Origin: Streptomyces sp. Z26
GTDB lineage: Bacteria; Actinomycetota; Actinomycetes; Streptomycetales; Streptomycetaceae
Assembly (NCBI RefSeq): GCF_003665095.1
Contig: NZ_RCHV01000002.1
Coordinates: 620,001 to 684,000, forward strand
DNA: 64,000 bases
Direction of reading: 5' to 3'
The notes under the pieces were generated by a model. It searched no databases. It had not been told where the DNA came from and worked only from the letters and a program-made list of their open reading frames with translations. The first letter of the stretch is position 1, and each line of letters opens with the position of its first letter. A program made the translations under genes and the position numbers. Of this stretch, positions 1 to 64,000 are shown in pieces.

Positions 1-602
1 CCGAGGACCGGGCGCTGCTCGCGCAGCTGCATCCCACCGCCCGCTGGGCGCGGGCGGGTTCGGCGGAGCTGGTACGGCTCGCCACGGCCGGGTTCGACGT
101 GGCGGCGGCCGCCGCGGCGCAGCACGTGTCGTGCGCGCGGCTGCCGCAGGACGCCGACGAGGCGGGCGTGACCACGGTCGTGTGGCGGCGGCGTCGGCCG
201 TTCCACCCGGGGCGGCTGTACGCCGCGCTGGAGGAGCTGGCGTGCGCGGGCGTACGCAGCCGGGGGCGGTTCTGGCTCGCGGACCGGCCGGACACGCTGC
301 TGTCCTGGGACGCCGCGGGCGGCGCGCTCGCCGTGGCCGCCGCCGGGCCGTGGCTGGCGGCGCTGCCCGAGGCCGCGTGGGAGCTGGTCGCCCCGGAACG
401 CCGCGTCGCCGCCGCCCTGGACTGGCACCTGCCGCACGGGGACCGCTGCCAGCACCTGGTCTTCACCTCCCCCGCCCTCGACCGGCGGGGGCTGGAGGAG
501 TTGCTGGACTCCTGCCTGCTGGACGACGCCGAGTACCTGGCGGGGCGCGACCGGTGGCGGCGGCTGCCCGACGCGTTCGACGGCCTGCTCGACCGCGTCT
601 GA
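1..602 (+). CDS. CobW/COG0523 GTPase, C-terminal part (5' truncated by window)
   Basis: Reading frame 3 is open from the first bases of the window to a TGA at 600-602, so the N-terminal GTPase domain lies upstream. The visible 199 residues match a CobW C-terminal domain: FHPGRLYAALEEL, then GRFWLADRP, then DTLLSWDAAG, and near the end LVFTSPALDRRGLEELLDSC. Family knowledge: COG0523 proteins are metallochaperone GTPases, and several are repressed by Zur and serve zinc allocation. The gene converges on a metal-type ABC transporter locus that has a Zur/Fur-like box, which fits a metal role. The metal itself cannot be read from this fragment. The start codon is not visible. Confidence 0.8.
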   Translation, partial: EDRALLAQLHPTARWARAGSAELVRLATAGFDVAAAAAAQHVSCARLPQDADEAGVTTVVWRRRRPFHPGRLYAALEELACAGVRSRGRFWLADRPDTLLSWDAAGGALAVAAAGPWLAALPEAAWELVAPERRVAAALDWHLPHGDRCQHLVFTSPALDRRGLEELLDSCLLDDAEYLAGRDRWRRLPDAFDGLLDRV

Positions 603-619
603 CGGCGCGCGGTACGCGT

Positions 620-650
620 GTGGGCGGGGGCTCGCTCGGCCCCCGCCCAC
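620..650. terminator. Bidirectional hairpin terminator
   Basis: A perfect 12-bp stem, GTGGGCGGGGGC paired with GCCCCCGCCCAC around a 7-nt loop, sits between the convergent CobW-type gene and the binding-protein gene. There is no T-tract, as is usual for Streptomyces terminators. Inferred to stop transcription from both sides. Confidence 0.75.
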
Positions 651-677
651 GTACGACGGCTCCCCCGACACGGCCGC

Positions 678-1721
678 TCAGCGCGGCAGTTCGCGCAGGT
701 ACGCGCCGAACTTCTCCAGTCCGTCGATGTTGCGCGGCCCGCTGATGCCCTCGTTGTAGTCGAGGACGAAGAAGCGGTTCCGCTTCACGGCGGGCAGCTC
801 CCGCGTGTGCGCGGACCTCTTCAGGAACTCGATCTTCTTCTTCGCGGGCTGGTCCCCGTAGTCGAGGATGATGACGACCTCCGGCTCCGCCTCCGCGACG
901 GACTCCCAGTTGACCTGGGTCCAGCGCTCGTCGAGACCGGCGAAGACGTTCCGGCCGCCCGCCGCCTCGATGATGTCGTTCGGCGGGACCTGCTTCCCGG
1001 CGGTGAACGGCCGGTCGGTGCCGGAGTCGTAGAGGAAGACCGGTACGCGCGGGCCGTCCGGCGCCTTCTCCCGTACGGTCGCCGCGCGCCGCTTGAGGTC
1101 CCGTACCACCTCGTCGGCCTTCCGCTCGACGTGGAAGATGGCGCCGAGGCGTTCGAGGTCGGTGTAGAGGGCCTTGAACGGGGTCTGCCGCTCCGGGTGC
1201 CCGGGGTAGTTGTAGCAGCTCTCGGTGTGGAGGAAGCTCTGGATGCCGAGCTTGTCGAGGATCTCGGGGGTGATGCCCCGCTGGTCGCTGAAGCCGGAGT
1301 TCCAGCCCGCGACGACGAGGTCGGCGCGGGCGTCCACGACGAGTTCCTTGTTGAGCAGGTCGTCGCTGAGCATCTTCACCCGGGCGTAGTCGGCGGCCCA
1401 GGGCGATTCGCTGACGGGCGGGTTGGCGGGCGGCATCACGTAGCCGTGCACGCGGTCGGCCAGGCCGAGGCTGAACAGCTTGTCGGCGCTGCCGCCCTCG
1501 TACGCGACGGCGCGTTCCGGTGTGCGGTACGGGACGGGTTCGCCGCACCGCTTCACGGTGGTGCGGTCCGGTTCGGCGGAGTCGGAGGTGACGTCCGCGC
1601 CGCAGCCGGTCAGCAGGAGCGCGGCCGCGAGGGCCGGGGCGAGCACGGCGTGCCGCGGTGTGCGGGGCAGCGGTCCACGGGACGGTGCTCCGCGGGAGAG
1701 GTTTCTACGGGTCACGCGCAT
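678..1721 (-). CDS. ABC transporter substrate-binding lipoprotein (siderophore/metal type)
   Basis: A 347-residue exported lipoprotein: a basic N-terminus, a hydrophobic stretch at about 25-37, and the lipobox LLTGC with lipidated Cys40. The mature part has features of the Fe3+-siderophore/vitamin B12 binding fold (PF01497), such as DLVVAGWNSGFSDQ and PEVVIILDYG near the C-terminus. It should capture a metal chelate outside the membrane and pass it to the FecCD permease. The start is ATG at 1719-1721, overlapping the 3' end of the ATPase gene by 10 nt, so the two are translationally coupled. It is the last gene of a minus-strand run of six. The chelate is unknown; the context suggests the product of the adjacent PLP, DUF364 and kinase genes. 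Confidence 0.85.
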   Translation of the reverse strand: MRVTRRNLSRGAPSRGPLPRTPRHAVLAPALAAALLLTGCGADVTSDSAEPDRTTVKRCGEPVPYRTPERAVAYEGGSADKLFSLGLADRVHGYVMPPANPPVSESPWAADYARVKMLSDDLLNKELVVDARADLVVAGWNSGFSDQRGITPEILDKLGIQSFLHTESCYNYPGHPERQTPFKALYTDLERLGAIFHVERKADEVVRDLKRRAATVREKAPDGPRVPVFLYDSGTDRPFTAGKQVPPNDIIEAAGGRNVFAGLDERWTQVNWESVAEAEPEVVIILDYGDQPAKKKIEFLKRSAHTRELPAVKRNRFFVLDYNEGISGPRNIDGLEKFGAYLRELPR

Positions 1722-2566
1722 GGTGAGGTGGTGCCTTTCTGTTCGGGTGGGTCCGGCGACGGGTCGGGCTCCGGCGCGACGGCGCGGGCCGCCGCGTCCG
1801 GCGCGCCCAGCGCGTAGAGCAGCTGCGGGCCGCCGGTGAGCGGGTGCGTGACGACGCTCGCCGCGACGCCGAACACCTCCCGCACCAGCTCCGCCGTCAG
1901 CACCTCCGCCGGGGTGCCCGCGGCCACCAGTCGGCCGTGGGCGAGGACGCCGAGGCGGTCGCAGGCAGCGGCGGCCAGGTTGAGGTCGTGCAGCACGACG
2001 AGCACGGTCAGGCCCGACTCCCGCAGCAGGGAGAGGAGTTCGACCTGGTGGCGTACGTCGAGGTGGTTCGTCGGCTCGTCCAGCACGAGCACGTCCGGCT
2101 CCTGGACGAGCGCGCGGGCGGCGAGCACCCGCTGCCGTTCGCCGCCGGAGAGGGTGAGGACGCCGCGGTGGGCGAGGTGGCCTATGTCGAGCCGTTCCAT
2201 CGCCCGCGCGCAGAGGGCGTGTTCGCGCGCGCTGAGGGGTTGGTTGCCGCGCAGGTACGGGGCGCGGCCGAGGGCGACGACCTCCTCGACGGTGAAGTCC
2301 AGGTCGACGCCGCCGTCCTGGGTGAGGGCGGCCACGGACCGGGCGGTACGGCGCAGGGGCAGCCCGGCCAGGTCGTCGCCGTCGAGGCGTACGGTGCCGG
2401 AGGCGGGGCGCAGCGCGCGGTAGACGCAGCGCAGCGCGGTGGACTTGCCGCTGCCGTTGGGGCCGACGAGGCCGACGACCCGGCCGCTGGGCACGTCCAG
2501 GGACAGGTCCCGTACGAGGGTCGCGCCGTCGGTCACGACGGTGAGCGCGTCGAGGGTCAGCTCCAC
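1712..2566 (-). CDS. ABC transporter ATP-binding protein (FecE/FhuC type)
   Basis: A 284-residue ABC ATPase with Walker A GPNGSGKST at residues 35-43, signature LSGGERQR at 139-146, Walker B VLVLDEPTNHLD at 159-170 and the H-loop in VLHDLNLAA. The closest family type is the iron-siderophore/B12 importer ATPase that pairs with FecCD permeases. It powers uptake with the adjacent permease and lipoprotein. The start is GTG at 2564-2566, 66 nt after the permease stop, and the end overlaps the lipoprotein start. The C-terminal tail of about 30 residues is Ala/Pro/Asp rich and probably non-conserved. Confidence 0.9.
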   Translation of the reverse strand: MELTLDALTVVTDGATLVRDLSLDVPSGRVVGLVGPNGSGKSTALRCVYRALRPASGTVRLDGDDLAGLPLRRTARSVAALTQDGGVDLDFTVEEVVALGRAPYLRGNQPLSAREHALCARAMERLDIGHLAHRGVLTLSGGERQRVLAARALVQEPDVLVLDEPTNHLDVRHQVELLSLLRESGLTVLVVLHDLNLAAAACDRLGVLAHGRLVAAGTPAEVLTAELVREVFGVAASVVTHPLTGGPQLLYALGAPDAAARAVAPEPDPSPDPPEQKGTTSPCA

Positions 2567-2632
2567 GGCTGCCGCCCCTCCGCCGTACCGGCGCGCGGTG
2601 CGTTCACCACGTGCCTCCCAGTCGTACTCATC

Positions 2633-3763
2633 TCAACGACCTCCGAACAGGTAGCTCCTGCGGCGCATCAGGGCGATGAAGACCGGTACGCCGACGAGTG
2701 CGGTGAGGACGCCCAGCGGCAGTTCGCGGGGCGCGGCGAGGGTGCGGGCGCCCAGGTCGACCCAGACCATGAAGACCGCCCCGGCCAGCGGCGCGACGGC
2801 CAGTACGCGGGCGTGCGCCGCGCCCACCGCCATCCGGACGAGGTGCGGCATGACCAGCCCGACGAACGCGATGGCGCCGCTCACCGCGACCATCACGCCC
2901 GTCATGAGGGAGACCACCAGCAGCAACGCGCGGCGCTGCCGGTCGGGGGCGACGCCGAGGCTGGCGGCGGTCTCGTCGCCGAGGGCCAGTACGTCCAGCG
3001 CCCTGCCGTACCGGTGCAGCACCACCAGCCCCAGCAGCACCACCACGGCGACGAGCGGCAGCGCGCCCCAACTGGCGGCGCCGAAGCTGCCCATCGTCCA
3101 GTACAGGACCGTGCTGGTCGCCTCGCCGTCCGGCGCCGTGTAGACGATCACGCTCATCAGGGCCTGGAAGCCGAGCGACAGCGCGACGCCCGTCAGCACG
3201 AGCCGCAGCGGGGAGAGCACGCCGCGCGTGCTGGCGGCGGCGTACACGAGGACCGACGCGGCGAGCGCCCCCGCGAACGCGCCCGCCGACACCGCGTGCA
3301 CGCCGAACGCGGCGAGCCCTCCGGTGACGGTCACGCCGACGGCGCCGACCGACGCGCCCGAGGAGACGCCGAGGACGAACGGGTCGGCCAGCGCGTTCCG
3401 TACGAGCGCCTGCACCGCGACGCCGACCGCGCTCAGGCCCGCCCCGACGAGTGCGGCGAGGAGGACGCGCGGGGTGCGGATCTGCCACACGATCTGGTAC
3501 GTGGTCGTCTCGTCGGCCCCGATCCGGCCGCCGGTGACGGCCGCCCACAGGTAGCGGGCGGTGTCACCGGGCGCGACGGACGCCGGGCCCAGGCCGACGG
3601 CCACCACGACGGACAGCAGCAGCAGCGCCAGCAGGGCGGCGCAGGTGAGGGCGAGCCCGGCGCGGGTGGCGAGGAGACGTACGGGGGCGGCCGGGCCGAC
3701 TCCCCCGCGGGGCACGGGAGTCGGGTCCGCGCGCCCGCCCGCCGGGGGCGCCGCCGCGGTCAC
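2633..3763 (-). CDS. FecCD-family ABC transporter permease
   Basis: A 376-residue polytopic membrane protein. The middle and C-terminal parts carry FecCD hallmarks: ALVRNALADPFVLGVSSGAS, then GAIAFVGLVMPHLVR (the loop that docks the ATPase), and RELPLGVLTALVGVPVF near the end. FecCD permeases transport Fe-siderophores, haem, B12 or other metal chelates. I start it at GTG 3761-3763, which overlaps the TGA of the upstream MFS gene (GTGA arrangement). The open frame extends much further upstream but inside the MFS gene in another frame, so it is rejected there. Translational coupling to the exporter gene is a strong hint that export and re-import belong to one system. Confidence 0.88.
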   Translation of the reverse strand: MTAAAPPAGGRADPTPVPRGGVGPAAPVRLLATRAGLALTCAALLALLLLSVVVAVGLGPASVAPGDTARYLWAAVTGGRIGADETTTYQIVWQIRTPRVLLAALVGAGLSAVGVAVQALVRNALADPFVLGVSSGASVGAVGVTVTGGLAAFGVHAVSAGAFAGALAASVLVYAAASTRGVLSPLRLVLTGVALSLGFQALMSVIVYTAPDGEATSTVLYWTMGSFGAASWGALPLVAVVVLLGLVVLHRYGRALDVLALGDETAASLGVAPDRQRRALLLVVSLMTGVMVAVSGAIAFVGLVMPHLVRMAVGAAHARVLAVAPLAGAVFMVWVDLGARTLAAPRELPLGVLTALVGVPVFIALMRRRSYLFGGR

Positions 3764-5139
3764 GCCTCCCCCTCGGCGGCGGCACCCGTACGGTCGTCCG
3801 GGCCCGGGGCCGTACGGGACACCGGTACGGCGGCCACCAGCGCGGCGACGACGAGCGTGCCGAACACCAGGGCCGTGCCCGGGTACCCGGCCAGGCCGAG
3901 CCCCGCCCCGCCGAGCGCCGCGCCGACGAACACGCCGAGGCTCATGCCCGCCGCGTTGACGCTCAGGGCCGCCCCCCGGCGGTCGCCGCTGCGCCGCACG
4001 ATGAGGCTCACCACGCAGGCGGCCACCACCGCGTGGCTGGCCGCGTGGAGCGACACGAGCGCGAGGGCGAGCGGCAGCCAGTGCGTGAAGTAGAACCCGG
4101 CGACGGACACCAGGGCGGCGACCAGCCCGAGGACGAGCAGCCGCTCGGTGCCGACGCGGGGTCGGGCGGCGTTGGTGAGCCGGCCGGTCAGCAGGTTGCT
4201 CACGAAGAACGAGCCGCCGCTGAGCGTCCACACGAAGGCGAAGGCGCCGGGGGCGAGGTCGAAACGGTCGTCGCAGAAGGCCGCCAGGTACGCGAGGTAG
4301 CCCATGAAGACCGCCGTCCGCAGCAGCGCGATGAGCAACAGCGGGACGACGCCGGGGAGTTGGCCGAGGGCGCGGAAGGACGCGAGGTAGCCGAGCCGCG
4401 TCCCGCCCTCCGCCTCGTCCCCGGCGACGTCCGCGTCCCCCGTACGGTCCCGGCCCCCCGTACGGTCCCGGTCCGCCGTACGGTCGCCGTCGCCCGTACG
4501 CCTGCCCCGCGCCGCGAACACGGCCGCCAGCAGCAGCGAACCGGCCGCCACCGCGAGCAGGTCGCCCTGCCAGCCCCAGAACGCGGCGGGCAGCGCCACG
4601 ACGGGCGCGGCGAGCATCGCCGTCATGGACTGCGTCGCCGTGACGAGCGTCGCCGCCCGTCCGGCAGCGTTCCCCGACCCGTAGCGGTCGGCGGCGGCGG
4701 CCGTCAGCGCCGGGTTCAGCACGGCCGTACCGGCGCCGACCAGCAGGCAGAACGCCGCCAGCAGCACGAACTCCCCGCTCGCGCCGAGCGCCGACGCGCC
4801 GCCGAGCACGGCGAGCCCGCCCGCCGCCGCCCACTCCCGGGGGACCCGGTCGAGGAACGGCGCCAGCGCCGTACCGACCAGCAGCGCCGCCAGCCCGCCC
4901 AGCCCGCGCAGCCCGCCCATCGCGGCGACGCCGCTCCCGGCGCCGTCCGCGATGGGCACCAGGTACGTGCTGAAGACGGTGAACGGGAGCAGCCCCACCG
5001 CGGAGGCCAGCAGCACCGGCCACAGCGCGCGGGCCATCCGCAGGTCGCCGGGCGGCGCCTCCTCGTCCGCGCCCGCCTCGCGTACGTCCGTCGCCTTCCC
5101 CGTGCCCGTACCGGCGCCCGTGCCCGTACCGGTGCTCAC
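3760..5139 (-). CDS. MFS transporter, probable metallophore exporter
   Basis: A 459-residue protein with about 12 hydrophobic segments in two halves, separated by a charged loop at about residue 210 made of repeated R-T-G-D/A-D motifs. It is a major facilitator superfamily protein. Start GTG at 5137-5139 overlaps the stop of the DUF364 gene (GTGA), and its own stop overlaps the permease start, so it is embedded in the operon. Known siderophore and opine-metallophore loci place an MFS exporter in just this position, so I infer export of the locus product. The N-terminus is a low-complexity Gly/Thr repeat, and the cytoplasmic loop is encoded by a degenerate GTACGGTCC-type repeat (about 4440-4500). 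Confidence 0.75.
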   Translation of the reverse strand: MSTGTGTGAGTGTGKATDVREAGADEEAPPGDLRMARALWPVLLASAVGLLPFTVFSTYLVPIADGAGSGVAAMGGLRGLGGLAALLVGTALAPFLDRVPREWAAAGGLAVLGGASALGASGEFVLLAAFCLLVGAGTAVLNPALTAAAADRYGSGNAAGRAATLVTATQSMTAMLAAPVVALPAAFWGWQGDLLAVAAGSLLLAAVFAARGRRTGDGDRTADRDRTGGRDRTGDADVAGDEAEGGTRLGYLASFRALGQLPGVVPLLLIALLRTAVFMGYLAYLAAFCDDRFDLAPGAFAFVWTLSGGSFFVSNLLTGRLTNAARPRVGTERLLVLGLVAALVSVAGFYFTHWLPLALALVSLHAASHAVVAACVVSLIVRRSGDRRGAALSVNAAGMSLGVFVGAALGGAGLGLAGYPGTALVFGTLVVAALVAAVPVSRTAPGPDDRTGAAAEGEA

Positions 5140-5993
5140 GCGGCCCCCCGCGCCGCGCGGTACTGGTACAGGTACGTCTGCTCGGCGCTGAACTGCGAGA
5201 ACGGGAACGGCTCCGCGTTCAGCGCCGTCACCCCCGAACCCAGGAACGCGCGGGCGACGGCCGCCCCGGTCTGCGCGTACACCAGCAGCGGTACGCCCTG
5301 CTCGCGGCAGTGCCCGAGGATCAGGTCGAACGTGCCGTTCCCCAGGGTCATCCCCGTCGCCACGACGGCGTCGGCCTCCCGCAGCACCTCGGTCATGTCG
5401 TCGGTGACCGTGTCGCCCCACTGCGTGGTGCGGAGGTTGAGGTCGCACGGCAGACAGACGCCGCCGCGCTCCCGTACGGCCGCCACCAGCGGGTTGACGA
5501 CCCCGACCAGCGCGACGCGCGCGCCGGGGCGGATGTCCAGCAGGTCGACGATGGCGGCGTCGCGGGCCCGCGCGCGTACCTCCGGGGTGCCCGCGGGCAG
5601 CGCGACGGGGCGCGCTTCGGCGGCGTCGCGGTGCGGGCGTACGTGGTCGAGGTACGCGTCGAGCGCGGCGACCCGTACGGGCGCGGACTCGTGGCGCAGG
5701 AGCGAGCCGAGGGTGTGGCCGGAGGCGTCGGCGCAGACGTCCGGGACGAGTTCGCCCGCCTCGAAGGAGCAGGCGCCGAAGGAGCCGCCGACGCGGAGCA
5801 GCAGGTAGTGGTTGTGGTAGGTCGCCGTGCCACCGGCGAGGCGGGTGGTGTGGTAGAGCCAGAAGGCGCTGGTGACGGAGAGTCCGTCGGGGTCGGGGCC
5901 GTACGCGCCGGAACGTACGGCGGCGGTCAACTCGTCGACGCTCAGAGGCGGTTCGGCCGTCAGGGTACGGGCCGTGGCTTCGGGGGCGGGCAT
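5136..5993 (-). CDS. DUF4213/DUF364 Rossmann-like protein (putative heavy-metal chelation family)
   Basis: A 285-residue protein. The N-terminal half (about 20-130) resembles the enolase-N-like DUF4213 domain, and the C-terminal half has a Rossmann-like core: RPGARVALVGVVNPLVAAV, ADAVVATGMTLGNGTFDLIL, then VPLLVYAQTG. This matches DUF364 (PF04016), named 'putative heavy-metal chelation domain' from structural work; no enzymatic reaction is established as far as I know. ATG at 5991-5993 follows the PLP gene by 79 nt, and the stop overlaps the MFS start. Location inside a metal-transport operon supports a part in making or loading a chelator, but that is inference. Confidence 0.75.
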   Translation of the reverse strand: MPAPEATARTLTAEPPLSVDELTAAVRSGAYGPDPDGLSVTSAFWLYHTTRLAGGTATYHNHYLLLRVGGSFGACSFEAGELVPDVCADASGHTLGSLLRHESAPVRVAALDAYLDHVRPHRDAAEARPVALPAGTPEVRARARDAAIVDLLDIRPGARVALVGVVNPLVAAVRERGGVCLPCDLNLRTTQWGDTVTDDMTEVLREADAVVATGMTLGNGTFDLILGHCREQGVPLLVYAQTGAAVARAFLGSGVTALNAEPFPFSQFSAEQTYLYQYRAARGAA

Positions 5994-6072
5994 GTCGTGT
6001 GCTCTTTCCGTGAGTCGGGACGTCGGGGTCGGGGTCGGGGCCGGTGCGGGTTCGGTGGCCGGGTGGCGCGCG

Positions 6073-7116
6073 TCAGCCGTCGGTGCCGGTCGCGGTGGCC
6101 GCGGCGGGTCGTCCGGCGGCCCGGGGGTCCACGTCGGGCCAGCGGGCGGTGGACCACGGGTGCCGCAACTCCCGTAGCGACGCGACCTCGTGGGGCGCGA
6201 GCGTGTCGAGGTCGGGGGCCCGCCCGTGGTGCGCGTAGGCGCTGTCGACGTAGCGGTGGCCGGTGTCGGCCGCGACGAAGACGTGTACGCGGGAGTCGTC
6301 GCGGCGCAGCTCCCAACGGGCCGCGAGATGGGCGGCGCCGGTGGACAGTCCGGCGAAGATGCCGCTGTCGCGCAGGAGTCGGACGGCGCCGGAGAGGGCG
6401 CAGTCGAAGTTGACCCAGTGGACGCGGTCGTACAGCTCGTGCCGTACGTTCCCGAACTCGATCGCGCTGCCGATCCCCGCGATGATCATGTCCGGGTCCG
6501 CCACGTGCTCCGACCCGAACGTGACGCTGCCGAAGGGCTGTACGCCCACCAGCGCCACGTCCCGCCCCGCCTCCCGCAGGTAACCGGCGAGCGCCCCGGT
6601 CGACGCGCCCGAGCCGACCCCGCCGACGAGCGTCAGCGGCTGCCCGTACGGCAGTTCGCGGTCGAGAGTGCGGGCGACCTCGCGGTAGCCGTAGCGGTGG
6701 ATGCCGTCGTGGTACTGGCGCATCCAGTGGTACGTCGGGTGCTCCGCGAGGATCTCCGCGATCCGGCGTACGCGCGCCTCCTGGTCGAGCCGCAGGTCCT
6801 GTGACGGCGCGACCTGTTCGAGGGTGGCGCCGAGGATCTCCAACTGCACGCGCAGCGTGCGGTCGACGGTCGTGGAGCCGACGATGTGGCACTTCATGCC
6901 GTAGCGGTGGCAGGCGAGGGCGAGGGCGTGCGCGTAGATGCCGCTGGAGCTGTCGACGAGGGTGTCGCCGGGGCGTACGGCGCCGGTGTCGAGCAGGTGC
7001 CGTACGGCGCCCAGCGCGGACCAGACCTTCATCGTCTCGAACCGCAGACAGACCAGGTCGGGCCGCAGGGCGACGAGCGCGGGCCGCTTCACGGCCTCGG
7101 CTATGTGCGTGTGCAT
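6073..7116 (-). CDS. PLP-dependent cysteine-synthase-family enzyme, divergent
   Basis: A 347-residue fold-type II PLP enzyme. The expected Schiff-base lysine is Lys30 in RFETMKVWSALG, a clear departure from the usual PxxSxKDR motif of cysteine synthases. The substrate-loop equivalent is DSSSGIYAHALALA at 55-68, and the phosphate-binding glycine loop is GGVGSGAST at 165-173. Such enzymes carry out beta-replacement on O-acetyl- or O-phospho-serine; SbnA uses O-phosphoserine and glutamate in diaminopropionate formation. It begins with ATG at 7114-7116, is divergent from the GHMP kinase, and leads the six-gene minus-strand operon. A natural inference is that the kinase makes its phosphorylated substrate. 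Product unknown. Confidence 0.8.
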   Translation of the reverse strand: MHTHIAEAVKRPALVALRPDLVCLRFETMKVWSALGAVRHLLDTGAVRPGDTLVDSSSGIYAHALALACHRYGMKCHIVGSTTVDRTLRVQLEILGATLEQVAPSQDLRLDQEARVRRIAEILAEHPTYHWMRQYHDGIHRYGYREVARTLDRELPYGQPLTLVGGVGSGASTGALAGYLREAGRDVALVGVQPFGSVTFGSEHVADPDMIIAGIGSAIEFGNVRHELYDRVHWVNFDCALSGAVRLLRDSGIFAGLSTGAAHLAARWELRRDDSRVHVFVAADTGHRYVDSAYAHHGRAPDLDTLAPHEVASLRELRHPWSTARWPDVDPRAAGRPAAATATGTDG

Positions 7117-7322
7117 GTGTCTTCCCGTCCGTCTCCGCGTCAGACCGCTGCTCTGCGGCGGTGGCGCCGGCACTGGCACCGGCGGGACCGGTCGGTGGCG
7201 CGCGGTGGGGCGTGGTCGTGCACGGGTTCTCCTCAGGACGGGGCGGGAAGGGGGCGGCGGCGCGAGAGGGGCCGAGGGAAAGGGCGCGGCTCGGGCTTGC
7301 CTCGGGCAGCGTAGCCTAGATA

Positions 7323-7339
7323 GAAATGATTATCACTTC
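7323..7339. promoter_or_regulatory. Zur/Fur-like operator between PLP enzyme and GHMP kinase genes
   Basis: GAAATGATTATCACTTC is an imperfect 17-bp palindrome with a perfect core TGAT-T-ATCA and outer GAA/TTC arms. It is close to Fur-superfamily boxes; the AATGATTATCA core matches the Streptomyces Zur consensus as I remember it (about AAATGATTTTCA). It ends 21 nt before the kinase GTG, so it would overlap the transcription start region. It is one of the few A/T-rich stretches in this area. The iron-type DmdR1 box is different and not seen. Confidence 0.6.
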
Positions 7340-7360
7340 AATCTGGGAGAGAGGGATCAC

Positions 7361-8377
7361 GTGCAGCTGGCCACGGAGACCGGACGCGGACTCGCCTCAC
7401 GGCACGCGTCGGCGGGCGCGACACCGGACACGGGAACGGGAACGAACACGGGCGCGGGAACGGGCACCACCGCGGGCCACGGCACGGGAACCGGCTCGGG
7501 AGTCGGCTCCGCCTTCGGCACCTTCGGCGAACTGCTCCAGGGCGAACTCCCCGAGCAGGACGGGGACTTCCTGGTGACCCTGCCCATCGCCCGCTGGACG
7601 ATGGCGGCCTTCCACTGGGACCCCGAAGCCGGTGAACTGGCCGTACGCCCCGCGCACAAGACGAAGGCCCTGCGCCTCGCCCGCATGATCCTGGCCGAGG
7701 AACGGCTGCCCGCCGCGGGAGTGCTCACCGTCAGCAGCGTCATCCCGGAGGGCAAGGGCCTGGCCAGCTCCTCGGCCGACCTCGTCGCCACCGCGCGCGC
7801 GGTGGGCCACGCGCTGGGCACCCCGATGCCCGCCGCGCGCGTCGAACGGCTCCTCGCCCGCGTCGAACCCACCGACGGCGTGCTCTACCCGGCGGTCGTC
7901 GCGTTCCACCACCGTTCCGTACGCCTGCGGTCCGTCCTCGGCAGGCTGCCCGCGATGGGCGTCGTCGGGATCGACGAGGGCGGCGCGGTCGACACGGTCG
8001 CGTTCAACCGCCTCCCGAAGCCGTACACCCGGGCCGACCGCCACGAGTACGCGCACCTGCTGGACCGCCTCGCCACCGCCGTCCGCACCCGCGACCTCGC
8101 GGAGGTGGGACGCGTCGCGACACGGAGCGCGCTGAAGAACCAACTCCTGCGCCACAAAGCCGCGTTGGACCCGATGCGCCGCATCTGCCGCGAGGTCGGC
8201 GGCCTGGGCGTGGCCGTCGGCCACAGCGGTACGACGCTGGGCGTCCTCCTCGACGCGAACGACCCGTCGTACCCCCACCGCGCCACGGCGGCAGCCCAGG
8301 CGTGCGCGGAGCTGACCCCGGCGACGACACCGGGCGGCGGCCCGACCCTCTACCGCACCCTGACGTTCACCAGCTGA
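7361..8377 (+). CDS. GHMP kinase, PduX-like (amino-acid kinase candidate)
   Basis: A 338-residue GHMP kinase. The family signatures are FGTFGELLQG near residue 52 (as in L-threonine kinase PduX), the ATP-loop PEGKGLASSSADLVA near 128-142, and a C-terminal GVAVGHSGTTLGVLLD. PduX phosphorylates L-threonine for cobalamin; homologues elsewhere act on other small hydroxyl compounds. No cobalamin genes are nearby, and the divergent partner is a PLP beta-replacement-type enzyme, so I infer an O-phospho-amino-acid step in metallophore synthesis. Start GTG 7361 is chosen because GGGAGAGAGGG lies about 6 nt upstream. Residues 20-50 are a Gly/Thr low-complexity insert. Confidence 0.75.
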   Translation: MQLATETGRGLASRHASAGATPDTGTGTNTGAGTGTTAGHGTGTGSGVGSAFGTFGELLQGELPEQDGDFLVTLPIARWTMAAFHWDPEAGELAVRPAHKTKALRLARMILAEERLPAAGVLTVSSVIPEGKGLASSSADLVATARAVGHALGTPMPAARVERLLARVEPTDGVLYPAVVAFHHRSVRLRSVLGRLPAMGVVGIDEGGAVDTVAFNRLPKPYTRADRHEYAHLLDRLATAVRTRDLAEVGRVATRSALKNQLLRHKAALDPMRRICREVGGLGVAVGHSGTTLGVLLDANDPSYPHRATAAAQACAELTPATTPGGGPTLYRTLTFTS

Positions 8378-8527
8378 CCCCGCACGCCTGTCCCCACACG
8401 AGAGAGTCCGAGCCGTCCTGCCCTGCGCCGTATTCCCGCCCCCGACCAGCCTGTTGCCGCACCTTCTCCGTATGAGAGCCTCAGGGGCGTTCGACTCGCA
8501 GCCACACCTCGACAACAAGGAGTGACA

Positions 8528-8944
8528 ATGGCCCACGGGGGACATCGGTGGCGGCTCACAGTGCCGACCGACGACGACTCGCTGAGGCAGGAGCGGCTGA
8601 CCTGGAACCTGCATGACAGGTTGCGGGAGGCCGAGGGTGTCTCCGTCACGTTCGCCGATGAAGACCGACCCTCGAGTCCCGGACACAAGGGCGGAGGCGT
8701 CGGAGAGGTCGCGCTCTGGGCCGCTACGACCGCCGCTGTCGCCCGCCCGGCGTCGCAGGTCCTGATCACTCTGATCACCGAGTGGTGCGCCAAGGAGCGC
8801 CACCGCCAGGTCGAGGTCACCGTCGAGAACGCCTCCGTCACGATCACCGGCCGACCTGACGAGGCCCAGGAGCGGATGGTCCGGGAGTTCCTGGACCGGG
8901 TGGAGGGCGACGAGAACGGCCAGTCGGGGGCAGACCCCGAGTGA
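8528..8944 (+). CDS. Effector-associated constant component EACC1
   Basis: A 138-residue protein. It has the EACC1 layout: a short beta-rich start (WRLTVPTDDD), a middle helical stretch with small residues (GEVALWAATTAAVARPASQVLITLITEWC) and a C-terminal VEVTVENASVTITGRPDEAQERMVREFL. EACC1 was defined by comparative genomics (Aravind group) as a constant partner of variable effector/NTPase conflict modules in actinobacteria and similar bacteria. AAGGAG lies 5 nt before ATG 8528. The stop overlaps the GTG of the caspase-helicase gene (GTGA), so the two proteins should be made together. Its molecular role is unknown; it is thought to link sensor and effector. Confidence 0.85.
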   Translation: MAHGGHRWRLTVPTDDDSLRQERLTWNLHDRLREAEGVSVTFADEDRPSSPGHKGGGVGEVALWAATTAAVARPASQVLITLITEWCAKERHRQVEVTVENASVTITGRPDEAQERMVREFLDRVEGDENGQSGADPE

Positions 8945-11900
8945 CCCGGCTGACCAAACGCTGTGCTCTGCTGATCGGCACCGAGCACTACGACGACGGC
9001 GGTTTCCATCCGCTGCCCTGCACACGGGCGGACGTGTGGGGCATGCGTCAGGTCTTGCAGCACCGCAGCATCGGCGGCTTCGGCCTCATTCAGACCGAGA
9101 CCGATCTGACAGCGGACGACATGCAGCAGGCCATCAGCGAGTTCCTGTCGGATCGCAAGCCGGACGAACTGGCACTGGTGTACATATCCGGGCACGGCAA
9201 ACGGGACGACGGCGAGTTCCGCTTCGTGGCCAAGGACACCGAGTACGCCAGGACCGCGGAGACGGGCGTAAGCGCCGGCTACGTCAATGAGCGGCTGGAG
9301 GAGTGCGTCGCTCCTCAGAAGATCGTGATGATCGACTGCTGTCGCAGCGGTGGTTTCGCCATCGGACTGCGTACCTCACACCGCAATACCTCCGAACCGA
9401 TCGCGAAGTCCGGCGAGTCGGCCCCACTGACCAGCAGGGGAGTCTACGTACTGTCCTCCTCCCGGGCGGGCGAGCTCTCATTCGGCGGCACGGTCACGGA
9501 GACGGAGGTGCAACCGTCCGTCTTCACGACCGAGGTCATCGAGGCCCTGCGTACAGGGAAGGTCAGCAAGGACAGCGGCGGCAGCGTGACCGTGTCCGAC
9601 CTCTTCCACTACGTCAACCGACGCATGCGCGCCCAGGGCGCCAACCAGATCCCCGTGCACTCCGCGCTCGGCGTGGACGACCGCATCGTGATCGCGGACT
9701 CGCCGCTGGGCAGCGCTCCGGTGCTCGTCCCGGTGAGCGGACGCCCCGCGCCGCCGCGAACCACGGGCCCCGCGCCCGCCGCGACCCCCAAGTCGGGCGA
9801 CTCGCAACCGACATGGACCGACCTCCTCGACTACTACCGCGACTGCGTCCTCTCCGACGACACCGAGACGCCGCTGCTGGAGGTACGCGTCGACAGTCCT
9901 TCGTACGCGTGCCTGTCCGGAGCGGAAAGGTTGCTCACCGGCGAGGTGGAGGACGACGGGTGCGTGGCTGTTCCCCCGGAAGCGGACTCTCTCGTTCAAT
10001 CAGCCACTGCTCAGAACGCCGAACTCTGGGCGGGTTACCCGGCCGTCGTCCTGACCGGGCCACGCGGTCGACGCCCGTGGCGGCATCCCCGGTTCGCGCC
10101 GCTGCTGATCCGCCGGGTCGAGATCGTACGGGAGGACGGCGCGGCACGGCTCAAACCGTACGGGCCGGTGCAGCCGCATCCGCAGTTGGCCAGGGACTGG
10201 TTGGGTGACGAGGAGGCCGCACAACTCGCGGAGACCTACCAGCCCACCTGGCACCGCGGGCAGCACGAACGTATGGCAGTCGACGTGGGCAACCTCCTCA
10301 CCCAGGAGTTCGAGCTGCCCTGCGTGCAGGAACTCCGGCCAGACGAACTCGCCGGCCCCATCGACATCCATACACCGGGCCATGGCGCGCGGAACACGGC
10401 GGTGCTCTTCACCGCCCTACCCGAGACCGCCTTCACCAAGCAGTTACTCAAGGACTTCGCGGACATCGCGAAGATGACCGAACGGATACCGGAGACAGCA
10501 CTCGCCGCCCTAGCGCCGGACGCGTCGGAACGCGGCCACGCGCATGCTTTGGCAGACCCCGCACCCGGCTCTGTGGTCACCCCGCTGTCCTGCAACGAAG
10601 CGCAGGCCGAGGTCCTGCGTTCCGCGCTGACGCGCCGCCTGACCGTGGCCACCGGTCCGCCCGGCACCGGCAAGAGCCAACTGGTCGCCAATCTCGTGGC
10701 CAGTGCAGTCGCCGCCGGCCAGACCGTGCTCGTGGCCTCCACCAACAACGATGCCGTGGACGAGGTCTGGCGACGATGCGAGAGTCTGGTCCCCGGTAGC
10801 GTGGTGCGCACCGGCTCGTCGAATTACGCCGAGCAGGAAGCGGGCGCCCTGCACACCCTGCGCACAATGTCGGCGGCGGCCTCCAACGTGACCACGGCGG
10901 CCATGGACCTCGGCATCGCGTCCGACCGGCTGGCCCGCGTACGCGTGGATCACGCCAGGGCTGCCGGGACGGAGCGGGCACTGCGCGAGGCGGGTGCGGC
11001 ACGAGAACAGAGCGCCGAACAGCTGGGGCAGTCCGTCGCAGGACTCCTGGACCTGCTGGACAGCGCCACCCGACGCGGCCGCCTCCGGCGACCCGCTAAG
11101 CCCGGCCGCCTCGCAGGCACAGCACGCAAGCTCGCCCACAGACATTTTCTCGGGCAGTGGTCGCGCAACCGCTTCCTCCGACGGACCGGCCTCGGCGCCT
11201 ACGAGGGCGACACGGTCGACGGCTGTCTCGCACTCGCGGAATTCCTGGCCGCGCGGGAGACCTGGGACCGCCTGCACCCGCAGGCGGCGGGCGTGGACGA
11301 CGTCGTACTGACCACGGCGCTCCGCGACGCGGAGAGCGCGGTGCGGAGTGCGTCGGGTCGGCTCCTGGACAGCTCGGTACGCACCCACGCACGCAACGGT
11401 CGTCAGCGCATCCTCGCCCTGCTGCGTGCCCGGGACGACGGCCGGACCAGCGACTGGTCAGCGCTCCGCGACGTCCTCGGGAGAGCCCACGGACGGAAGG
11501 AGGCTCCCGCAGTGGCGGGCTGGGCCGTGACGAGCCTGTCCGCACGGCGCTTTCCCCGAGATCCCGCGCTCTTCGACCTCGTCGTGATCGACGAGGCGAG
11601 CCAGTGCGCCATACCGCACGTCGTGCCCCTGCTGTTTCGGGCAAGGCGCGCGCTGGTCATCGGCGACGCCATGCAGTTGACGCACATCGTCAAGACCGGT
11701 CCGGAGCATGAGGCACTCATTCGGCGGCGCACCGGGTTGCGAGCGGACTGGTTGGAGAAGCACCGTCTCGCCTACCGGCGGCACTCCGCCTTCCACGCGG
11801 CCGAACGATCCGCCGGAGGGACGCTCCTGCTCGACGAACACTTCCGCTGCCATCCTGACATCGCGGCCGTCTCCAACGAGCTCTTCTACGACGGCGAACT

Positions 11901-12714
11901 GACCGTACTCACGGACACCCGCGTACGGCCTTCTCTGAACCGCCCCGCCCTCATCTGGTCCCACGTCCCGGGTAAGGCCGGTCGACCCCGGCACGGCAGT
12001 TCCTGGGTGAACGACGACGAGATCCGGAAGGTGAACGCCAGTGTGCGCTACCTGCTGGAGCAGTTGCCCGACGAGGCGACCATCGGCATCGTCACGCCCT
12101 TCAAAGCGCAGGCGGACGCGCTCCGCGAGCAGTTGGGCCACTACGACCAGGAACGTCTGCGCGTCGGCACCGTGCACACCTTTCAGGGTGGCGAGCGCGA
12201 CGTCATGGTGTTCTCGTTGGTCGCGGCGGACGGGATGCACCCGGGGGCGGTCAGCTGGGTGTCCCGGCAGGTCAATCTCTGGAACGTCGCCATCACCCGG
12301 GCTCGTACCCACCTCATCGTGGTGGGCGACCGTGAGCGGTGGAGTCGGCAGGAGGGGACGGCCTCCGCACTGCTGGAAGCCGCGACGGCAGGTGCTCCCC
12401 GTTCCGGTGCGGCCGACGGCGACGAGCTGACCAAGCGTCTCTACCAGCGCTTGGCGGGCGACCCGTCAACGACCGTCGTGCTCGGGGAAAATGTGGCCGG
12501 ACACCCGGTGGATGCCCTACTCAAGGACGCTGACGGCGCCGCGCGCGGCGCCGTGCTGCTCGACCATGGGGTGGGGGAGCACGGGGACGCGGCCCGTCAC
12601 CTGCGGCTGATGCTGCATCGGAGAACGCTCCTGGACGACGGCCCGCGGGGACTCGCAGCCACGCGCTGTCCGGCCTGGAGGCTGTACGACACCGGGCCGG
12701 CTGACGATCTGTGA
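8941..12714 (+). CDS. EACC1-associated caspase fused to superfamily 1 helicase
   Basis: A 1257-residue multidomain protein. Residues about 5-265 form a caspase-like (C14) peptidase with catalytic His85 in YISGHGKRD and Cys134 in IDCCRSGG. A linker of about 300 residues follows. Residues about 550-1140 are an Upf1/Dna2-type SF1 helicase: Walker A GPPGTGKS at 572-579, motif II DEASQC at 884-889, GDAMQL, then HTFQGGERDVMVFSL and WNVAITRARTHLIVVGD. The last about 80 residues (VLLDHGVGEHGDAARHLR ... PAWRLYD) look like a small nuclease-fold tail. Likely the helicase senses foreign or damaged nucleic acid and unleashes the protease. A TTA codon (codon 502, 10444-10446) suggests bldA-dependent translation. 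Codon use is less biased than in the flanks. Confidence 0.85.
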   Translation: MTRLTKRCALLIGTEHYDDGGFHPLPCTRADVWGMRQVLQHRSIGGFGLIQTETDLTADDMQQAISEFLSDRKPDELALVYISGHGKRDDGEFRFVAKDTEYARTAETGVSAGYVNERLEECVAPQKIVMIDCCRSGGFAIGLRTSHRNTSEPIAKSGESAPLTSRGVYVLSSSRAGELSFGGTVTETEVQPSVFTTEVIEALRTGKVSKDSGGSVTVSDLFHYVNRRMRAQGANQIPVHSALGVDDRIVIADSPLGSAPVLVPVSGRPAPPRTTGPAPAATPKSGDSQPTWTDLLDYYRDCVLSDDTETPLLEVRVDSPSYACLSGAERLLTGEVEDDGCVAVPPEADSLVQSATAQNAELWAGYPAVVLTGPRGRRPWRHPRFAPLLIRRVEIVREDGAARLKPYGPVQPHPQLARDWLGDEEAAQLAETYQPTWHRGQHERMAVDVGNLLTQEFELPCVQELRPDELAGPIDIHTPGHGARNTAVLFTALPETAFTKQLLKDFADIAKMTERIPETALAALAPDASERGHAHALADPAPGSVVTPLSCNEAQAEVLRSALTRRLTVATGPPGTGKSQLVANLVASAVAAGQTVLVASTNNDAVDEVWRRCESLVPGSVVRTGSSNYAEQEAGALHTLRTMSAAASNVTTAAMDLGIASDRLARVRVDHARAAGTERALREAGAAREQSAEQLGQSVAGLLDLLDSATRRGRLRRPAKPGRLAGTARKLAHRHFLGQWSRNRFLRRTGLGAYEGDTVDGCLALAEFLAARETWDRLHPQAAGVDDVVLTTALRDAESAVRSASGRLLDSSVRTHARNGRQRILALLRARDDGRTSDWSALRDVLGRAHGRKEAPAVAGWAVTSLSARRFPRDPALFDLVVIDEASQCAIPHVVPLLFRARRALVIGDAMQLTHIVKTGPEHEALIRRRTGLRADWLEKHRLAYRRHSAFHAAERSAGGTLLLDEHFRCHPDIAAVSNELFYDGELTVLTDTRVRPSLNRPALIWSHVPGKAGRPRHGSSWVNDDEIRKVNASVRYLLEQLPDEATIGIVTPFKAQADALREQLGHYDQERLRVGTVHTFQGGERDVMVFSLVAADGMHPGAVSWVSRQVNLWNVAITRARTHLIVVGDRERWSRQEGTASALLEAATAGAPRSGAADGDELTKRLYQRLAGDPSTTVVLGENVAGHPVDALLKDADGAARGAVLLDHGVGEHGDAARHLRLMLHRRTLLDDGPRGLAATRCPAWRLYDTGPADDL

Positions 12715-12792
12715 GCCGCATGCTGGACCCCCGTCCCCGGTCCCCCGGGCCCGGTTCCGGGGCCGCGCCCGGCGGGGATACGGTCGGTGGTC

Positions 12793-13686
12793 ATGGACTG
12801 GCTCGAACGTGCCGCGCGGTTGAAGCAGTGGACCCGGGGCGGCGTACGCGCGCCGCACAAGCCGCTGTTGCTGCTCTACGCCCTCGGCCGGTACCAGCGG
12901 GACGCGGAGGGCGAGCTGCGCTACAGCGCGGTGGAGGGGGAGCTTCAGCGGCTGCTCGACGAGTACGGGCCGCCGCACCGTACGACGCCCGCGTACCCCT
13001 TCCACCACCTCGTCAGCGACGGCGTGTGGGAGGTGCGCAGCGACCGTGGCCCCGGGAGCCCGGGGACGGGCCTCCGCGACCTGCGGGAGTCCGGGGCGAC
13101 CGGTCGGCTGGCGCCGGATCTGCGGGACGCGTTGCGGCGCGAGCCGGAGTTGCTGCCGCGGATGGCGCGGTCGCTGCTCGACCTGCACTTCCCGCCGTCG
13201 TGCCACGGCGAGTTGTGCGAGGTCGTCGGCCTGGACCTCGACCCGGTGGAGTACGTGGCGCTGTCCCCCGCCCAGCGGCAGCGGGATCGGCGGATGCGGG
13301 ACCTGGTGCTGGCCGCGTACGCGTACCGGTGCGCGTTCTGCGGCTACGACGGCCGCCTCGACACGGTGCCGGTCGGGCTGGAGGCGGCGCACGTGCGGTG
13401 GTGGGCCCTCGACGGGCCGGACGAGGTGGAGAACGGGCTGTGCCTGTGCTCCCTCCACCACAAGCTGTTCGACAAGGGCGTCCTCGGCCTCGACGACGAC
13501 CTGCGGGTGCTCGTGTCGCAGCGTTTCGCCGGGCGGGGCGCCGCCGCCCGCGACCAGGTGGAGGCGCTGGCCGGACGGCCGGTCCTCGGTCCCGTGCCGG
13601 GCGCGCTGCCCGTCGCGGCGGAGTACCGCGCGTGGCACGCCGTACAGGTCTTCCGTGGCGCGGCGCGCGCCACCGCACCGGCCTGA
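12793..13686 (+). CDS. Phosphorothioate-DNA-binding HNH restriction endonuclease (type IV, ScoMcrA-like)
   Basis: A 297-residue protein. The N-terminal part resembles the sulfur-binding domain of ScoMcrA-type enzymes: RAPHKPLLLLYALGRYQ near 16-32 and YPFHHLVSDGVWEV near 70-85. The C-terminal part is an HNH nuclease: CAFCGY zinc knuckle, LEAAHVRWWALDGPD, then NGLCLCSLHHKLFDKGVL. Family role: cleavage of DNA bearing phosphorothioate (Dnd) modification, that is, type IV restriction. I start at ATG 12793; a GTG 6 nt upstream is possible. It follows the caspase-helicase gene by about 80 nt on the same strand and precedes another EACC1 gene, so it is part of the same defence island. No dnd genes are present here. 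Confidence 0.82.
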   Translation: MDWLERAARLKQWTRGGVRAPHKPLLLLYALGRYQRDAEGELRYSAVEGELQRLLDEYGPPHRTTPAYPFHHLVSDGVWEVRSDRGPGSPGTGLRDLRESGATGRLAPDLRDALRREPELLPRMARSLLDLHFPPSCHGELCEVVGLDLDPVEYVALSPAQRQRDRRMRDLVLAAYAYRCAFCGYDGRLDTVPVGLEAAHVRWWALDGPDEVENGLCLCSLHHKLFDKGVLGLDDDLRVLVSQRFAGRGAAARDQVEALAGRPVLGPVPGALPVAAEYRAWHAVQVFRGAARATAPA

Positions 13687-13788
13687 CCGGCGGCACCCGC
13701 CCGCGGCCCCCGTGACGCGCCGCTCGGTGGCGGACGCGCGTGTCCGGCTCCCCGTGTCGCGGGCGGCCGGTGACTACCGTGGTGCGGC

Positions 13789-14235
13789 ATGGAAGGTGAG
13801 CACGAGGTCGAGCCCGTCCGTATCCGTATCGAGCTGTCCGGGCCCGGGGACGTGGGCGAGGACACCCGCGACCTCTGCGCGTGGCTGCGCCGGACGCTCA
13901 ACTCCCGCGAGCACGCGAGCGTACGGCTCCTGCCGGACCCGACCGGCGGGGCCGATCCGACCGACGGGGCCGCGGCGGACGCCCGTACGGAGGCGGACGG
14001 GGCGGCGTACGGGCCGGTGGAGGGCATCGACCTGGCGCTGGGCCACGGTTTCGCCGCCCTCAACCTCGCCATGTCGTACGCGTCCTGGCGCGCCGCCCGG
14101 CCCACCTCCCCCGCCGTGACGCTGACCGGCCGCCACGGGTCCGTCACCGTGCACGACGGTTCGGCCGAGGACATCCGCCGGATCGTCACCGCGCTGGAGG
14201 GGAACGCTGCCACCGGAGGCGGCCACCGCCCCTGA
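13789..14235 (+). CDS. Second EACC1 protein
   Basis: A 148-residue protein with the EACC1 plan: VRIRIELSGPGDVGEDTRDLC at the start, a loop rich in Asp/Ala/Gly, ALGHGFAALNLAMSYASWR in the middle and a C-terminal VTLTGRHGSVTVHDGSAEDI strand-turn-helix. It is clearly different in sequence from the EACC1 at 8528. ATG 13789 lies about 100 nt after the HNH nuclease stop. No protease or NTPase effector directly follows (a terminator does), so its partner could be the caspase-helicase or the nuclease, or it may be an orphan left by loss of an effector. The link is inferred from position only. Confidence 0.75.
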   Translation: MEGEHEVEPVRIRIELSGPGDVGEDTRDLCAWLRRTLNSREHASVRLLPDPTGGADPTDGAAADARTEADGAAYGPVEGIDLALGHGFAALNLAMSYASWRAARPTSPAVTLTGRHGSVTVHDGSAEDIRRIVTALEGNAATGGGHRP

Positions 14236-14282
14236 CGCCGGGCGGGGTCGCGTCCGCGTCACGTACGCCCCGCCCGTACGTC

Positions 14283-14320
14283 GGCCCCCGGCGTACGGGG
14301 AGACGTACGGGCCGGGGGCC
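14283..14320. terminator. Hairpin terminator between convergent EACC1 and DUF397 genes
   Basis: GGCCCCCGGC (14283-14292) pairs exactly with GCCGGGGGCC (14311-14320) around an 18-nt loop that is itself partly self-complementary. It sits between convergent genes, consistent with a shared terminator closing the conflict island. Confidence 0.6.
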
Positions 14321-14335
14321 GGGGAGGGGCGCGGC

Positions 14336-14569
14336 TCAGTCCGTGGTCGCGCGGCTGAAGAGACGCGGCGCCTCCTGCACGAACTCGCGGATCTCCTCCT
14401 CCGTGAACCGGAGCGCGGGCAGGTCGGGCCGCTTGCTGTCGCGCAGCGCCCAGCCGCCGCCGCTCAGCGCGGCCACCTCCACGCAGATCTCCGTCTGACT
14501 GGCGCACGGCCTGGCCCACGTGGCACCGCTCAGGTCCTCGCCGTACAGGTCTTCGTCCAGATCCCTCAT
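14336..14569 (-). CDS. DUF397 domain protein
   Basis: A 77-residue protein. The DUF397 core is visible: TWARPCASQTEICVEVAALS, then GWALRDSKRPDLPALRFTEEEI and a C-terminal REFVQEAPRLF. In Streptomyces such small proteins usually sit beside an XRE/DUF5753 regulator and modulate it. Here no regulator is adjacent, so it is a stand-alone copy. ATG at 14567-14569 has GGAGAGG about 7 nt upstream. It is convergent with the second EACC1 gene, and whether it belongs to the conflict island is unclear. Confidence 0.75.
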   Translation of the reverse strand: MRDLDEDLYGEDLSGATWARPCASQTEICVEVAALSGGGWALRDSKRPDLPALRFTEEEIREFVQEAPRLFSRATTD

Positions 14570-14989
14570 CGTCCTGCCTCTCCGTGTTTCTCCGCAGAGT
14601 CCCGGGCGTCCGGCTGGTCGTACCGCACATCCCGAAGCCGGTGCGCTCGCACGTGGCTCGTGCCCGGTCTGAGGAGATTCCCCGTGCATGGGTTCCCTCC
14701 CGAACACGAATTCCCCTTCTTCAGGGGGGAGTTGTGCGCGAAGTCACACAGACACCCCACAGATGGGGACGCGCGGAACCCCGTCCGCGCCTGTCCGGCA
14801 CGCCCGATTCCCCGCCGCTCCCCCGCGGCTCCCCCCGGGCGCGTCCGCGTGCGCGTGCGCCCCGTCCGGACAGACGGCGGACGGGCCGGAAAGGTTCACG
14901 CGCGCGGGCCCCGCGTCGTGCGGGTCAGGTGTCGCGTACGGGTCCGGCGTCGTACGGGCCCGGCCGCGTGGGCCGCGCGCACGCGTCCG
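14570..14989. other. Intergenic, no gene supported
   Basis: About 420 bp between the start of the DUF397 gene and the terminator of the large secreted protein gene. It must hold the DUF397 promoter. A relatively A/T-rich patch (14700-14760) is the likeliest place, but I see no clear -10/-35 pair. Open frames here lack ribosome sites and normal codon bias. Confidence 0.5.
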
Positions 14990-15033
14990 CCCCGGCGGCG
15001 TCCCGTCCGCGAGAGGACGGGACGCCGCCGGGG
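14990..15033 (-). terminator. Strong hairpin terminator after the secreted dehydrogenase-like gene
   Basis: A perfect 19-bp stem: CCCCGGCGGCGTCCCGTCC (14990-15008) pairs with GGACGGGACGCCGCCGGGG (15015-15033) around a 6-nt loop. It lies 38 bp beyond the stop codon of the minus-strand gene that ends at 15072. Confidence 0.8.
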
Positions 15034-15071
15034 CGGGGGTGGCGGGCGGTGCCGCCGGGGCAGGGTGAGGG

Positions 15072-18000
15072 TCAGGTCAGCGGCTCCACCCAGACGTCGC
15101 GGAAGCGCACCTTGTTGCCGTGGTCCTGGAGGCGGATGGCACCCGCCGCGGCCGACTCGGCGTCGCCGCCGCCGGTCGGGCCGTCCACGGCCACGTCGTC
15201 GTGGACGGTCTCGCCGTTCCAGACGACGGTCACCCGGGCGTCCTCGGTCTTGGTCCCGTCACCGTCGAAGCGGGCGGCGCGGAACGTCACGTCGTACGTC
15301 TGCCAGGTCTCCGGCGCCGTCGCCGCGTTGTGGTCGGCGGCCTTCTTCTGGTAGAGCGCCGCGGCCTCGTCGTCGGCGAGCTGCTCCTTGCCGTACGAGT
15401 CGAGGATCTGCAACTCGTAGCGGTCCTGGAGGTAGACGCCGCTGTTGCCGCGGTCCTGGCCGGTCACGTCGTCGGGCAGTTGCGGCACGCGGAACTCGAC
15501 GTGCAGCGTGAAGTCCTCGAAGTGCCGCTTCGTGCGCAGGTCCCCGCAGCACACCTCCATGGACTTCTCGGCGCTGTGCGGCCATTCGGCGCTCCGGCCG
15601 TCGGTGTGCTGCCACGCGTCGGAGACACTGCCGCCGGAGAACAGGTCGATCCGGGCGCCCGGTGTGCGCACCTCGACGGCGTCGAGGTTGACGTGGCCGC
15701 TGTCCCCCTCCCCCACGGCGTACGTGAGGGTGTTGCGGCCCGCCTTCAGGTCGAGGCGTTCCGTCTTCGTCGACCAGCGGTTCCAGCCGCCGGTGTCCAC
15801 GAGCGAAGTCTGCTTCGCGGGGCCGCCGTTGACGCTGACGCCGACGGTCTTGGTGCCGGTGAACGGATCGGGGCCGTTGGCGTAGCGCAGGCCCACGTCG
15901 TACGCGCCCGCCTTGTCGACCTCGACGTCCAGGGTGGCGGTGGCGCCCTTCTCGCCGAAGCCGTCGACGAAGCCGCCGCCGGTGTAGCCCGCGTGCTCGG
16001 TGTCGATGCCCGCGCCGCCGGAGAGGCGGGCGGACTCGGCGTCGTACGAGGTGACCGGCTCCTCGCCGCCGCCGGGCTTGGCGTTGAGCGTGTACCACGC
16101 CTCGGTGGACCACAGTTCCTCGCCGCCGTCGGCGGAGAACGGCCGCGGCGACCGTACGTGCACGACGCGATCCGTCTTGAGGCCCGGGATGGTGAGCGTC
16201 ACCTTGCGGCGGTCCTCGGAGAGTTCCGCCGAACTGACGGGCAGGGACTCCTCGTCGACCTTCGGGCCGCCGTAGTCGGGCGTCGGTACGTACCGCCACT
16301 GCTCCACGGAGTAGGCGCCGTCGGCCAGTCGGGCGGCGGTCTCCTCCGACAGGGGCTTGGTGTAGGTGAGTTCGAAGCCGTCGGCGGTGGCGCGCATCTT
16401 CTCGATGTCGAAGGCCGTCCTGCCGTTGGGCGTGAGCTTCTGGAGGCCGAAGCGGAGCTTGCCCGCCTGCCCCCAGTTGCCGTCGGCGCCGAGGCCGCCC
16501 GCGTAGATCGCCCCGTCGGGGCCGGTGCTGATGCGGGTGATGCCCGCCTCCAGGCCCTGCGTGTGGCGGAAGACCGCGCCCTGGTACTCGCCGTCGACCT
16601 TCTCCAGGTCGGCGCGCTGGAGGCCGCCGTACGTGACGTCGCCGAAGACCATCTGCCCGGCGAACGGGCCGTCCTTCAACTGCATCGGCGTGCTCGGCGA
16701 GTTGGCGATCTCGTTCTGCGGCAGCCACAGCACCGGCTTGGTGACGGGCTGGTCGTCGAACGGGCCGTGCGGGTTGGTGTAGTGGTTGAAGAAGCGGTCC
16801 TGCTTGACGTGCACCAGCTTGGACGCCGGGAGCCAGCCGCCCTGGTTGTCGTTGACGAAGAGGTCGCCCTCGGGGCCGCGGCCGATGCCGTTCGGTGTAC
16901 GGAGGCCGCCCGCGAGGTACGTGACCTCGCCGCTGTCCTTGTCGACCTTGACGGTGGTGCCGCGGTCGGCGGCGGGCTGCGGATCCGTGGTGGCGCCGCC
17001 GTAGTTGATGGCGACGGACAGGTTCAGGTAGAAGGCGCCGTCGGCGTAGTCGAGGCCGAAGGCGAACTCGTGGAAGTTGCCGCTGTACGGCCACTCCGCG
17101 ACCTTGCGCTTCTCGTCGACGGTGTCGTCGCCGTTCGTGTCGGTCAACTCGGTGAGCTGGTGCTTCTCCGAGACGTACAGCTTGCCGTCCACGTACTTGA
17201 CGCCCATCGGCTCCCGGAGGCCGTCCGCGACCTTCTTGTACGTGACCTTGTCGGGGCCGGTGTCGCCGGTGACGTTGTCGAGGAGGTACACCTCTCCCCG
17301 CGTCTGCTCGCTGCCGCCCCAGGTGGTGATCGCGAGCCGGTCGTCGGGCAGCCAGTCCATCGCGGACACCTGCGGTTCGAAGCCCTCGGGGCGCAGGTCG
17401 GTGAGGGTGTAGCCGGGGTTCACGTCGGTGAGGGGCAGGCCGTCGCCGGGCGAGTCGGACGTACCCTCGCACTCCTTGCGGCCGGGCGCGGTGACCCGTA
17501 CGACTCCGGCGTCGGTGCTGAGCACGGACTCCGGCACGGTGACGAAGCCGTCGGCGCCGGGCGGCTTCCACTGGAGGGTGACCTGCTGCTCGCCGCCCGC
17601 GTCGAAGTGCTCGACGCGCAGCGAGCGGTAACCGGCGTCGAGGGTGATCTCCCCGTCCTTGGGTTCGGCGCCGTGCAGGCCGTCGTGGTCGATGACCTGT
17701 TGGCCGCCGACGGTGAGGCGGGAGCCGTCGTCGCTGATGAGGCGGAAGGCGTAGGTGCCGCTCTCGGGGACGTTCAGGTTGCCGGTGATCTCCGAGACGA
17801 AGTTGTCGCTGAAGCCGAAGCCGTCGGTGGAGGTCCAGTCGGCGGTCGGGATGAGCTTGTCGACGTTCGGGGTCTGGGCGGGCTTCAGTGCGCACAGTTC
17901 ACTGAGCGGGGTCTGGACGTCGAACACCCGGAGGGTGACTCCGGGTTCCTGCGGGGGCAGATCCGCGAACGGGCGCGGGTCTTCGGTGTCCTCGGCGGCG

Positions 18001-18107
18001 GCGGGCGTGGTCAGGCCGCCGACGAGGAGCGCGGTGAGCATCAGTCCGGCGGCCTTGCGGGGGCCGCGGCGTCTGAGGCGGGGTCCGGGCTGGGGGCGTG
18101 GCTTCAC
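15072..18107 (-). CDS. Secreted multidomain protein: PA14, glucose/sorbosone-dehydrogenase-like propeller, CBM, DUF1080
   Basis: A 1011-residue exported protein. The signal peptide (residues 1-39) has a basic RLRRRGPRK stretch, a hydrophobic core and TPAAA; a twin-arginine route is possible. A PA14-type domain follows (about 55-200, with YAFRLISDDGSRLTVGGQQV), then a six-bladed propeller of the GSDH/PVC type (about 220-560, with PMGVKYVDGKLYVSE). A CBM6/35-like domain covers about 680-830, and a C-terminal DUF1080 (3-keto-glycoside hydrolase/LamG-like) domain covers about 840-1010. Likely it binds and oxidises or cleaves extracellular carbohydrate. No cofactor motif is certain. It is monocistronic with its own terminator. 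Start ATG at 18105-18107 gives a complete signal peptide. Confidence 0.82.
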   Translation of the reverse strand: MKPRPQPGPRLRRRGPRKAAGLMLTALLVGGLTTPAAAEDTEDPRPFADLPPQEPGVTLRVFDVQTPLSELCALKPAQTPNVDKLIPTADWTSTDGFGFSDNFVSEITGNLNVPESGTYAFRLISDDGSRLTVGGQQVIDHDGLHGAEPKDGEITLDAGYRSLRVEHFDAGGEQQVTLQWKPPGADGFVTVPESVLSTDAGVVRVTAPGRKECEGTSDSPGDGLPLTDVNPGYTLTDLRPEGFEPQVSAMDWLPDDRLAITTWGGSEQTRGEVYLLDNVTGDTGPDKVTYKKVADGLREPMGVKYVDGKLYVSEKHQLTELTDTNGDDTVDEKRKVAEWPYSGNFHEFAFGLDYADGAFYLNLSVAINYGGATTDPQPAADRGTTVKVDKDSGEVTYLAGGLRTPNGIGRGPEGDLFVNDNQGGWLPASKLVHVKQDRFFNHYTNPHGPFDDQPVTKPVLWLPQNEIANSPSTPMQLKDGPFAGQMVFGDVTYGGLQRADLEKVDGEYQGAVFRHTQGLEAGITRISTGPDGAIYAGGLGADGNWGQAGKLRFGLQKLTPNGRTAFDIEKMRATADGFELTYTKPLSEETAARLADGAYSVEQWRYVPTPDYGGPKVDEESLPVSSAELSEDRRKVTLTIPGLKTDRVVHVRSPRPFSADGGEELWSTEAWYTLNAKPGGGEEPVTSYDAESARLSGGAGIDTEHAGYTGGGFVDGFGEKGATATLDVEVDKAGAYDVGLRYANGPDPFTGTKTVGVSVNGGPAKQTSLVDTGGWNRWSTKTERLDLKAGRNTLTYAVGEGDSGHVNLDAVEVRTPGARIDLFSGGSVSDAWQHTDGRSAEWPHSAEKSMEVCCGDLRTKRHFEDFTLHVEFRVPQLPDDVTGQDRGNSGVYLQDRYELQILDSYGKEQLADDEAAALYQKKAADHNAATAPETWQTYDVTFRAARFDGDGTKTEDARVTVVWNGETVHDDVAVDGPTGGGDAESAAAGAIRLQDHGNKVRFRDVWVEPLT

Positions 18108-18295
18108 TCTTCCTCCTGCGTGCGTCAGGTGTGGCTACGCAGACTGCTTGGCAAAGCGACGCTCAGCGTAGGGACTTTGCATGCCCTCGTCCATGCTTTG
18201 TCCACAAAGAGGAAAAACCCGTTTCCCGCGTCCGCCGTACGGCGATCCCTCCCGCGACGGGCGGGCCGGGCGACCGTACGAGTCGGGGTGAGCGG

Positions 18296-18955
18296 CTAGC
18301 GTGCGCCCGACTCGGCCTCGACACGGTCGAGTTGGGCGGCGAGCAGGACGTCGAACGCGGCGTGCCGCTCGCCGCCGAGCGGGCGCAGTTCGCGGGCGAA
18401 GCGGGAGACGGCGGGGAACCGTTCGGGGTCGGCGCCGAGCACGGCGACGCGGAACAACTCCCCACCCTGCTCGCGCTCCTGGGGAGTGAGCGTGTCCGCG
18501 GCGGCCTCGGCGGCGACGAGGGCGGAGAAGAGCACCGCGACGCGGTGGTAGTGGTCCGGGACGGCCTCGTCGGGCAGGCCCGAGGCGCGGAGCGCCTGGA
18601 GCAACTCCTCCATGACGAGCCGGGCGCCGTCGCCGCTGGACGCGTAACGCCCCCAGACCACGGCGAGTTGGGGGTGCTCACCGAACGCCTCCCGCAGCCG
18701 CGCGGCCAGCGCGACGACGCGCTGCCGCCAGTCGCCCTCGGGCCGGTGGTCCGCCATGGCGGACGCGAGGACGCGGTCCGCGACGGCGCGCAGCAGGTCG
18801 GTCTTGTTGCGGAAGTGGCGGTAGAGGCTGGAGGAGTCCGTGCCGAGGGAGGCCGCCAGCCTGCGCACGCTGAACGCCTCGGCGTCGCCCGTACGCAGCG
18901 ACTCCGCCGCCGCGTCCAGGATCTCGTCGGTGGTCCAACGCCTGCGACCGGTCAT
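18296..18955 (-). CDS. TetR-family transcriptional regulator
   Basis: A 219-residue protein. The N-terminal TetR helix-turn-helix is clear: WTTDEILDAAAESLRTGDAE, then FSVRRLAASLGTDSSSLYRHFRNKTDLL. The C-terminal ligand-binding half (about 75-219) resembles TetR_C_11-type domains. The open frame runs much further upstream, but the fold begins at MTGRRRW, so I use ATG 18953-18955. It is divergent from a serine hydrolase, with a well-formed palindrome in the gap, so repression of itself and the hydrolase is the simplest reading. The ligand is unknown. Confidence 0.88.
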   Translation of the reverse strand: MTGRRRWTTDEILDAAAESLRTGDAEAFSVRRLAASLGTDSSSLYRHFRNKTDLLRAVADRVLASAMADHRPEGDWRQRVVALAARLREAFGEHPQLAVVWGRYASSGDGARLVMEELLQALRASGLPDEAVPDHYHRVAVLFSALVAAEAAADTLTPQEREQGGELFRVAVLGADPERFPAVSRFARELRPLGGERHAAFDVLLAAQLDRVEAESGAR

Positions 18956-19000
18956 CGGGTCCCCTCTCGTGGAGGTCCAGGCTAGCCCATGCACTTGGCG

Positions 19001-19019
19001 TTGCACGCACCGCGTGCAT
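19001..19019. promoter_or_regulatory. Probable TetR operator
   Basis: TTGCACGCACCGCGTGCAT: 8-nt arms TTGCACGC/GCGTGCAT matching at 7 of 8 positions around a 3-nt centre. Extra half-sites ATGCAC (about 18989) and GTGCAC (about 19025) flank it. It lies in the 153-bp gap between the divergent TetR and serine hydrolase genes. Confidence 0.65.
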
Positions 19020-19108
19020 AATGGGTGCACGTGGGGGGTGGACGGGGACGCCGGACGCGTCCGGGCGCCGCGCGCCCGCACCACGGGACGTACGGAAGGA
19101 CGGATGCC

Positions 19109-20296
19109 GTGACGGACACAGCGGAGACCGGGAACACCGGGGGCACGGGGAGGGACGGGACCGCCGGGCGGTCCGAGGCCACGGCGGGGCTGGACACCGC
19201 GCGCCTCGACGCCGCCCTGGAGGAGGTCCGACGCGCCGGGGTGCCGGGCCTGTTCGCCGAGGTACGGGACGGCGACCGCGTCTGGCGCGGCGCTGCCGGG
19301 GTGGCCGACGTGGCTACGGGGCGCCCCGTGACGCCCGACATGCGCAGCCGCGTCGGCAGCGTCACCAAGACGTTCACCGCCGCCGCCGTCCTCCAACTGG
19401 TCGACGACGGGCGGGTGGACCTGGACGCGCCCGTCGCCCGCCACCTGCCGGACCTCGTCCCCGGGGAGCGGGGCGACGCGATCACCGTACGGATGCTGCT
19501 CGACCACACCAGCGGCCTCGCGGAGTACCTCCCGTACGCCTACCCGTCCCTGCGGCCGTTCCCCTCGCTCCCCGACACCCGCCCGGACAGCCTGGACGAC
19601 CACCGGTTCACCCGGTTCGACCCCGTGGAGCTGATCGCGCTGGGCGTCGGCGCGCCCGCCACCGGCGCACCGGGCGCCACCCCCGGCGTGTACTCCAACA
19701 CCAACTACCTGCTGCTCGGAGAGTTGCTGACCCGGGTGACCGGCACGCCCGCGCGGGAGCACATCACCCGGCACGTCATCGCGCGCGCCGGGCTCCGCGA
19801 CACCGTGCTGCCCGTGGGCACGCGCCTCGACGGGCCGCACCCGCGCATGTACGAGGCGTGGTTCGGCATGATCGACCCGCCGCGCGACTACAGCGTGTTC
19901 GACATGTCGTGGGTGGGCCCGGCCGCCGCGCTGGTGTCGACCACCGCCGACCTGAACCGCTTCTACGCGGCGCTGCTCGGCGGCCGGATCGTCGGCCCGG
20001 AGTCGCTGGCGCGGATGCGGCGCACCGTGCCGGTGGTCTCGCAGGAGGGCACGGTGATCCCGTACGGCCTGGGACTGCACCCGGCGGAGGCACCGGGGCG
20101 GGCGACGTTCTGGGGGCACGGCGGCACGGTCTGGGGCGCGGGCGCGTTCTCGATGACGCGTGCCGACGGCGGGCGGCAGGTGACCGTACTGCTGAACCTC
20201 CAGCGGTGGAACGCGCTCGACGCCTCCGGCAGGCCGGTGCCGCACCCGGTCGACGGGGCGCTCGCGGAGTTCCAGCGGCTGGCGATGTACGGCTGA
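19109..20296 (+). CDS. Serine hydrolase, beta-lactamase/D-alanyl-D-alanine carboxypeptidase family
   Basis: A 395-residue class C beta-lactamase-fold enzyme. The catalytic SxxK is GSVTKTFTAAAV (S-V-T-K), the YxN motif is GVYSNTNYLLLGE, and the KTG-equivalent is WGHGGTVWGAG. Without a visible signal peptide it is probably cytoplasmic, acting as an esterase or D-aminopeptidase rather than a resistance enzyme. Start GTG 19109 is chosen because GGAAGGA (19094-19100) stands 8 nt upstream; the open frame extends 28 codons further without a ribosome site. It is divergent from the TetR gene and probably controlled by it. Confidence 0.82.
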   Translation: MTDTAETGNTGGTGRDGTAGRSEATAGLDTARLDAALEEVRRAGVPGLFAEVRDGDRVWRGAAGVADVATGRPVTPDMRSRVGSVTKTFTAAAVLQLVDDGRVDLDAPVARHLPDLVPGERGDAITVRMLLDHTSGLAEYLPYAYPSLRPFPSLPDTRPDSLDDHRFTRFDPVELIALGVGAPATGAPGATPGVYSNTNYLLLGELLTRVTGTPAREHITRHVIARAGLRDTVLPVGTRLDGPHPRMYEAWFGMIDPPRDYSVFDMSWVGPAAALVSTTADLNRFYAALLGGRIVGPESLARMRRTVPVVSQEGTVIPYGLGLHPAEAPGRATFWGHGGTVWGAGAFSMTRADGGRQVTVLLNLQRWNALDASGRPVPHPVDGALAEFQRLAMYG

Positions 20297-20369
20297 CCGG
20301 GGCGGGCGCGGGGACGCGCGGGACGGTGGCCGGGCCCGCGCCCGACCACCGCCTCACCCGGTTACGCCG

Positions 20370-21314
20370 TCACGCCGTCGCGAACGGCGTGGTGTCCCGC
20401 CACTGCTCCACGGCGGGCCCCAAGTGGTCCGCCAGCACCGGCAGTCGGGGTACGAGCGTGAGGCACGCGAGGACCCGCAGCATCCCGACGGCGTCCACGA
20501 AACGCAGCACGTCGCGGTCGAGCGGCCGTACGCCGTGCCGTTCCGCGCCCCGGTCGTAGGCGGCGGCGAGGTCCGGCCCGAGGGACGCCACGTCCCACTC
20601 GACGGGGCCGAGCGTGATCAGCTCGAAGTCCGCGTAACGGTCGCCGTCGGCGCCGTGGAAGATGTTCGCGGGCGGGCAGTCGCCGTGCACCGGCTGGAGC
20701 TCCACCCCCGGGAACCGCTCCTCGAACGCCGCCCGCGACCGTACGAGCGGCTCCAGCACGCGCCACTCGTCGCGGGCCCGCGCCAGGTCGGCGGGGGTGA
20801 GGGGACCGGGGTCGTCGGCCAGCAGCGCGAGGGCTCCGGTCACGAACTCCGGTTCGGCGGCGGACAGATACGACAGCGGGCCCGGGTACGCGCGCAGGGC
20901 GGCGTGCAGCCCGGCGGTCAGCTCGCAGTTGGCCGCGTAGTCGGGTTCGCGGTCGGCGTCCTCCGCCACGTACTCCCAGAAGGTCATCGAGAAGCCATCC
21001 CGCCGTACGGGCTCCGGCGGGACGAGGGGGCTCGGCGCGATCACCGGCGTGCCCTGGTCCGCGAGCCACCGCGTGACGTCGAGTTCCGTCCGCTGGCGGC
21101 GGGCCAGGACGTCGGGGTCGGTGGTGTGGGGCAGGACGGTGGGCACCCGTACGACCACCGGCGAGGGCGCCAGGTGGACGACGACGGAGAACATGTCGTG
21201 CAGCACCCGGGCGTCGGCCACGTCGAGCCCCAGCCCGCGTCCGGCGGCGACGGCCGCGTCTACCGCGGTGGCGGTGCGCCGGGCGAGCTGCTGCGATGTC
21301 AGGTAGTCGGTCAC
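20370..21314 (-). CDS. Aminoglycoside-phosphotransferase-family kinase
   Basis: A 314-residue APH/choline-kinase-fold protein. Catalytic loop HGDCPPANIFHG carries the Brenner HxDxxxxN pattern, and the metal-binding DFE follows in YADFELITLGPVEWD. The nucleotide-binding N-lobe has VVRVPTVLP and MTFWEYV. The true substrate is not predictable; it may be an antibiotic or a small metabolite. I begin at GTG 21312-21314 just before the conserved DYLTSQQLARRTATAVD helix. The longer open frame upstream has no ribosome site and runs through a Pro/Arg-rich shadow. Confidence 0.75.
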   Translation of the reverse strand: MTDYLTSQQLARRTATAVDAAVAAGRGLGLDVADARVLHDMFSVVVHLAPSPVVVRVPTVLPHTTDPDVLARRQRTELDVTRWLADQGTPVIAPSPLVPPEPVRRDGFSMTFWEYVAEDADREPDYAANCELTAGLHAALRAYPGPLSYLSAAEPEFVTGALALLADDPGPLTPADLARARDEWRVLEPLVRSRAAFEERFPGVELQPVHGDCPPANIFHGADGDRYADFELITLGPVEWDVASLGPDLAAAYDRGAERHGVRPLDRDVLRFVDAVGMLRVLACLTLVPRLPVLADHLGPAVEQWRDTTPFATA

Positions 21315-21582
21315 CGCCTGATCGTCCCAGCCCGGGGGCGGGGACGTGACGGCGGCCCGCCGGGGCGCGTACGGCGACGGCGGGGAGGCACCGGCGAGGG
21401 TACGGGGGACGGGCCGGGAAGGAATGCGACCCCGTGAGGAGGGTTCGGGCCCGTGACGGGGCACGTTCTCCGCAGGTCGCGGCGTGCGTACGCGCCCCCG
21501 CGACCGATCCGCCCGGCCGACGCGTCCGGCTCCCCGGCCCGTACGGGCCGACCGCCGGACCGCCCTGAACGGAGAGTGACCG

Positions 21583-22839
21583 ATGACCAGGACCGAGTGC
21601 CCGTACCGCCTCGACCCCTCCGGCGCCCACATCCAGCGCGAGGCCGCGACGCTGCGCGCACGCGGCCACGCGACCCGCGTGCTGCTGCCCGGCGACATCC
21701 CCGCCTGGTCCGTCACCGACCTCGGGCTCATCCGGCGGCTGCTGGCGCGGCCGGACATCTCCAAGGACGCGTACCGGCACTGGCCCGCGTACGTCGAGGG
21801 CCGGATACCGGAGGGCTGGCCGCTGCGCATCTGGGTCGACGCCCGCAACGCCCTCAGTGCCTACGGCGCGGAGCACGCCCGGCTGCGTACGCCGCTCACC
21901 AGGGCGTTCACCGCCCGGCGGGTACGCGCCCTCGCCCCGCGGATCGAGACGCTCACCCACGCGCTGCTGGACGACATGGAAGCGGCGGCAGCGGCGGGCG
22001 GCTCCGGGGACGCGGACACCGTGGACCTGCGCGCGCTGCTCGCCTGGCGGCTGCCGCTGCTCGTCGTCAACGCGCTCCTCGGCGTCCCCGAGGACATGCA
22101 CGACGACTTCCGCGACACCTTCGACACCACCTTCGCCACGAACCTCGGCGAGGACGAGGTGCGGCAGGCGGGCGAACGGGCCTTCGGACTGGCGCAGGAG
22201 CTGGTACGGCGCAAGCGGCTGACCCCGGCGGACGACGTGACGTCCACCCTGGTGCGGGCGCACGACGAAGGGACGCTCACCGAGCGGGAGTTGGTCGACA
22301 GCCTGCTCCTGCTGATCGGCGCCGGGCACGAGACGACCGTGAACCTCCTCGACACGGCGGCCGTCAACCTGCTGTCCCACCCCGACCAGCTCGCTGCCGC
22401 CGTCTCCGGCCGCGTCGGCTGGGACCAGGTGGTGGAGGAGAGCCTGCGCCACCAGGCGCCGATCGCCACGATCCTCATGCGGTTCCCCGTCGAGGACGTG
22501 CACGACGAGGAGACCGGGCTGACCTTCGCGCGCGGCGACGCGCTCGCGATCAACTTCGCGTCCGCGGGCCGCGACGGCGGCGTGCACGGCGCGGACGCCG
22601 ACACGTTCGACGTCACCCGTGGCACGTCCCGTAAGCACGTCGCCTTCGGGCACGGCGTCCACTACTGCCTGGGCGCCGAACTCGCCCGTCTCGAGGGCCG
22701 GATCGCGCTCCCCGCCCTCTTCACCCGCTTCCCGGACCTCGCCCTGGCCGTACCACCGGAGGAGCTGCGCCCGCTGCCCAGCTTCATCTCCAACGGGCAC
22801 CAGTCGGTGCCCGTACGGCTGGGCGGCGGACGCGGCTGA
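21583..22839 (+). CDS. Cytochrome P450
   Basis: A 418-residue bacterial class P450. The I-helix oxygen-activation motif is GAGHETT, the K-helix ExxR is EESLR, and the haem loop is FGHGVHYCLGAELARLEG with ligand Cys362. ATG 21583 follows a GGAGAG ribosome site. No ferredoxin or ferredoxin reductase gene is beside it, so it must borrow redox partners. It is divergent from the kinase gene and convergent with the sortase gene. The substrate is unknown; the sequence type fits biosynthetic and xenobiotic CYP families common in Streptomyces. Confidence 0.92.
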   Translation: MTRTECPYRLDPSGAHIQREAATLRARGHATRVLLPGDIPAWSVTDLGLIRRLLARPDISKDAYRHWPAYVEGRIPEGWPLRIWVDARNALSAYGAEHARLRTPLTRAFTARRVRALAPRIETLTHALLDDMEAAAAAGGSGDADTVDLRALLAWRLPLLVVNALLGVPEDMHDDFRDTFDTTFATNLGEDEVRQAGERAFGLAQELVRRKRLTPADDVTSTLVRAHDEGTLTERELVDSLLLLIGAGHETTVNLLDTAAVNLLSHPDQLAAAVSGRVGWDQVVEESLRHQAPIATILMRFPVEDVHDEETGLTFARGDALAINFASAGRDGGVHGADADTFDVTRGTSRKHVAFGHGVHYCLGAELARLEGRIALPALFTRFPDLALAVPPEELRPLPSFISNGHQSVPVRLGGGRG

Positions 22840-22865
22840 ACGGCGGGGTCTCAGCGGACGTCGGT

Positions 22866-23579
22866 TCAGCGGACGTCGGTGAGGGTCGCGAAGACGACGA
22901 CGTTGTCGGCGTAGTAGTGCTTCGCCGCGTCGAACGTGCCGCCGCAGGTGATCAGGCGGAGCCCGGCGTGGTCGAGGTTGCGGTAGACCTCGACGGTCGG
23001 GAAGCGCTTCTTCGGGTAGCGCTCCGTACGGTCGACGCGGAACACCGCCGTACGGCCGTCCGCGCGCTCCACCTCGATCTCCGCGTCCTTCGCCAGCTTC
23101 CCCAACTCGTAGAAGACGGACGGCTTCCCGTTCCAGGTGACGTGCCCCGCGACGACGGCGGGGCCACGGGCGCCCGGGGTCGTGCCGGGGGTGTACCAAC
23201 CGGCCTTCGCCGGGTCGCGGGGCGTCTCCATGACGTGCTGGGCGTCCTGACCCAGCCCTTCGAGCGGCGAGTCGACGTCCAGGGCGGGGACCCGCAACCG
23301 CTCCGGGCGGGAGGCGGGCAGCGGGTCGGCGGCCTCGCGGGGCGGGGCGGCGCCGGTGCCTTCCGGCGGGGCGTCGGGGGCCGGGGCGTCGGGGGCGGGG
23401 GCGCCGCTCTCGGCGGCGCCGCCGTCGGACGGCGCGGACGCGGCCGGGGGGTCCGGGGGCGCGGCGGCGTCCTGCTCGCCGGACCGGCCCAGCGCGAACG
23501 CCAGCGCGCCCGCGCCCAGCAGCGCGAGGACGAGCGCGGCGGCGAGCAGGGCCCGCCGCCGCGCCGTGGGGTCGGCCAT
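22866..23579 (-). CDS. Class F sortase
   Basis: A 237-residue membrane-anchored sortase: an N-terminal hydrophobic segment (residues 10-30), a Pro/Ala/Asp-rich stalk (38-90) and a catalytic beta-barrel. His146 (AGHVTWN) and Cys212 (LITCGGTF) are in place. The usual catalytic Arg near the last strand appears to be replaced: HYYADNVVVF has Ala224 where many class F enzymes have Arg (Y-R-D-N). Its gene follows the CHRD-like surface protein gene by 7 nt, so the two form an operon and the protein may be its substrate. A 15-bp tandem duplication (22851-22880) repeats the last codons and stop. ATG at 23577-23579. Confidence 0.85.
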   Translation of the reverse strand: MADPTARRRALLAAALVLALLGAGALAFALGRSGEQDAAAPPDPPAASAPSDGGAAESGAPAPDAPAPDAPPEGTGAAPPREAADPLPASRPERLRVPALDVDSPLEGLGQDAQHVMETPRDPAKAGWYTPGTTPGARGPAVVAGHVTWNGKPSVFYELGKLAKDAEIEVERADGRTAVFRVDRTERYPKKRFPTVEVYRNLDHAGLRLITCGGTFDAAKHYYADNVVVFATLTDVR

Positions 23580-23586
23580 CACTGCC

Positions 23587-24381
23587 TCAGCGGCCGCCGT
23601 CGACGCGGGCCCGCTCCGTACGGCGGGCCAGCAGCGCGACACCGCCCGCGGCGAGCAGACCGGCGCCGCCCGCGGCGGCCAGGTACGGCGAGCCCATGCC
23701 CTCCTCCTGCGGGGTGGCGCCGCCGCCGGTCTCGACGCCGCCGACCGGCATGGAGCCGACCGCGGCGCCCTTGATCATGCCGCAGTTGGCGGGGGCGGTG
23801 GCCTCCTGCGGGAGCTTCGGGTCCAGCTCGCTCTTGCCCTTGTTGAAGTCGTACTTGCCGTTGCCGTTGGTGTCGATGCCGTGCTGCACCAGGTGCAGGT
23901 CCTTGATGTGGTCGACGACCTTCTGCGAGACCTCGATGGTCCGCGAGTACGAGAGCTTGCCGTCCTTGTCGGCCGTCGGCATGCGGTCGACGGCGAGGCC
24001 GCTGTCCTTGGACGTGTCGCCCTTGGTGGTGAGCGAAATGTTGATGTCGCCGTACGAGGGCAGGCCCTCGGCGGTGGAGACGACGCCGTCGCCGTTCTTG
24101 TCGGCGTCCGCCGACGGGCAGTGGAAGTCGTGGCCGTCGGTCGAACCGTGCAGGTGCTGCGCGTGCGGCGCCCCCGGGACCAGGCCCTCGGACTCTATCT
24201 TGACGGTCAGCTCGTTGCCCTTGATGTCGAGCAGCGCGGTGCCGGACGACTTCGAGTCGTTGAGCTGCTGGAGGTCGATCTGGTGGGCGCCGCCCGCGGC
24301 GGACGCCGGCGCCGCGGCGGCGAGCGTGAGCACTGCGGGCAGGGCGGCGAAGGCGGCCAGGCGGTTGAGGCATAGGGGCAT
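23587..24381 (-). CDS. Secreted CHRD-like protein with C-terminal membrane anchor
   Basis: A 264-residue protein. It has a signal peptide (about 1-28, ending APASA), then a CHRD-like beta domain with HAQHLHG and DGHDFHCPS, a Gly-rich linker (about 205-225) and a C-terminal hydrophobic helix followed by a basic tail (ALLARRTERARVDGGR). This layout is that of a wall- or membrane-anchored surface protein. No clean LPXTG or LAXTG motif is visible; VETGGG near residue 215 is the only candidate. The calcium-like loops DADKNGDGVVS and DTNGNGKYDF suggest metal binding. It is transcribed first in an operon with the class F sortase. Confidence 0.78.
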   Translation of the reverse strand: MPLCLNRLAAFAALPAVLTLAAAAPASAAGGAHQIDLQQLNDSKSSGTALLDIKGNELTVKIESEGLVPGAPHAQHLHGSTDGHDFHCPSADADKNGDGVVSTAEGLPSYGDINISLTTKGDTSKDSGLAVDRMPTADKDGKLSYSRTIEVSQKVVDHIKDLHLVQHGIDTNGNGKYDFNKGKSELDPKLPQEATAPANCGMIKGAAVGSMPVGGVETGGGATPQEEGMGSPYLAAAGGAGLLAAGGVALLARRTERARVDGGR

Positions 24382-24708
24382 CAGACGTCATCTCCTCGTG
24401 ACCGGGCCTCTCCCTGACGGGCGGCCCGGCAAGGCGGTCCGGGCGCGGGCCGGAGGCGTCGAGCCGCCCGACGTGCCGGTAGCGGCGGCCCCGAACGCGA
24501 CCCGCACCAGGGATTCGGTACGGGGGCCACCCCAGATTGGTACGGGTTTTCGAGCCCCGCGCGCGGGGGCGCAACGGGACGGGGTGCGGGTGCGTACGGG
24601 ACGGGTGCGCGGAACGGGGTGCGGGGCGCGCGTACGGGCGGCGGGGGGTTCGCGACCGTATGCCCGCCGACGTGCGGAAAGTCTCATGTCCAGTCTCCGG
24701 ACAGCGAG
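24382..24708. other. Intergenic, no gene supported
   Basis: About 330 bp between the divergent CHRD-like gene and the cysteine-leader promoter. It must hold the promoter for the CHRD-sortase operon. I see no convincing operator or RNA structure; open frames here are Arg-rich shadows. Confidence 0.45.
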
Positions 24709-24737
24709 TTGACCTTGTTCGACGCGCGTGGTCTACT
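24709..24737 (+). promoter_or_regulatory. Housekeeping-type promoter of the cysteine leader operon
   Basis: TTGACC (24709-24714), a 17-nt spacer, and TCTACT (24732-24737). The -10 ends 7 nt before the ATG of the leader peptide, so transcription should start at or next to that ATG and give a leaderless message. Confidence 0.6.
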
Positions 24738-24744
24738 CCGCTCC

Positions 24745-24831
24745 ATGACCGACACCGCTGTGCGCCTGTGGCGACGGGTCCATATGGACCTCGTCCGCTA
24801 TCCGGGCTGCGTGTGTCGCCCGTCCCGCTGA
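24745..24831 (+). CDS. Cysteine-responsive leader peptide (28 aa)
   Basis: A 28-residue open frame ending in DLVRYPGCVCRPSR. The basic RRVHMDLVRY segment followed by a C-x-C pair close to the stop is typical of actinobacterial leader peptides found before sulfur-metabolism genes. Related leaderless poly-cysteine peptides attenuate downstream genes in mycobacteria. It begins at ATG 24745, only 7 nt after the -10 box, and stops 87 nt before the cysteine dioxygenase gene. Inferred function: ribosome stalling at the Cys codons when Cys-tRNA is scarce keeps the downstream dioxygenase operon off, or changes RNA folding. No strong competing hairpin was resolved by eye. Confidence 0.75.
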   Translation: MTDTAVRLWRRVHMDLVRYPGCVCRPSR

Positions 24832-24918
24832 TCCGCCTGACTTCCGCGCCCCTCACGCCGCGTACCGCGCGGTCGGCGCTCCTCGCGTGTCCGTGATCGA
24901 CTTCCCGGGATGGTTCTC

Positions 24919-25494
24919 ATGACCTCACCTGTCCGTACGCCTGCCTCCGCCGCCACGGCGGTGCCCGCCCCCGCCTCCCCCGCCGACGCCCCGGTGCCCG
25001 CCCCGCCCACCGAGAAGGAACTGCTGGCCTTCGCGCGGGCCGCGGCCGCCGACGCGGAGCTGGTCGCCTCGCTGCCGCTCGACCCGGAGGGCCGCACGTG
25101 GCTGCGGCTGGAGGGCCCGGCCGGTTCGGAGGCGTGGCTGATCAGCTGGCCGCCCGGCACCGGGACGGGTTGGCACGACCACGGGGGTTCGCGTGGCGCG
25201 TTCGCGGCCGCCGCGGGCACCCTGCGGGAGGCGTCGCTCGCGGTGCGGCTGCCGACCGAGGGGTGGAAGACCCTCGAACTCGCCGACGGCGTCGACCGCG
25301 CCCGGGAGTTGACCGACGGCGCGGGCCGCGCCTTCGGCCCGCACCACGTGCACGAGGTGCTGAACCCCTCGGACTCCGAGCACGCCGTCTCCGTCCACGC
25401 GTACTACCCGCCGCTGCCCCTGATGCGCCGCTACAGCCGTACGGGCGCGGTGCTCCGCGTGGAGCAGGTCGAACTCCCCGAGGACTGGGGCTGA
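24919..25494 (+). CDS. Cysteine dioxygenase (cupin)
   Basis: A 191-residue cupin with cysteine dioxygenase features. The iron ligands are in WHDHGGSRGAF (two His) and GPHHVHEVLNP (third His); the end has HAYYPPLPLMRRY, with Tyr and Arg as in bacterial type I CDOs. It oxidises L-cysteine to cysteine sulfinate with O2 and Fe2+. The first about 40 residues are Ala/Pro-rich and dispensable in appearance. ATG 24919 is chosen; an in-frame ATG at 24910 is also possible. It lies downstream of a cysteine leader peptide and is followed without gap by a rhodanese gene, which makes a cysteine-overflow operon. Confidence 0.87.
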   Translation: MTSPVRTPASAATAVPAPASPADAPVPAPPTEKELLAFARAAAADAELVASLPLDPEGRTWLRLEGPAGSEAWLISWPPGTGTGWHDHGGSRGAFAAAAGTLREASLAVRLPTEGWKTLELADGVDRARELTDGAGRAFGPHHVHEVLNPSDSEHAVSVHAYYPPLPLMRRYSRTGAVLRVEQVELPEDWG

Positions 25495-25898
25495 GCGGGG
25501 AACGCCCGGCGCCGGTCGGGATCGACGCGCTGCTGGAGACCGTACGCGCCGGGCTGGACCGCGTGACCCCGGAGGGGGCCGCGGCGGCGGCCGGGCGCGG
25601 CGCGCTGCTCGTGGACATCCGCTACGCGGAGCTGCGGGACCGTGACGGGCTGATCCCGGGCGCGCTGGTCGTCGAGCGGAACGAACTGGAGTGGCGGCTC
25701 GACCCGTTCGGCAGCCACCGGCTCCCCGAGGCGGTCGGCCACGACGTGGAGGTCGTGGTCGTGTGCAACGAGGGCTACGCGTCGTCGCTGGCCGCCGAGT
25801 CGCTGCGGCGGCTCGGCCTGCACCGGGCGACGGATCTCGACGGCGGCTTCCAGGCGTGGCGGGCGGCGGGCCTGCCCGTGACACCTCCGGCGGCCTGA
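25491..25898 (+). CDS. Rhodanese-like domain protein
   Basis: A single-domain rhodanese of about 110-135 residues. Landmarks are LLVDIRYAELRDRDGLIPGALVVERNELEW, VVVVCNEGYASSLAAESLRRLGL and DLDGGFQAWRAAGLPV. The catalytic Cys is in VVCNEGYASS. Rhodaneses transfer sulfane sulfur, consistent with the cysteine dioxygenase gene just upstream. The start is uncertain: homologous sequence begins before the first in-frame GTG (25563), and the only upstream candidate is a CTG at 25491 overlapping the dioxygenase stop. I give the longer form. Confidence 0.75.
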   Translation: MSGERPAPVGIDALLETVRAGLDRVTPEGAAAAAGRGALLVDIRYAELRDRDGLIPGALVVERNELEWRLDPFGSHRLPEAVGHDVEVVVVCNEGYASSLAAESLRRLGLHRATDLDGGFQAWRAAGLPVTPPAA

Positions 25899-26076
25899 CG
25901 GCGGAGGCCGCACGCGCACGGCGGTTCCGTACGGGTGGGCGCACGGGTCGTCCCCGGGAAACGGGACGAGGTGGCGCGGGACGTGGCGGCTCCCAGGCGC
26001 TACGTTGCCCCCGTCGCGTCCTCCGCGCCGGACCGCCGGCACCGGCGTGGGCGCGCCCCAGGAAGGGACTCCCGCC

Positions 26077-26730
26077 ATGTCCGTCACCCGCGTCCAGCAC
26101 TTCGCCGTGTCCCTCGACGGCTTCGCCACCGGCGAGGGGCAGACCCGCGAGGCGCCGTTCGGCCACGCCGGGGAGCGGCTGCACGAGTGGATGTTCACCA
26201 CCCGCTGGGGCCGTACGGCGCAGGGCCTGCCCGGCGGTACGGGCGGCGCCGACGACGCGTTCCTCCGGCTGTTCACGCCCGGGGTGGGCGCGGAGATCAT
26301 GGGCGCCGGGAAGTTCGGCCATCCCGGCTGGCAGGACGACCCGGAGTGGCGGGGGCCGTGGGGCCCCAACCCCCCTTTCCACACACCGGTGTTCGTGCTC
26401 ACGCACCACACCCGGCCACCGCTCGCGATGGAGGGCGGCACCACGTACCACTTCCTCGACGCCACCCCCGCCGAGGCGCTCGCCACCGCGCGCGGGGCGG
26501 CGGGCGGCCTGGACGTACGGATCGGGGGCGGGCCGACCGTGGTCCGCGACTTCGTGCGGGCCGGGCTCGTCGACCACCTGCACGTCGTGGTGGTGCCGAT
26601 CGTGCTCGGCCGGGGCGTACGGCTCTGGGACGGCCTGGAGGGGCTGGAGCACGACTACGACGTCGAGTCCGTCGCCACGCCGAGCGGGGTCGCGCACGTG
26701 ACGTTCGCCCGCAGGGACGCGGAGGTGTGA
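26077..26730 (+). CDS. Dihydrofolate-reductase-family (RibD_C-like) protein
   Basis: A 217-residue protein of the RibD C-terminal/DHFR superfamily. It has VSLDGFATGEGQ at the start (substrate-binding strand), GAGKFGHPGW, FHTPVFVLTHH, DVRIGGGPTVVRDFVRAGLVDHLHVVVVPIVLGRGVRLWDG. The GGGPT loop binds NADPH in relatives. The reduced substrate is unknown, and these proteins are often annotated only as DHFR-family. AGGAAGGGA lies upstream of ATG 26077. It is monocistronic and convergent with the amidohydrolase gene. Confidence 0.82.
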   Translation: MSVTRVQHFAVSLDGFATGEGQTREAPFGHAGERLHEWMFTTRWGRTAQGLPGGTGGADDAFLRLFTPGVGAEIMGAGKFGHPGWQDDPEWRGPWGPNPPFHTPVFVLTHHTRPPLAMEGGTTYHFLDATPAEALATARGAAGGLDVRIGGGPTVVRDFVRAGLVDHLHVVVVPIVLGRGVRLWDGLEGLEHDYDVESVATPSGVAHVTFARRDAEV

Positions 26731-26783
26731 CGGACGGGCCCGTGGCGCGCCACGGCGGATCGCGACGCGCCGCGGCCGTCCGG

Positions 26784-28163
26784 TCAGCCGCCGTAGTCCT
26801 GGATGCGGCGGCCGTGCCCCTGGTCGATCAACTCCGGTAGCCGCGCGCCGAGTTCGGCGGTGATCGCGGGCACGTCGAGGGTGAGCAGCCGCCGGTCCCG
26901 CATGAGGACGCGGCCGTCCACGATCGTCGTCCGTACGTCGGCGGAGCGCGCGCTGTGCACCAGGGCCGCCGCCGGGTCGTGCACCGGCTGGACGTGCGGG
27001 CCGGTCAGGTCGACCAGTACGAGGTCGGCCCGGCGGCCGGGCGCGAGCGCGCCGACGCTGTCGCCGAGGCCGACGGCGCGCGCGCTCTGCGTCGTGGCGT
27101 GGTCGAGGGCCTGGCGCGCGGTCAGCCAACGGGGGTCGCCCGTCGCGGACTTCTGGGTCAGCGCGGTGAGGGCCATGCTCTCCCACACGTCGAGCGAGTT
27201 GTTCGACGCGGCCCCGTCCGTGGCCAGCCCGACCGGGACGCCGATGTCCGCGAGCTGCCGCAGGGGCGTGGTGTCCCAGCCGAACTTCAGGTAGCCGCGC
27301 GGGGCCGTCGCCACCGCGACGCGCCCCTCGGCCCGCGCGAGCACCGGCAGGTCCTCCTCGGTGATGCCGGTGCCGTGGGCGAGGAGCACGTCGGTGCCGA
27401 GCAGTCCGGCGCGTTCCAGTACGCCGACGGGTGTACGGCCGTGCCGCACCAGGCTGTTGACGGTCTGCGCGCGGTTCTCGGCGGCGTGGAGGTGCACCGG
27501 TAAGCCGTGCTCGTGGGCGAGTTCGGCGGTGGCGGCGAGGTCGGCGTCGTCGACGGTGTACGGGGCGTGCGGGGCGAGCGCGGTGGTGATCCGGCCGTGG
27601 GCGCCGCCGCGCCAGCGGAGGGCGAAGTCCAGGGAGCGGTCGCGGCCTTCGGGCCCCTGTGAGGAGAAGTACGCCCAGCCGAGGTGGGCGCGCAGCCCAC
27701 TGCGTACGGTCGCCTCGGCCACGTGGTCCATCGCGAAGTAGTGGTCGGCGAAGGTGGTGACTCCGGCGCTGATCATCTCGGCGCAGGCGAGCAGGGTACC
27801 GAGGGTGACGTCGCGGTCGGTGAGGTTGCTCTCGACGGGCCAGATCCGGTCGTTGAACCACTCCTCGATCGGCAGGTCCTCGGCGAGTCCGCGGAAGACG
27901 GTCATCGCCGCGTGCGTGTGGCAGTTGACGAGGCCGGGCATCGCCAACTGCCCGTCCCCGTCGATCCGTTCGGCGGCGGGCAGGTCGGCCGCCGCGGCGG
28001 CGGTGGTGACGTCCGCGATCAGGCCGTCGCGTACGACGACGGCGGCGTCCTCCGCGAAGCCGATGCCGCCCGCCGCGTCGTGCACCAGCGCGGTGCACCC
28101 CGTCACGACGAGGTCCGCGGGCGGCTCGTCCGTACGGGCGTCACCGGCGGTGGTCTCGGGCAT
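26784..28163 (-). CDS. Amidohydrolase, MTA/SAH-deaminase-like
   Basis: A 459-residue metal-dependent amidohydrolase. Zinc ligands are in GLVNCHTHAAMT (HxH), HLHAAEN (His) and LLAHGTGITEED (His), and the catalytic Asp is in GLATDGAASNNSLD. The closest group is 5-methylthioadenosine/S-adenosylhomocysteine deaminases and related cytosine-like deaminases. The SNNSLD tail is typical of that group. Exact substrate unproven; other purine-type or 5'-deoxyadenosine substrates are possible. A TTA codon (codon 221, complement of 27501-27503) makes it a candidate bldA target. ATG at 28161-28163. It is the only gene on this strand here. Confidence 0.85.
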   Translation of the reverse strand: MPETTAGDARTDEPPADLVVTGCTALVHDAAGGIGFAEDAAVVVRDGLIADVTTAAAAADLPAAERIDGDGQLAMPGLVNCHTHAAMTVFRGLAEDLPIEEWFNDRIWPVESNLTDRDVTLGTLLACAEMISAGVTTFADHYFAMDHVAEATVRSGLRAHLGWAYFSSQGPEGRDRSLDFALRWRGGAHGRITTALAPHAPYTVDDADLAATAELAHEHGLPVHLHAAENRAQTVNSLVRHGRTPVGVLERAGLLGTDVLLAHGTGITEEDLPVLARAEGRVAVATAPRGYLKFGWDTTPLRQLADIGVPVGLATDGAASNNSLDVWESMALTALTQKSATGDPRWLTARQALDHATTQSARAVGLGDSVGALAPGRRADLVLVDLTGPHVQPVHDPAAALVHSARSADVRTTIVDGRVLMRDRRLLTLDVPAITAELGARLPELIDQGHGRRIQDYGG

Positions 28164-28712
28164 GGCGTCCTCCGTGGGTCGGTTCACGGGCCGGTCGCGG
28201 ACCGGGACCCGTGGGTTCGGGTCGTGGTCGGTACGTGGGTCGGCGTGCGTCGGTACGTGCTCGGTGCGCGCGTACGGCCGGGCTCGGTACGTGGCCCCCG
28301 CGCGGTGGTCCGTACGCGGGTGCGCCACGCGCGGGGGCGTGCGCGTGCCGTACGTCGTGCGGTACGTGGTGCCGTGCGGTGGGTGGTCCCGTACGTGTCG
28401 CGGGCCGGGCCGTCCGGGCCGTGCGGCCGACGCCCCTCGGACGGTGTGCCCGCCCGGTCGCCGGAGCGGTCCGCGCGGGCCCGTTCGGGTACGCCGGTCG
28501 GGCGGTCCCCCGCGCACACCGGTACCCACCGCCCGGCGCGCGCACGCCCGAGGGCCAGCCTGCCCCAGATCCGCGCCGCGCGGGGCCCGTTGGGCGCGAG
28601 TCGCCCGAACTCGCCGGTGGCGGGCCCGTATCACGCCCGGAAACGGAGTCGGACCAGGGCGTAGGAAAGGCATGCAGGGGTCGAAGTGTCGGCACATGTG
28701 CGACCCGAGTAT
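28164..28712. other. Long intergenic region, Arg/Gly-coding shadow only
   Basis: About 550 bp between the divergent amidohydrolase and secreted protein genes. It is filled with repeated GTACG-type words, notably between 28220 and 28400. Open frames in it lack ribosome sites and give only Arg/Gly/Pro-rich strings, so no gene is called. The last 60 bp become A/T-richer and lead into the operator at 28713. Confidence 0.5.
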
Positions 28713-28726
28713 TTACAACGTTGCAA
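28713..28726. promoter_or_regulatory. LacI-family-type operator
   Basis: TTACAACGTTGCAA: a perfect CAACGTTG core with T-T/A-A ends and one mismatched pair. A central CG with CAA/TTG arms is the hallmark of LacI/GalR operators. It lies 73 bp before the start of the secreted sialidase-fold gene. No LacI regulator is in the window, so it would be trans-acting. Confidence 0.6.
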
Positions 28727-28799
28727 CGCGCTCCTACAGTCCTTCACGTACCACCCGGGTCGTGCACTCCTCGTTCCTCCACCCCACACAGGAGAGAGC

Positions 28800-30014
28800 A
28801 TGCCGATGCGCCCGAACTTCCTTCCCAGACCCCGTCGCGGTCCCCTGGTGCTCCTGCTCGTGGCCCTGTTGGCCGCGCTGGTGAGCGTCGGAACGCCCTC
28901 CGCCGAGGCGGGACCACCGGCCACCGGCGCCGACACCGCCGCCACCGGCACCCCGCTGCGGAACGACACCGGCCTCTACCCGCGCGCCGTACGCCTCGCC
29001 CACAACGGCGACGCCAACGGCCGCGTCCTCGCCTCCGTCGTCGCCTTCCGCGGCGGTGACGGCATCGCGCCGATCCACGAGAGCACCGACGGCGGCGCCA
29101 CGTTCACCGAGGTCGGCGCGGTGGCCGACCCCGAGGCCGCGGGCGGCCAGGGCCTGTGCTGCGGCACGCTCTACGAACTCCCCAGCCAGGTCGGTGACTT
29201 GCGCGCCGGAACGCTGCTCTGGTCCGCCTCGGTCGGCCAGGACGAGCCGGACCGCAGGATGGCGCTGCGGGTGTTCCGCAGCGACGACGTGGGCCGCACC
29301 TGGTCGTACCTCTCCACGATCGCCACCGCGGCCAACGACCGGGGGCTCTGGGAGCCGGAGTTCTCCGTCGACGCGTCGGGCGCGCTCGTCGCGCACTGGT
29401 CCGACGAGACCGACCCGGCGCACAGCCAGAAGCTCGTCGCCGCCCGCACCACCGACGGCGTCACCTGGACCGGTCACCACGACACCCTCGCCAGCACCCT
29501 CGCGTCGGACCGGCCGGGGATGCCCGTCGTACGGCGGCTGCCCGACGGCACGTACTTCATGATCTTCGAGATCTGCACGCCCGGCGGCCAGTACCAGTGC
29601 GTCGTCCACCACCGCACCTCGGCCGACGGATGGGACTGGGGCGACCCGGCGTACCTCGGCATCCGGCCGGAGAGCGCGGACGGCAAGTACTTCCGGCACG
29701 CGCCGACCATCGCCTGGGCCCCCGAGGCGGGCAACCCGCGCGGGAAGCTGCTGCTCGTCGGGCAGGCCCTGTTCAACGCCGACGGGAGCCGCGCGGCGGG
29801 CACCGGCCGTACGGTGCTGACGAACAGCGAGGGCGGCGCGGGCCCGTGGCGGGAGATCGCCGCTCCCGTGGCCGTGGGCACGCAGGAGATCGACTACTGC
29901 CCCAACTACAGTTCCGCGCTGCTGCCTTCGGCGGACGGCGGGCAGCTGCTGGAGATCGCGACGGACTGGGACGGCGGGGTCTGCAAGCCGTACTACGCCA
30001 CCGGCCCGTCCTGA
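28800..30014 (+). CDS. Secreted sialidase-fold (BNR/Asp-box) glycoside hydrolase candidate
   Basis: A 404-residue secreted protein with a signal peptide (about 1-37; RPRRGPLVLLLVALLAALVS then EA) and a six-bladed sialidase-type propeller. Two Asp-box-like motifs are visible: STDGGATFTEVG and SDDVGRTWSYLS. It also has ESADGKYFRHAPTIAWAPEAG and a Cys pair at GLCCGTL. This fold includes GH33 sialidases and GH93 exo-arabinanases; the sequence type fits GH93-like proteins better, but the substrate is not certain. GGAGAGAG precedes ATG 28800. A LacI-type operator upstream suggests sugar-induced expression. Confidence 0.75.
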   Translation: MPMRPNFLPRPRRGPLVLLLVALLAALVSVGTPSAEAGPPATGADTAATGTPLRNDTGLYPRAVRLAHNGDANGRVLASVVAFRGGDGIAPIHESTDGGATFTEVGAVADPEAAGGQGLCCGTLYELPSQVGDLRAGTLLWSASVGQDEPDRRMALRVFRSDDVGRTWSYLSTIATAANDRGLWEPEFSVDASGALVAHWSDETDPAHSQKLVAARTTDGVTWTGHHDTLASTLASDRPGMPVVRRLPDGTYFMIFEICTPGGQYQCVVHHRTSADGWDWGDPAYLGIRPESADGKYFRHAPTIAWAPEAGNPRGKLLLVGQALFNADGSRAAGTGRTVLTNSEGGAGPWREIAAPVAVGTQEIDYCPNYSSALLPSADGGQLLEIATDWDGGVCKPYYATGPS

Positions 30015-30209
30015 CCCGTACGGTTCCACCCGTCCGTTCGCGACGCCGCCCGCTCCCCTCGCCGGGGGCGGGCGGTCCGGCGTACGGACGTCCGGTGCCG
30101 GACGTCTGGCACGGGTCACGCATGGAACGCCGCCGCGAGGGGACCCCGGACCGGGCGACGCGCGCGCGGGCGGAACCCCGCGCGCCCCCGGAAGGCGGGA
30201 GGCACGGCC

Positions 30210-33200
30210 GTGGGCCTGCACGGTGGCGAACGACGGGCACGAGCGACGCGACGGGCCCCGGAGGCACGGCGGGAACGAGGGCCGCGGCGGGAACGGGAGG
30301 CCCCGCGCGACGGCATCCGCGGGGTGCTGCGGTCCTGGCCGGTGTACCGGCAGCTCACGGGCCGCGACCCGCTCGGCCGGGGCGCGGCGGTGACCTCCCC
30401 GGCCACGGCCCGGTTGCGGCCCCGTACGGAGACGGCGGACCGGGTGGTGCCGTCGGTCTGCCCGTACTGCGCGGTGGGCTGCGGCCAGCGGGTGTACGTG
30501 AAGGACGACGAGGTCGTGCAGATCGAGGGCGACCCCGACTCCCCCGTCAGCCGGGGGCGGCTGTGCCCGAAGGGCTCGGCGACGCTCCAGCTGACCACCG
30601 GCTCGGCCCGCCGCCACCAGGTGCTGTACCGGCGCCCGTACGGCACGGACTGGGAGCCGCTGGACCTGGAGACGGCCATGGACATGGTCGCCGACCGGGT
30701 CGTCGAGACGCGCCGCCGCACCTGGGAGTGGGAGAGCGACGGGCTGCGCACGGCGCGGACGCTGGGCATCGCCAGCCTGGGCGGGGCGACGCTGGACAAC
30801 GAGGAGAACTACCTCATCAAGAAGCTGCTCACCGGCCTCGGCGTGGTGCAGGTGGAGAACCAGGCGCGGGTGTGCCACAGCTCCACGGTCGCCGGGCTGG
30901 GCACGTCGTTCGGGCGGGGCGGCGCGACGACGTTCATGCAGGACCAGCAGCACTCGGACTGCATCGTCATCCAGGGCTCCAACTACGCGGAGGCGCACCC
31001 CGTCGGCTTCCAGTGGGTGATGGAGGCGAAGGCGCGCGGCGCGTACGTCATCCACGTCGACCCGCGTTTCACCCGTACGAGTGCGCTGGCGGATCTGCAC
31101 GTGCCGATCCGGGCGGGCACGGACATCGCGTTCCTCGGCGGGATCATCCGCCACGTGCTGGCGGAGGGGAAGGACTTCCGGGAGTACGTGCTCGCGTACA
31201 CCAACGCCGCGACCCTCGTCGGCGAGGACTTCCGGGACACCGAGGACCTGGCCGGGGTGTTCTCCGGGCTGGACGAGGAGGGGCACCACTACGACCCGGT
31301 GAGCTGGCAGTACGCGGGCACGGACGTGCAGGCGTCGGCGGGCGAGCGGGACGCGCGGTACGAGCGGCGCGTCGAGGAGGCGGAGGGCGGTGGGGGCGAC
31401 GGCGACGGGGACGGGGCCGACACCGGGACGCGCCGCCGCCTGCGCGCCTCCGGCGGCTCCGAGGCGCACGGGGCGGGCGGCCCGCAGGAGAAGGCGGCGC
31501 CGCCGCGGGACGAGACGCTGCGGCACCCGCGCTGCGTGTACCAGATCCTCAAGCGGCACTACGCCCGCTACACCCCCGAGGCGGTGGAGCGGATCTGCGG
31601 CGTGCCGCAGGACGCGTTCCGCCGGGTGTGCGACGCGCTGACGTCCAACTCCGGCCGGGAGCGCACCAGTTCGTTCGCGTACGCGGTGGGCTGGACGCAG
31701 CACTCCGTCGGCGCGCAGTACATCCGGGCCGCCTGCGTCCTGCAACTCCTCCTCGGCAACATCGGCCGCCCCGGCGGCGGCATCCAGGCGCTGCGCGGGC
31801 ACGCCTCCATCCAGGGCTCCAGCGACATCCCCACGCTGTTCAACCTGCTGCCGGGCTACCTGCCGATGCCGCACGCCCACGCGCACGAGAACCTGGACCG
31901 CTTCGTCGCGGGCAGCCGTACGGACAAGGGCTACTGGGGCGAGATGCGCGCCTACTTCGTCAGCCTCCTCAAGTCCTACTACGGCGACGCCGCCACCCCC
32001 GCGAACGACTTCTGCTTCGACCACCTCCCGCGCCTCACCGGCTCCCACAGCACGTACGAGACCGTCATGGCGCAGCTCGACGGCGACTGCCAGGGCTACT
32101 TCCTGATGGGCGAGAACCCGGCCGTGGGCTCCGCCAACACCCGGCTCCAACGGTTGGGCATGGCGGCGCTGAAGTGGCTGGTGGTACGGGACTTCTCGCT
32201 CATCGAGTCCGCGACGTGGTGGCGGGACGGGCCGGAGATCGAGTCCGGCGAGCTGCGTACGGAGGACGTCGGCACGGAGGTGTTCTTCTTCCCCGCCGCC
32301 GCGCACACCGAGAAGTCCGGCTCCTTCACCAACACCAACCGCTGGCTCCAGTGGCACCACGCCGCCGTCGAGCCGGACGGGGACGCGCGCAGCGACCTGT
32401 GGTTCACGTACCACCTGGGGCGGCGGATCAAGGAGCGGCTGGCGGCGTCCGAGGACCCGATGGACCGCGCCGTACAGGACCTGACCTGGGACTACCCGGA
32501 GGAGGGCCCGCTACGGGAGCCGGTGGCGTCCGCCGTCCTCGCGGAGATCAACGGGCACGGCCCGGACGGCACGCCCCTCTCCTCGTACACGCAGCTGCGC
32601 GACGACGGCTCGACGCGCTGCGGCTGCTGGATCTACTGCGGCGTCTACGCGGACGGCGTCAACCAGGCCGCGCGCCGCAAGCCGCACACCGAACAGGACT
32701 GGGTCGCGGCGGAATGGGCGTGGGCGTGGCCCGCGAACCGCCGCATCCTCTACAACCGCGCGTCGGCCGCGCCGGACGGCACGCCGTGGAGCGCCCGGAA
32801 GGCGTACGTGTGGTGGCGGCCCGACGAGCCGGCGGAGGCGAACGGCGGTACGGGCGCGGGCCGTTGGACCGGCCACGACGTGCCGGACTTCGTCCCGGAC
32901 CGGCACCCGCGGTACGTACCGCCCGACGACGCGACCGGGCCCGACGCGCTGCGCGGCGACGACCCGTTCATCATGCAGGCGGACGGCAAGGGCTGGCTCT
33001 ACACCCCGGCGGGTCTGGTGGACGGGCCGCTGCCGACGCACTACGAGCCGCAGGACTCGCCGTTCCCCAACGCGCTCTACCCGGACCGACCGCGTTCCCC
33101 CGTACGGCAGTTGCTGCCGCGCGAGGGCAACCGCTACCACCCCAGCGGCGACGAACCGGGCGCGGGCGTCTACCCGTACGTGGTCACCACCCACCGCCTC

Positions 33201-33716
33201 ACCGAGCACTTCACGGCGGGCGGCATGAGCCGCTGGTCGCCGTATCTCGGGGAACTGCAACCGGAGTTCTTCTGCGAGGTCTCCCCCGCCCTCGCCGCCG
33301 AACGCGGCCTGCGGCACGCGGACTGGGCCACCGTCGTGACCGCGCGGAACGCGGTGGAGGCACGCGTCGTCGTCACCGAACGCATCGTGCCGCTGACCGT
33401 CCACGGACGCACGGTGCACCAGATCGGGCTGCCGTTCCACTGGGGCCCGAACGGGGTCGTCACCGGCGACGCCGCCAACGAGCTGGTCGCCATGGCCCTC
33501 GACCCCAACGCCCACATCCAGGAGGACAAGGCGCTGACCGCCGACATCCGCCCCGGCCGCCGCCCGCGCGGCCCCGACCTGCGGCGCATGGTGGCCGACT
33601 ACCGCCGCAGGGCGGGCATCACCGAGACGACGGGCACGGGGACACGGGCGGAGACGGGAGCAGGGACAGGAACGACGGGCGAGGCAGCGGGGACGACGAC
33701 GGAGGGACGGGCATGA
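30210..33716 (+). CDS. Formate dehydrogenase-type molybdopterin oxidoreductase, catalytic subunit
   Basis: A 1168-residue Mo/W-bis-MGD enzyme of the FdnG/FdoG type. The N-terminal [4Fe-4S] ligands are C84-x2-C87-x3-C91 (CPYCAVGC) and C119 (RLCPKG). The active-site ligand is Cys222 in QARVCHSSTVAG, where E. coli FDH-N has selenocysteine; the His next to it is kept. The end has a molydopterin dinucleotide-binding domain (about 1010-1120). No twin-arginine signal is seen, so it should face the cytoplasm. An insertion at about 390-435 is Gly/Asp rich. GTG 30210 is chosen because GGGAGG is 7 nt upstream. Its stop overlaps the next start (ATGA). Confidence 0.9.
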   Translation: MGLHGGERRARATRRAPEARRERGPRREREAPRDGIRGVLRSWPVYRQLTGRDPLGRGAAVTSPATARLRPRTETADRVVPSVCPYCAVGCGQRVYVKDDEVVQIEGDPDSPVSRGRLCPKGSATLQLTTGSARRHQVLYRRPYGTDWEPLDLETAMDMVADRVVETRRRTWEWESDGLRTARTLGIASLGGATLDNEENYLIKKLLTGLGVVQVENQARVCHSSTVAGLGTSFGRGGATTFMQDQQHSDCIVIQGSNYAEAHPVGFQWVMEAKARGAYVIHVDPRFTRTSALADLHVPIRAGTDIAFLGGIIRHVLAEGKDFREYVLAYTNAATLVGEDFRDTEDLAGVFSGLDEEGHHYDPVSWQYAGTDVQASAGERDARYERRVEEAEGGGGDGDGDGADTGTRRRLRASGGSEAHGAGGPQEKAAPPRDETLRHPRCVYQILKRHYARYTPEAVERICGVPQDAFRRVCDALTSNSGRERTSSFAYAVGWTQHSVGAQYIRAACVLQLLLGNIGRPGGGIQALRGHASIQGSSDIPTLFNLLPGYLPMPHAHAHENLDRFVAGSRTDKGYWGEMRAYFVSLLKSYYGDAATPANDFCFDHLPRLTGSHSTYETVMAQLDGDCQGYFLMGENPAVGSANTRLQRLGMAALKWLVVRDFSLIESATWWRDGPEIESGELRTEDVGTEVFFFPAAAHTEKSGSFTNTNRWLQWHHAAVEPDGDARSDLWFTYHLGRRIKERLAASEDPMDRAVQDLTWDYPEEGPLREPVASAVLAEINGHGPDGTPLSSYTQLRDDGSTRCGCWIYCGVYADGVNQAARRKPHTEQDWVAAEWAWAWPANRRILYNRASAAPDGTPWSARKAYVWWRPDEPAEANGGTGAGRWTGHDVPDFVPDRHPRYVPPDDATGPDALRGDDPFIMQADGKGWLYTPAGLVDGPLPTHYEPQDSPFPNALYPDRPRSPVRQLLPREGNRYHPSGDEPGAGVYPYVVTTHRLTEHFTAGGMSRWSPYLGELQPEFFCEVSPALAAERGLRHADWATVVTARNAVEARVVVTERIVPLTVHGRTVHQIGLPFHWGPNGVVTGDAANELVAMALDPNAHIQEDKALTADIRPGRRPRGPDLRRMVADYRRRAGITETTGTGTRAETGAGTGTTGEAAGTTTEGRA

Positions 33717-34672
33717 CGCACGCACACGCACCGTACGACGACGACCGGCCCCTCAGCCGCCTGCTCAGCGGCCCCGAACCCGACCCCGCAGGCGACGCCG
33801 GGCACCCCGAACCCCCGCCCCGCGTCGGCTTCTTCACCGACACGTCCGTCTGCATCGGCTGCAAGGCGTGCGAGGTGGCGTGCAAGGAGTGGAACGCCCT
33901 CCCCGAGGACGGGCTGAAGCTCAGCGGCATGTCGTACGACAACACGCAGGAGTTGGGCGCCTCCACGTGGCGGCACGTCGCGTTCGTCGAGCAGACGCGC
34001 CCGGCCCCCGTACCCGCGCCGGACGGCCGTACGGAACTCCCCCTCGCGGGCGACGGCGGCGGGAGCGGTGCGGACCCGGGCGGTGAGGGCGGGGGCATGC
34101 GCTGGCTCATGTCGTCCGACGTGTGCAAGCACTGCACGCACGCCGCCTGCCTGGACGTGTGCCCCACGGGCTCGCTGTTCCGCACGGAGTTCGGCACGGT
34201 CGTCGTGCAGGAGGACATCTGCAACGGCTGCGGCTACTGCGTACCGGCCTGCCCGTACGGCGTCATCGAGCAACGCCCGTCCGACGGCCGCGCGTTCAAG
34301 TGCACCCTGTGTTACGACCGCCTCGGCGCGGGCCAGGAACCGGCGTGCGCGAAGGCGTGCCCGACGGAGTCCATCCAGTTCGGCCCGCTGGACGAACTCC
34401 GCGAACGCGCCGCGCTCCGCGTCGACCAGCTGCACGAGGCGGGCGTGGGCGAGGCCCGGCTGTACGGCCACGACCCGGAGGACGGCGTGGGCGGCGACGG
34501 CGCGTTCTTCCTGCTGCTGGACGAGCCGGAGGTGTACGGGCTGCCGCCGGACCCCGTCGTCACGACGCGGGACCTGCCCGCGATGTGGAAGCACGCGGGC
34601 GCGGCGGCCCTCGCCCTGGCGGGCGGCCTGGCGCTGTCGTTCGCGCTGCCGGGGCGGAGGGGATCGCGATGA
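33713..34672 (+). CDS. Formate dehydrogenase iron-sulfur subunit (FdnH-like)
   Basis: A 319-residue ferredoxin-like electron-transfer subunit with four cysteine clusters for four [4Fe-4S] centres: CIGCKACEVACKEWN, CKHCTHAACLDVCPTGSL, CNGCGYCVPACPYG, and CTLCYDRLGAGQEPACAKACP. A single hydrophobic segment near the C-terminus (about 295-313) could anchor it in the membrane as in FdnH. It passes electrons from the molybdenum subunit to the NrfD-like subunit. ATG 33713 overlaps the upstream stop, and its stop overlaps the next gene's ATG, so all three are translationally coupled. Confidence 0.92.
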   Translation: MTHAHAPYDDDRPLSRLLSGPEPDPAGDAGHPEPPPRVGFFTDTSVCIGCKACEVACKEWNALPEDGLKLSGMSYDNTQELGASTWRHVAFVEQTRPAPVPAPDGRTELPLAGDGGGSGADPGGEGGGMRWLMSSDVCKHCTHAACLDVCPTGSLFRTEFGTVVVQEDICNGCGYCVPACPYGVIEQRPSDGRAFKCTLCYDRLGAGQEPACAKACPTESIQFGPLDELRERAALRVDQLHEAGVGEARLYGHDPEDGVGGDGAFFLLLDEPEVYGLPPDPVVTTRDLPAMWKHAGAAALALAGGLALSFALPGRRGSR

Positions 34673-35700
34673 ACGGGCCGGAGGCGTACGGGCGGAACGG
34701 GCACGGGTCCGGGTCCGGGTCCGGTGGTCGCCACCGGCGCGGCGGGCGGCGGCGCGGCGAGGAACTGATGGTGCCGCGCGCCGAGTTCCAGAGCTACTAC
34801 GGCAAGCCGGTCATCAAGGCACCCTCGTGGTCCGCCCGCGACATCGCCGGATACTTCTTCCTCGGCGGCCTCGCGGGCGCGGGCTCCGTACTCGCCGCCG
34901 GGGCGCACGCCACCGGCCGCCCGGTCACGGCGCGCGCGATGAAGCTGTCCTCGCTGGGCGCGGTGTCGCTCGCCACCGCCGCGCTGATCAACGACCTCGG
35001 CCGCCCGTCCCGCTTCCCGCACATGCTGCGGGTGCTGAAGCCGACGTCCCCGATGAGCGTCGGGTCGTGGCTGCTGGCCGCGTACGGGCCCGCCGCCGGT
35101 GCCGCCGCGCTGTGCGGCGCGACGGGGCGCCTGCCGCGTACGGGCGCGGCGGCGACAGCGGCGGCGTGCGCGCTCGGCCCGGTCGTCGCCACGTACACGG
35201 CGGTCCTGGCGGCCGACACCGCCGTACCGGCCTGGCACGGCGCGCACCGCGAACTCCCGTACCTCTTCGCGGCGTCCGCGACCGCCGCCGCGTCCGGCAT
35301 GGCACTGGCCGCCGGGCCCGTACGCGAGAACGGGCCCGCCCGGTACGCCGCCGCCCTGGCCGCCGCCGCCGACCTCGCCGCCGCGAAGGCGGCCGAGCGG
35401 CGGCTCGGACCGGTGGCGGAGACGCTGCGCACGGGCCGCGCGGGCGGCCTCCTGCGTACGGCGCGGGCGCTCACCCTCGCGGGCGCGGCGGGCGCGGCCA
35501 CGCTGTCGGGGCGCAGCCGCGCGGCGGCAGCCGCCAGCGGCGTGGCGCTGCTGGCGGGGTCGGCGTGCACCCGCTTCGGGGTGTTCGCGGCGGGCATCGC
35601 CTCGGCGGAGGACCCGGCGTACACGGTGGGCCCGCAACGGGAGCGGCTACGCGCGGAGGCGGGGGCGGGGGCGGGGGCGGGGGCGGGGGCGGAAGCCTGA
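34669..35700 (+). CDS. NrfD/PsrC-like membrane subunit
   Basis: A 343-residue polytopic protein, about 8 hydrophobic segments, preceded by a basic Gly/Arg-rich head (residues 1-33). The conserved NrfD features are RDIAGYFFLGGLAGAGSVLAAGA and LINDLGRPSRFPHMLRVLKPTSPMSVGSWLL. NrfD-type subunits exchange electrons with menaquinone and contain no haem, unlike the cytochrome b gamma subunit of E. coli FDH-N. This completes a FdhA-FdhB-NrfD complex likely to feed formate electrons to the quinone pool. The C-terminus is a run of Ala-Gly repeats encoded by GCGGGG repeats (about 35661-35694). Confidence 0.88.
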   Translation: MNGPEAYGRNGHGSGSGSGGRHRRGGRRRGEELMVPRAEFQSYYGKPVIKAPSWSARDIAGYFFLGGLAGAGSVLAAGAHATGRPVTARAMKLSSLGAVSLATAALINDLGRPSRFPHMLRVLKPTSPMSVGSWLLAAYGPAAGAAALCGATGRLPRTGAAATAAACALGPVVATYTAVLAADTAVPAWHGAHRELPYLFAASATAAASGMALAAGPVRENGPARYAAALAAAADLAAAKAAERRLGPVAETLRTGRAGGLLRTARALTLAGAAGAATLSGRSRAAAAASGVALLAGSACTRFGVFAAGIASAEDPAYTVGPQRERLRAEAGAGAGAGAGAEA

Positions 35701-35723
35701 CGCGGCCCGGACGGGGGCCTGGC

Positions 35724-35912
35724 TCAGCCCCGTACGGCGTGCGCGACGAACGCGGCCCACGCACGGGTCGACACCTCGACGCGCGGCAGGGCCACGTCCT
35801 TGGAGTCCCGCACGTACACGGCGACCGCGTCCCGCGCCCACTCCACACAGCTGTCGCCTTCGGACCCGCTGTAGCTGCTCTTGGACCAGACCAACTCGGC
35901 GTTCATACTCAT
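35724..35912 (-). CDS. DUF397 domain protein
   Basis: A 62-residue DUF397 protein with ELVWSKSSYSGSEGDSCVEWA and VAVYVRDSKDVALPRVEV, then a C-terminal WAAFVAHAV. It starts at ATG 35910-35912 (MSMN), 5 nt after an AGGAG site. It is the second of two tandem DUF397 genes downstream of an XRE/DUF5753 regulator gene; the two proteins are closely similar and arose by duplication. In Streptomyces DUF397 proteins are thought to bind their cognate regulator and control its DNA binding. Confidence 0.88.
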   Translation of the reverse strand: MSMNAELVWSKSSYSGSEGDSCVEWARDAVAVYVRDSKDVALPRVEVSTRAWAAFVAHAVRG

Positions 35913-35975
35913 GGCACTCCTCCCAACGGGCCGACACACTCTCGGTGTTGGGAGCTTCCCCCGTACCCGCGCATG

Positions 35976-36164
35976 TCAGACGCGCACCGCGCGCGCAATG
36001 AACGCGGACCACGCACCCGGCGACACCTCAACGCACGGAACGGTCACATCCTTGGAGTCGCGCACGTACACAACAGCCGTGCTCCGCGCCCACTCCACAC
36101 AGTCGTCGCCTTGAGAACCGCTGTAGCTGCTCTTGAACCAGCTGAGCTGTGCGTCGTTACTCAT
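35976..36164 (-). CDS. DUF397 domain protein
   Basis: A 62-residue DUF397 protein: QLSWFKSSYSGSQGDDCVEWA, VVYVRDSKDVTVPCVEVS, WSAFIARAV. It matches the neighbour at 35724 over the whole length. Its ATG (36162-36164) overlaps the stop of the XRE/DUF5753 regulator gene (ATGA), so it is translated with it. This tight coupling makes it the likely direct partner of that regulator. Confidence 0.88.
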   Translation of the reverse strand: MSNDAQLSWFKSSYSGSQGDDCVEWARSTAVVYVRDSKDVTVPCVEVSPGAWSAFIARAVRV

Positions 36165-37132
36165 AGTGCTCCTCGCATCCGCTTCAGCAGGCTCAGGGAA
36201 TCCACCGGGGTGAGAGCCTGCGAGCGAAGTTTTGCATACCGCATGTGCAGCCAACTGAGGGCTTTTTCATCCGAGATGAGCTGGCCGCTTTCCTGCCCTT
36301 CGGAGTACCCGAACCACTGGTGCTCCGGGGTCTCCACGAGCCGCAACGGGCCGTCGGTACCAGCGTGTTCGGGCTGCACGAGAGACATGATCTGAAGCTC
36401 CACGTTGTAGAGCCCCGCGCACTCGATCAGTTGGTCCAGCAGTCCTGCCGTGACCTCGTCGCCGCCCGTACGCCGTTCCAGCACCGCCTGCTCGATGATG
36501 AAGCTCAGGTTCACCGGTTCCTTCCGGTGGAGCAGCTCCTGTCGGTCCATGCGCGCGGCGACTCGCTGGTCGAGCTGTTCGTCGGTCGGCATCGGGGGCA
36601 CGGCACGCATCACCGCCCGCGCGTACGCCTCCGTCTGCAACAGGCCCGGTACGACCCGGCATTCGTACGTGTACAGGCTGCGCGCCCGCGTCTCCAGCTT
36701 CGCCCACTGGCGGAACCACGACGCGAGTCCCGGTTGCCGCGAGAGGTGTTTCGCCGCCTCGCGCAGTGTGCCGAACGCGTCGAACTCGGCCTCCGCCCGT
36801 TCGACGAACTGGCGCGGTGGGAACCGGCGGCCCTGTTCGATCGCCGCGCAGGTGCTGACGGCGTAGCCCGACCTGGGTCCCCACTCCTCCTGAGTGAGAC
36901 CCGCGCGGCGGCGGAACGCCTGGACGACCGCGCCGAAAGTCTTGAGACTGTCGGAGCGTTCGGGTTCGCCGCGCGCGTCGCCCGTCCCCGTGTCGTCGTC
37001 AGCCGCGTGGTCACCAGCCCTGTGGTCCTCGGCCGTGACGTCGCCGCCTCCGGCGTCGTCCGGCTCCGCGTCGACGTGTCCGGCGACGTGTTCAGCGGTC
37101 AATTCGGGCCACCTCCGGGCGAGTTCGCGCAC
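36161..37132 (-). CDS. XRE-family regulator with DUF5753 (WhiJ-like)
   Basis: A protein of up to 323 residues. The N-terminal about 60 residues are acidic and variable. The helix-turn-helix follows (about 65-120: FGAVVQAFRRRAGLTQEEWG, then GYAVSTCAAIEQGRRFPP), and then the DUF5753 domain (about 135-310: SLYTYECRVVPGLLQTEAYA, EQAVLERRTGGDEV). WhiJ and relatives of this layout act in Streptomyces development together with DUF397 proteins and a HATPase gene, the same set seen here. The GTG at 37130-37132 gives the longest form; a TTG at 37100-37102 with GGAGG 9 nt upstream is an equally good start. Confidence 0.88.
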   Translation of the reverse strand: MRELARRWPELTAEHVAGHVDAEPDDAGGGDVTAEDHRAGDHAADDDTGTGDARGEPERSDSLKTFGAVVQAFRRRAGLTQEEWGPRSGYAVSTCAAIEQGRRFPPRQFVERAEAEFDAFGTLREAAKHLSRQPGLASWFRQWAKLETRARSLYTYECRVVPGLLQTEAYARAVMRAVPPMPTDEQLDQRVAARMDRQELLHRKEPVNLSFIIEQAVLERRTGGDEVTAGLLDQLIECAGLYNVELQIMSLVQPEHAGTDGPLRLVETPEHQWFGYSEGQESGQLISDEKALSWLHMRYAKLRSQALTPVDSLSLLKRMRGAL

Positions 37133-37178
37133 AGCAACTCACCCAGGGTGACCATGCGCGCTCCGACTGTCCACCCTC

Positions 37179-37211
37179 CGCGCCCCTACGCTCGCACAGC
37201 GTAGGGGCGCG
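37179..37211. promoter_or_regulatory. Perfect inverted repeat in the whiJ-like divergent gap
   Basis: CGCGCCCCTACGCT (37179-37192) pairs exactly with AGCGTAGGGGCGCG (37198-37211) around CGCAC. It lies between divergent regulator and HATPase genes, so an operator for the XRE protein is more likely than a terminator; a hairpin in the 5' RNA of the HATPase gene is also possible. Confidence 0.55.
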
Positions 37212-37253
37212 GGATCTGGAGGAGTGCCGGTCGCGTACGCCAACGTGCGACGC

Positions 37254-37820
37254 ATGCCTCTTCACCCGCCCTCCCCGGCACACTGCCCGATCCATCCGCC
37301 GACCATTACGGAGCGTGTGTTCACCCAGACGTTTCCCGCCACGCGCCAAGGCGCCCGTCTGGCGCGACTGCGCGCGTCGGACGCGCTCGCCGGGTGGGAT
37401 CTCCCGCCGGGGAGCGCGCCGTCCGACACCGTGGCGTCCGTCGTCGCGGAACTCGCCAACAACGCCGTCCTCCACGGGCACGTACCGGGGCGGGACTTCG
37501 CGCTGACCCTGACCCACCGCGCCCCGGCGGACGGTCCGCGCGGCGAGGACGCCCCGTACAGCGTGCTGGTCGAGGTGGCGGACACGCGCGCCGAGGCCGT
37601 ACCGCCCAGCGCCGTACCGCGCGCTCCCGGCCCGGACGCCGAGTCGGGGCGGGGGCTGCTGCTGGTCGCGGCGCTCGCCGCCGACTGGGGCGTACGGGGG
37701 CGCGACGCGGCGCCGCCGGGGAAGACGGTGTGGGCGCGGTGCGACTTCCGACCTGGCCACCGCCCCGCCCCGAACGGGACGTGCGTAACCACGGCGGAAC
37801 GTGGAACCCGGCGCGCATGA
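37254..37820 (+). CDS. HATPase_c ATP-binding (anti-sigma-like) protein of the whiJ module
   Basis: A 188-residue GHKL-type ATPase domain protein. The N-box is VVAELANNAVLHGH, and the G-boxes are VEVADTRAEA and ESGRGLLLVAALAADWGV. This is the RsbW/SpoIIAB-like domain that Streptomyces uses in many small regulators. It is divergent from the WhiJ-like gene, completing the regulator/DUF397/HATPase set. The ATG at 37254 is used; an in-frame GTG at 37224 would add ten residues, and the GGAGGAG sequence lies too close to it to decide. Its stop overlaps the ATG of the next gene. Confidence 0.8.
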   Translation: MPLHPPSPAHCPIHPPTITERVFTQTFPATRQGARLARLRASDALAGWDLPPGSAPSDTVASVVAELANNAVLHGHVPGRDFALTLTHRAPADGPRGEDAPYSVLVEVADTRAEAVPPSAVPRAPGPDAESGRGLLLVAALAADWGVRGRDAAPPGKTVWARCDFRPGHRPAPNGTCVTTAERGTRRA

Positions 37821-38176
37821 ACGCGTCAGCGACACTCGTCCCCCTCGCCGTCAACCGCGACTACCTGGTCGGCATCGCCCCCCTGGTGATCGGCATCGTC
37901 ATCGTCGTGGGGTTGATCCTCGCCGTACGGCAGGGCATGCGCCTGCGGCAGAGCGGCGACATGCGCCCGTCGTCCCCCTCCCCCACTCCCGCGCCCGCGG
38001 AGCCCGTCGTCAGCGAGGAGTCCCGGCTGCGCCCGGACGAGATGCCGCGCGACGGCAGGCGGCGGCTGCCGCACGAGGTCCGGGACCAGGGCGTCACGGG
38101 CAGCGACGACCAGTCGCCCCCGCCGCCCTGGCGCGAGGGCGGCAGCGGCAGCTTCGGCAGCGGCGGGCTGCGCTGA
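37817..38176 (+). CDS. DUF6479-like small membrane protein
   Basis: A 119-residue protein with one membrane segment (about residues 16-37, LVGIAPLVIGIVIVVGLILAV) and a hydrophilic Pro/Ser/Arg-rich cytoplasmic tail that ends in a Gly/Ser-rich stretch. This matches the DUF6479 family of Streptomyces. The function is unknown. ATG 37817 overlaps the stop of the HATPase gene (ATGA), which suggests co-expression with the whiJ-like module. Confidence 0.72.
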   Translation: MNASATLVPLAVNRDYLVGIAPLVIGIVIVVGLILAVRQGMRLRQSGDMRPSSPSPTPAPAEPVVSEESRLRPDEMPRDGRRRLPHEVRDQGVTGSDDQSPPPPWREGGSGSFGSGGLR

Positions 38177-38192
38177 CGGGAGGGGGTACGAC

Positions 38193-38855
38193 GTGGGCGG
38201 CGACGGACGGCTCCGCGCGTACGGGGCCAGGCGGCGCTTCGACCGTACGGCCGAGCCGCGCGGCGACCACGACGCCGGTGCCGCGTACGGCCACGGCCCG
38301 GACGCGCGTCCCGACGCGGCCTCGCTCCCGTGCTTCGTCGTACAGCTCCACGACGCCCGCAGGACGCACTTCGACTTCCGGCTGGAGGTCGACGGGGTGC
38401 TGGTGTCGTGGGCGGTGCCGAGGGGCCCGTCGACCGACCCGCGCGACAAGCGGCTGGCGGTGCCGACGGAGGACCACCCGCTGGAGTACCGCGAGTTCGA
38501 GGGGGTCATCGCGGAGGGCGAGTACGGCGCGGGCACGGTGCTCGTCTGGGACGAGGGCACGTACACGCCGCTGACCGCCGAGCGCCGCAGGAACCCCCTC
38601 CCGTTCGCCGAGGCGCTGCGCGCGGGGCACGTGTCGTTCCGCCTCGACGGCGCGAAGCTGCACGGCGTGTGGGCCCTGACCCGCTTCCGTGGCGGGACGG
38701 GTGGCGGGGACGGGGACCGGGCGGCGTGGCTGCTCGTGAAGGAACGCGGCGGGCGGGGCCGTACGGCGCGGCGCGGCGGCTCGCCGGACCCCGTACGCGC
38801 CAGGTCGACCCGTACGGGCCGCACGCTGCGCCAGGTCGCGGCGGAGGCCGGGTGA
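38193..38855 (+). CDS. Stand-alone LigD-type 3'-phosphoesterase domain protein
   Basis: A 220-residue protein whose centre is the DNA-ligase-D N-terminal phosphoesterase (PE) domain: CFVVQLHDARRTHFDFRLEVDG, VSWAVPRGPSTDPRDKRLAV, EDHPLEYREFEGVI and GEYGAGTVLVWDEGTY. His and Asp in HDARRTHFDFRLE are the known metal ligands. PE domains trim 3' ribonucleotides and phosphates at DNA breaks for bacterial NHEJ. Here there is no ligase, polymerase or Ku gene nearby. GTG 38193 has GGGAGGGGG about 6 nt upstream. The last about 30 residues are Arg-rich. Confidence 0.85.
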   Translation: MGGDGRLRAYGARRRFDRTAEPRGDHDAGAAYGHGPDARPDAASLPCFVVQLHDARRTHFDFRLEVDGVLVSWAVPRGPSTDPRDKRLAVPTEDHPLEYREFEGVIAEGEYGAGTVLVWDEGTYTPLTAERRRNPLPFAEALRAGHVSFRLDGAKLHGVWALTRFRGGTGGGDGDRAAWLLVKERGGRGRTARRGGSPDPVRARSTRTGRTLRQVAAEAG

Positions 38856-39091
38856 CGGCGGCGGGGGACGGGTGGGGCCCGTCGGCCCCCGGAAGCACCG
38901 TCGGAACGGCCTGAACGTCGGACGGTGGCCCGCGCCCGTTCCGCGTGACCGCTCTCACCTGGGAGGACGAGGGGCGGCGGGGGACGTACTCGTGAGTGAG
39001 TAGGGACGGCGGTCGGCGGCGAGGACGACGGGCGGGGGGCGCGCGGAAAGCCTGGAGAGGTTCCCGAGACACGGATACGGAGACCTCTTCC

Positions 39092-39758
39092 ATGGCGACT
39101 CTCCTGTACCGATTGGGCCGTTGGGCCTTCCGGCGGCGACGTGCCGTCGGCCTGCTGTGGGTCGCGGCCCTGGCGGCCGTCCTCCTCGGCGCGGTCCACG
39201 CCGCCGAGGCGCCGGAGGACCCGGCCGAGATGCCCGGCATCGAGTCGCAGAAGGCGTTCGACCTGATCAACGAGCGGTTCCCGGACAGCGAGGCGGAGGG
39301 CGCCGCCGCCCGGGTCGTCCTCGTCGCGGAGGACGGCCAGAAGGTGACGGCGGCCGAGAACCGCGCCGCCGTCGAACGCTTCGTGGCCGACGCGGCGGAC
39401 GTGCCGCAGGTGGCCTCGGTGACGGACCCGTTCGCGGAACGGGGGGGTGAGCGAGGACGGCTCGACCGCGTACGCCACCGTCACGTACGAGGTGAAGGAC
39501 GACGACGTCGGCGACCCCGGCCGGGCCGGGCTGGAGGCGGCGGTCGACGGGGCGCGGGCGGGCTGGCCGTCGGAACGGCCGGTTCCGCCGTGGTGTTCGC
39601 CGGGCTGACCGTGGTCATCGCGCTGGCCGGGCTGTCGGTGGTGGGCGTGCCGATGCTGACGAAGACGGGGCTCGGCGCGGCGGGCGCGGTCGTCACGGGC
39701 GTACTGGTCGCGCTGACGCTCGTCCCCGCGCTGCTCGGCTTCTGGCCGGAGGCGGTCC
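39092..39758 (+). pseudogene. MMPL-family transporter remnant (frameshift and internal deletion)
   Basis: From ATG 39092 the first about 120 residues read as a normal MMPL N-terminus (first membrane helix then SQKAFDLINERFPDSEAEGA). The frame is lost at a G-run near 39443-39450, after which the proper continuation VSEDGSTAYATVTYEV is in another frame. At about 39560 it jumps to a late MMPL membrane region (SAVVFAGLTVVIALAGLSVV ... LVALTLVPALLGFWPEA), with several hundred residues missing between. The remnant ends joined to a LuxR-type fragment. It cannot make a working transporter. Coordinates of the breakpoints are by eye. Confidence 0.85.
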
Positions 39759-39881
39759 TACGTCAGCCCGCTGACCGTACGCACCCACGTGCAGCGCGCG
39801 AAGACGAAGCTGGGCGCGCGGGACCGCGCCCAACTCGTCGTCCTCGCCTACCGGTCGGGGCTCGCGCGGCCCCCGCGCTGA
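39759..39881 (+). pseudogene. C-terminal fragment of a NarL/LuxR-type response regulator
   Basis: Only the last 40 codons of a response regulator remain: YVSPLTVRTHVQRAKTKLGA followed by RDRAQLVVLAYRSGLARPPR and a TGA. This is the recognition helix and end of a LuxR-type DNA-binding domain. It is fused directly to the MMPL remnant without a receiver domain or start codon. MMPL genes and NarL-type two-component genes are often neighbours in Streptomyces, so one deletion probably removed the 3' half of the transporter, any kinase gene and the receiver domain. Confidence 0.85.
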
Positions 39882-39908
39882 GGCCGCGCGGCCCCGCGCT
39901 TCAGGGCG

Positions 39909-41090
39909 TCACGGCTTCAGCACGACCTTCACCGCGCCGTCCGTCTTCTGTTGGAACATCTCGTACGCCTCCGGCGTCCGCTCCAGCGGCATGTGGTGCG
40001 TGGCGAACGTGTCGACGCCGAGGACGTCCCGGTCGTCGAGGAGCGGGAGGATGTCCGGCACCCAGTGCTTCACGTTGGCCTGGCCCATGCGCAGCTGGAT
40101 CTGCTTGTCGAACATGGTCAGCATGGGCATCGGGTCGGCCGCGCCCCCGTACACGCCGGACACCGAGACGGTGCCGCCGCGCCGCACCATGTCGATGGCG
40201 GTGTAGAGCGCGGCGAGCCGGTCGACGCCCGCCTTCGCCATCATCCGCTCGGCCACCCGGCCGGGCAGCATGTTGCTCATCGCCTGGAGCACCTTGGCCG
40301 AGGGGCTGCCGTGGGCCTCCGCGCCGACCGCGTCGATGACGGCGTCCGGGCCGCGCCCGCCGGTGCGTTCGCGTACGGCGGCGGCCACGTCGTCGTGCAG
40401 CCGCAGGTCGTACACCTCGACGCCGCGCTCCTGCGCGCGCGCCAGCCGGGCCGGTTCCAGGTCGACGCCGATGACGGTCTCGACGCCCCGGTGCAGGGCG
40501 ATACGGCAGGCCATGTCGCCGATCGGGCCGAGGCCGAGGACGGCGAGGGTGCCGCCCTCGGGGACGTCCGCGTACGCGACGGCCTGCCAGGCGGTGGGGA
40601 GGACGTCGGACAGGAAGAGGTACCGGTCGTCGGAGACGCCGTCGGGCACCTTCACCGGGCCGTAGTGCGCCTGCGGCACCCGCAGGTACTCGGCCTGCGC
40701 GCCGGGCACGGCCCCGTACAGCTTGGTGTAGCCGAACAGCCGCGCGCCCATGCCCTCGTCGCGGACCTGCGTGGTCTCGCACTGCGTCTGGAGGCCCCGG
40801 TCGCACATGAAGCAGCTGCCGCACGCGATCTGGAACGGCACCACCACCCGGTCGCCGGGCGTCAGCCCGGTGACGGCGCTGCCGACCTCCTCGACGACGC
40901 CCATCGGTTCGTGCCCGAGGATGTCGCCGGGGGTCATCAGGGGCCCTAGGACCTCGTAGAGGTGCAGGTCGGAGCCGCACAGGCCGGTCGACGTGACCCG
41001 TATGACGGCGTCCGTCGGCTCCTGTACGACGGGGTCGGGCACCTCGTCCACCCGTACGTCGCGCTTGCCGTGCCATACCGCTGCCTTCAC
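39909..41090 (-). CDS. Zinc-dependent alcohol dehydrogenase (formaldehyde-dehydrogenase-like)
   Basis: A 393-residue MDR enzyme. The catalytic zinc motif is GHEPMGVVEEVG with Cys in STGLCGSDLH; the structural zinc cysteines are in CGSCFMCDRGLQTQC; the NAD Rossmann motif is VLGLGPIGDMA. Its length and the insertion after ERTGGRGPDAVIDAVG are typical of glutathione-independent formaldehyde dehydrogenase-like proteins. The exact substrate is unknown. I start at GTG 41088-41090 because GGAGG (41099-41103) lies 8 nt upstream, whereas the GTG at 41099 overlaps that site. It is 133 bp downstream of the epimerase gene on the same strand. Confidence 0.87.
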   Translation of the reverse strand: MKAAVWHGKRDVRVDEVPDPVVQEPTDAVIRVTSTGLCGSDLHLYEVLGPLMTPGDILGHEPMGVVEEVGSAVTGLTPGDRVVVPFQIACGSCFMCDRGLQTQCETTQVRDEGMGARLFGYTKLYGAVPGAQAEYLRVPQAHYGPVKVPDGVSDDRYLFLSDVLPTAWQAVAYADVPEGGTLAVLGLGPIGDMACRIALHRGVETVIGVDLEPARLARAQERGVEVYDLRLHDDVAAAVRERTGGRGPDAVIDAVGAEAHGSPSAKVLQAMSNMLPGRVAERMMAKAGVDRLAALYTAIDMVRRGGTVSVSGVYGGAADPMPMLTMFDKQIQLRMGQANVKHWVPDILPLLDDRDVLGVDTFATHHMPLERTPEAYEMFQQKTDGAVKVVLKP

Positions 41091-41223
41091 CGCGCCCACC
41101 TCCGTGTTCGGTTCCGTTCTTCGCGTGGGCCCGCCGGGTACCCCGCCGCCGGGCCCGCCACGCGGTCCCGTGCCGTACGGGTCGGCCGCGCCCGTACGCC
41201 TCGCGGGTCGGACCCCGTACGGG

Positions 41224-42477
41224 TCAGGGCTGCGCCCGCAGGCGCGTCGCCGTCTCGCGCAGGCGCCCGCCGCCCGGCAGGCGCGGTGTCAGCGGCGGCG
41301 TGTCCATGCCGTCCCCGGCGCGCAGGCCGCGCAGGAACTCGCCGAGCGCCTCCTCGGAGGTGTGCCGGGGCCGCCAGCCCAGCTCCTCGCGGGCCCGCGC
41401 CGTGTCCATCAGCGGCAGCCGCAGCACCGCGTCGAACAGCTCCGGCGAGGCGGGCACCAGCCGCGTCCGCCACGCCGCGCGCAGCCCCGCCCGCAGGGGC
41501 GCGGCGGGCAGCCGTACGGTGCGCGCCCCGAACATCCGCGCCAGCAGGTCCGCGTCCACGACGGGGTCGGCCGCCAGGTTGAACGGCCCGCGCACGGTGC
41601 TGGTGACCGCCGCCCGTACGGCCTCCGCCGCGTCGTCCGTGTGCAGCACCTGCATCCGCAGGCCGGGCAGGTCCGGCACCACCGGCAGTCGGCCGGGTCG
41701 TACGAGCCCGCGCGGCAGCAACGGCCCGGCGAACAGCCTTCGTTGCTCGGTGGCGGCCTCGCGCTTGAAGAGGAAGCCGGGGCGCAGCCGCACCACACGC
41801 ACCCACGGGTACTGGCGCTCGAACGTGTCCAGGCAGCGTTCCAGGTACGCCTTCTCCCGGCAGTACGCGGCCTCCGGCCAGCCGTGGGTGGGCCAACTCT
41901 CGTCCACGGGGCGGTTCTTGGGGCCGGGCGAGTACGCGCCGACGGACGACGCGTGGATCAGCGCGGGCACGGCGGCGTCGGCCGCTGCCTCGAAGACGCG
42001 CAGGCTGCCCAGCACGTTGTTCCGCCAGGTCAGCGCGGGCCGGTGGGTCGGCTGGAACAGCCAGGCCAGTTGGACGACGGCGTCCGCCGTACGGAACAGC
42101 TCACCCAGCCTCCGTTCCCGCAGCACGTCCGCCGTGACCCACGTGGTCTTCGGCGGGCGCCAGCCGGGGGCGCGGCGGGCGATGCCGAGGACGCGGCCCA
42201 CGCGGGGGTCGTCGGCGAGGGCGGTGACGACGCTGCTGCCGAAGTTCCCGCTCGCGCCGACCACGGCGACGGTCAGCCCGTCCGCCCCGCCGGTGCGCGG
42301 CCCGGCGGCGTCGATCACCTCGTCGGGGTCGGCCCAGCCGCCGACGTCCGGGTCGTACGGCTCGGCGCCGAACCGGCGGGAGCGGCGGTACGGGTCGTGC
42401 GGTACGTCCGCCGCGTGGGGCGTGTCCGGCCGCGGCGTGTACGGCTCCTCGCCGGGTCCGGCGTCCCTGTCCCGCAT
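41224..42477 (-). CDS. NAD-dependent epimerase/dehydratase (extended SDR)
   Basis: A 417-residue extended SDR protein with an extra charged N-terminal segment of about 65 residues. Landmarks are GASGNFGSSVV (GxxGxxG cofactor loop), IHASSVGAYSPG (catalytic Ser region) and YCREKAYLE (YxxxK). The C-terminal part has FNLAADPVVDADLLARM. These proteins act on nucleotide sugars or related carbonyls, but no sugar cluster is near. ATG 42475-42477 has GGGAGG about 8 nt upstream. It is divergent from the F420-dependent oxidoreductase gene. Confidence 0.82.
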   Translation of the reverse strand: MRDRDAGPGEEPYTPRPDTPHAADVPHDPYRRSRRFGAEPYDPDVGGWADPDEVIDAAGPRTGGADGLTVAVVGASGNFGSSVVTALADDPRVGRVLGIARRAPGWRPPKTTWVTADVLRERRLGELFRTADAVVQLAWLFQPTHRPALTWRNNVLGSLRVFEAAADAAVPALIHASSVGAYSPGPKNRPVDESWPTHGWPEAAYCREKAYLERCLDTFERQYPWVRVVRLRPGFLFKREAATEQRRLFAGPLLPRGLVRPGRLPVVPDLPGLRMQVLHTDDAAEAVRAAVTSTVRGPFNLAADPVVDADLLARMFGARTVRLPAAPLRAGLRAAWRTRLVPASPELFDAVLRLPLMDTARAREELGWRPRHTSEEALGEFLRGLRAGDGMDTPPLTPRLPGGGRLRETATRLRAQP

Positions 42478-42705
42478 CCCTGCACCTCCCGCTCTCGGCA
42501 CCGCGCCGCCTCCGCGGCGGCCGGGCGCGCGGGCGCTCCGGCCGGGAGGCTCGCGGCCGGGTACCCGTCGGTACCGGGAGGAAACGGATCATCCGCCGGA
42601 CCCGCCCGGTCCGGGGAGGGTGGCGGCGCGGGCGGGTGCGGCGGTTCACCGGGGGCGGCGGGACGCGGCGCGCGTACCGGCCGTACGGCTGCCACACTCG
42701 GACGC

Positions 42706-43686
42706 ATGGTGAGGTTCGGATACACGTTGATGACCGAGCAGTCGGGGCCCCGGGCCCTCGTACGCCACGCCCCCCTGGCGGAACGCGCGGGGTTCGACTT
42801 CGAGGTGATGAGCGACCACTTCTCGCCCTGGCTGGACGCGCAGGGGCACTCCCCGTACGCCTGGAGCGTGCTGGGCGCCGTCACGCAGGTGACGGAACGG
42901 GTCGAGCTGATGACGTACGTGACGGCGCCGATCATGCGCTACCACCCGGCCGTCGTCGCGCAGAAGGCGGCGACCGTCGCGCTGCTCTCCGACGGGCGGT
43001 TCACCCTGGGCCTGGGCGCCGGGGAGAACCTGAACGAGCACGTCGTGGGCCGCGGTTGGCCCCCGGCCAACGTGCGGCACGAGATGCTGTCGGAGGCCGT
43101 GGACATCATCGGCGCCCTCTTCGACGGCGGCTACGTCAACCACGTCGGACGGCACTACCGCGTCGACTCCGCGAAGCTCTGGGACCTGCCCGAGACGCGC
43201 GTGCCGATCGCGGTGGCGGTCTCCGGCGCGCAGTCGGTGGGGAAGTTCGCGCCGGTCGCGGACGCCATGATCGCCACCGACCCGGACGCCGAGCTGACCA
43301 CCGGCTGGGAACGCGCGGGTGGCGGCGGGCGCCGGATCGGCCAGATCCCGGTGTGCTGGGACCCGGACCGGGACACGGCGGTGCAGCGGGCGCACGAGCA
43401 GTTCCGCTGGTTCGCGGGCGGCTGGAAGGTCAACGCGGAGCTGCCGGGCCCGGCCGGGTTCGCGGCGGCGACGCGGTCCGTACGGCGTGAGGACGTCGCG
43501 GCGGGCATCCCCTGCGGGCCGGACGTCGGGGGCATCGTGGCGGCAGTCTCCGAGTTCTGGAAGGCGGGATTCACCGACATCGCCCTCGTCCAGGTCGGCG
43601 GCGACCGGCACCAGGACGGCTTCCTCGACTGCGCCGAGCACGAACTGCTGCCCGCCCTGCGCGAGGCCGCCCCCGACACCGTCTGA
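42706..43686 (+). CDS. F420-dependent LLM-class oxidoreductase (TIGR03557 type)
   Basis: A 326-residue luciferase-like monooxygenase-fold enzyme of the F420-dependent glucose-6-phosphate dehydrogenase-like group. Landmarks are FEVMSDHFSPWLDAQGHSPYAW, TYVTAPIMRYHPAVVAQKAAT, FTLGLGAGENLNEHVVGRGWP and a C-terminal FTDIALVQVGGDRHQDGFLD. The conserved ENLNEHVVG loop is typical of TIGR03557 proteins. F420 is the expected hydride carrier; the substrate is unknown. ATG 42706 is preceded by a divergent gap of 228 bp that must hold both promoters. Confidence 0.87.
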   Translation: MVRFGYTLMTEQSGPRALVRHAPLAERAGFDFEVMSDHFSPWLDAQGHSPYAWSVLGAVTQVTERVELMTYVTAPIMRYHPAVVAQKAATVALLSDGRFTLGLGAGENLNEHVVGRGWPPANVRHEMLSEAVDIIGALFDGGYVNHVGRHYRVDSAKLWDLPETRVPIAVAVSGAQSVGKFAPVADAMIATDPDAELTTGWERAGGGGRRIGQIPVCWDPDRDTAVQRAHEQFRWFAGGWKVNAELPGPAGFAAATRSVRREDVAAGIPCGPDVGGIVAAVSEFWKAGFTDIALVQVGGDRHQDGFLDCAEHELLPALREAAPDTV

Positions 43687-43752
43687 GGGCCCGCCTAGGC
43701 TGGCGGCTCAGTGCGCCTCCGGAGGGGAGGCCACCGGGCGAGGGGCAAGGAC

Positions 43753-44454
43753 ATGCGGGACCGTACGTGGGAGGAGTTCGCCACGCAGCTGGCGGGGGTG
43801 GCCCGCGACCTGCTGGCCCAGGAGTCCGTGCAGGACACCCTGGACCGGATCGCGGAGCACTGCGTGGAGCTGGTCGACGGCTGCGAGACCGCGGGCATCC
43901 TGTCGCTGGAGGGCTCCGGCGTGCACACCCTCTCCGCGACCAGCAGCCTGGTCTACGAGTCGGACCGGCTCCAGGAGAAGTCCGGCGAGGGCCCCTGCTT
44001 CGACGCGGCCCGCACCGGGGAGGCGGTGCTGCGCATCCGCGACATGACGACGTGGACGGAGCACTGGCCCGTGTACACGCCGCGCGCGCGGGAGTTGGGC
44101 ATCGGCAGCATGATGGGCTTCCTGCTCTACACCCGTACGGACACCCTCGGCGCGCTCAACGTGTACTCCACCCGCCCCGACGCGTTCACCGAGGCGTCCG
44201 AGCACGTCGGCTGGCTGCTCGCCTCGCACGCGGCGGTGGCGTTCTCCAGCGCCCGTACGCACGAGCAGCTCCAGACCGCGATGGGGTCCCGGCACACGAT
44301 CGGGGCGGCCGTCGGGGTGGTGATGGAGCGCTACGGCATCACGGAGGACCAGGCGTTCGCGGTGCTGACGAAGAGTTCCCAGGACCACAACACCAAGCTG
44401 CGGGACGTGGCGCGGACGGTGACGGAGACGGGCAAGGTGCCGGGGGCGAAGTGA
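43753..44454 (+). CDS. GAF and ANTAR domain regulator
   Basis: A 233-residue protein. A GAF domain spans about residues 20-155 (LVDGCETAGILSLEGSGVHT, SIGSMMGFLLYTRTDT-type region). The C-terminal ANTAR domain is at about 165-225 (GSRHTIGAAVGVVMERYGIT, AFAVLTKSSQDHNTKLRDVA). ANTAR domains bind paired RNA hexaloops and prevent transcription termination, so this is a signal-responsive RNA-binding antiterminator. ATG 43753 is used. Its TGA overlaps the GTG of the next gene, so the serine hydrolase is translationally coupled to it. Confidence 0.9.
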   Translation: MRDRTWEEFATQLAGVARDLLAQESVQDTLDRIAEHCVELVDGCETAGILSLEGSGVHTLSATSSLVYESDRLQEKSGEGPCFDAARTGEAVLRIRDMTTWTEHWPVYTPRARELGIGSMMGFLLYTRTDTLGALNVYSTRPDAFTEASEHVGWLLASHAAVAFSSARTHEQLQTAMGSRHTIGAAVGVVMERYGITEDQAFAVLTKSSQDHNTKLRDVARTVTETGKVPGAK

Positions 44455-45659
44455 GCGGCGTACGGGGCCGCGACGGCGCGGACGGGCGTACGGAGGCACG
44501 TACGGACGGGCGCGGCGCGGCGGGCGGGGGCGCGCAGGAGCGGGTGCGGCGCCACCTCGACGCGCTCGTCGCCTCCGGCGCGGAGACCGGCGTGCAGGTC
44601 GCCGTCCACCATCACGGCAGGCTGATCGTCGACGCCGTGGCCGGTACGGGTGAGCCGGACGGTACGGGCACCGGCCAGCCGCTCACCTCCACCACCCCCG
44701 TCCTCAGCTTCTCCACGGGCAAGAACGTGTCGGCCGTGCTCGCGCACCTGCTCGTCGCGCGCGGACTGCTCGGCTACGACAGCCCGGTGACCGACCTGTG
44801 GCCGGAGTACGGCGCGCGCGGCAAGGCGACGACGACGCTGCGGCACGTCCTCACCCACACCGCCGGACTGCCCGCCATGCCGGGCGACATCACCCCCGCC
44901 GAACTCCCCGACTGGCCCCGGGTGTGCGCGGCGCTCGCCGCCGCCGAACCGCGCTGGCGGCCCGGGTCCGCGATGGGCTACCACGCGTACACGTTCGGGC
45001 ACCTCGTCGGTGAGCTGGCCCGCCGCGCGACCGGGCGGCCGCCCTCCGTACTGCTGCGCGACTGGATCGCGGTGCCGCTCGGCCTCACCGGACAGCTCTG
45101 GTTCGGCGTGCCCGCCGCCGCGCTGCCGCGCCTGGCGCGTGTCGGGCAGGACGCCCGGCAGTGGCCGCCCGCCCCGGAGGGCGGCGCCGCGCCTCCCCTC
45201 GCCGCCTGGGAGAGCCGCCCGAGCGCGGCGCTCGGCAACGACGAACGGTTCCTGCGCGCGGACGTCCCCTCCGTGGCGAGCGCTTCCGCGCTCGCGCTCG
45301 CCACGGTCCTCGACGCGCTGCTGCGGGGCACGCTCGTGGGCGCCGCGCAGCGGGCGGAACTGGCCGCGCCCGCGTTCGAGGGCGTGGACCGCGTCTTCGG
45401 CACCCCGGCGCGGATGGCGCTGGGCTTCCCGCTGGGCAGGCTGGGCGCCACGGCGGAGACGGGCGCCACGGCGGAGACGGGTGCCACGGCGGAGACGGGT
45501 GCCACGGCGTTCGGCTGGCCGGGCGGGGGCGGGAGCTACGCGTACGCCGACCCGGCGCGCGGCATCGCGTTCGCGCTGACGAAGACCCGGCTGTCGCCGG
45601 ACTTCGCCACGGCGCTGTCGGTGCTCGCGCTCCTCGACGACCTCCTCGCCGACGCCTAG
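44451..45659 (+). CDS. Serine hydrolase (beta-lactamase/esterase family)
   Basis: A 402-residue class C beta-lactamase-fold protein. SxxK is in LSFSTGKNVSAVLAHLL, the Tyr motif is MGYHAYTFGHLVGEL, and near the end FGWPGGGGSYAYADPARG replaces the KTG/HGG strand. No signal peptide, so a cytoplasmic esterase or EstB-like role is likely. The first about 25 residues are Gly/Arg-rich. GTG 44451 overlaps the ANTAR gene stop (GTGA). An 18-nt unit is repeated three and a half times at 45447-45509, giving the peptide repeat ATAETG. Confidence 0.8.
   Translation: MSGVRGRDGADGRTEARTDGRGAAGGGAQERVRRHLDALVASGAETGVQVAVHHHGRLIVDAVAGTGEPDGTGTGQPLTSTTPVLSFSTGKNVSAVLAHLLVARGLLGYDSPVTDLWPEYGARGKATTTLRHVLTHTAGLPAMPGDITPAELPDWPRVCAALAAAEPRWRPGSAMGYHAYTFGHLVGELARRATGRPPSVLLRDWIAVPLGLTGQLWFGVPAAALPRLARVGQDARQWPPAPEGGAAPPLAAWESRPSAALGNDERFLRADVPSVASASALALATVLDALLRGTLVGAAQRAELAAPAFEGVDRVFGTPARMALGFPLGRLGATAETGATAETGATAETGATAFGWPGGGGSYAYADPARGIAFALTKTRLSPDFATALSVLALLDDLLADA
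45447..45509 (+). repeat. 18-nt in-frame tandem repeat inside the serine hydrolase gene
   Basis: Unit GCCACGGCGGAGACGGGC, present three times (third base of the last codon varies C/T) plus half a copy. It keeps the frame and encodes ATAETG repeats just before the conserved FGWPGGGG strand. Copy-number change would alter the loop length without breaking the gene. Confidence 0.85.
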
Positions 45660-45690
45660 GCGGCGCGGGTCATGAGGTGGGGGCGCGCGG

Positions 45691-46161
45691 TCAGCGCCGT
45701 TCCCCGTCCCTCCGGTGGGCCCGTTCGGCGGCGGCCTCGTGCGCGGCGCGCAGCAGCCGTACGGCCGTCGCCGTCGTACGTTCCCCCGGGTTGGTGATCG
45801 CCACCCAGCCCTGCGCCCGGTACACGGGGTGAGGCAGGACGGTGTCGGTGGCCGTGTGGTCGCGCGGCAGGGGCTCGGCGCGCGGGTCCTCGCCGGTCAG
45901 CGCGGTGAACTCGGCCCGTCCGACACGGATGTTGAGGCGGCTGCGGTCCGCGGCGTCGAGGCCGGAGCGGGTGTCGCCGGGGTAGTCCTTCGTCACGCAG
46001 GTCGCGTACGGCTGCTCGCGCCGCGGGACGCGGCCGTCGGGCGCGTAGTAGAAGAAGTGGTCGCCCCAGGCGATCTCGGGGAAGGCGCTGCCCTCGGCGG
46101 GGGCGAGTTCGAGGACGCCGTCGAAGGCGCGGACGGTGCGCAGGAGGTGTTCCATACTCAT
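45691..46161 (-). CDS. DUF6194 family protein
   Basis: A 156-residue protein, MSMEHLLRTVRAFDGVLELA at the start, then EIAWGDHFFYYAPDG, PYATCVTKDYPGDTRSGLD, LNIRVGRAEFTALTGE and HPVYRAQGWVAITNPGERT. This is the DUF6194 family, whose shape is close to MmcQ/YjbR-like proteins. No function is known. It is divergent from a MerR-family gene with only 41 bp between start codons, so the MerR protein probably regulates it. The ATG at 46159-46161 is preceded by a GGAGGG-like sequence on the other strand only, so its own ribosome site is weak. Confidence 0.78.
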   Translation of the reverse strand: MSMEHLLRTVRAFDGVLELAPAEGSAFPEIAWGDHFFYYAPDGRVPRREQPYATCVTKDYPGDTRSGLDAADRSRLNIRVGRAEFTALTGEDPRAEPLPRDHTATDTVLPHPVYRAQGWVAITNPGERTTATAVRLLRAAHEAAAERAHRRDGERR

Positions 46162-46202
46162 GGTTCGAGCGTGGGGTTGAAGTGCTTGCGGAGGGTTGCC
46201 GG

Positions 46203-46919
46203 GTGGACATCGCCGAGGTCGTCGCGGCCACCGGCTGGTCGGCGCAGCAGATCCGCGACCTGGAGGCCGCCGGGGTCGTCCCCCGCGCGGAGCGGGCGCC
46301 CAACGGCTACCGCCGGTTCACCGCCGCGCACGTACGGGACCTGCGCGCGTACCGGCAGCTCGCGTACGCGGTCGGGCCGGTCGACGCCCGCCGGGCCCTG
46401 CGCGGGATCCGTACGCTGCCGCCGGCGGAGGCGGTGGCGCTGCTGTCCGCGTTCCACGTGCGGCTCGCCCGGGAGCGCGAGCAGGCCCTCGCGGCCCGTG
46501 CCGCGTTGGCGGCCGTGAGCGGCGAGGCGGCGACCGACGCGCCACCCGTCGAGGCGGACGCGATGACGATCACGGAGCTGGCGCGGGCGCTGGGCGTGAA
46601 CGCGTCCGCGCTGCGCTTCTGGGAACGGGAGGGCCTGGTCGCGCCGGAACGGATCGCCACGTCCGCCGGCACGGCGCGCCGCTACCCGCTCGCCGCGATC
46701 CGCGAGGCCCGGATCACGGTGGCGCTCCGCGCGGCCGGGTACCGCGTCCCGGAGGTACGGGAGGCGGTCACGGCCCTGCGGGAGCTGCGCGAGGTGGGCG
46801 CGTCCCTCGCCGCGCTCGACGCGCGGCTCGCGGCCGTGGGGCGGCGCACCCTGGCCCTGCTGGCCGTGGGCGCGGTCCTGGCGGAGATCGTCGACTCCCG
46901 TACGGGGCAGGGGAGTTGA
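46203..46919 (+). CDS. MerR-family regulator with two helix-turn-helix domains
   Basis: A 238-residue protein with two MerR-type DNA-binding domains in one chain. The first is VDIAEVVAATGWSAQQIRDL with PNGYRRFTAAHVRDLRAY (residues 1-60). The second is MTITELARALGVNASALRFW with GTARRYPLAAIREARITVAL (about 121-180). A helical segment separates them and another follows. Most MerR proteins have one HTH per chain and dimerise, so this one may cover a whole operator as a monomer. GTG 46203 is chosen because GGAGGG (46190-46195) is 7 nt upstream. Confidence 0.85.
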   Translation: MDIAEVVAATGWSAQQIRDLEAAGVVPRAERAPNGYRRFTAAHVRDLRAYRQLAYAVGPVDARRALRGIRTLPPAEAVALLSAFHVRLAREREQALAARAALAAVSGEAATDAPPVEADAMTITELARALGVNASALRFWEREGLVAPERIATSAGTARRYPLAAIREARITVALRAAGYRVPEVREAVTALRELREVGASLAALDARLAAVGRRTLALLAVGAVLAEIVDSRTGQGS

Positions 46920-46920
46920 C

Positions 46921-46962
46921 GCGGGCGGGGCGGGGCACCGGACGGCGCCCCGCCCCGCCCGC
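46921..46962. terminator. Bidirectional hairpin terminator between MerR gene and rph
   Basis: GCGGGCGGGGCGGGGC (46921-46936) pairs with GCCCCGCCCCGCCCGC (46947-46962), a perfect 16-bp stem with a 10-nt loop, in the 46-bp gap between two convergent genes. Confidence 0.75.
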
Positions 46963-46965
46963 CCG

Positions 46966-49635
46966 TCACGGCAGCAGTTCGACGTAGCCCTCCGTGCCGT
47001 GCACGCGCACCCGCTGCCCGTCCCGGATCAGCCGGGTCGCGCCCTCCACGGCGACGACGGCGGGCAGCCCGTACTCCCGGGCGATCACCGCGCCGTGCGT
47101 CATCTGGCCGCCGACCTCCGTGACGAGGCCCGCGATCCCGACGAACAGCGGCGACCAGCTCGGGTCCGTGAACGGCGTGACCAGGATGTCGCCCGCGCGC
47201 AGGTCGGCCTCCGCGAGGTCGCGTACGACGCGGGCCCGCCCCTCGACCGTGCCGACGGACACCGGCAGGCCGGTCAGCGCGCCGTCGGGCACGTCGTCAC
47301 GCCGGTAGGCGCCGGTGACGGCCTCCCCGTCGGAGGTGAGGACGCGGGGCGGGGTCAGCGCCTCGTACGCGCGGAACTCCTCCCGGCGGCGCCGGACCAG
47401 CCCGGCGGGCACGCGGTGCGTGCGCGCCGCCTCGTGGAGTTCCCCGAAGGTGAGGTGGAAGGCGTCCTCATCCGCGTCCAGCACCCCGGCCCGTACGAGA
47501 CGGGCGGCCTCGGCCAGCAGGGCCCGCTTGTAGACGGCGTAGCGGCTGACGATGGCGTACTTCGGGTACTCGCGGTAGCCGATGAAGGTGCGGACCCGGT
47601 CGATCATCCGCTCCGTCTCGGCCGCCTTCCGCTCCCCGTCGGGCAGGGCACGCAGCCGCGCCAGCACCTCGTCCTCCTTCGCCGCCGCCTTCCGCGCGCC
47701 CTCCTCGAAGCGCCGCCGGGCGGCGCCCGGTGCGAAGTTCCGTACGTTGTCGAGGACGAGCGGTACGAGCGTGCCGGGGCGCTCGCCCCAGCGCGGCCGG
47801 GTGAGGTCGATCTCGCCGACGCAGCGCATGCCGTACCGGTCGAGGTACGCCGCGAGGGCGTCGCGCGCCCCGGCGCCGCCCGCCACCCCGGCCAGGCCGT
47901 CGAGGAAGGCGGCGCGGCCCAGGGAGGCGAGGCCGGGGGTGTCCCGCAGGTACGCGACCACCTCCGGGTGCGGGCGGACCGCGTCCGCGACGTCGAGGAG
48001 GGCGAGCCCCATCTCCGAGGTGACGTTGCCGGGGGCGGACAGCGTGAGGGTGTCGGCGGCGTTCCGCTCGCCCAGCCACTCCTCCAGCCGGTCGTTGAGC
48101 CACCAGGTGGCCTCCATGCCCGCCATGACCGCCTGGATGCTCAACGGGTCGCCGAGGAGCCGCTTGTGCTCCGCGAAGGCGTCCAGCAGGAAGGCGAACA
48201 GCTCCGGCCCGGACCGCGTACGGACGTCCTCCTCCAGCGCGGCGAGCGCGGCCCGGCTGTCCGCGACCAGCCCGGTGACGACGGCCGGGTCGGTCGGGAC
48301 GGACGAGCGCGTACCGCCCAACGGGTGCGCGGGCGGCATCGCGTCGGGGCGCGAGGGGACCCAGCCGTCGCGGGCGAGCACGGTCTCCAGCGCGTCCCGG
48401 ATCAGCGGGTCGCCCTTGCCCATGACCTCCAGCAGCGTGTCCCGGCTCGCGGGCGAGGCCAGCCGTGCGGTCACGTCGACGAACAGCCGCCCGCCCGCCG
48501 TGCGCATCGGCGCCATGGACGTCAGCTGCCACACGGAGAGCCCCAGGGGCCGCATGGCGTCGGTCATCATCTGCCCGTGGCCGACGGACACGTACACGCG
48601 GTTGCCGTCCTCGCCCGCCTCCGGCTCGGGCACCGGGAACAGCGTGGTGATCGGACGGCTCTGGACGATGTGGAACTCCCCGTCCACCAGGCACCATTCG
48701 ATGTCCTGCGGGCGCCCGAAGCACGCCTCGATCCGCCGCCCCGTACGGACCAGCTCCCGCGCCTGCCCGTCCGTCAGGGCCGCCTCGCCGCGCAGTTCCG
48801 GCGCGACCGGCTCCTCGCGCGTACCGCCGCCGGGGAGGGCGCGCAGGGCGCGTTCCTTGGGCGCGACGGAACGGGCGACCACCTCGCCGTCGCGGACCTT
48901 GAGGACGTCCGGGTCGACGAGGCCGGAGACCAGGGCCTCGCCGAGGCCGAGACCGGCGTCGACGGTCGCCACGCGCCGGTCGCCGGTGACGGGGTCGGCC
49001 GTGAAGAGGACGCCGGACGCGTGCGGGACGACCATCCGCTGCACGACCACGCCCATGGCGACCGCGCGGTGGTCGATGCCGTGGCGGCGGCGGTAGACGA
49101 CGGCGCGCTCGGTGAACAGCGAGGCCCAGCAGCGGCGTACGTGCCGCAGGACGGCGTCCGCGCCGACCACGTTCAGGTACGTGTCCTGCTGGCCCGCGAA
49201 GGACGCCGTCGGCAGGTCCTCGGCCGTGGCGCTGGACCGTACGGCGAAGGCGGGCGCCGGGCCGTCCGCGCCGGGGTGGGCGCCGGGCTCCCCGCCGTAC
49301 CGCGCGACGGCGCCGGTGACGGCCGCCGCCAGGTCGGCGGGGACGGGGGTCTCCTCGACGGTGCGGCGGATCTCGGCGCTGAGGGTACGGACCGCCGCGC
49401 CGTCGGCATCCCCCCGCTCCCCCGGCTCCGGGCGGGACAGCCGGTCGAGCAGTTCCCCGAGCCCCGGTGCCCCCGCCGCGAGCCGCCGGAACGCGTCCGT
49501 CGTCACGCAGAAGCCGGGCGGCACGCGGACGCCCTCGATCCGCGCGAGCGTGCCCAGGTGCGCGCCCTTGCCGCCGACGAGCGCCGCCCGCGTCGCGTCG
49601 ACCTCCTCGATGCCCCGCACGTACGTCCCGCTCAT
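46966..49635 (-). CDS. rph: Rifampin phosphotransferase
   Basis: An 889-residue protein of the PEP-synthase/PPDK superfamily. An N-terminal ATP-grasp domain (about 15-320) begins with VGGKGAHLGTLARI and contains AVRSSATAEDLPTASFAGQQ. The long middle domain (about 340-780) binds rifampin in relatives. The C-terminal swivelling His domain has GGQMTHGAVIAREYGLPAV with phospho-carrier His847, matching the catalytic His of known Rph enzymes. It inactivates rifamycins by phosphorylating the ansa C21 hydroxyl, using ATP and water. The length and the upstream rifamycin-associated element separate it from true PEP synthase. ATG at 49633-49635. Confidence 0.9.
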   Translation of the reverse strand: MSGTYVRGIEEVDATRAALVGGKGAHLGTLARIEGVRVPPGFCVTTDAFRRLAAGAPGLGELLDRLSRPEPGERGDADGAAVRTLSAEIRRTVEETPVPADLAAAVTGAVARYGGEPGAHPGADGPAPAFAVRSSATAEDLPTASFAGQQDTYLNVVGADAVLRHVRRCWASLFTERAVVYRRRHGIDHRAVAMGVVVQRMVVPHASGVLFTADPVTGDRRVATVDAGLGLGEALVSGLVDPDVLKVRDGEVVARSVAPKERALRALPGGGTREEPVAPELRGEAALTDGQARELVRTGRRIEACFGRPQDIEWCLVDGEFHIVQSRPITTLFPVPEPEAGEDGNRVYVSVGHGQMMTDAMRPLGLSVWQLTSMAPMRTAGGRLFVDVTARLASPASRDTLLEVMGKGDPLIRDALETVLARDGWVPSRPDAMPPAHPLGGTRSSVPTDPAVVTGLVADSRAALAALEEDVRTRSGPELFAFLLDAFAEHKRLLGDPLSIQAVMAGMEATWWLNDRLEEWLGERNAADTLTLSAPGNVTSEMGLALLDVADAVRPHPEVVAYLRDTPGLASLGRAAFLDGLAGVAGGAGARDALAAYLDRYGMRCVGEIDLTRPRWGERPGTLVPLVLDNVRNFAPGAARRRFEEGARKAAAKEDEVLARLRALPDGERKAAETERMIDRVRTFIGYREYPKYAIVSRYAVYKRALLAEAARLVRAGVLDADEDAFHLTFGELHEAARTHRVPAGLVRRRREEFRAYEALTPPRVLTSDGEAVTGAYRRDDVPDGALTGLPVSVGTVEGRARVVRDLAEADLRAGDILVTPFTDPSWSPLFVGIAGLVTEVGGQMTHGAVIAREYGLPAVVAVEGATRLIRDGQRVRVHGTEGYVELLP

Positions 49636-49781
49636 CGCGCCCCCTCCGCGGCGGCCCGCCGGGCCACCGTTCCCCGCCCTGGTCCGACGTCTCCGCGTCC
49701 CCCGTACACCGACCGCACCACACGCACCCCGTACTCCGTTTCCGCAGGTCATGGCTTTGGCCGCTGATTGTGCGCCAGCCG

Positions 49782-49803
49782 GGGGGCCTTGCCGCAAGCC
49801 CCC
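49782..49803 (-). promoter_or_regulatory. Rifamycin-associated element (RAE)
   Basis: Read on the minus strand it contains GGGGCTTGCGGCAAGGCCCC, the palindrome reported upstream of rifamycin-inactivating genes such as rph and helR in actinomycetes. It lies about 150 bp before the rph start. TTGCGG inside it could act as a -35 for rph, with CACAAT 19 nt further on as a weak -10. This predicts rifamycin-inducible expression. Confidence 0.85.
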
Positions 49804-49850
49804 CTGTGCGCTATACGTTGAGAGTGGCGAGGAGAGCTTTTCTCCTCGCC
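49789..49850 (+). promoter_or_regulatory. Possible divergent promoter and immediate hairpin at the RAE
   Basis: On the plus strand TTGCCG (49789-49794), 17 nt, then TATACG (49812-49817) form a promoter-like pair that shares the RAE. Right after the predicted start (about 49824) is a perfect 10-bp stem, GGCGAGGAGA (49826-49835) with TCTCCTCGCC (49841-49850) and loop GCTTT. It may be an attenuator or a small RNA start. Speculative. Confidence 0.4.
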
Positions 49851-49897
49851 TTCGTCGTGGGTGCGGGTCGGCCCACGGGCCGCCGGTGGGCGGGGCC

Positions 49898-49913
49898 TCT
49901 ACAGTCCTGTAGA
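49898..49913. promoter_or_regulatory. Palindromic operator upstream of the ion-channel genes
   Basis: TCTACAG-TC-CTGTAGA, a perfect 7-2-7 palindrome about 170 bp before the first channel gene. Its CTACA...TGTAG form resembles sites of BlaI/MecI-type repressors in actinobacteria. No such regulator gene is in the window, so the assignment is tentative. Confidence 0.5.
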
Positions 49914-50080
49914 TTCTGGCAGCGGCACCGGACGCGGCGCCCCGACCACCGCCACCCGTACGCGAGTCGGGGCGCGTACGCCACCACCGCGCGCCGTGTC
50001 GGCACCCGCCGCGCGCCCGCGTACGGCGGCGGCACGCCGACGGGTCGCCGTCCACCGCCGACCCCGCGTCAGGAAGCCCG

Positions 50081-50950
50081 ATGCCGCCAGCCCCCGAACT
50101 CCCGTTACGCGCGCACGCAGCGCCGCCGACCCTGCCCGAGCGGTGCCGCCGCGTCACCGGGTCCGACTGGTTCGGCCTGTGCGGCTTCGCCCTGATCCTC
50201 GGCAACGCCGCGCTGCTCGGCGTGGAGACGTACGCGGGTGTACAGGGGCGCTGGCACGCCGAGTTGAAGGCCGTCGAGCACCTGTTCCTCGCGGTGTTCA
50301 CCGTCGAGATCGCCGTCCGGATGGCGGCCTGCGCGGATCGGCCACGGGAGTTCCTCCGCGACCCGTGGAACGTCTTCGACCTCGCCGTGGTCCTCTTCGC
50401 GTACCTGCCGTTCGCCCGCGAGAACGCCACCGTGCTGCGCCTGCTGCGGCTGGCGCGGGTGCTGCGCGCCGCCCGCTTCCTGCCACAGCTGCGCGTCGTA
50501 CTCGTCGCGGTCGGCAAGAGCCTGCCGGGGACGCTCAGTTTCGCCCTCGTCGGCGCGCTGCTGCTGTACCTCTACGCCATGATGGGCTGGGTCTTCTTCG
50601 CGGCCGAGGACCCCGAGCACTACGGTTCGCTGAGCCGGGCCGGGCTGACCCTCTTCCTGCTGATGACGCTCGACGGGCTGGGCGACGCGGTCCGTACGGG
50701 ACTGGAGATCTCCCGCTGGAGCATCGTCTACTACGCGTCGTACGTGCTGCTCAGTTCCTTCGTCCTGGTGAACCTCCTCATCGGTGTCGTGCTCAACTCC
50801 CTCGACGAGGCACGCAGATCGGAGGAAGCGCACCAGCGGGCGGTCGGCGCGGCAGGGCCCACGGAGGCCGAGTTGCGCGAGAGGATCGAGACCGCGCGCC
50901 GTGCCCTGGACGACCTGGAGGGGAGCCTCACACCCGGCGGAAGGCCGTAG
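50081..50950 (+). CDS. Six-transmembrane voltage-gated-type cation channel (BacNav-like ion transporter)
   Basis: A 289-residue protein with six membrane segments. The S4 voltage sensor (residues 120-138, LRLLRLARVLRAARFLPQL) has Arg at about every third position. The pore region is LTLFLLMTLDGLGDAV, with TLDGLGD at 196-202 where NaChBac has TLESW; the pore acidic residue is Asp instead of Glu. A C-terminal coiled coil (about 265-287) is usual for tetramerising BacNav channels. Ion selectivity is therefore uncertain. Codon 9 is TTA (50105-50107), so bldA could limit expression. The coding start ATG 50081 follows AGGAAG. Confidence 0.82.
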   Translation: MPPAPELPLRAHAAPPTLPERCRRVTGSDWFGLCGFALILGNAALLGVETYAGVQGRWHAELKAVEHLFLAVFTVEIAVRMAACADRPREFLRDPWNVFDLAVVLFAYLPFARENATVLRLLRLARVLRAARFLPQLRVVLVAVGKSLPGTLSFALVGALLLYLYAMMGWVFFAAEDPEHYGSLSRAGLTLFLLMTLDGLGDAVRTGLEISRWSIVYYASYVLLSSFVLVNLLIGVVLNSLDEARRSEEAHQRAVGAAGPTEAELRERIETARRALDDLEGSLTPGGRP

Positions 50951-51067
50951 CGGCACGGGCCGCGGGCGCGGGGGCAGGCACGACGAAGGTACGGGGCTCA
51001 GGCACGGGGCACGGTCGACGGCCGTGGGGGAAGCGATGCCCGCGAGGGCGAGGGGAATGGGGCACGG

Positions 51068-53092
51068 GTGAGGTTACGGGAACGACTGCGGTACTGGTTC
51101 GACGGCACCATGGACCGCGGGACACCGGCGCTGATCGGCTGGTTGGGCCTGGCGTCGCTGGCGCTGGTCACCGTCGTGACCACCCTGGTGGTGCTCCTGA
51201 CCGACGAGGACACCGAGGCGCACGGCGGCTGGCCGGGCGTGGTGTGGATGAGCGTACTGCGCACCCTCGACCCCGGCACCATGGGCGGGGACACCGGACG
51301 GCCGGTGTTCCTGGGGCTGATGCTCACCGTGACCCTCGGCGGGATCTTCATCGTCAGCGCGCTGATCGGCGTGCTGACGGCCGGACTGAACAGGCGCATC
51401 GAGCGGCTGCGCAAGGGGCGTTCGCGGCTCTTCGAGCACGGGCACACCATCGTGCTCGGCTGGTCGGAGCAGGTGTTCACGGTGGTCGCGGAGCTGGTCG
51501 AGGCCAACCAGAGCCAGCGGCGGTCGTGCGTCGTGGTCCTCGCGGACCACGACAAGGTCGACATGGAGGACCAGATCCGGGCCCGCGTCCCCGACACCGG
51601 CCGCACCCGCGTGGTCTGCCGCTCCGGCAACCCGCTGCGCCCCGCCGACCTGGAGCTGGTCAGCCCCGACACCAGCAAGTCGATCATGGTGCTGCCGCCC
51701 ACCGGGCCGGAGGCGGACACCATGGTCATCAAGACGCTGCTGGTCCTCAACCACCGGACCTGGCGCGGCAACCGCCCGCACGTCGTCGCCGCGGTGCAGG
51801 ATTCGGACAACCTCGCCGCCGCCCGCCTCGCCGCGGGCAGCCACGGCCTGGTCATCGACGCGGACGACATCGCCGTACGGCTGATAGTGCAGTCCCACCG
51901 GCAGACCGGACTGTCCACCGTCTGCAACGAGTTGCTCAGCTTCTTCGGCAACGAGATCTACATCCGCCGCGAACCCTCCCTGCACGGCCTCCGCTACGGC
52001 GACATCCTCAACCGCTACGACCTCGGCGTCCCCCTCGGCCTCCACACCCACGACGGTCGTGTGCTGGTCAACCCGGCCATGGACACCGTCCTGGACGCTG
52101 CGGACGGCGTCATCGTCATCGCCGAGGACGACCTGCTGGTGCGGCTCGCGCACACCGCGCCGCCCGTCCACGAGGAGGCCATCGCGTCCCTGCCGGGGCA
52201 GCCTCGTACGGCGGACCGCACGCTGCTGATCGGCTGGAACTCGCGCGTCGCCAAGATCATCCAACTGCTCGACAGCTTCGCGAAGTCCGGGTCGGCGCTG
52301 CACATCGCCGCACCCCGGCGACCGTACGGCGACACGGGACCGGACGCGGGTCCGGACGCGGTGCCGCTGCCGGTGCCGGGAGCGCGCGCCGGCACGGACG
52401 CGGGCGCGGGTGCGGGTACGGGCGCGGGTGCGGGCGCGGGCGCGGCTCTCGCCACGGCGGTCGACACGGGACTCGGCACCGGCGGCGGGCTGGCGGCCGC
52501 GTACGAGAACCTGACCGTCAGCCACGTACGCTGCGACCCGACCAGCCGCCGCGCCCTCGAAGCCCTCGACCCCGGCGGCTACCAGCACATCCTGGTGCTC
52601 TCCGACGACAGCAGCGACCCCGAACAGGCCGACAACCGCACGCTGGTGACGCTGCTGCACCTGCGGGACATCGAGGAGCGGCTGGGCGACCCGTACTCGA
52701 TCGTCACGGAGATGAACGACGACAGCAACCGCGAGGTCGCCCAGGTCACCAAGGCCGACGACTTCATCGTCAGCTCGAAGCTGATCAGCCTGATGCTGAC
52801 GCAGCTGACGGAGAACCGGCACCTGTACGCGGTCATGATCGACCTCTTCGACCCGGCCGGTTCCGAGATCTACCTCAAGCCCGCCGACCGCTACCTCCTC
52901 CCCGACGTCGAGGCGAACTTCGCCACCGTCGTCGAGGCCGCCCGGCGGCGCGGCGAGAGCGCGATCGGCTACCGGCTGGGCAGCCACGCGGACGAGCCCG
53001 TCTCGTTCGGCGTCCGTCTCAACCCGTCCCGTACGGCGCCGCTGCGCCTCGGCCCGGCGGACCACGTCATCGTGCTGGCGGAGGAGGAGTGA
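51068..53092 (+). CDS. CASTOR/POLLUX-type ion channel
   Basis: A 674-residue protein with two N-terminal membrane helices (about 22-45 and 80-103) around a pore-like loop (VVWMSVLRTLDPGTMGGDTG), followed by two RCK-like Rossmann domains (HTIVLGWSEQVFTVVAELVE near 125; RTLLIGWNSRVAKIIQLLDS near 385). This is the CASTOR/POLLUX family known from plant nuclear-envelope channels and its bacterial relatives. Ligand binding to the RCK domains should gate cation flow. A Gly/Ala repeat of about 30 residues interrupts the second RCK. Codon 3 is TTA (51074-51076). It begins at GTG 51068, 117 bp after the first channel gene. Confidence 0.85.
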   Translation: MRLRERLRYWFDGTMDRGTPALIGWLGLASLALVTVVTTLVVLLTDEDTEAHGGWPGVVWMSVLRTLDPGTMGGDTGRPVFLGLMLTVTLGGIFIVSALIGVLTAGLNRRIERLRKGRSRLFEHGHTIVLGWSEQVFTVVAELVEANQSQRRSCVVVLADHDKVDMEDQIRARVPDTGRTRVVCRSGNPLRPADLELVSPDTSKSIMVLPPTGPEADTMVIKTLLVLNHRTWRGNRPHVVAAVQDSDNLAAARLAAGSHGLVIDADDIAVRLIVQSHRQTGLSTVCNELLSFFGNEIYIRREPSLHGLRYGDILNRYDLGVPLGLHTHDGRVLVNPAMDTVLDAADGVIVIAEDDLLVRLAHTAPPVHEEAIASLPGQPRTADRTLLIGWNSRVAKIIQLLDSFAKSGSALHIAAPRRPYGDTGPDAGPDAVPLPVPGARAGTDAGAGAGTGAGAGAGAALATAVDTGLGTGGGLAAAYENLTVSHVRCDPTSRRALEALDPGGYQHILVLSDDSSDPEQADNRTLVTLLHLRDIEERLGDPYSIVTEMNDDSNREVAQVTKADDFIVSSKLISLMLTQLTENRHLYAVMIDLFDPAGSEIYLKPADRYLLPDVEANFATVVEAARRRGESAIGYRLGSHADEPVSFGVRLNPSRTAPLRLGPADHVIVLAEEE

Positions 53093-53111
53093 CGCGCGGG
53101 GCGTACGGAAG

Positions 53112-53166
53112 CCGCCCACGGCACCGTCCGAACCGCCCACGGCACCGTCCGAACCGCCCACGGCAC
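53112..53166. repeat. 21-nt tandem repeat, 2.6 copies
   Basis: Unit CCGCCCACGGCACCGTCCGAA at 53112-53132 and 53133-53153, then 13 more bases of a third copy. It sits in the convergent gap after the channel gene. Function unknown; it may help termination or be a simple slippage product. Confidence 0.85.
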
Positions 53167-53247
53167 TCCGCGGCCGAGGGTCCGCCCGCGTGCGCGACGT
53201 CGTGCGGCCCCTGGCGCACCGCCTCCTCACCCGCCTGACGGCGGGGC

Positions 53248-53988
53248 TCAGTGCAGCGCGCCCTCCGCGCTGCGGATGTCGGCCGTCGTACTGATCGCCG
53301 CCGTGACGACGGCGCCCAGCCCGGCGGCGACGTCCCGTACGGACATCGACGGCTGCCCGGTGCCCGCGACCTGGTGCGGCGCGTACGGCACGTGCACGAA
53401 CCCGCCGCGCAGCGAAGGGAGTTCGGTCGCGATGAGATGGGCGAGACCGTAGAAGACGTGGTTGCAGACGAACGTACCCGCCGTGTGCGACACCGACGCG
53501 GGCAGCCCGGCGGCCCGTACGGCGGCGACGCACGCCTTCACCGGGAGCGACGCGAAGTACGCGGCCGGGGCGCCGGGCACCACGGGCCGGTCCAGCGGCT
53601 GGCGCCCGGCGTTGTCGGGGATCCGGGCGTCGTCCAGGTTGAGGGCGACGCGTTCGACCGTCAGGTCGGGGCGGCCCCCGGCCTGGCCGACGCAGACCAC
53701 GAGGTGCGGCGCGTACGCGGCGACGGCCTCCCGCAGCTCGTCGATCGCGGTGCCGAAGACGCAGCTCAGCCGTACGGCCGCCAGCTCCGCCCAAGGGGGC
53801 GGCTCGGCGGCGAGCAGCTGGGCGGCGTCCCACGAGGGGTTCGACGTCTCGCCGCCGAACGGCTCGAAGCCGGTGACCAGGACGCGGGTGAACGGGCCGT
53901 CCGCGACGGCGAACACCTCGGCGTCCGGGTCGGGCCGGGAGCCGGGCGCGGGGTCCGGCGCGGGGCGGTCGGTCGGGGTCGCGGGCAT
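53248..53988 (-). CDS. pcp: Pyroglutamyl-peptidase I
   Basis: A 246-residue C15 peptidase. The catalytic triad is visible as Glu112 (TVERVALNLDD), Cys175 (GTFVCNHVFYGL) and His199 (GFVHVPY). VLVTGFEPFGGETSNPSWDA marks the start of the fold near residue 36. It removes N-terminal pyroglutamate (5-oxoproline) from peptides. The first about 25 residues are Pro/Asp-rich and probably non-essential. It is the last gene of a minus-strand run after DUF979 and DUF969, so free pyroglutamate production, transport and opening to glutamate are encoded together here. Confidence 0.92.
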   Translation of the reverse strand: MPATPTDRPAPDPAPGSRPDPDAEVFAVADGPFTRVLVTGFEPFGGETSNPSWDAAQLLAAEPPPWAELAAVRLSCVFGTAIDELREAVAAYAPHLVVCVGQAGGRPDLTVERVALNLDDARIPDNAGRQPLDRPVVPGAPAAYFASLPVKACVAAVRAAGLPASVSHTAGTFVCNHVFYGLAHLIATELPSLRGGFVHVPYAPHQVAGTGQPSMSVRDVAAGLGAVVTAAISTTADIRSAEGALH

Positions 53989-54073
53989 GGGCGCCTCCGT
54001 ACGGCGGTGCGGGTGGTGCGGGCGACAGCGGGGCAGGCGCGGGTCGACGCGGATCGGCGCGGACCAGCCGGGG

Positions 54074-55042
54074 TCAGAAGGCGAAGAAGTAGATGATCGC
54101 GATGTTGCAGCCGAGCATCGCGGCGGCCGTCGGCGCCTGGGCCTTGATCGGCCCGTACTGGTCCTTGAGTTCGAGCAGCGCCGCCGGGACGAGGTTGAAG
54201 TTCGCGGCCATCGGCGTCACCAGCGTGCCGCAGAAGCCCGCGAGCATGCCGACGGCCATGACGCCCGCCGGGCTGCCGTCCATCTGCACGAGGAGCACCG
54301 GCCAGCCGACGGCCGCGGTCATCACGGGGAAGGCGGCGAAGGCGTTGCCCATGATGATCGTGAAGACCGCCATCCCGACGCAGTAGAGCGCCACCGCCGC
54401 CAGCCGCTGCCCGTCGGGCAGCACCTCCTCGGTGATCCGGCCGACCTGCGTACCGACCCCGGCCGTCTGGAAGATCGCCCCGAGCACCGCCAGCAGCTGC
54501 GGCAGCAGCAGCGCCCAGCCCATCGACTCCAGCAGCGAACGCCCCGCGTGCACCGGTACGGACGGGCTGCGTTCCCGCAGCACCCACATGCCGACGCCGA
54601 GCGCGATGAGCGCGCCGATGCCGAGTCCGAGGATGGTCTCGCTGCCGTCCTCCAGCACGGGTTCGCCGCCGATGCTCCACTTCGCCACGAGGACGGAGCA
54701 GACGACGGCGACGAGCGGGATGGTGAGCGCGGGCACGAACAGCCGGTTGCCCCAGCGTGCGGCCAGTTCCGTACGTTCCCGGTCGTCCGTCGTACGGGGC
54801 ACGCCCTTGCCGGTGAAGCCGAAGCCGCCGAGGCAGATCATCACGAGCACCGCGACGCCCAGCGGCTCGGCCGGCGCGGACCCGTCCGCGACCCAGCTGC
54901 TGTAGACGAAGGCGACGCCGAGCAGGCCCCAGAAGGCGGCGGAACCGTGCCGCTTGGGGTTGGTACGGTCGCCCGCCATCTGGGCGGCCATGATCAGGAA
55001 GACCGCCCCGACCAGCCAGAAGAACCACTCGGACCGGATCAT
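54074..55042 (-). CDS. DUF979 membrane protein, probable pyroglutamate transporter component
   Basis: A 322-residue protein with about 9-10 hydrophobic segments, for example WFFWLVGAVFLIMAAQMAGD, GIGALIALGVGMWVLRE and MAVGMLAGFCGTLVTPMAAN. This is the DUF979 family. DUF969-DUF979 pairs are frequently next to pcp in many bacteria, which suggests a 5-oxoproline transporter, but I know of no direct proof. ATG at 55040-55042 overlaps the DUF969 stop (ATGA), so both are made in equal amounts. The protein ends at the pcp gene, about 85 nt away. Confidence 0.85.
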   Translation of the reverse strand: MIRSEWFFWLVGAVFLIMAAQMAGDRTNPKRHGSAAFWGLLGVAFVYSSWVADGSAPAEPLGVAVLVMICLGGFGFTGKGVPRTTDDRERTELAARWGNRLFVPALTIPLVAVVCSVLVAKWSIGGEPVLEDGSETILGLGIGALIALGVGMWVLRERSPSVPVHAGRSLLESMGWALLLPQLLAVLGAIFQTAGVGTQVGRITEEVLPDGQRLAAVALYCVGMAVFTIIMGNAFAAFPVMTAAVGWPVLLVQMDGSPAGVMAVGMLAGFCGTLVTPMAANFNLVPAALLELKDQYGPIKAQAPTAAAMLGCNIAIIYFFAF

Positions 55043-55869
55043 TCCGCACCCTCCCCCGTCGTGCCGGAGGCACGGTCGGCGCCCCGCCCGGTGTCCGTTC
55101 CCGTCCGCGTCGCGGCGTCCTTCGTGAGCGAGATCCGGGCCGCGTCGCGCGCCGCGTGCCCCGCCCCGTTCCCCGTCCCGTGCGCGGCTTCGTACGCGGC
55201 GAGTTCGCGTTCGAGCGTCCCGTCCAGGCGCAGCAGCCGCGCCCCGTGGACCAGGAACGCGCAGACCGCCGTCGGCACCGCCCACAGCGCGAGCGACAGC
55301 GGTTCGAGGTGGGTGTCGTACGTACTGTTGACGAAGCCGGTGATCAGCAGGATCGAGCCGATCGCCAGGAAGCAGTCCTCCCCGAAGAACAGCCCGACGG
55401 TGTCGGCCCCGGAGGAGTGCGACCGCACCTTCTCGCGTACGGGCTCGGGCAGCGGGCGGCCGCCGTTCCGGCGTTCGGCGGCGGCCTCGGCCATGGGCGC
55501 GATCATCGGCCGTACGCTCTGCGCGGGTCCGCCGATGCTCTGGAGGCCGAAAGCCGCCGTGAGCTGGCGCAGCGCGAGGTACAGCATGAGGAAACGGCCC
55601 GTCGTCAGGCCGCCCAGCTTCCCGATGAGCGTACGGGCCTGCTGCTGGAGGCCGTTGCGCTCCAGCAGGCCGATCACGGGCAGCGTGATGGCGAAGATCG
55701 TCACGGACCGGCTGGACGCGAAGCCGTCCCCGAAGGCCCGCAGGATCTCCGCGGGCGACAGCTCGCCGAGCAGGCCGGTGGCGATCCCGGCCACCCCGAC
55801 CACGAGCAGCGGATTGCGTCGCGTGGCGAATCCCAGGACCACCACGACGACTCCGAGCAGCACCACCAT
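55039..55869 (-). CDS. DUF969 membrane protein, probable pyroglutamate transporter component
   Basis: A 276-residue protein with about six hydrophobic segments (VVLLGVVVVVLGFATRRNPL at the start, SVTIFAITLPVIGLLERNG, CFLAIGSILLITGFVNS) and an Ala/Gly/Thr-rich cytoplasmic tail of about 45 residues. It belongs to DUF969 and is coupled to DUF979. It leads the DUF969-DUF979-pcp operon from the promoter at 55944-55973, with a 5' leader of about 70 nt. The pair probably forms one transporter. ATG at 55867-55869 has GGGAGG about 10 nt upstream. Confidence 0.85.
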   Translation of the reverse strand: MVVLLGVVVVVLGFATRRNPLLVVGVAGIATGLLGELSPAEILRAFGDGFASSRSVTIFAITLPVIGLLERNGLQQQARTLIGKLGGLTTGRFLMLYLALRQLTAAFGLQSIGGPAQSVRPMIAPMAEAAAERRNGGRPLPEPVREKVRSHSSGADTVGLFFGEDCFLAIGSILLITGFVNSTYDTHLEPLSLALWAVPTAVCAFLVHGARLLRLDGTLERELAAYEAAHGTGNGAGHAARDAARISLTKDAATRTGTDTGRGADRASGTTGEGAE

Positions 55870-55943
55870 GCGCTGTCCCCCTCCCTGGCGCGGGCTCCCT
55901 GGCGCGGGACGCCTCCGTACGGCGTGTGGAGCGAATTGCCGGG

Positions 55944-55973
55944 AGCGTAGGGGATCGTTCAACGATCCCACAA
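55944..55973 (-). promoter_or_regulatory. Promoter of DUF969-DUF979-pcp with GntR operator in its spacer
   Basis: On the minus strand TTGTGG (55968-55973), an 18-nt spacer, and TACGCT (55944-55949). The spacer is almost filled by the perfect 9-1-9 palindrome GGGATCGTTCAACGATCCC (55951-55969). A protein bound here would block RNA polymerase, so repression is expected, relieved by an intermediate such as 5-oxoproline. Confidence 0.8.
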
Positions 55974-56104
55974 GAGTGTGCGCCGCACGGATCGGAGCGG
56001 CGCAGGTGACGGGCTCGCGCGGACGCGCGGTGACGCAGCGGTGACGGGTGCCGTACGGCCGGGGTGAGGCGAACGCGTGCGGGCTCACGCGGGCGGGACG
56101 GGGG

Positions 56105-56827
56105 TCAGCGCGCCGCCGACTCCGGCTCCGCCGGGTACGCCTCGACCAACTGCCGCCGGGAGTCCTCCAGATAGAACCCCAGCATCCGTTCGGCGCCCTC
56201 CGCGTCGCCCGCGTCGAGGGCGTCGAGGATCTGCCGGTTGCGGGAGAGGTACGGCTCGTAGAAGCGCCGCGGGTCGGCCATCACGTGGAAGGCCAGGCGG
56301 AGTTCGGCCAGCACGCCGCGCATCATGTCGTCCACGCGGACGCTCCCGGCGAGGCCCGCGACGGCCTGGTGGAAGCGGATGTTGGCCGTGCCCAGCTCCT
56401 GCCAGTCGGCCCTGGCGGCGGCTCGCTCGCCCGTCTCGACCGCGGCCCGCACGTCGTCGAGGACGTACGGCGGGGCGCCGAGACCCCGTACCGCAGCGCA
56501 CTCCACGAGGCGCCGCGCGCGGTAGATGTCCTGGATGTCGGCCACGTCGAGGACCCGTACGAACGTGCCGCGGTTCAGCCGGTGCACCAGCAGCCGTTCG
56601 TGCGTGAGCAGCCGGAACGACTCGCGCAGCGTGTTGCGCGAGACCCCCAGCGCGCCGCCGATGCGCTCCTCGGAGAGGCGTACCCCCGGCCGGAACAGAC
56701 CCTCGGTGATCCGTCCGCGCAGGATCGCCGCGACGCGTTCCGCCGTGCTCGTACGGCCCAGCAGCGCGCGGTCGGCGGCGAGTTCGGCCAGCTCGGAGGC
56801 GAGGCCGGTGGCGTCGGCGGGGGTCAT
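56105..56827 (-). CDS. GntR/FadR-family regulator (FCD domain) of the 5-oxoproline genes
   Basis: A 240-residue regulator. The GntR winged helix-turn-helix is at about 25-95 (RVAAILRGRITEGLFRPGVR, LSEERIGGALGVSRNTLRESF, LVHRLNRGTFVRVL). The C-terminal FCD ligand domain (about 105-235) has DIYRARRLVECAAVRG, FHQAVAGLAGS and YEPYLSRNRQILDALDAGD, with metal-binding His positions. It is divergent from pxpA with only 81 bp between starts. Operators matching FCD-type sites occur on both sides, so it should control pxpABC, DUF969-DUF979-pcp and possibly itself. Start ATG 56825-56827. Confidence 0.9.
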   Translation of the reverse strand: MTPADATGLASELAELAADRALLGRTSTAERVAAILRGRITEGLFRPGVRLSEERIGGALGVSRNTLRESFRLLTHERLLVHRLNRGTFVRVLDVADIQDIYRARRLVECAAVRGLGAPPYVLDDVRAAVETGERAAARADWQELGTANIRFHQAVAGLAGSVRVDDMMRGVLAELRLAFHVMADPRRFYEPYLSRNRQILDALDAGDAEGAERMLGFYLEDSRRQLVEAYPAEPESAAR

Positions 56828-56871
56828 GCGGCACAGTCAAACCCAGATCCGGAAGCGGGACAACACCGGCC

Positions 56872-56901
56872 TTGCCGGATCGTTCAACAATCGCCTACGT
56901 T
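56872..56901 (+). promoter_or_regulatory. Promoter of pxpABC with GntR operator in its spacer
   Basis: TTGCCG (56872-56877), an 18-nt spacer, then TACGTT (56896-56901). The spacer contains GATCGTTCAACAATC (56878-56892), the same operator as before DUF969 with one changed base. The -10 ends 7 nt before the pxpA ATG, so the message is probably leaderless. Confidence 0.8.
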
Positions 56902-56908
56902 GGAAGCG

Positions 56909-57670
56909 ATGAACGGGACCATCGACCTCAACGCGGATCTCGGCGAGGGCTTCGGCCGCTGGCACCTCACCGACGACGACGCGCTGCTCGCCTCCGTCAC
57001 CAGCGCCAACGTCGCCTGCGGCTTCCACGCGGGCGACCCCGTCACGATGCGCCGCGTCTGCGCGGGCGCCGCGGAGCACGGCGTACGCGTCGGCGCCCAG
57101 GTCTCGTACCGCGACCTGGCCGGTTTCGGCCGCCGCGCGATGGACGTACCGGCGGACGAGCTGGCCGCCGAGGTCGCGTACCAGATCGGCGCCCTCGACC
57201 TCTTCGCCCGCGCCGCCGGCACCCGCGTCGCGTACGTCAAGCCGCACGGCGCGCTCTACCACCGCACCGCCCACGACCCCGAGCAGGCCGCGGCGGTCGT
57301 GGCGGGCGTACGGCTGGCGGGCACACCGCTGCCGCTGCTCGGCCCGCCCGGCTCCGCACTGCACGCGGCGGCGGAGGCGGCCGAACTGCCCGTCGTCGTC
57401 GAGGCGTTCGCGGACCGCGGGTACCGCGCGGACGGCACGCTCGTACCGCGCGGCGAACCGGGCGCGGTCCTCACCGGCACCGACGAGGTGCTGGCCCGCT
57501 CCGTCGGGCTCGCCCGGGACGGGCGCGTCACGGCGGTGGACGGCACGGAGGTGCGGGTGCGTGCTCGCTCGCTGTGCCTGCACGGGGACACCCCGGGCGC
57601 GGTCGAACTGGCCCGGCGCGTACGGGAGGAACTGGTCGCGGCCGGGGTCACCGTCGGGGCCTTCGCATGA
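56909..57670 (+). CDS. pxpA: 5-oxoprolinase subunit A (LamB/YcsF family)
   Basis: A 253-residue protein with the LamB/YcsF signature: IDLNADLGEGFGRW at the start, SANVACGFHAGDPVTMRR, VGAQVSYRDLAGFGRR, AYVKPHGALYH and a C-terminal LCLHGDTPGAVELARRVRE. With PxpB and PxpC it forms the ATP-dependent prokaryotic 5-oxoprolinase that opens pyroglutamate to glutamate. Its ATG lies at or near the predicted transcription start, so translation may be leaderless. The stop overlaps the pxpB ATG (ATGA). Confidence 0.93.
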   Translation: MNGTIDLNADLGEGFGRWHLTDDDALLASVTSANVACGFHAGDPVTMRRVCAGAAEHGVRVGAQVSYRDLAGFGRRAMDVPADELAAEVAYQIGALDLFARAAGTRVAYVKPHGALYHRTAHDPEQAAAVVAGVRLAGTPLPLLGPPGSALHAAAEAAELPVVVEAFADRGYRADGTLVPRGEPGAVLTGTDEVLARSVGLARDGRVTAVDGTEVRVRARSLCLHGDTPGAVELARRVREELVAAGVTVGAFA

Positions 57671-58404
57671 CGGGCGGCGGCTCGGACGGGCGGACGGCCG
57701 CCGCAACCGCTGCGACCGGCGCGTCCGCCGGGTCCGAGGCACCCGCCGCGACCACCACGCTCGCCGTGACCACCGCGCCCGCCGTGACCGTGCTGCCCGT
57801 CGGGCGACACGGGTTGCTGGTCGAACTGCCCACGTCCGCCGCCGCCGAGGCCCTGCACGCCGAACTGCTGCGCCGCCGCGCCGCCGGCACCCTCCCGCCC
57901 GTACGGGAGATCGTGCCCGGCGCCCGCACCGTGCTCCTCGACGGACTCACCGAACCGGGGCGCCTGGCCGCCGAGTTGCCCCACTGGCACGTGCCGCCGC
58001 CGGAGCGCGCGGAGGAGTCGGCGGTGCGCGTCCCGGTGCGGTACGACGGGCCGGACCTGGCGGACGTCGCCGCGCTGTGGGGCGTCTCCGTCGAGGAAGC
58101 CGTACGGGTCCACGCCGACACCGCGTACCGCGTCGCGTTCTGCGGCTTCGCCCCCGGCTTCGGCTATCTGACCGGGCTGGACGAGCGGCACCACGTGCCG
58201 CGCCGCGACAGCCCCCGTACGCGCGTCCCGGCGGGTGCGGTCGGGCTGGCGGGCGCGTACGCGGGCGTGTACCCGCGCCCCTCCCCCGGTGGCTGGCAGC
58301 TGATCGGCACCGCCGTGGACACCGTCCTGTGGGACCCGGACCGCGAGCCCGCGGCACTCCTCTCGCCCGGTACGCGCGTCCGCTTCGTCCCGGTCGAGGG
58401 GTGA
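57667..58404 (+). CDS. pxpB: 5-oxoprolinase subunit B
   Basis: A 245-residue protein of the allophanate-hydrolase-subunit-1/KipI family. After an Ala/Thr-rich leader of about 38 residues the domain starts at VTVLPVGRHGLLVELP. The conserved core is YRVAFCGFAPGFGYLTGLDE, VPRRDSPRTRVPAGAVGLAG and YPRPSPGGWQLIGTAV, ending ALLSPGTRVRFVPVEG. It pairs with PxpC to activate 5-oxoproline. Start ATG overlaps the pxpA stop; pxpC begins 7 nt after its stop, so the three are one operon. Confidence 0.92.
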   Translation: MTGGGSDGRTAAATAATGASAGSEAPAATTTLAVTTAPAVTVLPVGRHGLLVELPTSAAAEALHAELLRRRAAGTLPPVREIVPGARTVLLDGLTEPGRLAAELPHWHVPPPERAEESAVRVPVRYDGPDLADVAALWGVSVEEAVRVHADTAYRVAFCGFAPGFGYLTGLDERHHVPRRDSPRTRVPAGAVGLAGAYAGVYPRPSPGGWQLIGTAVDTVLWDPDREPAALLSPGTRVRFVPVEG

Positions 58405-58411
58405 CCGCGCC

Positions 58412-59479
58412 ATGACCCCGCCACCCATCGCCGGACCGGCGACCACGGACACCGGCCCGGCCGAGGACACCGGCCCGGACACGGACCCGGACGTGGCGGC
58501 ACGCGACGAGGAAGGGAACCGGGTGCGGGACAGGGGCGGGGCGGAGACGGACGCGCCGGGCCCGTACGACGGGAGCCCCGCGCACGCGGGCGCGGGCGGC
58601 GCGCGTACGGGCCCCGCCCTGGAGGTCGTACGCGCCGGGGCGCTCACCACCGTGCAGGATCTCGGGCGCCCCGGCCACGCGCACCTCGGCGTCCCGCGCT
58701 CCGGCGCACTCGACGAACCCGCGCACCGGCTCGCGAACCGCCTGCTGCACAACCCCGTCACCGCCGCCACCCTGGAGACCACGGTGACCGGCTGCGCGGT
58801 ACGCGCGCTCGCCCCGCTCGTCGCCGTCGTCACAGGCGCCCCCTGCCCGGTCACCGTCGCGGGCCGCCCCGCGCCCTGGGGCCGTCCCGTACGGGTGCCC
58901 GCCGGAGCCGAGCTGGAGGCGGGCCCCGTGACGTACGGCGTCCGGGGCTACGTGGGGTTCGCGGGCGGAGTCGACGCCGATCCGGTCCTGGGCAGCCGCG
59001 CCACCGACCTGCTCTCCGGCCTCGGCCCGGCCCCGCTGCGCGACGGCGACCGGCTGCGCCTCGGTACGCCGTACGGCGCGCGGGGGGCGTACGCCGACGT
59101 GGTGGCCGCACCGTGGCAGGCGCCCCCGCACACGCTGGTGCTGCCGGTCGTACCCGGCCCGCGCGCCGACTGGTTCACCGCCGCCGCCCTGCACACGCTG
59201 ACCAGCGGCGACTACCGCGTCTCCGCCACCGGCAACCGCATCGGCCTCCGCCTGGACGGCCCCCCGCTGGAACGCGCGCACGACGGCGAACTCCCCAGCG
59301 AGGGCATGGCACTCGGCGCGATCCAGGTGCCGCCCGACGGCCGCCCCGTGGTCTTCCTCGCCGACCACCCGGTGACGGGCGGCTATCCGGTGATCGGCGT
59401 CGTCCCGGAGGACGCCCTCGCCGCCGCAGCCCAGGCACCCCCGGGCACCCCGGTCCGCTTCGTCCCGGCACGACCGTAG
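58412..59479 (+). CDS. pxpC: 5-oxoprolinase subunit C (biotin-dependent carboxyltransferase family)
   Basis: A 355-residue protein of the allophanate-hydrolase-subunit-2/KipA family. The true domain begins near residue 70: LEVVRAGALTTVQDLGRPGH, GVPRSGALDEPAHRLANRLL. Later landmarks are YGVRGYVGFAGGVD, VVPGPRADWF, VSATGNRIGLRLDGPPL and FLADHPVTGGYPVIGVV. The N-terminal about 65 residues are Asp/Gly/Pro-rich and not conserved; a start further inside is possible. It completes the 5-oxoprolinase. The last 300 bp are overlapped on the opposite strand by the open frame of the next feature. Confidence 0.9.
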   Translation: MTPPPIAGPATTDTGPAEDTGPDTDPDVAARDEEGNRVRDRGGAETDAPGPYDGSPAHAGAGGARTGPALEVVRAGALTTVQDLGRPGHAHLGVPRSGALDEPAHRLANRLLHNPVTAATLETTVTGCAVRALAPLVAVVTGAPCPVTVAGRPAPWGRPVRVPAGAELEAGPVTYGVRGYVGFAGGVDADPVLGSRATDLLSGLGPAPLRDGDRLRLGTPYGARGAYADVVAAPWQAPPHTLVLPVVPGPRADWFTAAALHTLTSGDYRVSATGNRIGLRLDGPPLERAHDGELPSEGMALGAIQVPPDGRPVVFLADHPVTGGYPVIGVVPEDALAAAAQAPPGTPVRFVPARP

Positions 59480-59867
59480 CCCGACTCCCTACGCGGCAGC
59501 GGGGACGCGAGAACCGGTGCCGGTGCGTCGGCCAGGTACGGGGGCCGGACCGGTCGGTGACGCGCTGAGGGGGGAAGTCGCGGGCGGCCAGCCAGATGGT
59601 GAGGTCGAAGGCGATCCCGCCGGTGTCGGTCTCGGTGACGACGGCGTGTTCCCGGCGGGTGGTGTCGCGGCGGACGATCTCGTAGCCGCCGTCGCCCCGC
59701 ACCGTGACCGAGGCGGACCAAGCCGGGGCGTCCTCGTCGGGCCGGATGACGACGAAGGTGGTGGCCGAGTCGTCGAGATCCTCCAGCAGCACGAACAGCG
59801 CGTCCTCGGACGGATCGTCGATGTGGTCGCCGCTCTCGCTGCCGGCTCGGTAGTAGGCAGCGCCCAT
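59175..59867 (-). CDS. Small protein of unknown family with a probably spurious C-terminal extension
   Basis: From ATG 59865-59867 the first about 98 residues look like a real acidic alpha/beta protein (DDPSEDALFVLLEDLDDSATT, FVVIRPDEDAPAWSASVTVRG, GIAFDLTIWLAARDFP). I do not recognise the family. After DFPPQ the frame continues for 130 Arg/Gly-rich residues antisense to pxpC, which is not protein-like. In another frame a stop occurs near 59489. Probably the gene really ends near 59490-59570 and a small frame error or a lost stop extends it. The end given is the in-frame stop. Confidence 0.5.
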   Translation of the reverse strand: MGAAYYRAGSESGDHIDDPSEDALFVLLEDLDDSATTFVVIRPDEDAPAWSASVTVRGDGGYEIVRRDTTRREHAVVTETDTGGIAFDLTIWLAARDFPPQRVTDRSGPRTWPTHRHRFSRPRCRVGSRATVVPGRSGPGCPGVPGLRRRGRPPGRRRSPDSRPSPGGRRGRPRGGRRAAPGSRRVPCPRWGVRRRARVPAGGRPGGGRCGCRWRRRGSRRWSACAGRRR

Positions 59868-60284
59868 CGGCCCCCGTCTCCCGTCGAGTCGCTGGTCCGA
59901 GCGGCCAGGATGACACGCGGCACCGACACTTCCCGCGGCCGTCGCCGTCGTCCGTCGCGAGCGGCGAGGGGCACGTCCCACCTGGTCCCCGTACGGCCAA
60001 CCGCTGTCCGCCGGGCCGGGGTTGACGACGTTCGCGGTGATCCCGATGGTCAGGCCGACGACACTGCCCGTACCGTGCGTGCCCGCTGCCACGGCTCCCG
60101 AGCGCGCGCCGAGCGGGGCCGGGGCAGCGCCTCACGCGGGTGGCGGTGGCGTGCACCCCGGCCGGTACCGTGGCGGCGTGCCGCGCGGCAGGTCGCGCGG
60201 CGGGTCAGGCGGGGCACGGCGGTGGGGGTACGGGCCCGTATCGGCCACCGCAGCGGGAGTCGTACGGAACGGGAGCTGCCGGAG
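59868..60284. other. Intergenic, no gene supported
   Basis: About 420 bp between the small unknown gene and the TauE/SafE gene. Open frames across it give Arg-rich shadow protein. No ribosome site, terminator hairpin or operator stood out. The promoters of both divergent neighbours must lie here. Confidence 0.45.
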
Positions 60285-61043
60285 GTGGACGCGGTCGTCG
60301 AGGCGGGGTTGCTGGTGGCCGCCGGGGTGCTGGCGGGACTGGTGGGTACGGCCGGGGGCATCACGTCCCTCGTCTCGTACCCGGCGCTGCTCGCCGTCGG
60401 CGTACCCGCCCTCGCGGCGAACGTCGCCAACATCGTCGCGGGAGTGGCCTGTTGGCCGGGCGCGGCACTCGCCTCCCGGCCGGAGCTGGCCGGGCGCGGG
60501 CCGTGGCTGCGGCGCTGGACGCCGGTCGCCGCCGCCGGAGGGGTGACCGGGGCGGCGCTGCTGCTGTCGACGTCGCCGGGGGTCTTCGCGCGGGTGGTGC
60601 CGTTCCTCGTCGCCGCGGGCTCGTTCACCCTGCTCGCACAGCCCCGGCTGTCCGCGCGCCTCCGGCAGCGCGGGGCCCGTACCGGTGGGCCGGCGCTGCC
60701 GGTCGGGCTGGTCGCCGTGTCCCTCTACAACGGCTACTTCGGTGCCGGTGCCGGAGTGATCACGCTCGCCCTCGTGCTCGTGACCGTGGACGGCGACCTG
60801 CCGCGGGCCAACGCCCTGAAGAACATGCTCATCGGCGCGGGCGCCGTCGTGTCCGCGACCGCCCTGGTGTGGTTCGGGCCGGTCGACTGGGCCGTCGTCG
60901 TCCCCCTCGCCGTCGGCATGTTCTCCGGGGCGGTCCTCGGACCGCGCGTCACGCGGCGGCTGCCACCGGCCGTACTGCGCTGGGCCGTCGCGCTCCTCGG
61001 CCTGGGCCTGGCCGTGGAGCTGCTGGTACGACCGGCGGCGTGA
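60285..61043 (+). CDS. TauE/SafE-family permease
   Basis: A 252-residue polytopic protein with about 7-8 hydrophobic segments. The two glycine-rich TauE/SafE repeats are visible: AGLVGTAGGITSLVSYPALLA near residue 20 and SLYNGYFGAGAGVITLALVL near residue 148. NALKNMLIGAGAVVSA and GPRVTRRLPPAVLRWAVALL complete the signature. Relatives export sulfite, sulfoacetate or other organosulfur anions; the substrate here is unknown. GTG 60285 follows GGGAG by 9 nt; the open frame extends 256 codons upstream through non-coding sequence, which is rejected. Confidence 0.82.
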   Translation: MDAVVEAGLLVAAGVLAGLVGTAGGITSLVSYPALLAVGVPALAANVANIVAGVACWPGAALASRPELAGRGPWLRRWTPVAAAGGVTGAALLLSTSPGVFARVVPFLVAAGSFTLLAQPRLSARLRQRGARTGGPALPVGLVAVSLYNGYFGAGAGVITLALVLVTVDGDLPRANALKNMLIGAGAVVSATALVWFGPVDWAVVVPLAVGMFSGAVLGPRVTRRLPPAVLRWAVALLGLGLAVELLVRPAA

Positions 61044-61110
61044 CGCCCGTACCCTGCCGCGCGGTACGTTCCGCCGTACGGCGCTCAGGGGCGGCTGTCA
61101 GGGATGGCGG

Positions 61111-62025
61111 TCAGGGGCGGCGGGCGGCCCAGACGGCGCGTTCGGTACGTACGGTGAGGTCGTCGCGGCGCAGCAGCCCGTACGGGCTGTCGGTGTCGAG
61201 CAGGCGGTCCAGCGCGGCGAGGTCCTCGGCCGGGAGGGCATCGGCCACACCGGCGCGGAGTCGGCGCAGGCCACCGAGGGCGTAGCGGCCGATCACCTCG
61301 TTGCCGGAACCGTCGATGTCGACCCGGACGGTACGGCTGCCCTCGACGTCGAACCCGGCGGCGGTCAGCAGCGGACCCCAGTCGGCGCCCCGGTGCGACA
61401 GGTGCTCGGCGTGGAGGCGGTCGCTCACCTCGTGGAGGCGTTCCTCCAGGCCGGGGCGGTCGGCGGGGGCGTCCGCGGGCAGGAAGCGGGGGAAGCCGTC
61501 CAGCTCGACCACGGCGAACAGGCCGCCGGGCGCGAGCAGTTCCCGTACGGCGCGCAGGGCGCGGGGCGGGTCGGCCATGTGGTGCATCGACGCGGACGCC
61601 CAGACGAGGTCCGGAGCGCCGAGGTCGGGCCACGTGGCGTCGAGGTCGGCCTCGACGGTGCGGACGCGTTCCCCCAGACCCTGCGCGTCCGCCCGTTCCC
61701 GCAGGCGGCGGAGGTGTACGGGTGAGGAGTCGACGGCGGTGACATGCGCCTCGGGGTAGCGGGCGAGGAGGGCGAAGGTGCCCGTACCGGTGCCGCAGCC
61801 GAGATCGACGACGCGGCGCGGGGGTGCGGCCAGCGGCAGCCAGTCGGTGATGTCGGCGATGTGCTCGGCGAGGACCTCGGCGTCGAGGTCGAGGATCTCG
61901 ACCTGATCCTGGTCCTGCGGGTCCTGGTCAGCGTGGTGGTGGTGATCCTGGTGGCCGCCGTGGTCGTGGCCGGGGTGGTGGTGCGGGTGGCCGGGGTGGT
62001 CCGTGTGCGGGGGTACGTGGGTCAT
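61111..62025 (-). CDS. SAM-dependent methyltransferase with His-rich N-terminus
   Basis: A 304-residue class I methyltransferase. Motif I is VVDLGCGTGTGTFALLAR (about 72-89), followed by VTAVDSSPVHLRRLRE (motif II), DLVWASASMHHMADP and LLAPGGLFAVVELDG. The first about 40 residues are unusual: of them about 15 are His, mixed with Asp, Gln, Gly and Pro, which suggests metal binding. The substrate is unknown; the fold is typical of small-molecule methyltransferases. ATG at 62023-62025. The His-rich region is part of the reading frame with normal third-position bias. Confidence 0.83.
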   Translation of the reverse strand: MTHVPPHTDHPGHPHHHPGHDHGGHQDHHHHADQDPQDQDQVEILDLDAEVLAEHIADITDWLPLAAPPRRVVDLGCGTGTGTFALLARYPEAHVTAVDSSPVHLRRLRERADAQGLGERVRTVEADLDATWPDLGAPDLVWASASMHHMADPPRALRAVRELLAPGGLFAVVELDGFPRFLPADAPADRPGLEERLHEVSDRLHAEHLSHRGADWGPLLTAAGFDVEGSRTVRVDIDGSGNEVIGRYALGGLRRLRAGVADALPAEDLAALDRLLDTDSPYGLLRRDDLTVRTERAVWAARRP

Positions 62026-62147
62026 GCGGCCACGCTAGAGCCGACTTGCGCAAGCAGCACGCCACGTCCCGGCTTACGCAAGACGATGGCCGCGCGCACT
62101 GCCGTACGCGCAAGGCGCGACGGCTCGGCCCCGCGTGCCCGCGCCTC

Positions 62148-62900
62148 TCAGTCCGGCTTGCGCCACACGGAGACGTGCTTCGTGGCGTGCTCGGTGAAGG
62201 GCGTTCCGTCCCAGTCCGCGACGCGGCGCTCCCGTTCGAGCCCGGCGATGCGGGCCATCAGGTCCAGCTCCGCGGGCCAGGCGTAACGGTGCCGGGAGCT
62301 GCCCCGGCGGTAACGCACCTCGGCCGCCCCGTCTCCGTCCTCGCGGGTGAAGTGGTGGGAGACGAGGAGCTGTTCCGCCAGGTCGAACGTGTCGAAGCCG
62401 AGGTGCCGTTCGGACACGTCGAAGGGAACGGCGACCTGGCCGGGCGGCAGGAACCGCAGCGGCGGTACGCCCAGTTCGATGACGAACCGACCGCCGGGCG
62501 CCAAGTGGCGTGCGGCGTTGCGGAAGCACTCGACCTGCTCGTCCTGGGTGAGGAGGTTGGAGATGGTGTTGTAGACGAGGTACACGAGGGTGAACTCCCC
62601 GGGTACGCGGGTCGTCGCCATGTCCCCGATCGTCACCGGGAGCGCGTCCGCGGCGATCTTGCGGCGCAGGACGGCGGCCATGTCCTCGGAGAGTTCGATG
62701 CCTGCGACAGGGACTCCGCGTTCCCGGAGCGGTACGCCGACGCGTCCCGTACCGATGGCGAACTCCAGGGCGCGGCCGTTCCCGGCGAGCCCGGCGAGGA
62801 AGTCGAGGGTCGGTCCGAGGACGGCGGCCGAGGACATCTCGGTCTCCTCGGCGTCGTAGCGGTCGGCGGTCTCACGGGTCCACAGCTCGCTGCTCGTCAC
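62148..62900 (-). CDS. SAM-dependent methyltransferase
   Basis: A 250-residue class I methyltransferase. Motif I is ALEFAIGTGRVGVPLRERG (about 43-61), then VAGIELSEDMAAVLRRK, VYLVYNTISNLLTQDEQVE and HLAPGGRFVIELGVP. The C-terminal part (RHRYAWPAELDLMARIAGLE, then HVSVWRKPD) is that of the Methyltransf_25 group of small-molecule enzymes. Substrate unknown. GTG at 62898-62900 is the start that gives a complete fold. It is unrelated in sequence to the neighbour at 61111 apart from the shared fold. Confidence 0.85.
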   Translation of the reverse strand: MTSSELWTRETADRYDAEETEMSSAAVLGPTLDFLAGLAGNGRALEFAIGTGRVGVPLRERGVPVAGIELSEDMAAVLRRKIAADALPVTIGDMATTRVPGEFTLVYLVYNTISNLLTQDEQVECFRNAARHLAPGGRFVIELGVPPLRFLPPGQVAVPFDVSERHLGFDTFDLAEQLLVSHHFTREDGDGAAEVRYRRGSSRHRYAWPAELDLMARIAGLERERRVADWDGTPFTEHATKHVSVWRKPD

Positions 62901-63086
62901 GGGCGGACACTCTGCCGGGCGCGGCGCGGCCTGTCGACGCAATTACGGACCGCTGGCCGCGGGGGCACAGGCCGCCGGGCGCGGGCCGGTGCGTGCGGGT
63001 CGGTACGTGCGGTTCTCGGGCGAGGCACCCGCTCCGCGCGCGAGCAGCCGTACGCCCCCTCCGCGTGGACCGTTCCCGCGCCCTCC

Positions 63087-63671
63087 CTACTCCCCGTTCG
63101 CCGTGTCGGTGTCGCCGCGCTGGTGGCCGCGGCGGGCGTCACGGTCGAAGATCCCGAGGAGTTCGCAGGGTCCCCCCTCGGCCCCGATGGCGTGCGGCAG
63201 CATCGTCGGGAACTCCGCCGCCTGGTTGGCCTCCACCCGGAACCGCCGGTGGCCCAGCATCAGCACCGCGGTGCCGGACAGGACGACCAGCCACTCGCGT
63301 CCGGGGTGGGCGCGCATGCGCGAGGGGTTGTCGGGCGGCGGCTCGGTCATGCGCTGGCGCATGACCGTCATCCCCGGCTCCGCCCTGATGGGCCAGCTCA
63401 TGCGGCTGTGGGCGGAGTCGATGATCGGGCTGGTGACGACGTCGTCGGAGGCGGTCTCGACGAGCTGGTCGAGGGTCGTGTCCAGGGCTCGGGCGAGGGT
63501 GACGAGGCTGTCGAGGGCGAGGCGGCGCTGACCGTTCTCGATACGGCTGAGCGTGGACTGGCTGAGGCGGGCGCGCGTCGCCAGCTCCTCCAGGGACCAG
63601 CCCTGCGCGACGCGCAGGGCCCGGATGCGCTTGCGTACCAGGCTGTCCAGATCGCCATCGGTTTGCGTCAT
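63087..63671 (-). CDS. XRE-family regulator with cupin domain
   Basis: A 194-residue protein. The N-terminal XRE helix-turn-helix is at about 8-65 (VRKRIRALRVAQGWSLEELA, LSQSTLSRIENGQRRLALD). The C-terminal cupin (about 105-185) has HPGREWLVVLSGTAVLMLGH and AAEFPTMLPHAIGAEG. Such XRE-cupin proteins usually control an adjacent operon in response to a small ligand bound by the cupin. It is divergent from the gene that starts at 63801, which is the likely target. ATG at 63669-63671. Confidence 0.9.
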   Translation of the reverse strand: MTQTDGDLDSLVRKRIRALRVAQGWSLEELATRARLSQSTLSRIENGQRRLALDSLVTLARALDTTLDQLVETASDDVVTSPIIDSAHSRMSWPIRAEPGMTVMRQRMTEPPPDNPSRMRAHPGREWLVVLSGTAVLMLGHRRFRVEANQAAEFPTMLPHAIGAEGGPCELLGIFDRDARRGHQRGDTDTANGE

Positions 63672-63800
63672 AGGCAACATCGTATGCCCTGGATGCAAGA
63701 CGCGCCTACCGTCGTGCGTACGGACCCCGACCCACCGGGGCCACCCGCGCGGAGCGAGCACCGCTCACGCGGCTGACACCTCCCGAAGGGAGCCGGAACG

Positions 63801-64000
63801 ATGCCCCGCACCCCCTCCGCACACGGAACCGACTCACACGCCGCCGCCGTCCACACGACCACCTCGGACCACCCGGACGCCTCCGTCCCCGGGGGCATCT
63901 CCGTACACCCCGGCAACCCGGACGGAACCACCGCACCTCCGGCCGGGTCCGCCACCGACCCGGTCGGGAACGACACCCTGCCGCACGGGACGGTCGACGC
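63801..64000 (+). CDS. Start of an unidentified gene, truncated by window end
   Basis: ATG 63801 has GAAGGGAG about 12 nt upstream, and the frame stays open for the remaining 66 codons. The visible part is a Thr/Pro/Gly/His-rich leader (HAAAVHTTTSDHPDASVPGG) with no recognisable domain yet. Its divergent position next to the XRE-cupin regulator makes it the probable regulated gene, perhaps the first of an operon. Nothing more can be said from the visible part. Confidence 0.6.
   Translation, partial: MPRTPSAHGTDSHAAAVHTTTSDHPDASVPGGISVHPGNPDGTTAPPAGSATDPVGNDTLPHGTVD

Follow-up and report, generated by a model that had tools for sequence, protein, structure and literature searches.

To our knowledge, only a few routes to zincophores that do without a non-ribosomal peptide synthetase (NRPS) are known, namely EDDS and the opine type. 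Opine metallophores such as staphylopine and pseudopaline are small, amino-acid-based compounds that rely on MFS export and ABC import, features that the cluster described here would share; they differ from it in that no opine dehydrogenase domain was detected in the cluster with Pfam. The aes genes for EDDS encode SbnA-like, SbnB-like and argininosuccinate-lyase-like enzymes. According to PMC4993170 and PMC6103462, production of the [S,S]-EDDS zincophore of Amycolatopsis japonicum is Zur-controlled and involves neither an NRPS nor an NIS synthetase, traits that the present cluster would share. In the siderophore staphyloferrin B, the first steps are the phosphorylation of serine by SbnI, which is redundant with central serine synthesis, and a beta-replacement by SbnA (PMC12414870). 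The cluster resembles this pathway in pairing a dedicated small-molecule kinase with an SbnA-like beta-replacement enzyme. It differs in that the kinase has a GHMP rather than the ParB-type fold of SbnI (PMC12704722), that SbnB and NIS genes were not found with Pfam in the locus or about 6 kb of flanking sequence while a DUF364 protein is present, and that a Zur-like box, with no iron box found, precedes the genes.

The cluster lies at the start of the window, the whole stretch of 64,000 nucleotides from Streptomyces sp. Z26 that was analysed. All six minus-strand genes named in the preliminary description are present, in the order given there. Reading away from a divergent promoter, they encode a PALP/SbnA-like PLP enzyme (6073-7116), identified by domain and profile matches and proposed to be a beta-replacement synthase; a DUF364 protein (5136-5993), proposed to complete a chelator; an MFS transporter (3760-5139), the predicted exporter; a FecCD-type permease (2633-3763); a FecCD/BtuCD-type ABC transporter ATPase (1712-2566; Pfam and NCBIfam); and a substrate-binding lipoprotein (SBP; 678-1721; Pfam Peripla_BP_2), to which the nearest solved chains, 4n01 and 4mlz, are unnamed periplasmic binding proteins. 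The promoter, of 244 bp, separates this run from the GHMP kinase gene, which was confirmed at 7361-8377 on the plus strand and encodes a proposed free serine (or threonine) kinase. The GTGA/ATGA overlaps reported for the run hold only for GTGA: the MFS gene starts within the DUF364 stop and the FecCD gene within the MFS stop, each with a 4 bp GTGA overlap, and no ATGA overlap occurs at any of the five junctions inspected. The ABC and SBP genes overlap by 10 bp, and gaps of 79 bp and 66 bp lie at the PLP/DUF364 and FecCD/ABC junctions. In agreement with the preliminary description, Pfam detected domains of an NRPS, an NIS synthetase or an opine dehydrogenase neither in the nine locus proteins nor in the flanking genes for about 6 kb on each side; with no NRPS or NIS marker gene, the cluster would probably be missed by cluster calling that depends on such genes. 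The neighbouring gene described as a CobW-type metallochaperone is also present, its last part occupying 1-602 on the plus strand and its start lying 616 bp to the left of the window, but its product is better described as MRF-like. CobW_C is the sole Pfam domain in the whole protein, the GTPase domain not being recognised, and the best NCBIfam model is MRF (208.5 bits; cut-off 375), with ZigA at 155.9 bits (cut-off 600). A weak Zur-like site, matching 8 of 11 positions, ends 19 bp before the start codon of this CobW/MRF-like gene.

The neighbourhood search in other genomes that had been proposed as a check showed that the gene arrangement is not a product of chance, as it recurs in 26 related loci. 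The DUF364 protein matches PF04016 at 45.3 bits, against a gathering score of 23, and has the two-domain fold of the family, enolase-N-like plus Rossmann-like. Counting its own genome each time, relatives of it were found in 30 of 100 near genomes, one of them through a weak, partial match, and in 23 of 296 genomes from the class, again with one weak match. The DUF364 and PLP genes are adjacent in 24 of the 26 loci, and in all 22 genomes followed up, which are the 23 matches less G137 (a partial match, E 1.3e-5). The MFS gene is kept in 26 of 26 loci, and in most the synthesis genes have next to them an importer and its binding protein, of the FecCD or SBP_bac_5 type. The kinase, importer and accessory enzymes vary between loci; the GHMP kinase, for instance, is not beside DUF364 in three of 16 close-type genomes. 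A second cluster type (type 2), which is partly Zur-linked, retains the same DUF364-PLP pair, and the 42-45% type was found in 14 near genomes, in six of which the neighbourhoods were examined. In a Kribbella relative, the SBP_bac_5 protein is similar to binding proteins for nickel, nickel metallophores and opines.

Within the divergent promoter lies a Zur-like box, TAGAAATGATTATCA (7321-7335, without assigned strand), that agrees with the published Zur motif of S. coelicolor at nine of its 11 fixed positions. All 17 divergent kinase/PLP promoters compared, the window's and those of the 16 of the 26 loci that have such a divergent pair, contain a box with at most two mismatches, and none of 200 shuffles per promoter equalled the observed match for any of the 17. 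The sequence TGACAATCATTTTCA, which matches all 11 fixed positions, occurs in 12 of the 16 orthologous promoters. Among the remaining 19 type-1 loci, a site matching at least 9/11 positions is found in 16 promoters and at least 10/11 in 11; the examined promoter contained no site of at least 9/11 in three of these 19 and in three of 12 type-2 loci. Across this genome, the Zur pattern with up to three mismatches gives 30 sites, as against three for a reversed control. Inspection of the surroundings of 12 of the 30, besides the window's own, placed other Zur-like sites at genes for ZnuA and for an ABC-3 permease and at a CobW/S18 group; four Fur-family genes are encoded in the genome, one of them within the znu region. 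The promoter box makes it likely that the cluster belongs to the Zur regulon, with Zur predicted to bind there, and the conservation of the box points to zinc as the probable metal, rather than iron or an unspecified one.

By proposal, the PLP enzyme works like SbnA, the O-phosphoserine:glutamate synthase of staphyloferrin B. When the profile of the PLP family, which contains three type-2 sequences nearer to SbnA than the others, was compared with 112 solved sequences, SbnA structures ranked best, with a lead over the next entry of only about 7 to 11 bits. In an alignment of 11 family sequences (L022 left out), an invariant lysine aligns with Lys47 of SbnA, the catalytic lysine for PLP. NCBIfam also ranks SbnA (TIGR03945) first for the window's enzyme, at 127.8 bits, far under the cut-off of 349.95 for membership of the SbnA family, and the window's protein searched alone scores higher against cysteine synthases (63.2 bits) than against SbnA (53.5). 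The kinase passes the Pfam gathering scores for PF00288 (39.4 bits; threshold 22.3) and PF08544 (25.9; 21), and the preferred interpretation is that it phosphorylates serine, as a GHMP-fold substitute for SbnI. The names given to its relatives in the source records are L-threonine kinase and threonine kinase in B12 biosynthesis, and none is called a serine kinase. One protein bearing the name of S. venezuelae is found among the kinase hits. These names favour a zincophore of different chemistry, in which a PduX-like threonine kinase would allow the PLP and DUF364 proteins to build on a 2,3-diaminobutyrate unit; alternatively, DUF364 would add an arm with a nucleoside cofactor (SAM or NAD), in keeping with the adenosyl-type pocket and methyltransferase-like topology proposed in a 2010 paper on DUF364 (PMC2954201). 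Such chemistry seems unlikely: the names are automatic, and O-phosphoserine is the substrate that SbnA-like enzymes use (PMC12414870). Furthermore, ordinary serine synthesis also yields O-phosphoserine, which would explain the related loci without a kinase, whereas these could not draw O-phosphothreonine from ordinary metabolism in the same way.

The observations, namely the gene set and its recurrence, the conservation of the box, a kinship with SbnA that includes the catalytic lysine, and the near-constant DUF364-PLP pair, argue, on balance, for a Zur-controlled zincophore system comprising serine-kinase/SbnA-like/DUF364 synthesis, MFS export and ABC re-import. In zinc shortage, Zur would release the box in the shared promoter, and the kinase would produce O-phospho-L-serine, in which the SbnA-like enzyme would exchange the phosphate for an amino group supplied by a further amino acid. 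The chelator, a small amino-polycarboxylate, would then be completed by DUF364 and exported by the MFS protein, and its zinc complex would be re-imported by the lipoprotein, FecCD permease and ATPase. The earlier suggestion of a non-NRPS metallophore-like system with genes for synthesis, export and uptake is supported, as is the suggested order, from kinase to O-phospho amino acid to PLP-dependent replacement. The statement that this is not a known siderophore layout needs qualifying: it is not unlike everything described, because its first two steps resemble those of staphyloferrin B.

Synthesis and export of any small molecule would look identical, and Zur regulons include genes other than those for uptake (PMC6103462), as would suit an amino acid derivative secreted as a signal or inhibitor in zinc shortage, beside an importer with another purpose. 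This is improbable given that the importer and its binding protein adjoin the synthesis genes in most loci, and that Zur-controlled zincophore clusters are already on record in the same source. Salvage of a corrinoid or F420 precursor would account for a threonine kinase, as the kinase's relatives are named, a CobW-like protein and a BtuCDF/F420-0-type importer, whose three parts have F420-0 transporter models as their best NCBIfam matches (TIGR03868, TIGR03869 and TIGR03873, at 162.3/392.4, 273/437.35 and 277.3/372.4 bits against cut-off), with B12 models also listed, but it is highly improbable because all importer scores are under curated cut-offs, the window has no Rfam match and hence no cobalamin riboswitch at gathering score, the Zur box and MFS gene are conserved, and an SBP_bac_5-type binding protein replaces the usual one in some related loci.

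In the open-licence literature, no paper was found that links DUF364 with a metallophore, or a Rossmann-like protein and threonine kinase with a metallophore or zinc uptake in Streptomyces; work in subscription journals may exist. No such cluster was recognised among the other open-licence matches listed (including the best 30 of 179, 20 of 31 and 12 of 19). Practical interest also attaches to small zinc chelators, for example aspergillomarasmine A (PMC8319579). What sets the DUF364 proteins described here apart from PF04016 proteins such as Dhaf4260 (3l5o) is a near-constant partner enzyme, together with an exporter, in many cases a kinase, and the motif of a named metal regulator. More tentatively, at a little under even confidence, DUF364 and the SbnA-like PLP enzyme may be the catalytic core of a class of actinobacterial zincophores, under Zur control, that has gone unrecognised. 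In this class the pair would be constant, and the front end (a GHMP kinase, an ATP-grasp ligase or neither), tailoring methyltransferases and importer (FecCD or SBP_bac_5) would be exchanged as modules to yield different small chelators, each closed by DUF364. If true, chelator closure would be the first function for DUF364, a widespread family.

Gene content, recurrence and a promoter motif together give good support to the prediction of a Zur-controlled metallophore system made without an NRPS, and the idea of a non-NRPS metallophore in the preliminary description is thereby supported; its chemistry is a reasoned proposal. The window spans 620001-684000 of contig C1 (6.49 Mb), in a genome of 6.50 Mb and three contigs. 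Six minus-strand genes match the Pfam families Peripla_BP_2, ABC_tran, FecCD, MFS_1, DUF364 and PALP, and a plus-strand gene matches the N- and C-terminal GHMP_kinases domains. As read from the sequence, a 4-bp GTGA is common to the DUF364/MFS and MFS/FecCD junctions and the ABC and substrate-binding lipoprotein (SBP) genes overlap by 10 bp; the remaining two junctions are gaps of 66 and 79 bp. The PLP enzyme gene, starting at 7116, and the kinase gene, starting at 7361, diverge from a promoter of 244 bp. Elsewhere in the window (8522-14235), a 1257-aa protein with a caspase domain and an AAA_11/AAA_12 helicase is followed by HNH_2 and EACC1 proteins, an arrangement suggestive of conflict or defence functions.

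Using the DUF364 protein as a query against 84,980 species, one genome each, a scan reaching close relatives only, 26 loci were found: 22 in Streptomyces (two from the single strain WMMB 322) and one each in Actinophytocola, Kribbella, Nocardiopsis and Pseudonocardia. Searching these by tblastn with the window proteins placed a PLP gene next to DUF364 in 24, the two loci lacking a match (L017 and L029) having a contig end within 70 bp of DUF364, and a kinase nearby in 18. No kinase match to the window protein was obtained in L030, L033 or L034, and in L011, L017, L023, L026 and L029 the contig ends about 1.2 kb or less upstream of the PLP or DUF364 gene. An MFS gene is present in every locus, window-like in 23 and of another type in L031, L034 and L036. 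FecCD genes have at least 70% identity in 21 loci and are more distant in L031 and L036; none was found with the window protein in L030, L033 has a different importer instead, and the sequence of L032 stops early.

DUF364 proteins of the window's family were also detected in 30 of 100 near genomes (one of these, G083, being a weak partial match) and, across the class, in 23 of 296 genomes (including a weak match in G137), the strain's own genome being counted in both. Comparison of coordinates by eye in the 22 class-survey genomes followed up, all except G137, found PLP and DUF364 adjacent in each. The kinase adjoins them in 13 of 16 genomes of the close type, the exceptions being G246, G340 and G358, and no kinase lies beside DUF364 in the six of the distant type. 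Eight of the nine genomes from another family (f19), together with Streptomyces genomes G162, G206, G289 and G342, have the single-strand order DUF364-kinase-PLP; one locus variant combines these genes with a divergent MFS gene. A small methyltransferase-like gene accompanies DUF364 in all nine f19 loci and one of the four Streptomyces loci of this order. Such a gene also immediately precedes DUF364 in L034 (9291-10013), and lies beside DUF364 or PLP in other window-related (type 1) loci without the window's arrangement.

A kinase-less variant, with no kinase near and an SBP_bac_5 binding protein, is represented by L033 (Kribbella) and L057; solved relatives of the L033 protein include agrocinopine, nickel and nickel-metallophore binding proteins. 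A second cluster type has the order ATP-grasp ligase, DUF364, PLP, enolase-superfamily epimerase, MFS, methyltransferase, SBP_bac_5. It was observed in other genomes (L046-L051 and L072-L077), with an SbnA-like PLP enzyme and a SAM methyltransferase. L058:1686-10036 is chimeric: a FecCD importer accompanies genes for a kinase, a PLP enzyme, an ATP-grasp protein, an MFS transporter and a methyltransferase. No match to DUF364 was obtained there, so the DUF364-PLP pair is not absolute; the genome concerned, G246, has a separate DUF364-PLP locus about 90 kb away.

The kinase/PLP promoter contains a Zur-like box, TAGAAATGATTATCA, at 7321-7335, matching nine of the 11 fixed positions of the S. coelicolor Zur ChIP motif, published as tGaNNatSatNNtCa (PMC5472717). 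Divergent kinase/PLP pairs occur in 16 of the 26 loci; 12 of these orthologous promoters carry TGACAATCATTTTCA, an 11/11 match, while three carry TGACAATCATTTCCA and one TGACAATCGTTTTCA, both 10/11. With the window included, the best site in all 17 promoters is within two mismatches of TGAWAATSATTWTCA, and not one of 200 dinucleotide shuffles per promoter equalled the observed match. Against the iron-box consensus, all 17 show 7 to 10 mismatches over 19 positions. Of the promoters tested in 19 other type 1 loci, 16 reach 9/11 or better and 11 reach 10/11 or better; for 12 type 2 loci the figures are nine and five. No site of at least 9/11 was found in the stretch tested in L031, L034, L036, L046, L047 or L073; L034 has an 11/11 site ahead of its importer genes. 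Individually, sites at 9/11 are weak evidence, since 1 to 13% of draws from elsewhere in the same locus score as high; for the 10/11 site of L077 the figure is 7%. It is the perfect orthologous sites that carry the case.

Genome-wide, 30 sites match the TGAWAATSATTWTCA pattern with at most three mismatches, against three for the reversed control pattern. Only four have two mismatches: the window promoter, the ZnuA gene start, a site 15 bp upstream of an ABC-3 permease gene, and position 3177640. The surroundings of 12 sites were inspected besides the window's. znuA has a second box with three mismatches, a CobW/S18/P-loop gene group holds another such site, and a third ends 19 bp upstream of the CobW-like gene beside the window (8/11 on the published motif); the others inspected lie within open frames or near genes without an evident zinc link. 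The genome has four Fur-family genes, one of them, at 1657485, in the znu region. The CobW-like protein itself (L002:14386-15603, reaching window position 602) has no match to the Pfam cobW GTPase domain, its best NCBIfam model being MRF, a ribosome-hibernation recruiter, below cut-off. Divergent from it is a cation diffusion facilitator gene (L002:13051-14190), possibly a zinc exporter. In Streptomyces nanshensis (L015:1136-2748) a CobW-like gene of 71% identity is separated from the kinase by about 5 kb, and a 9/11 Zur-like site precedes short genes that by eye resemble ribosomal protein paralogues.

The best NCBIfam model for the window PLP enzyme is SbnA (TIGR03945), at 127.8 bits, far under the cut-off of 349.95; SbnA is again best for three scanned relatives (149, 137.6 and, for a type 2 protein, 228 bits). 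A family profile built from 11 members, three of type 2, ranked the three SbnA sequences first among 112 solved sequences (145.0 to 148.7 bits), ahead of a cysteine synthase (137.8) and CmnB (137.4). Counting against SbnA-likeness, the window protein alone scores higher with cysteine synthases (63.2 bits) than with SbnA (53.5). The PLP-bearing Lys47 of SbnA (PMC12414870) aligns with a lysine invariant across the 11 sequences, and Tyr152 with an invariant tyrosine; Ser185 aligns with glycine, and one of the three solved SbnA sequences itself differs at this residue.

A protein named from Streptomyces phytohabitans shares 98% identity with the window kinase, whose GHMP glycine/serine stretch and N-terminal GELLQG motif are invariant in 14 aligned sequences. 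For a structural model of the kinase (mean pLDDT 69.5), the top Foldseek matches are structures of homoserine kinase, mevalonate kinase and mevalonate diphosphate decarboxylase. Where such a PLP enzyme adjoins a small-molecule kinase, the simplest reading is a phospho-amino-acid route. Serine would be the preferred substrate of the putative kinase, because SbnA uses the phosphate of serine and because kinase-less relatives could take O-phosphoserine from serine synthesis; threonine is a possible alternative, and automatic names among the kinase relatives include L-threonine kinase.

The tests made place the cluster outside the staphyloferrin B, opine metallophore and F420-0 transporter groups. 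It is instead proposed to work like the first steps of staphyloferrin B synthesis, joined to a zincophore export and import cycle.
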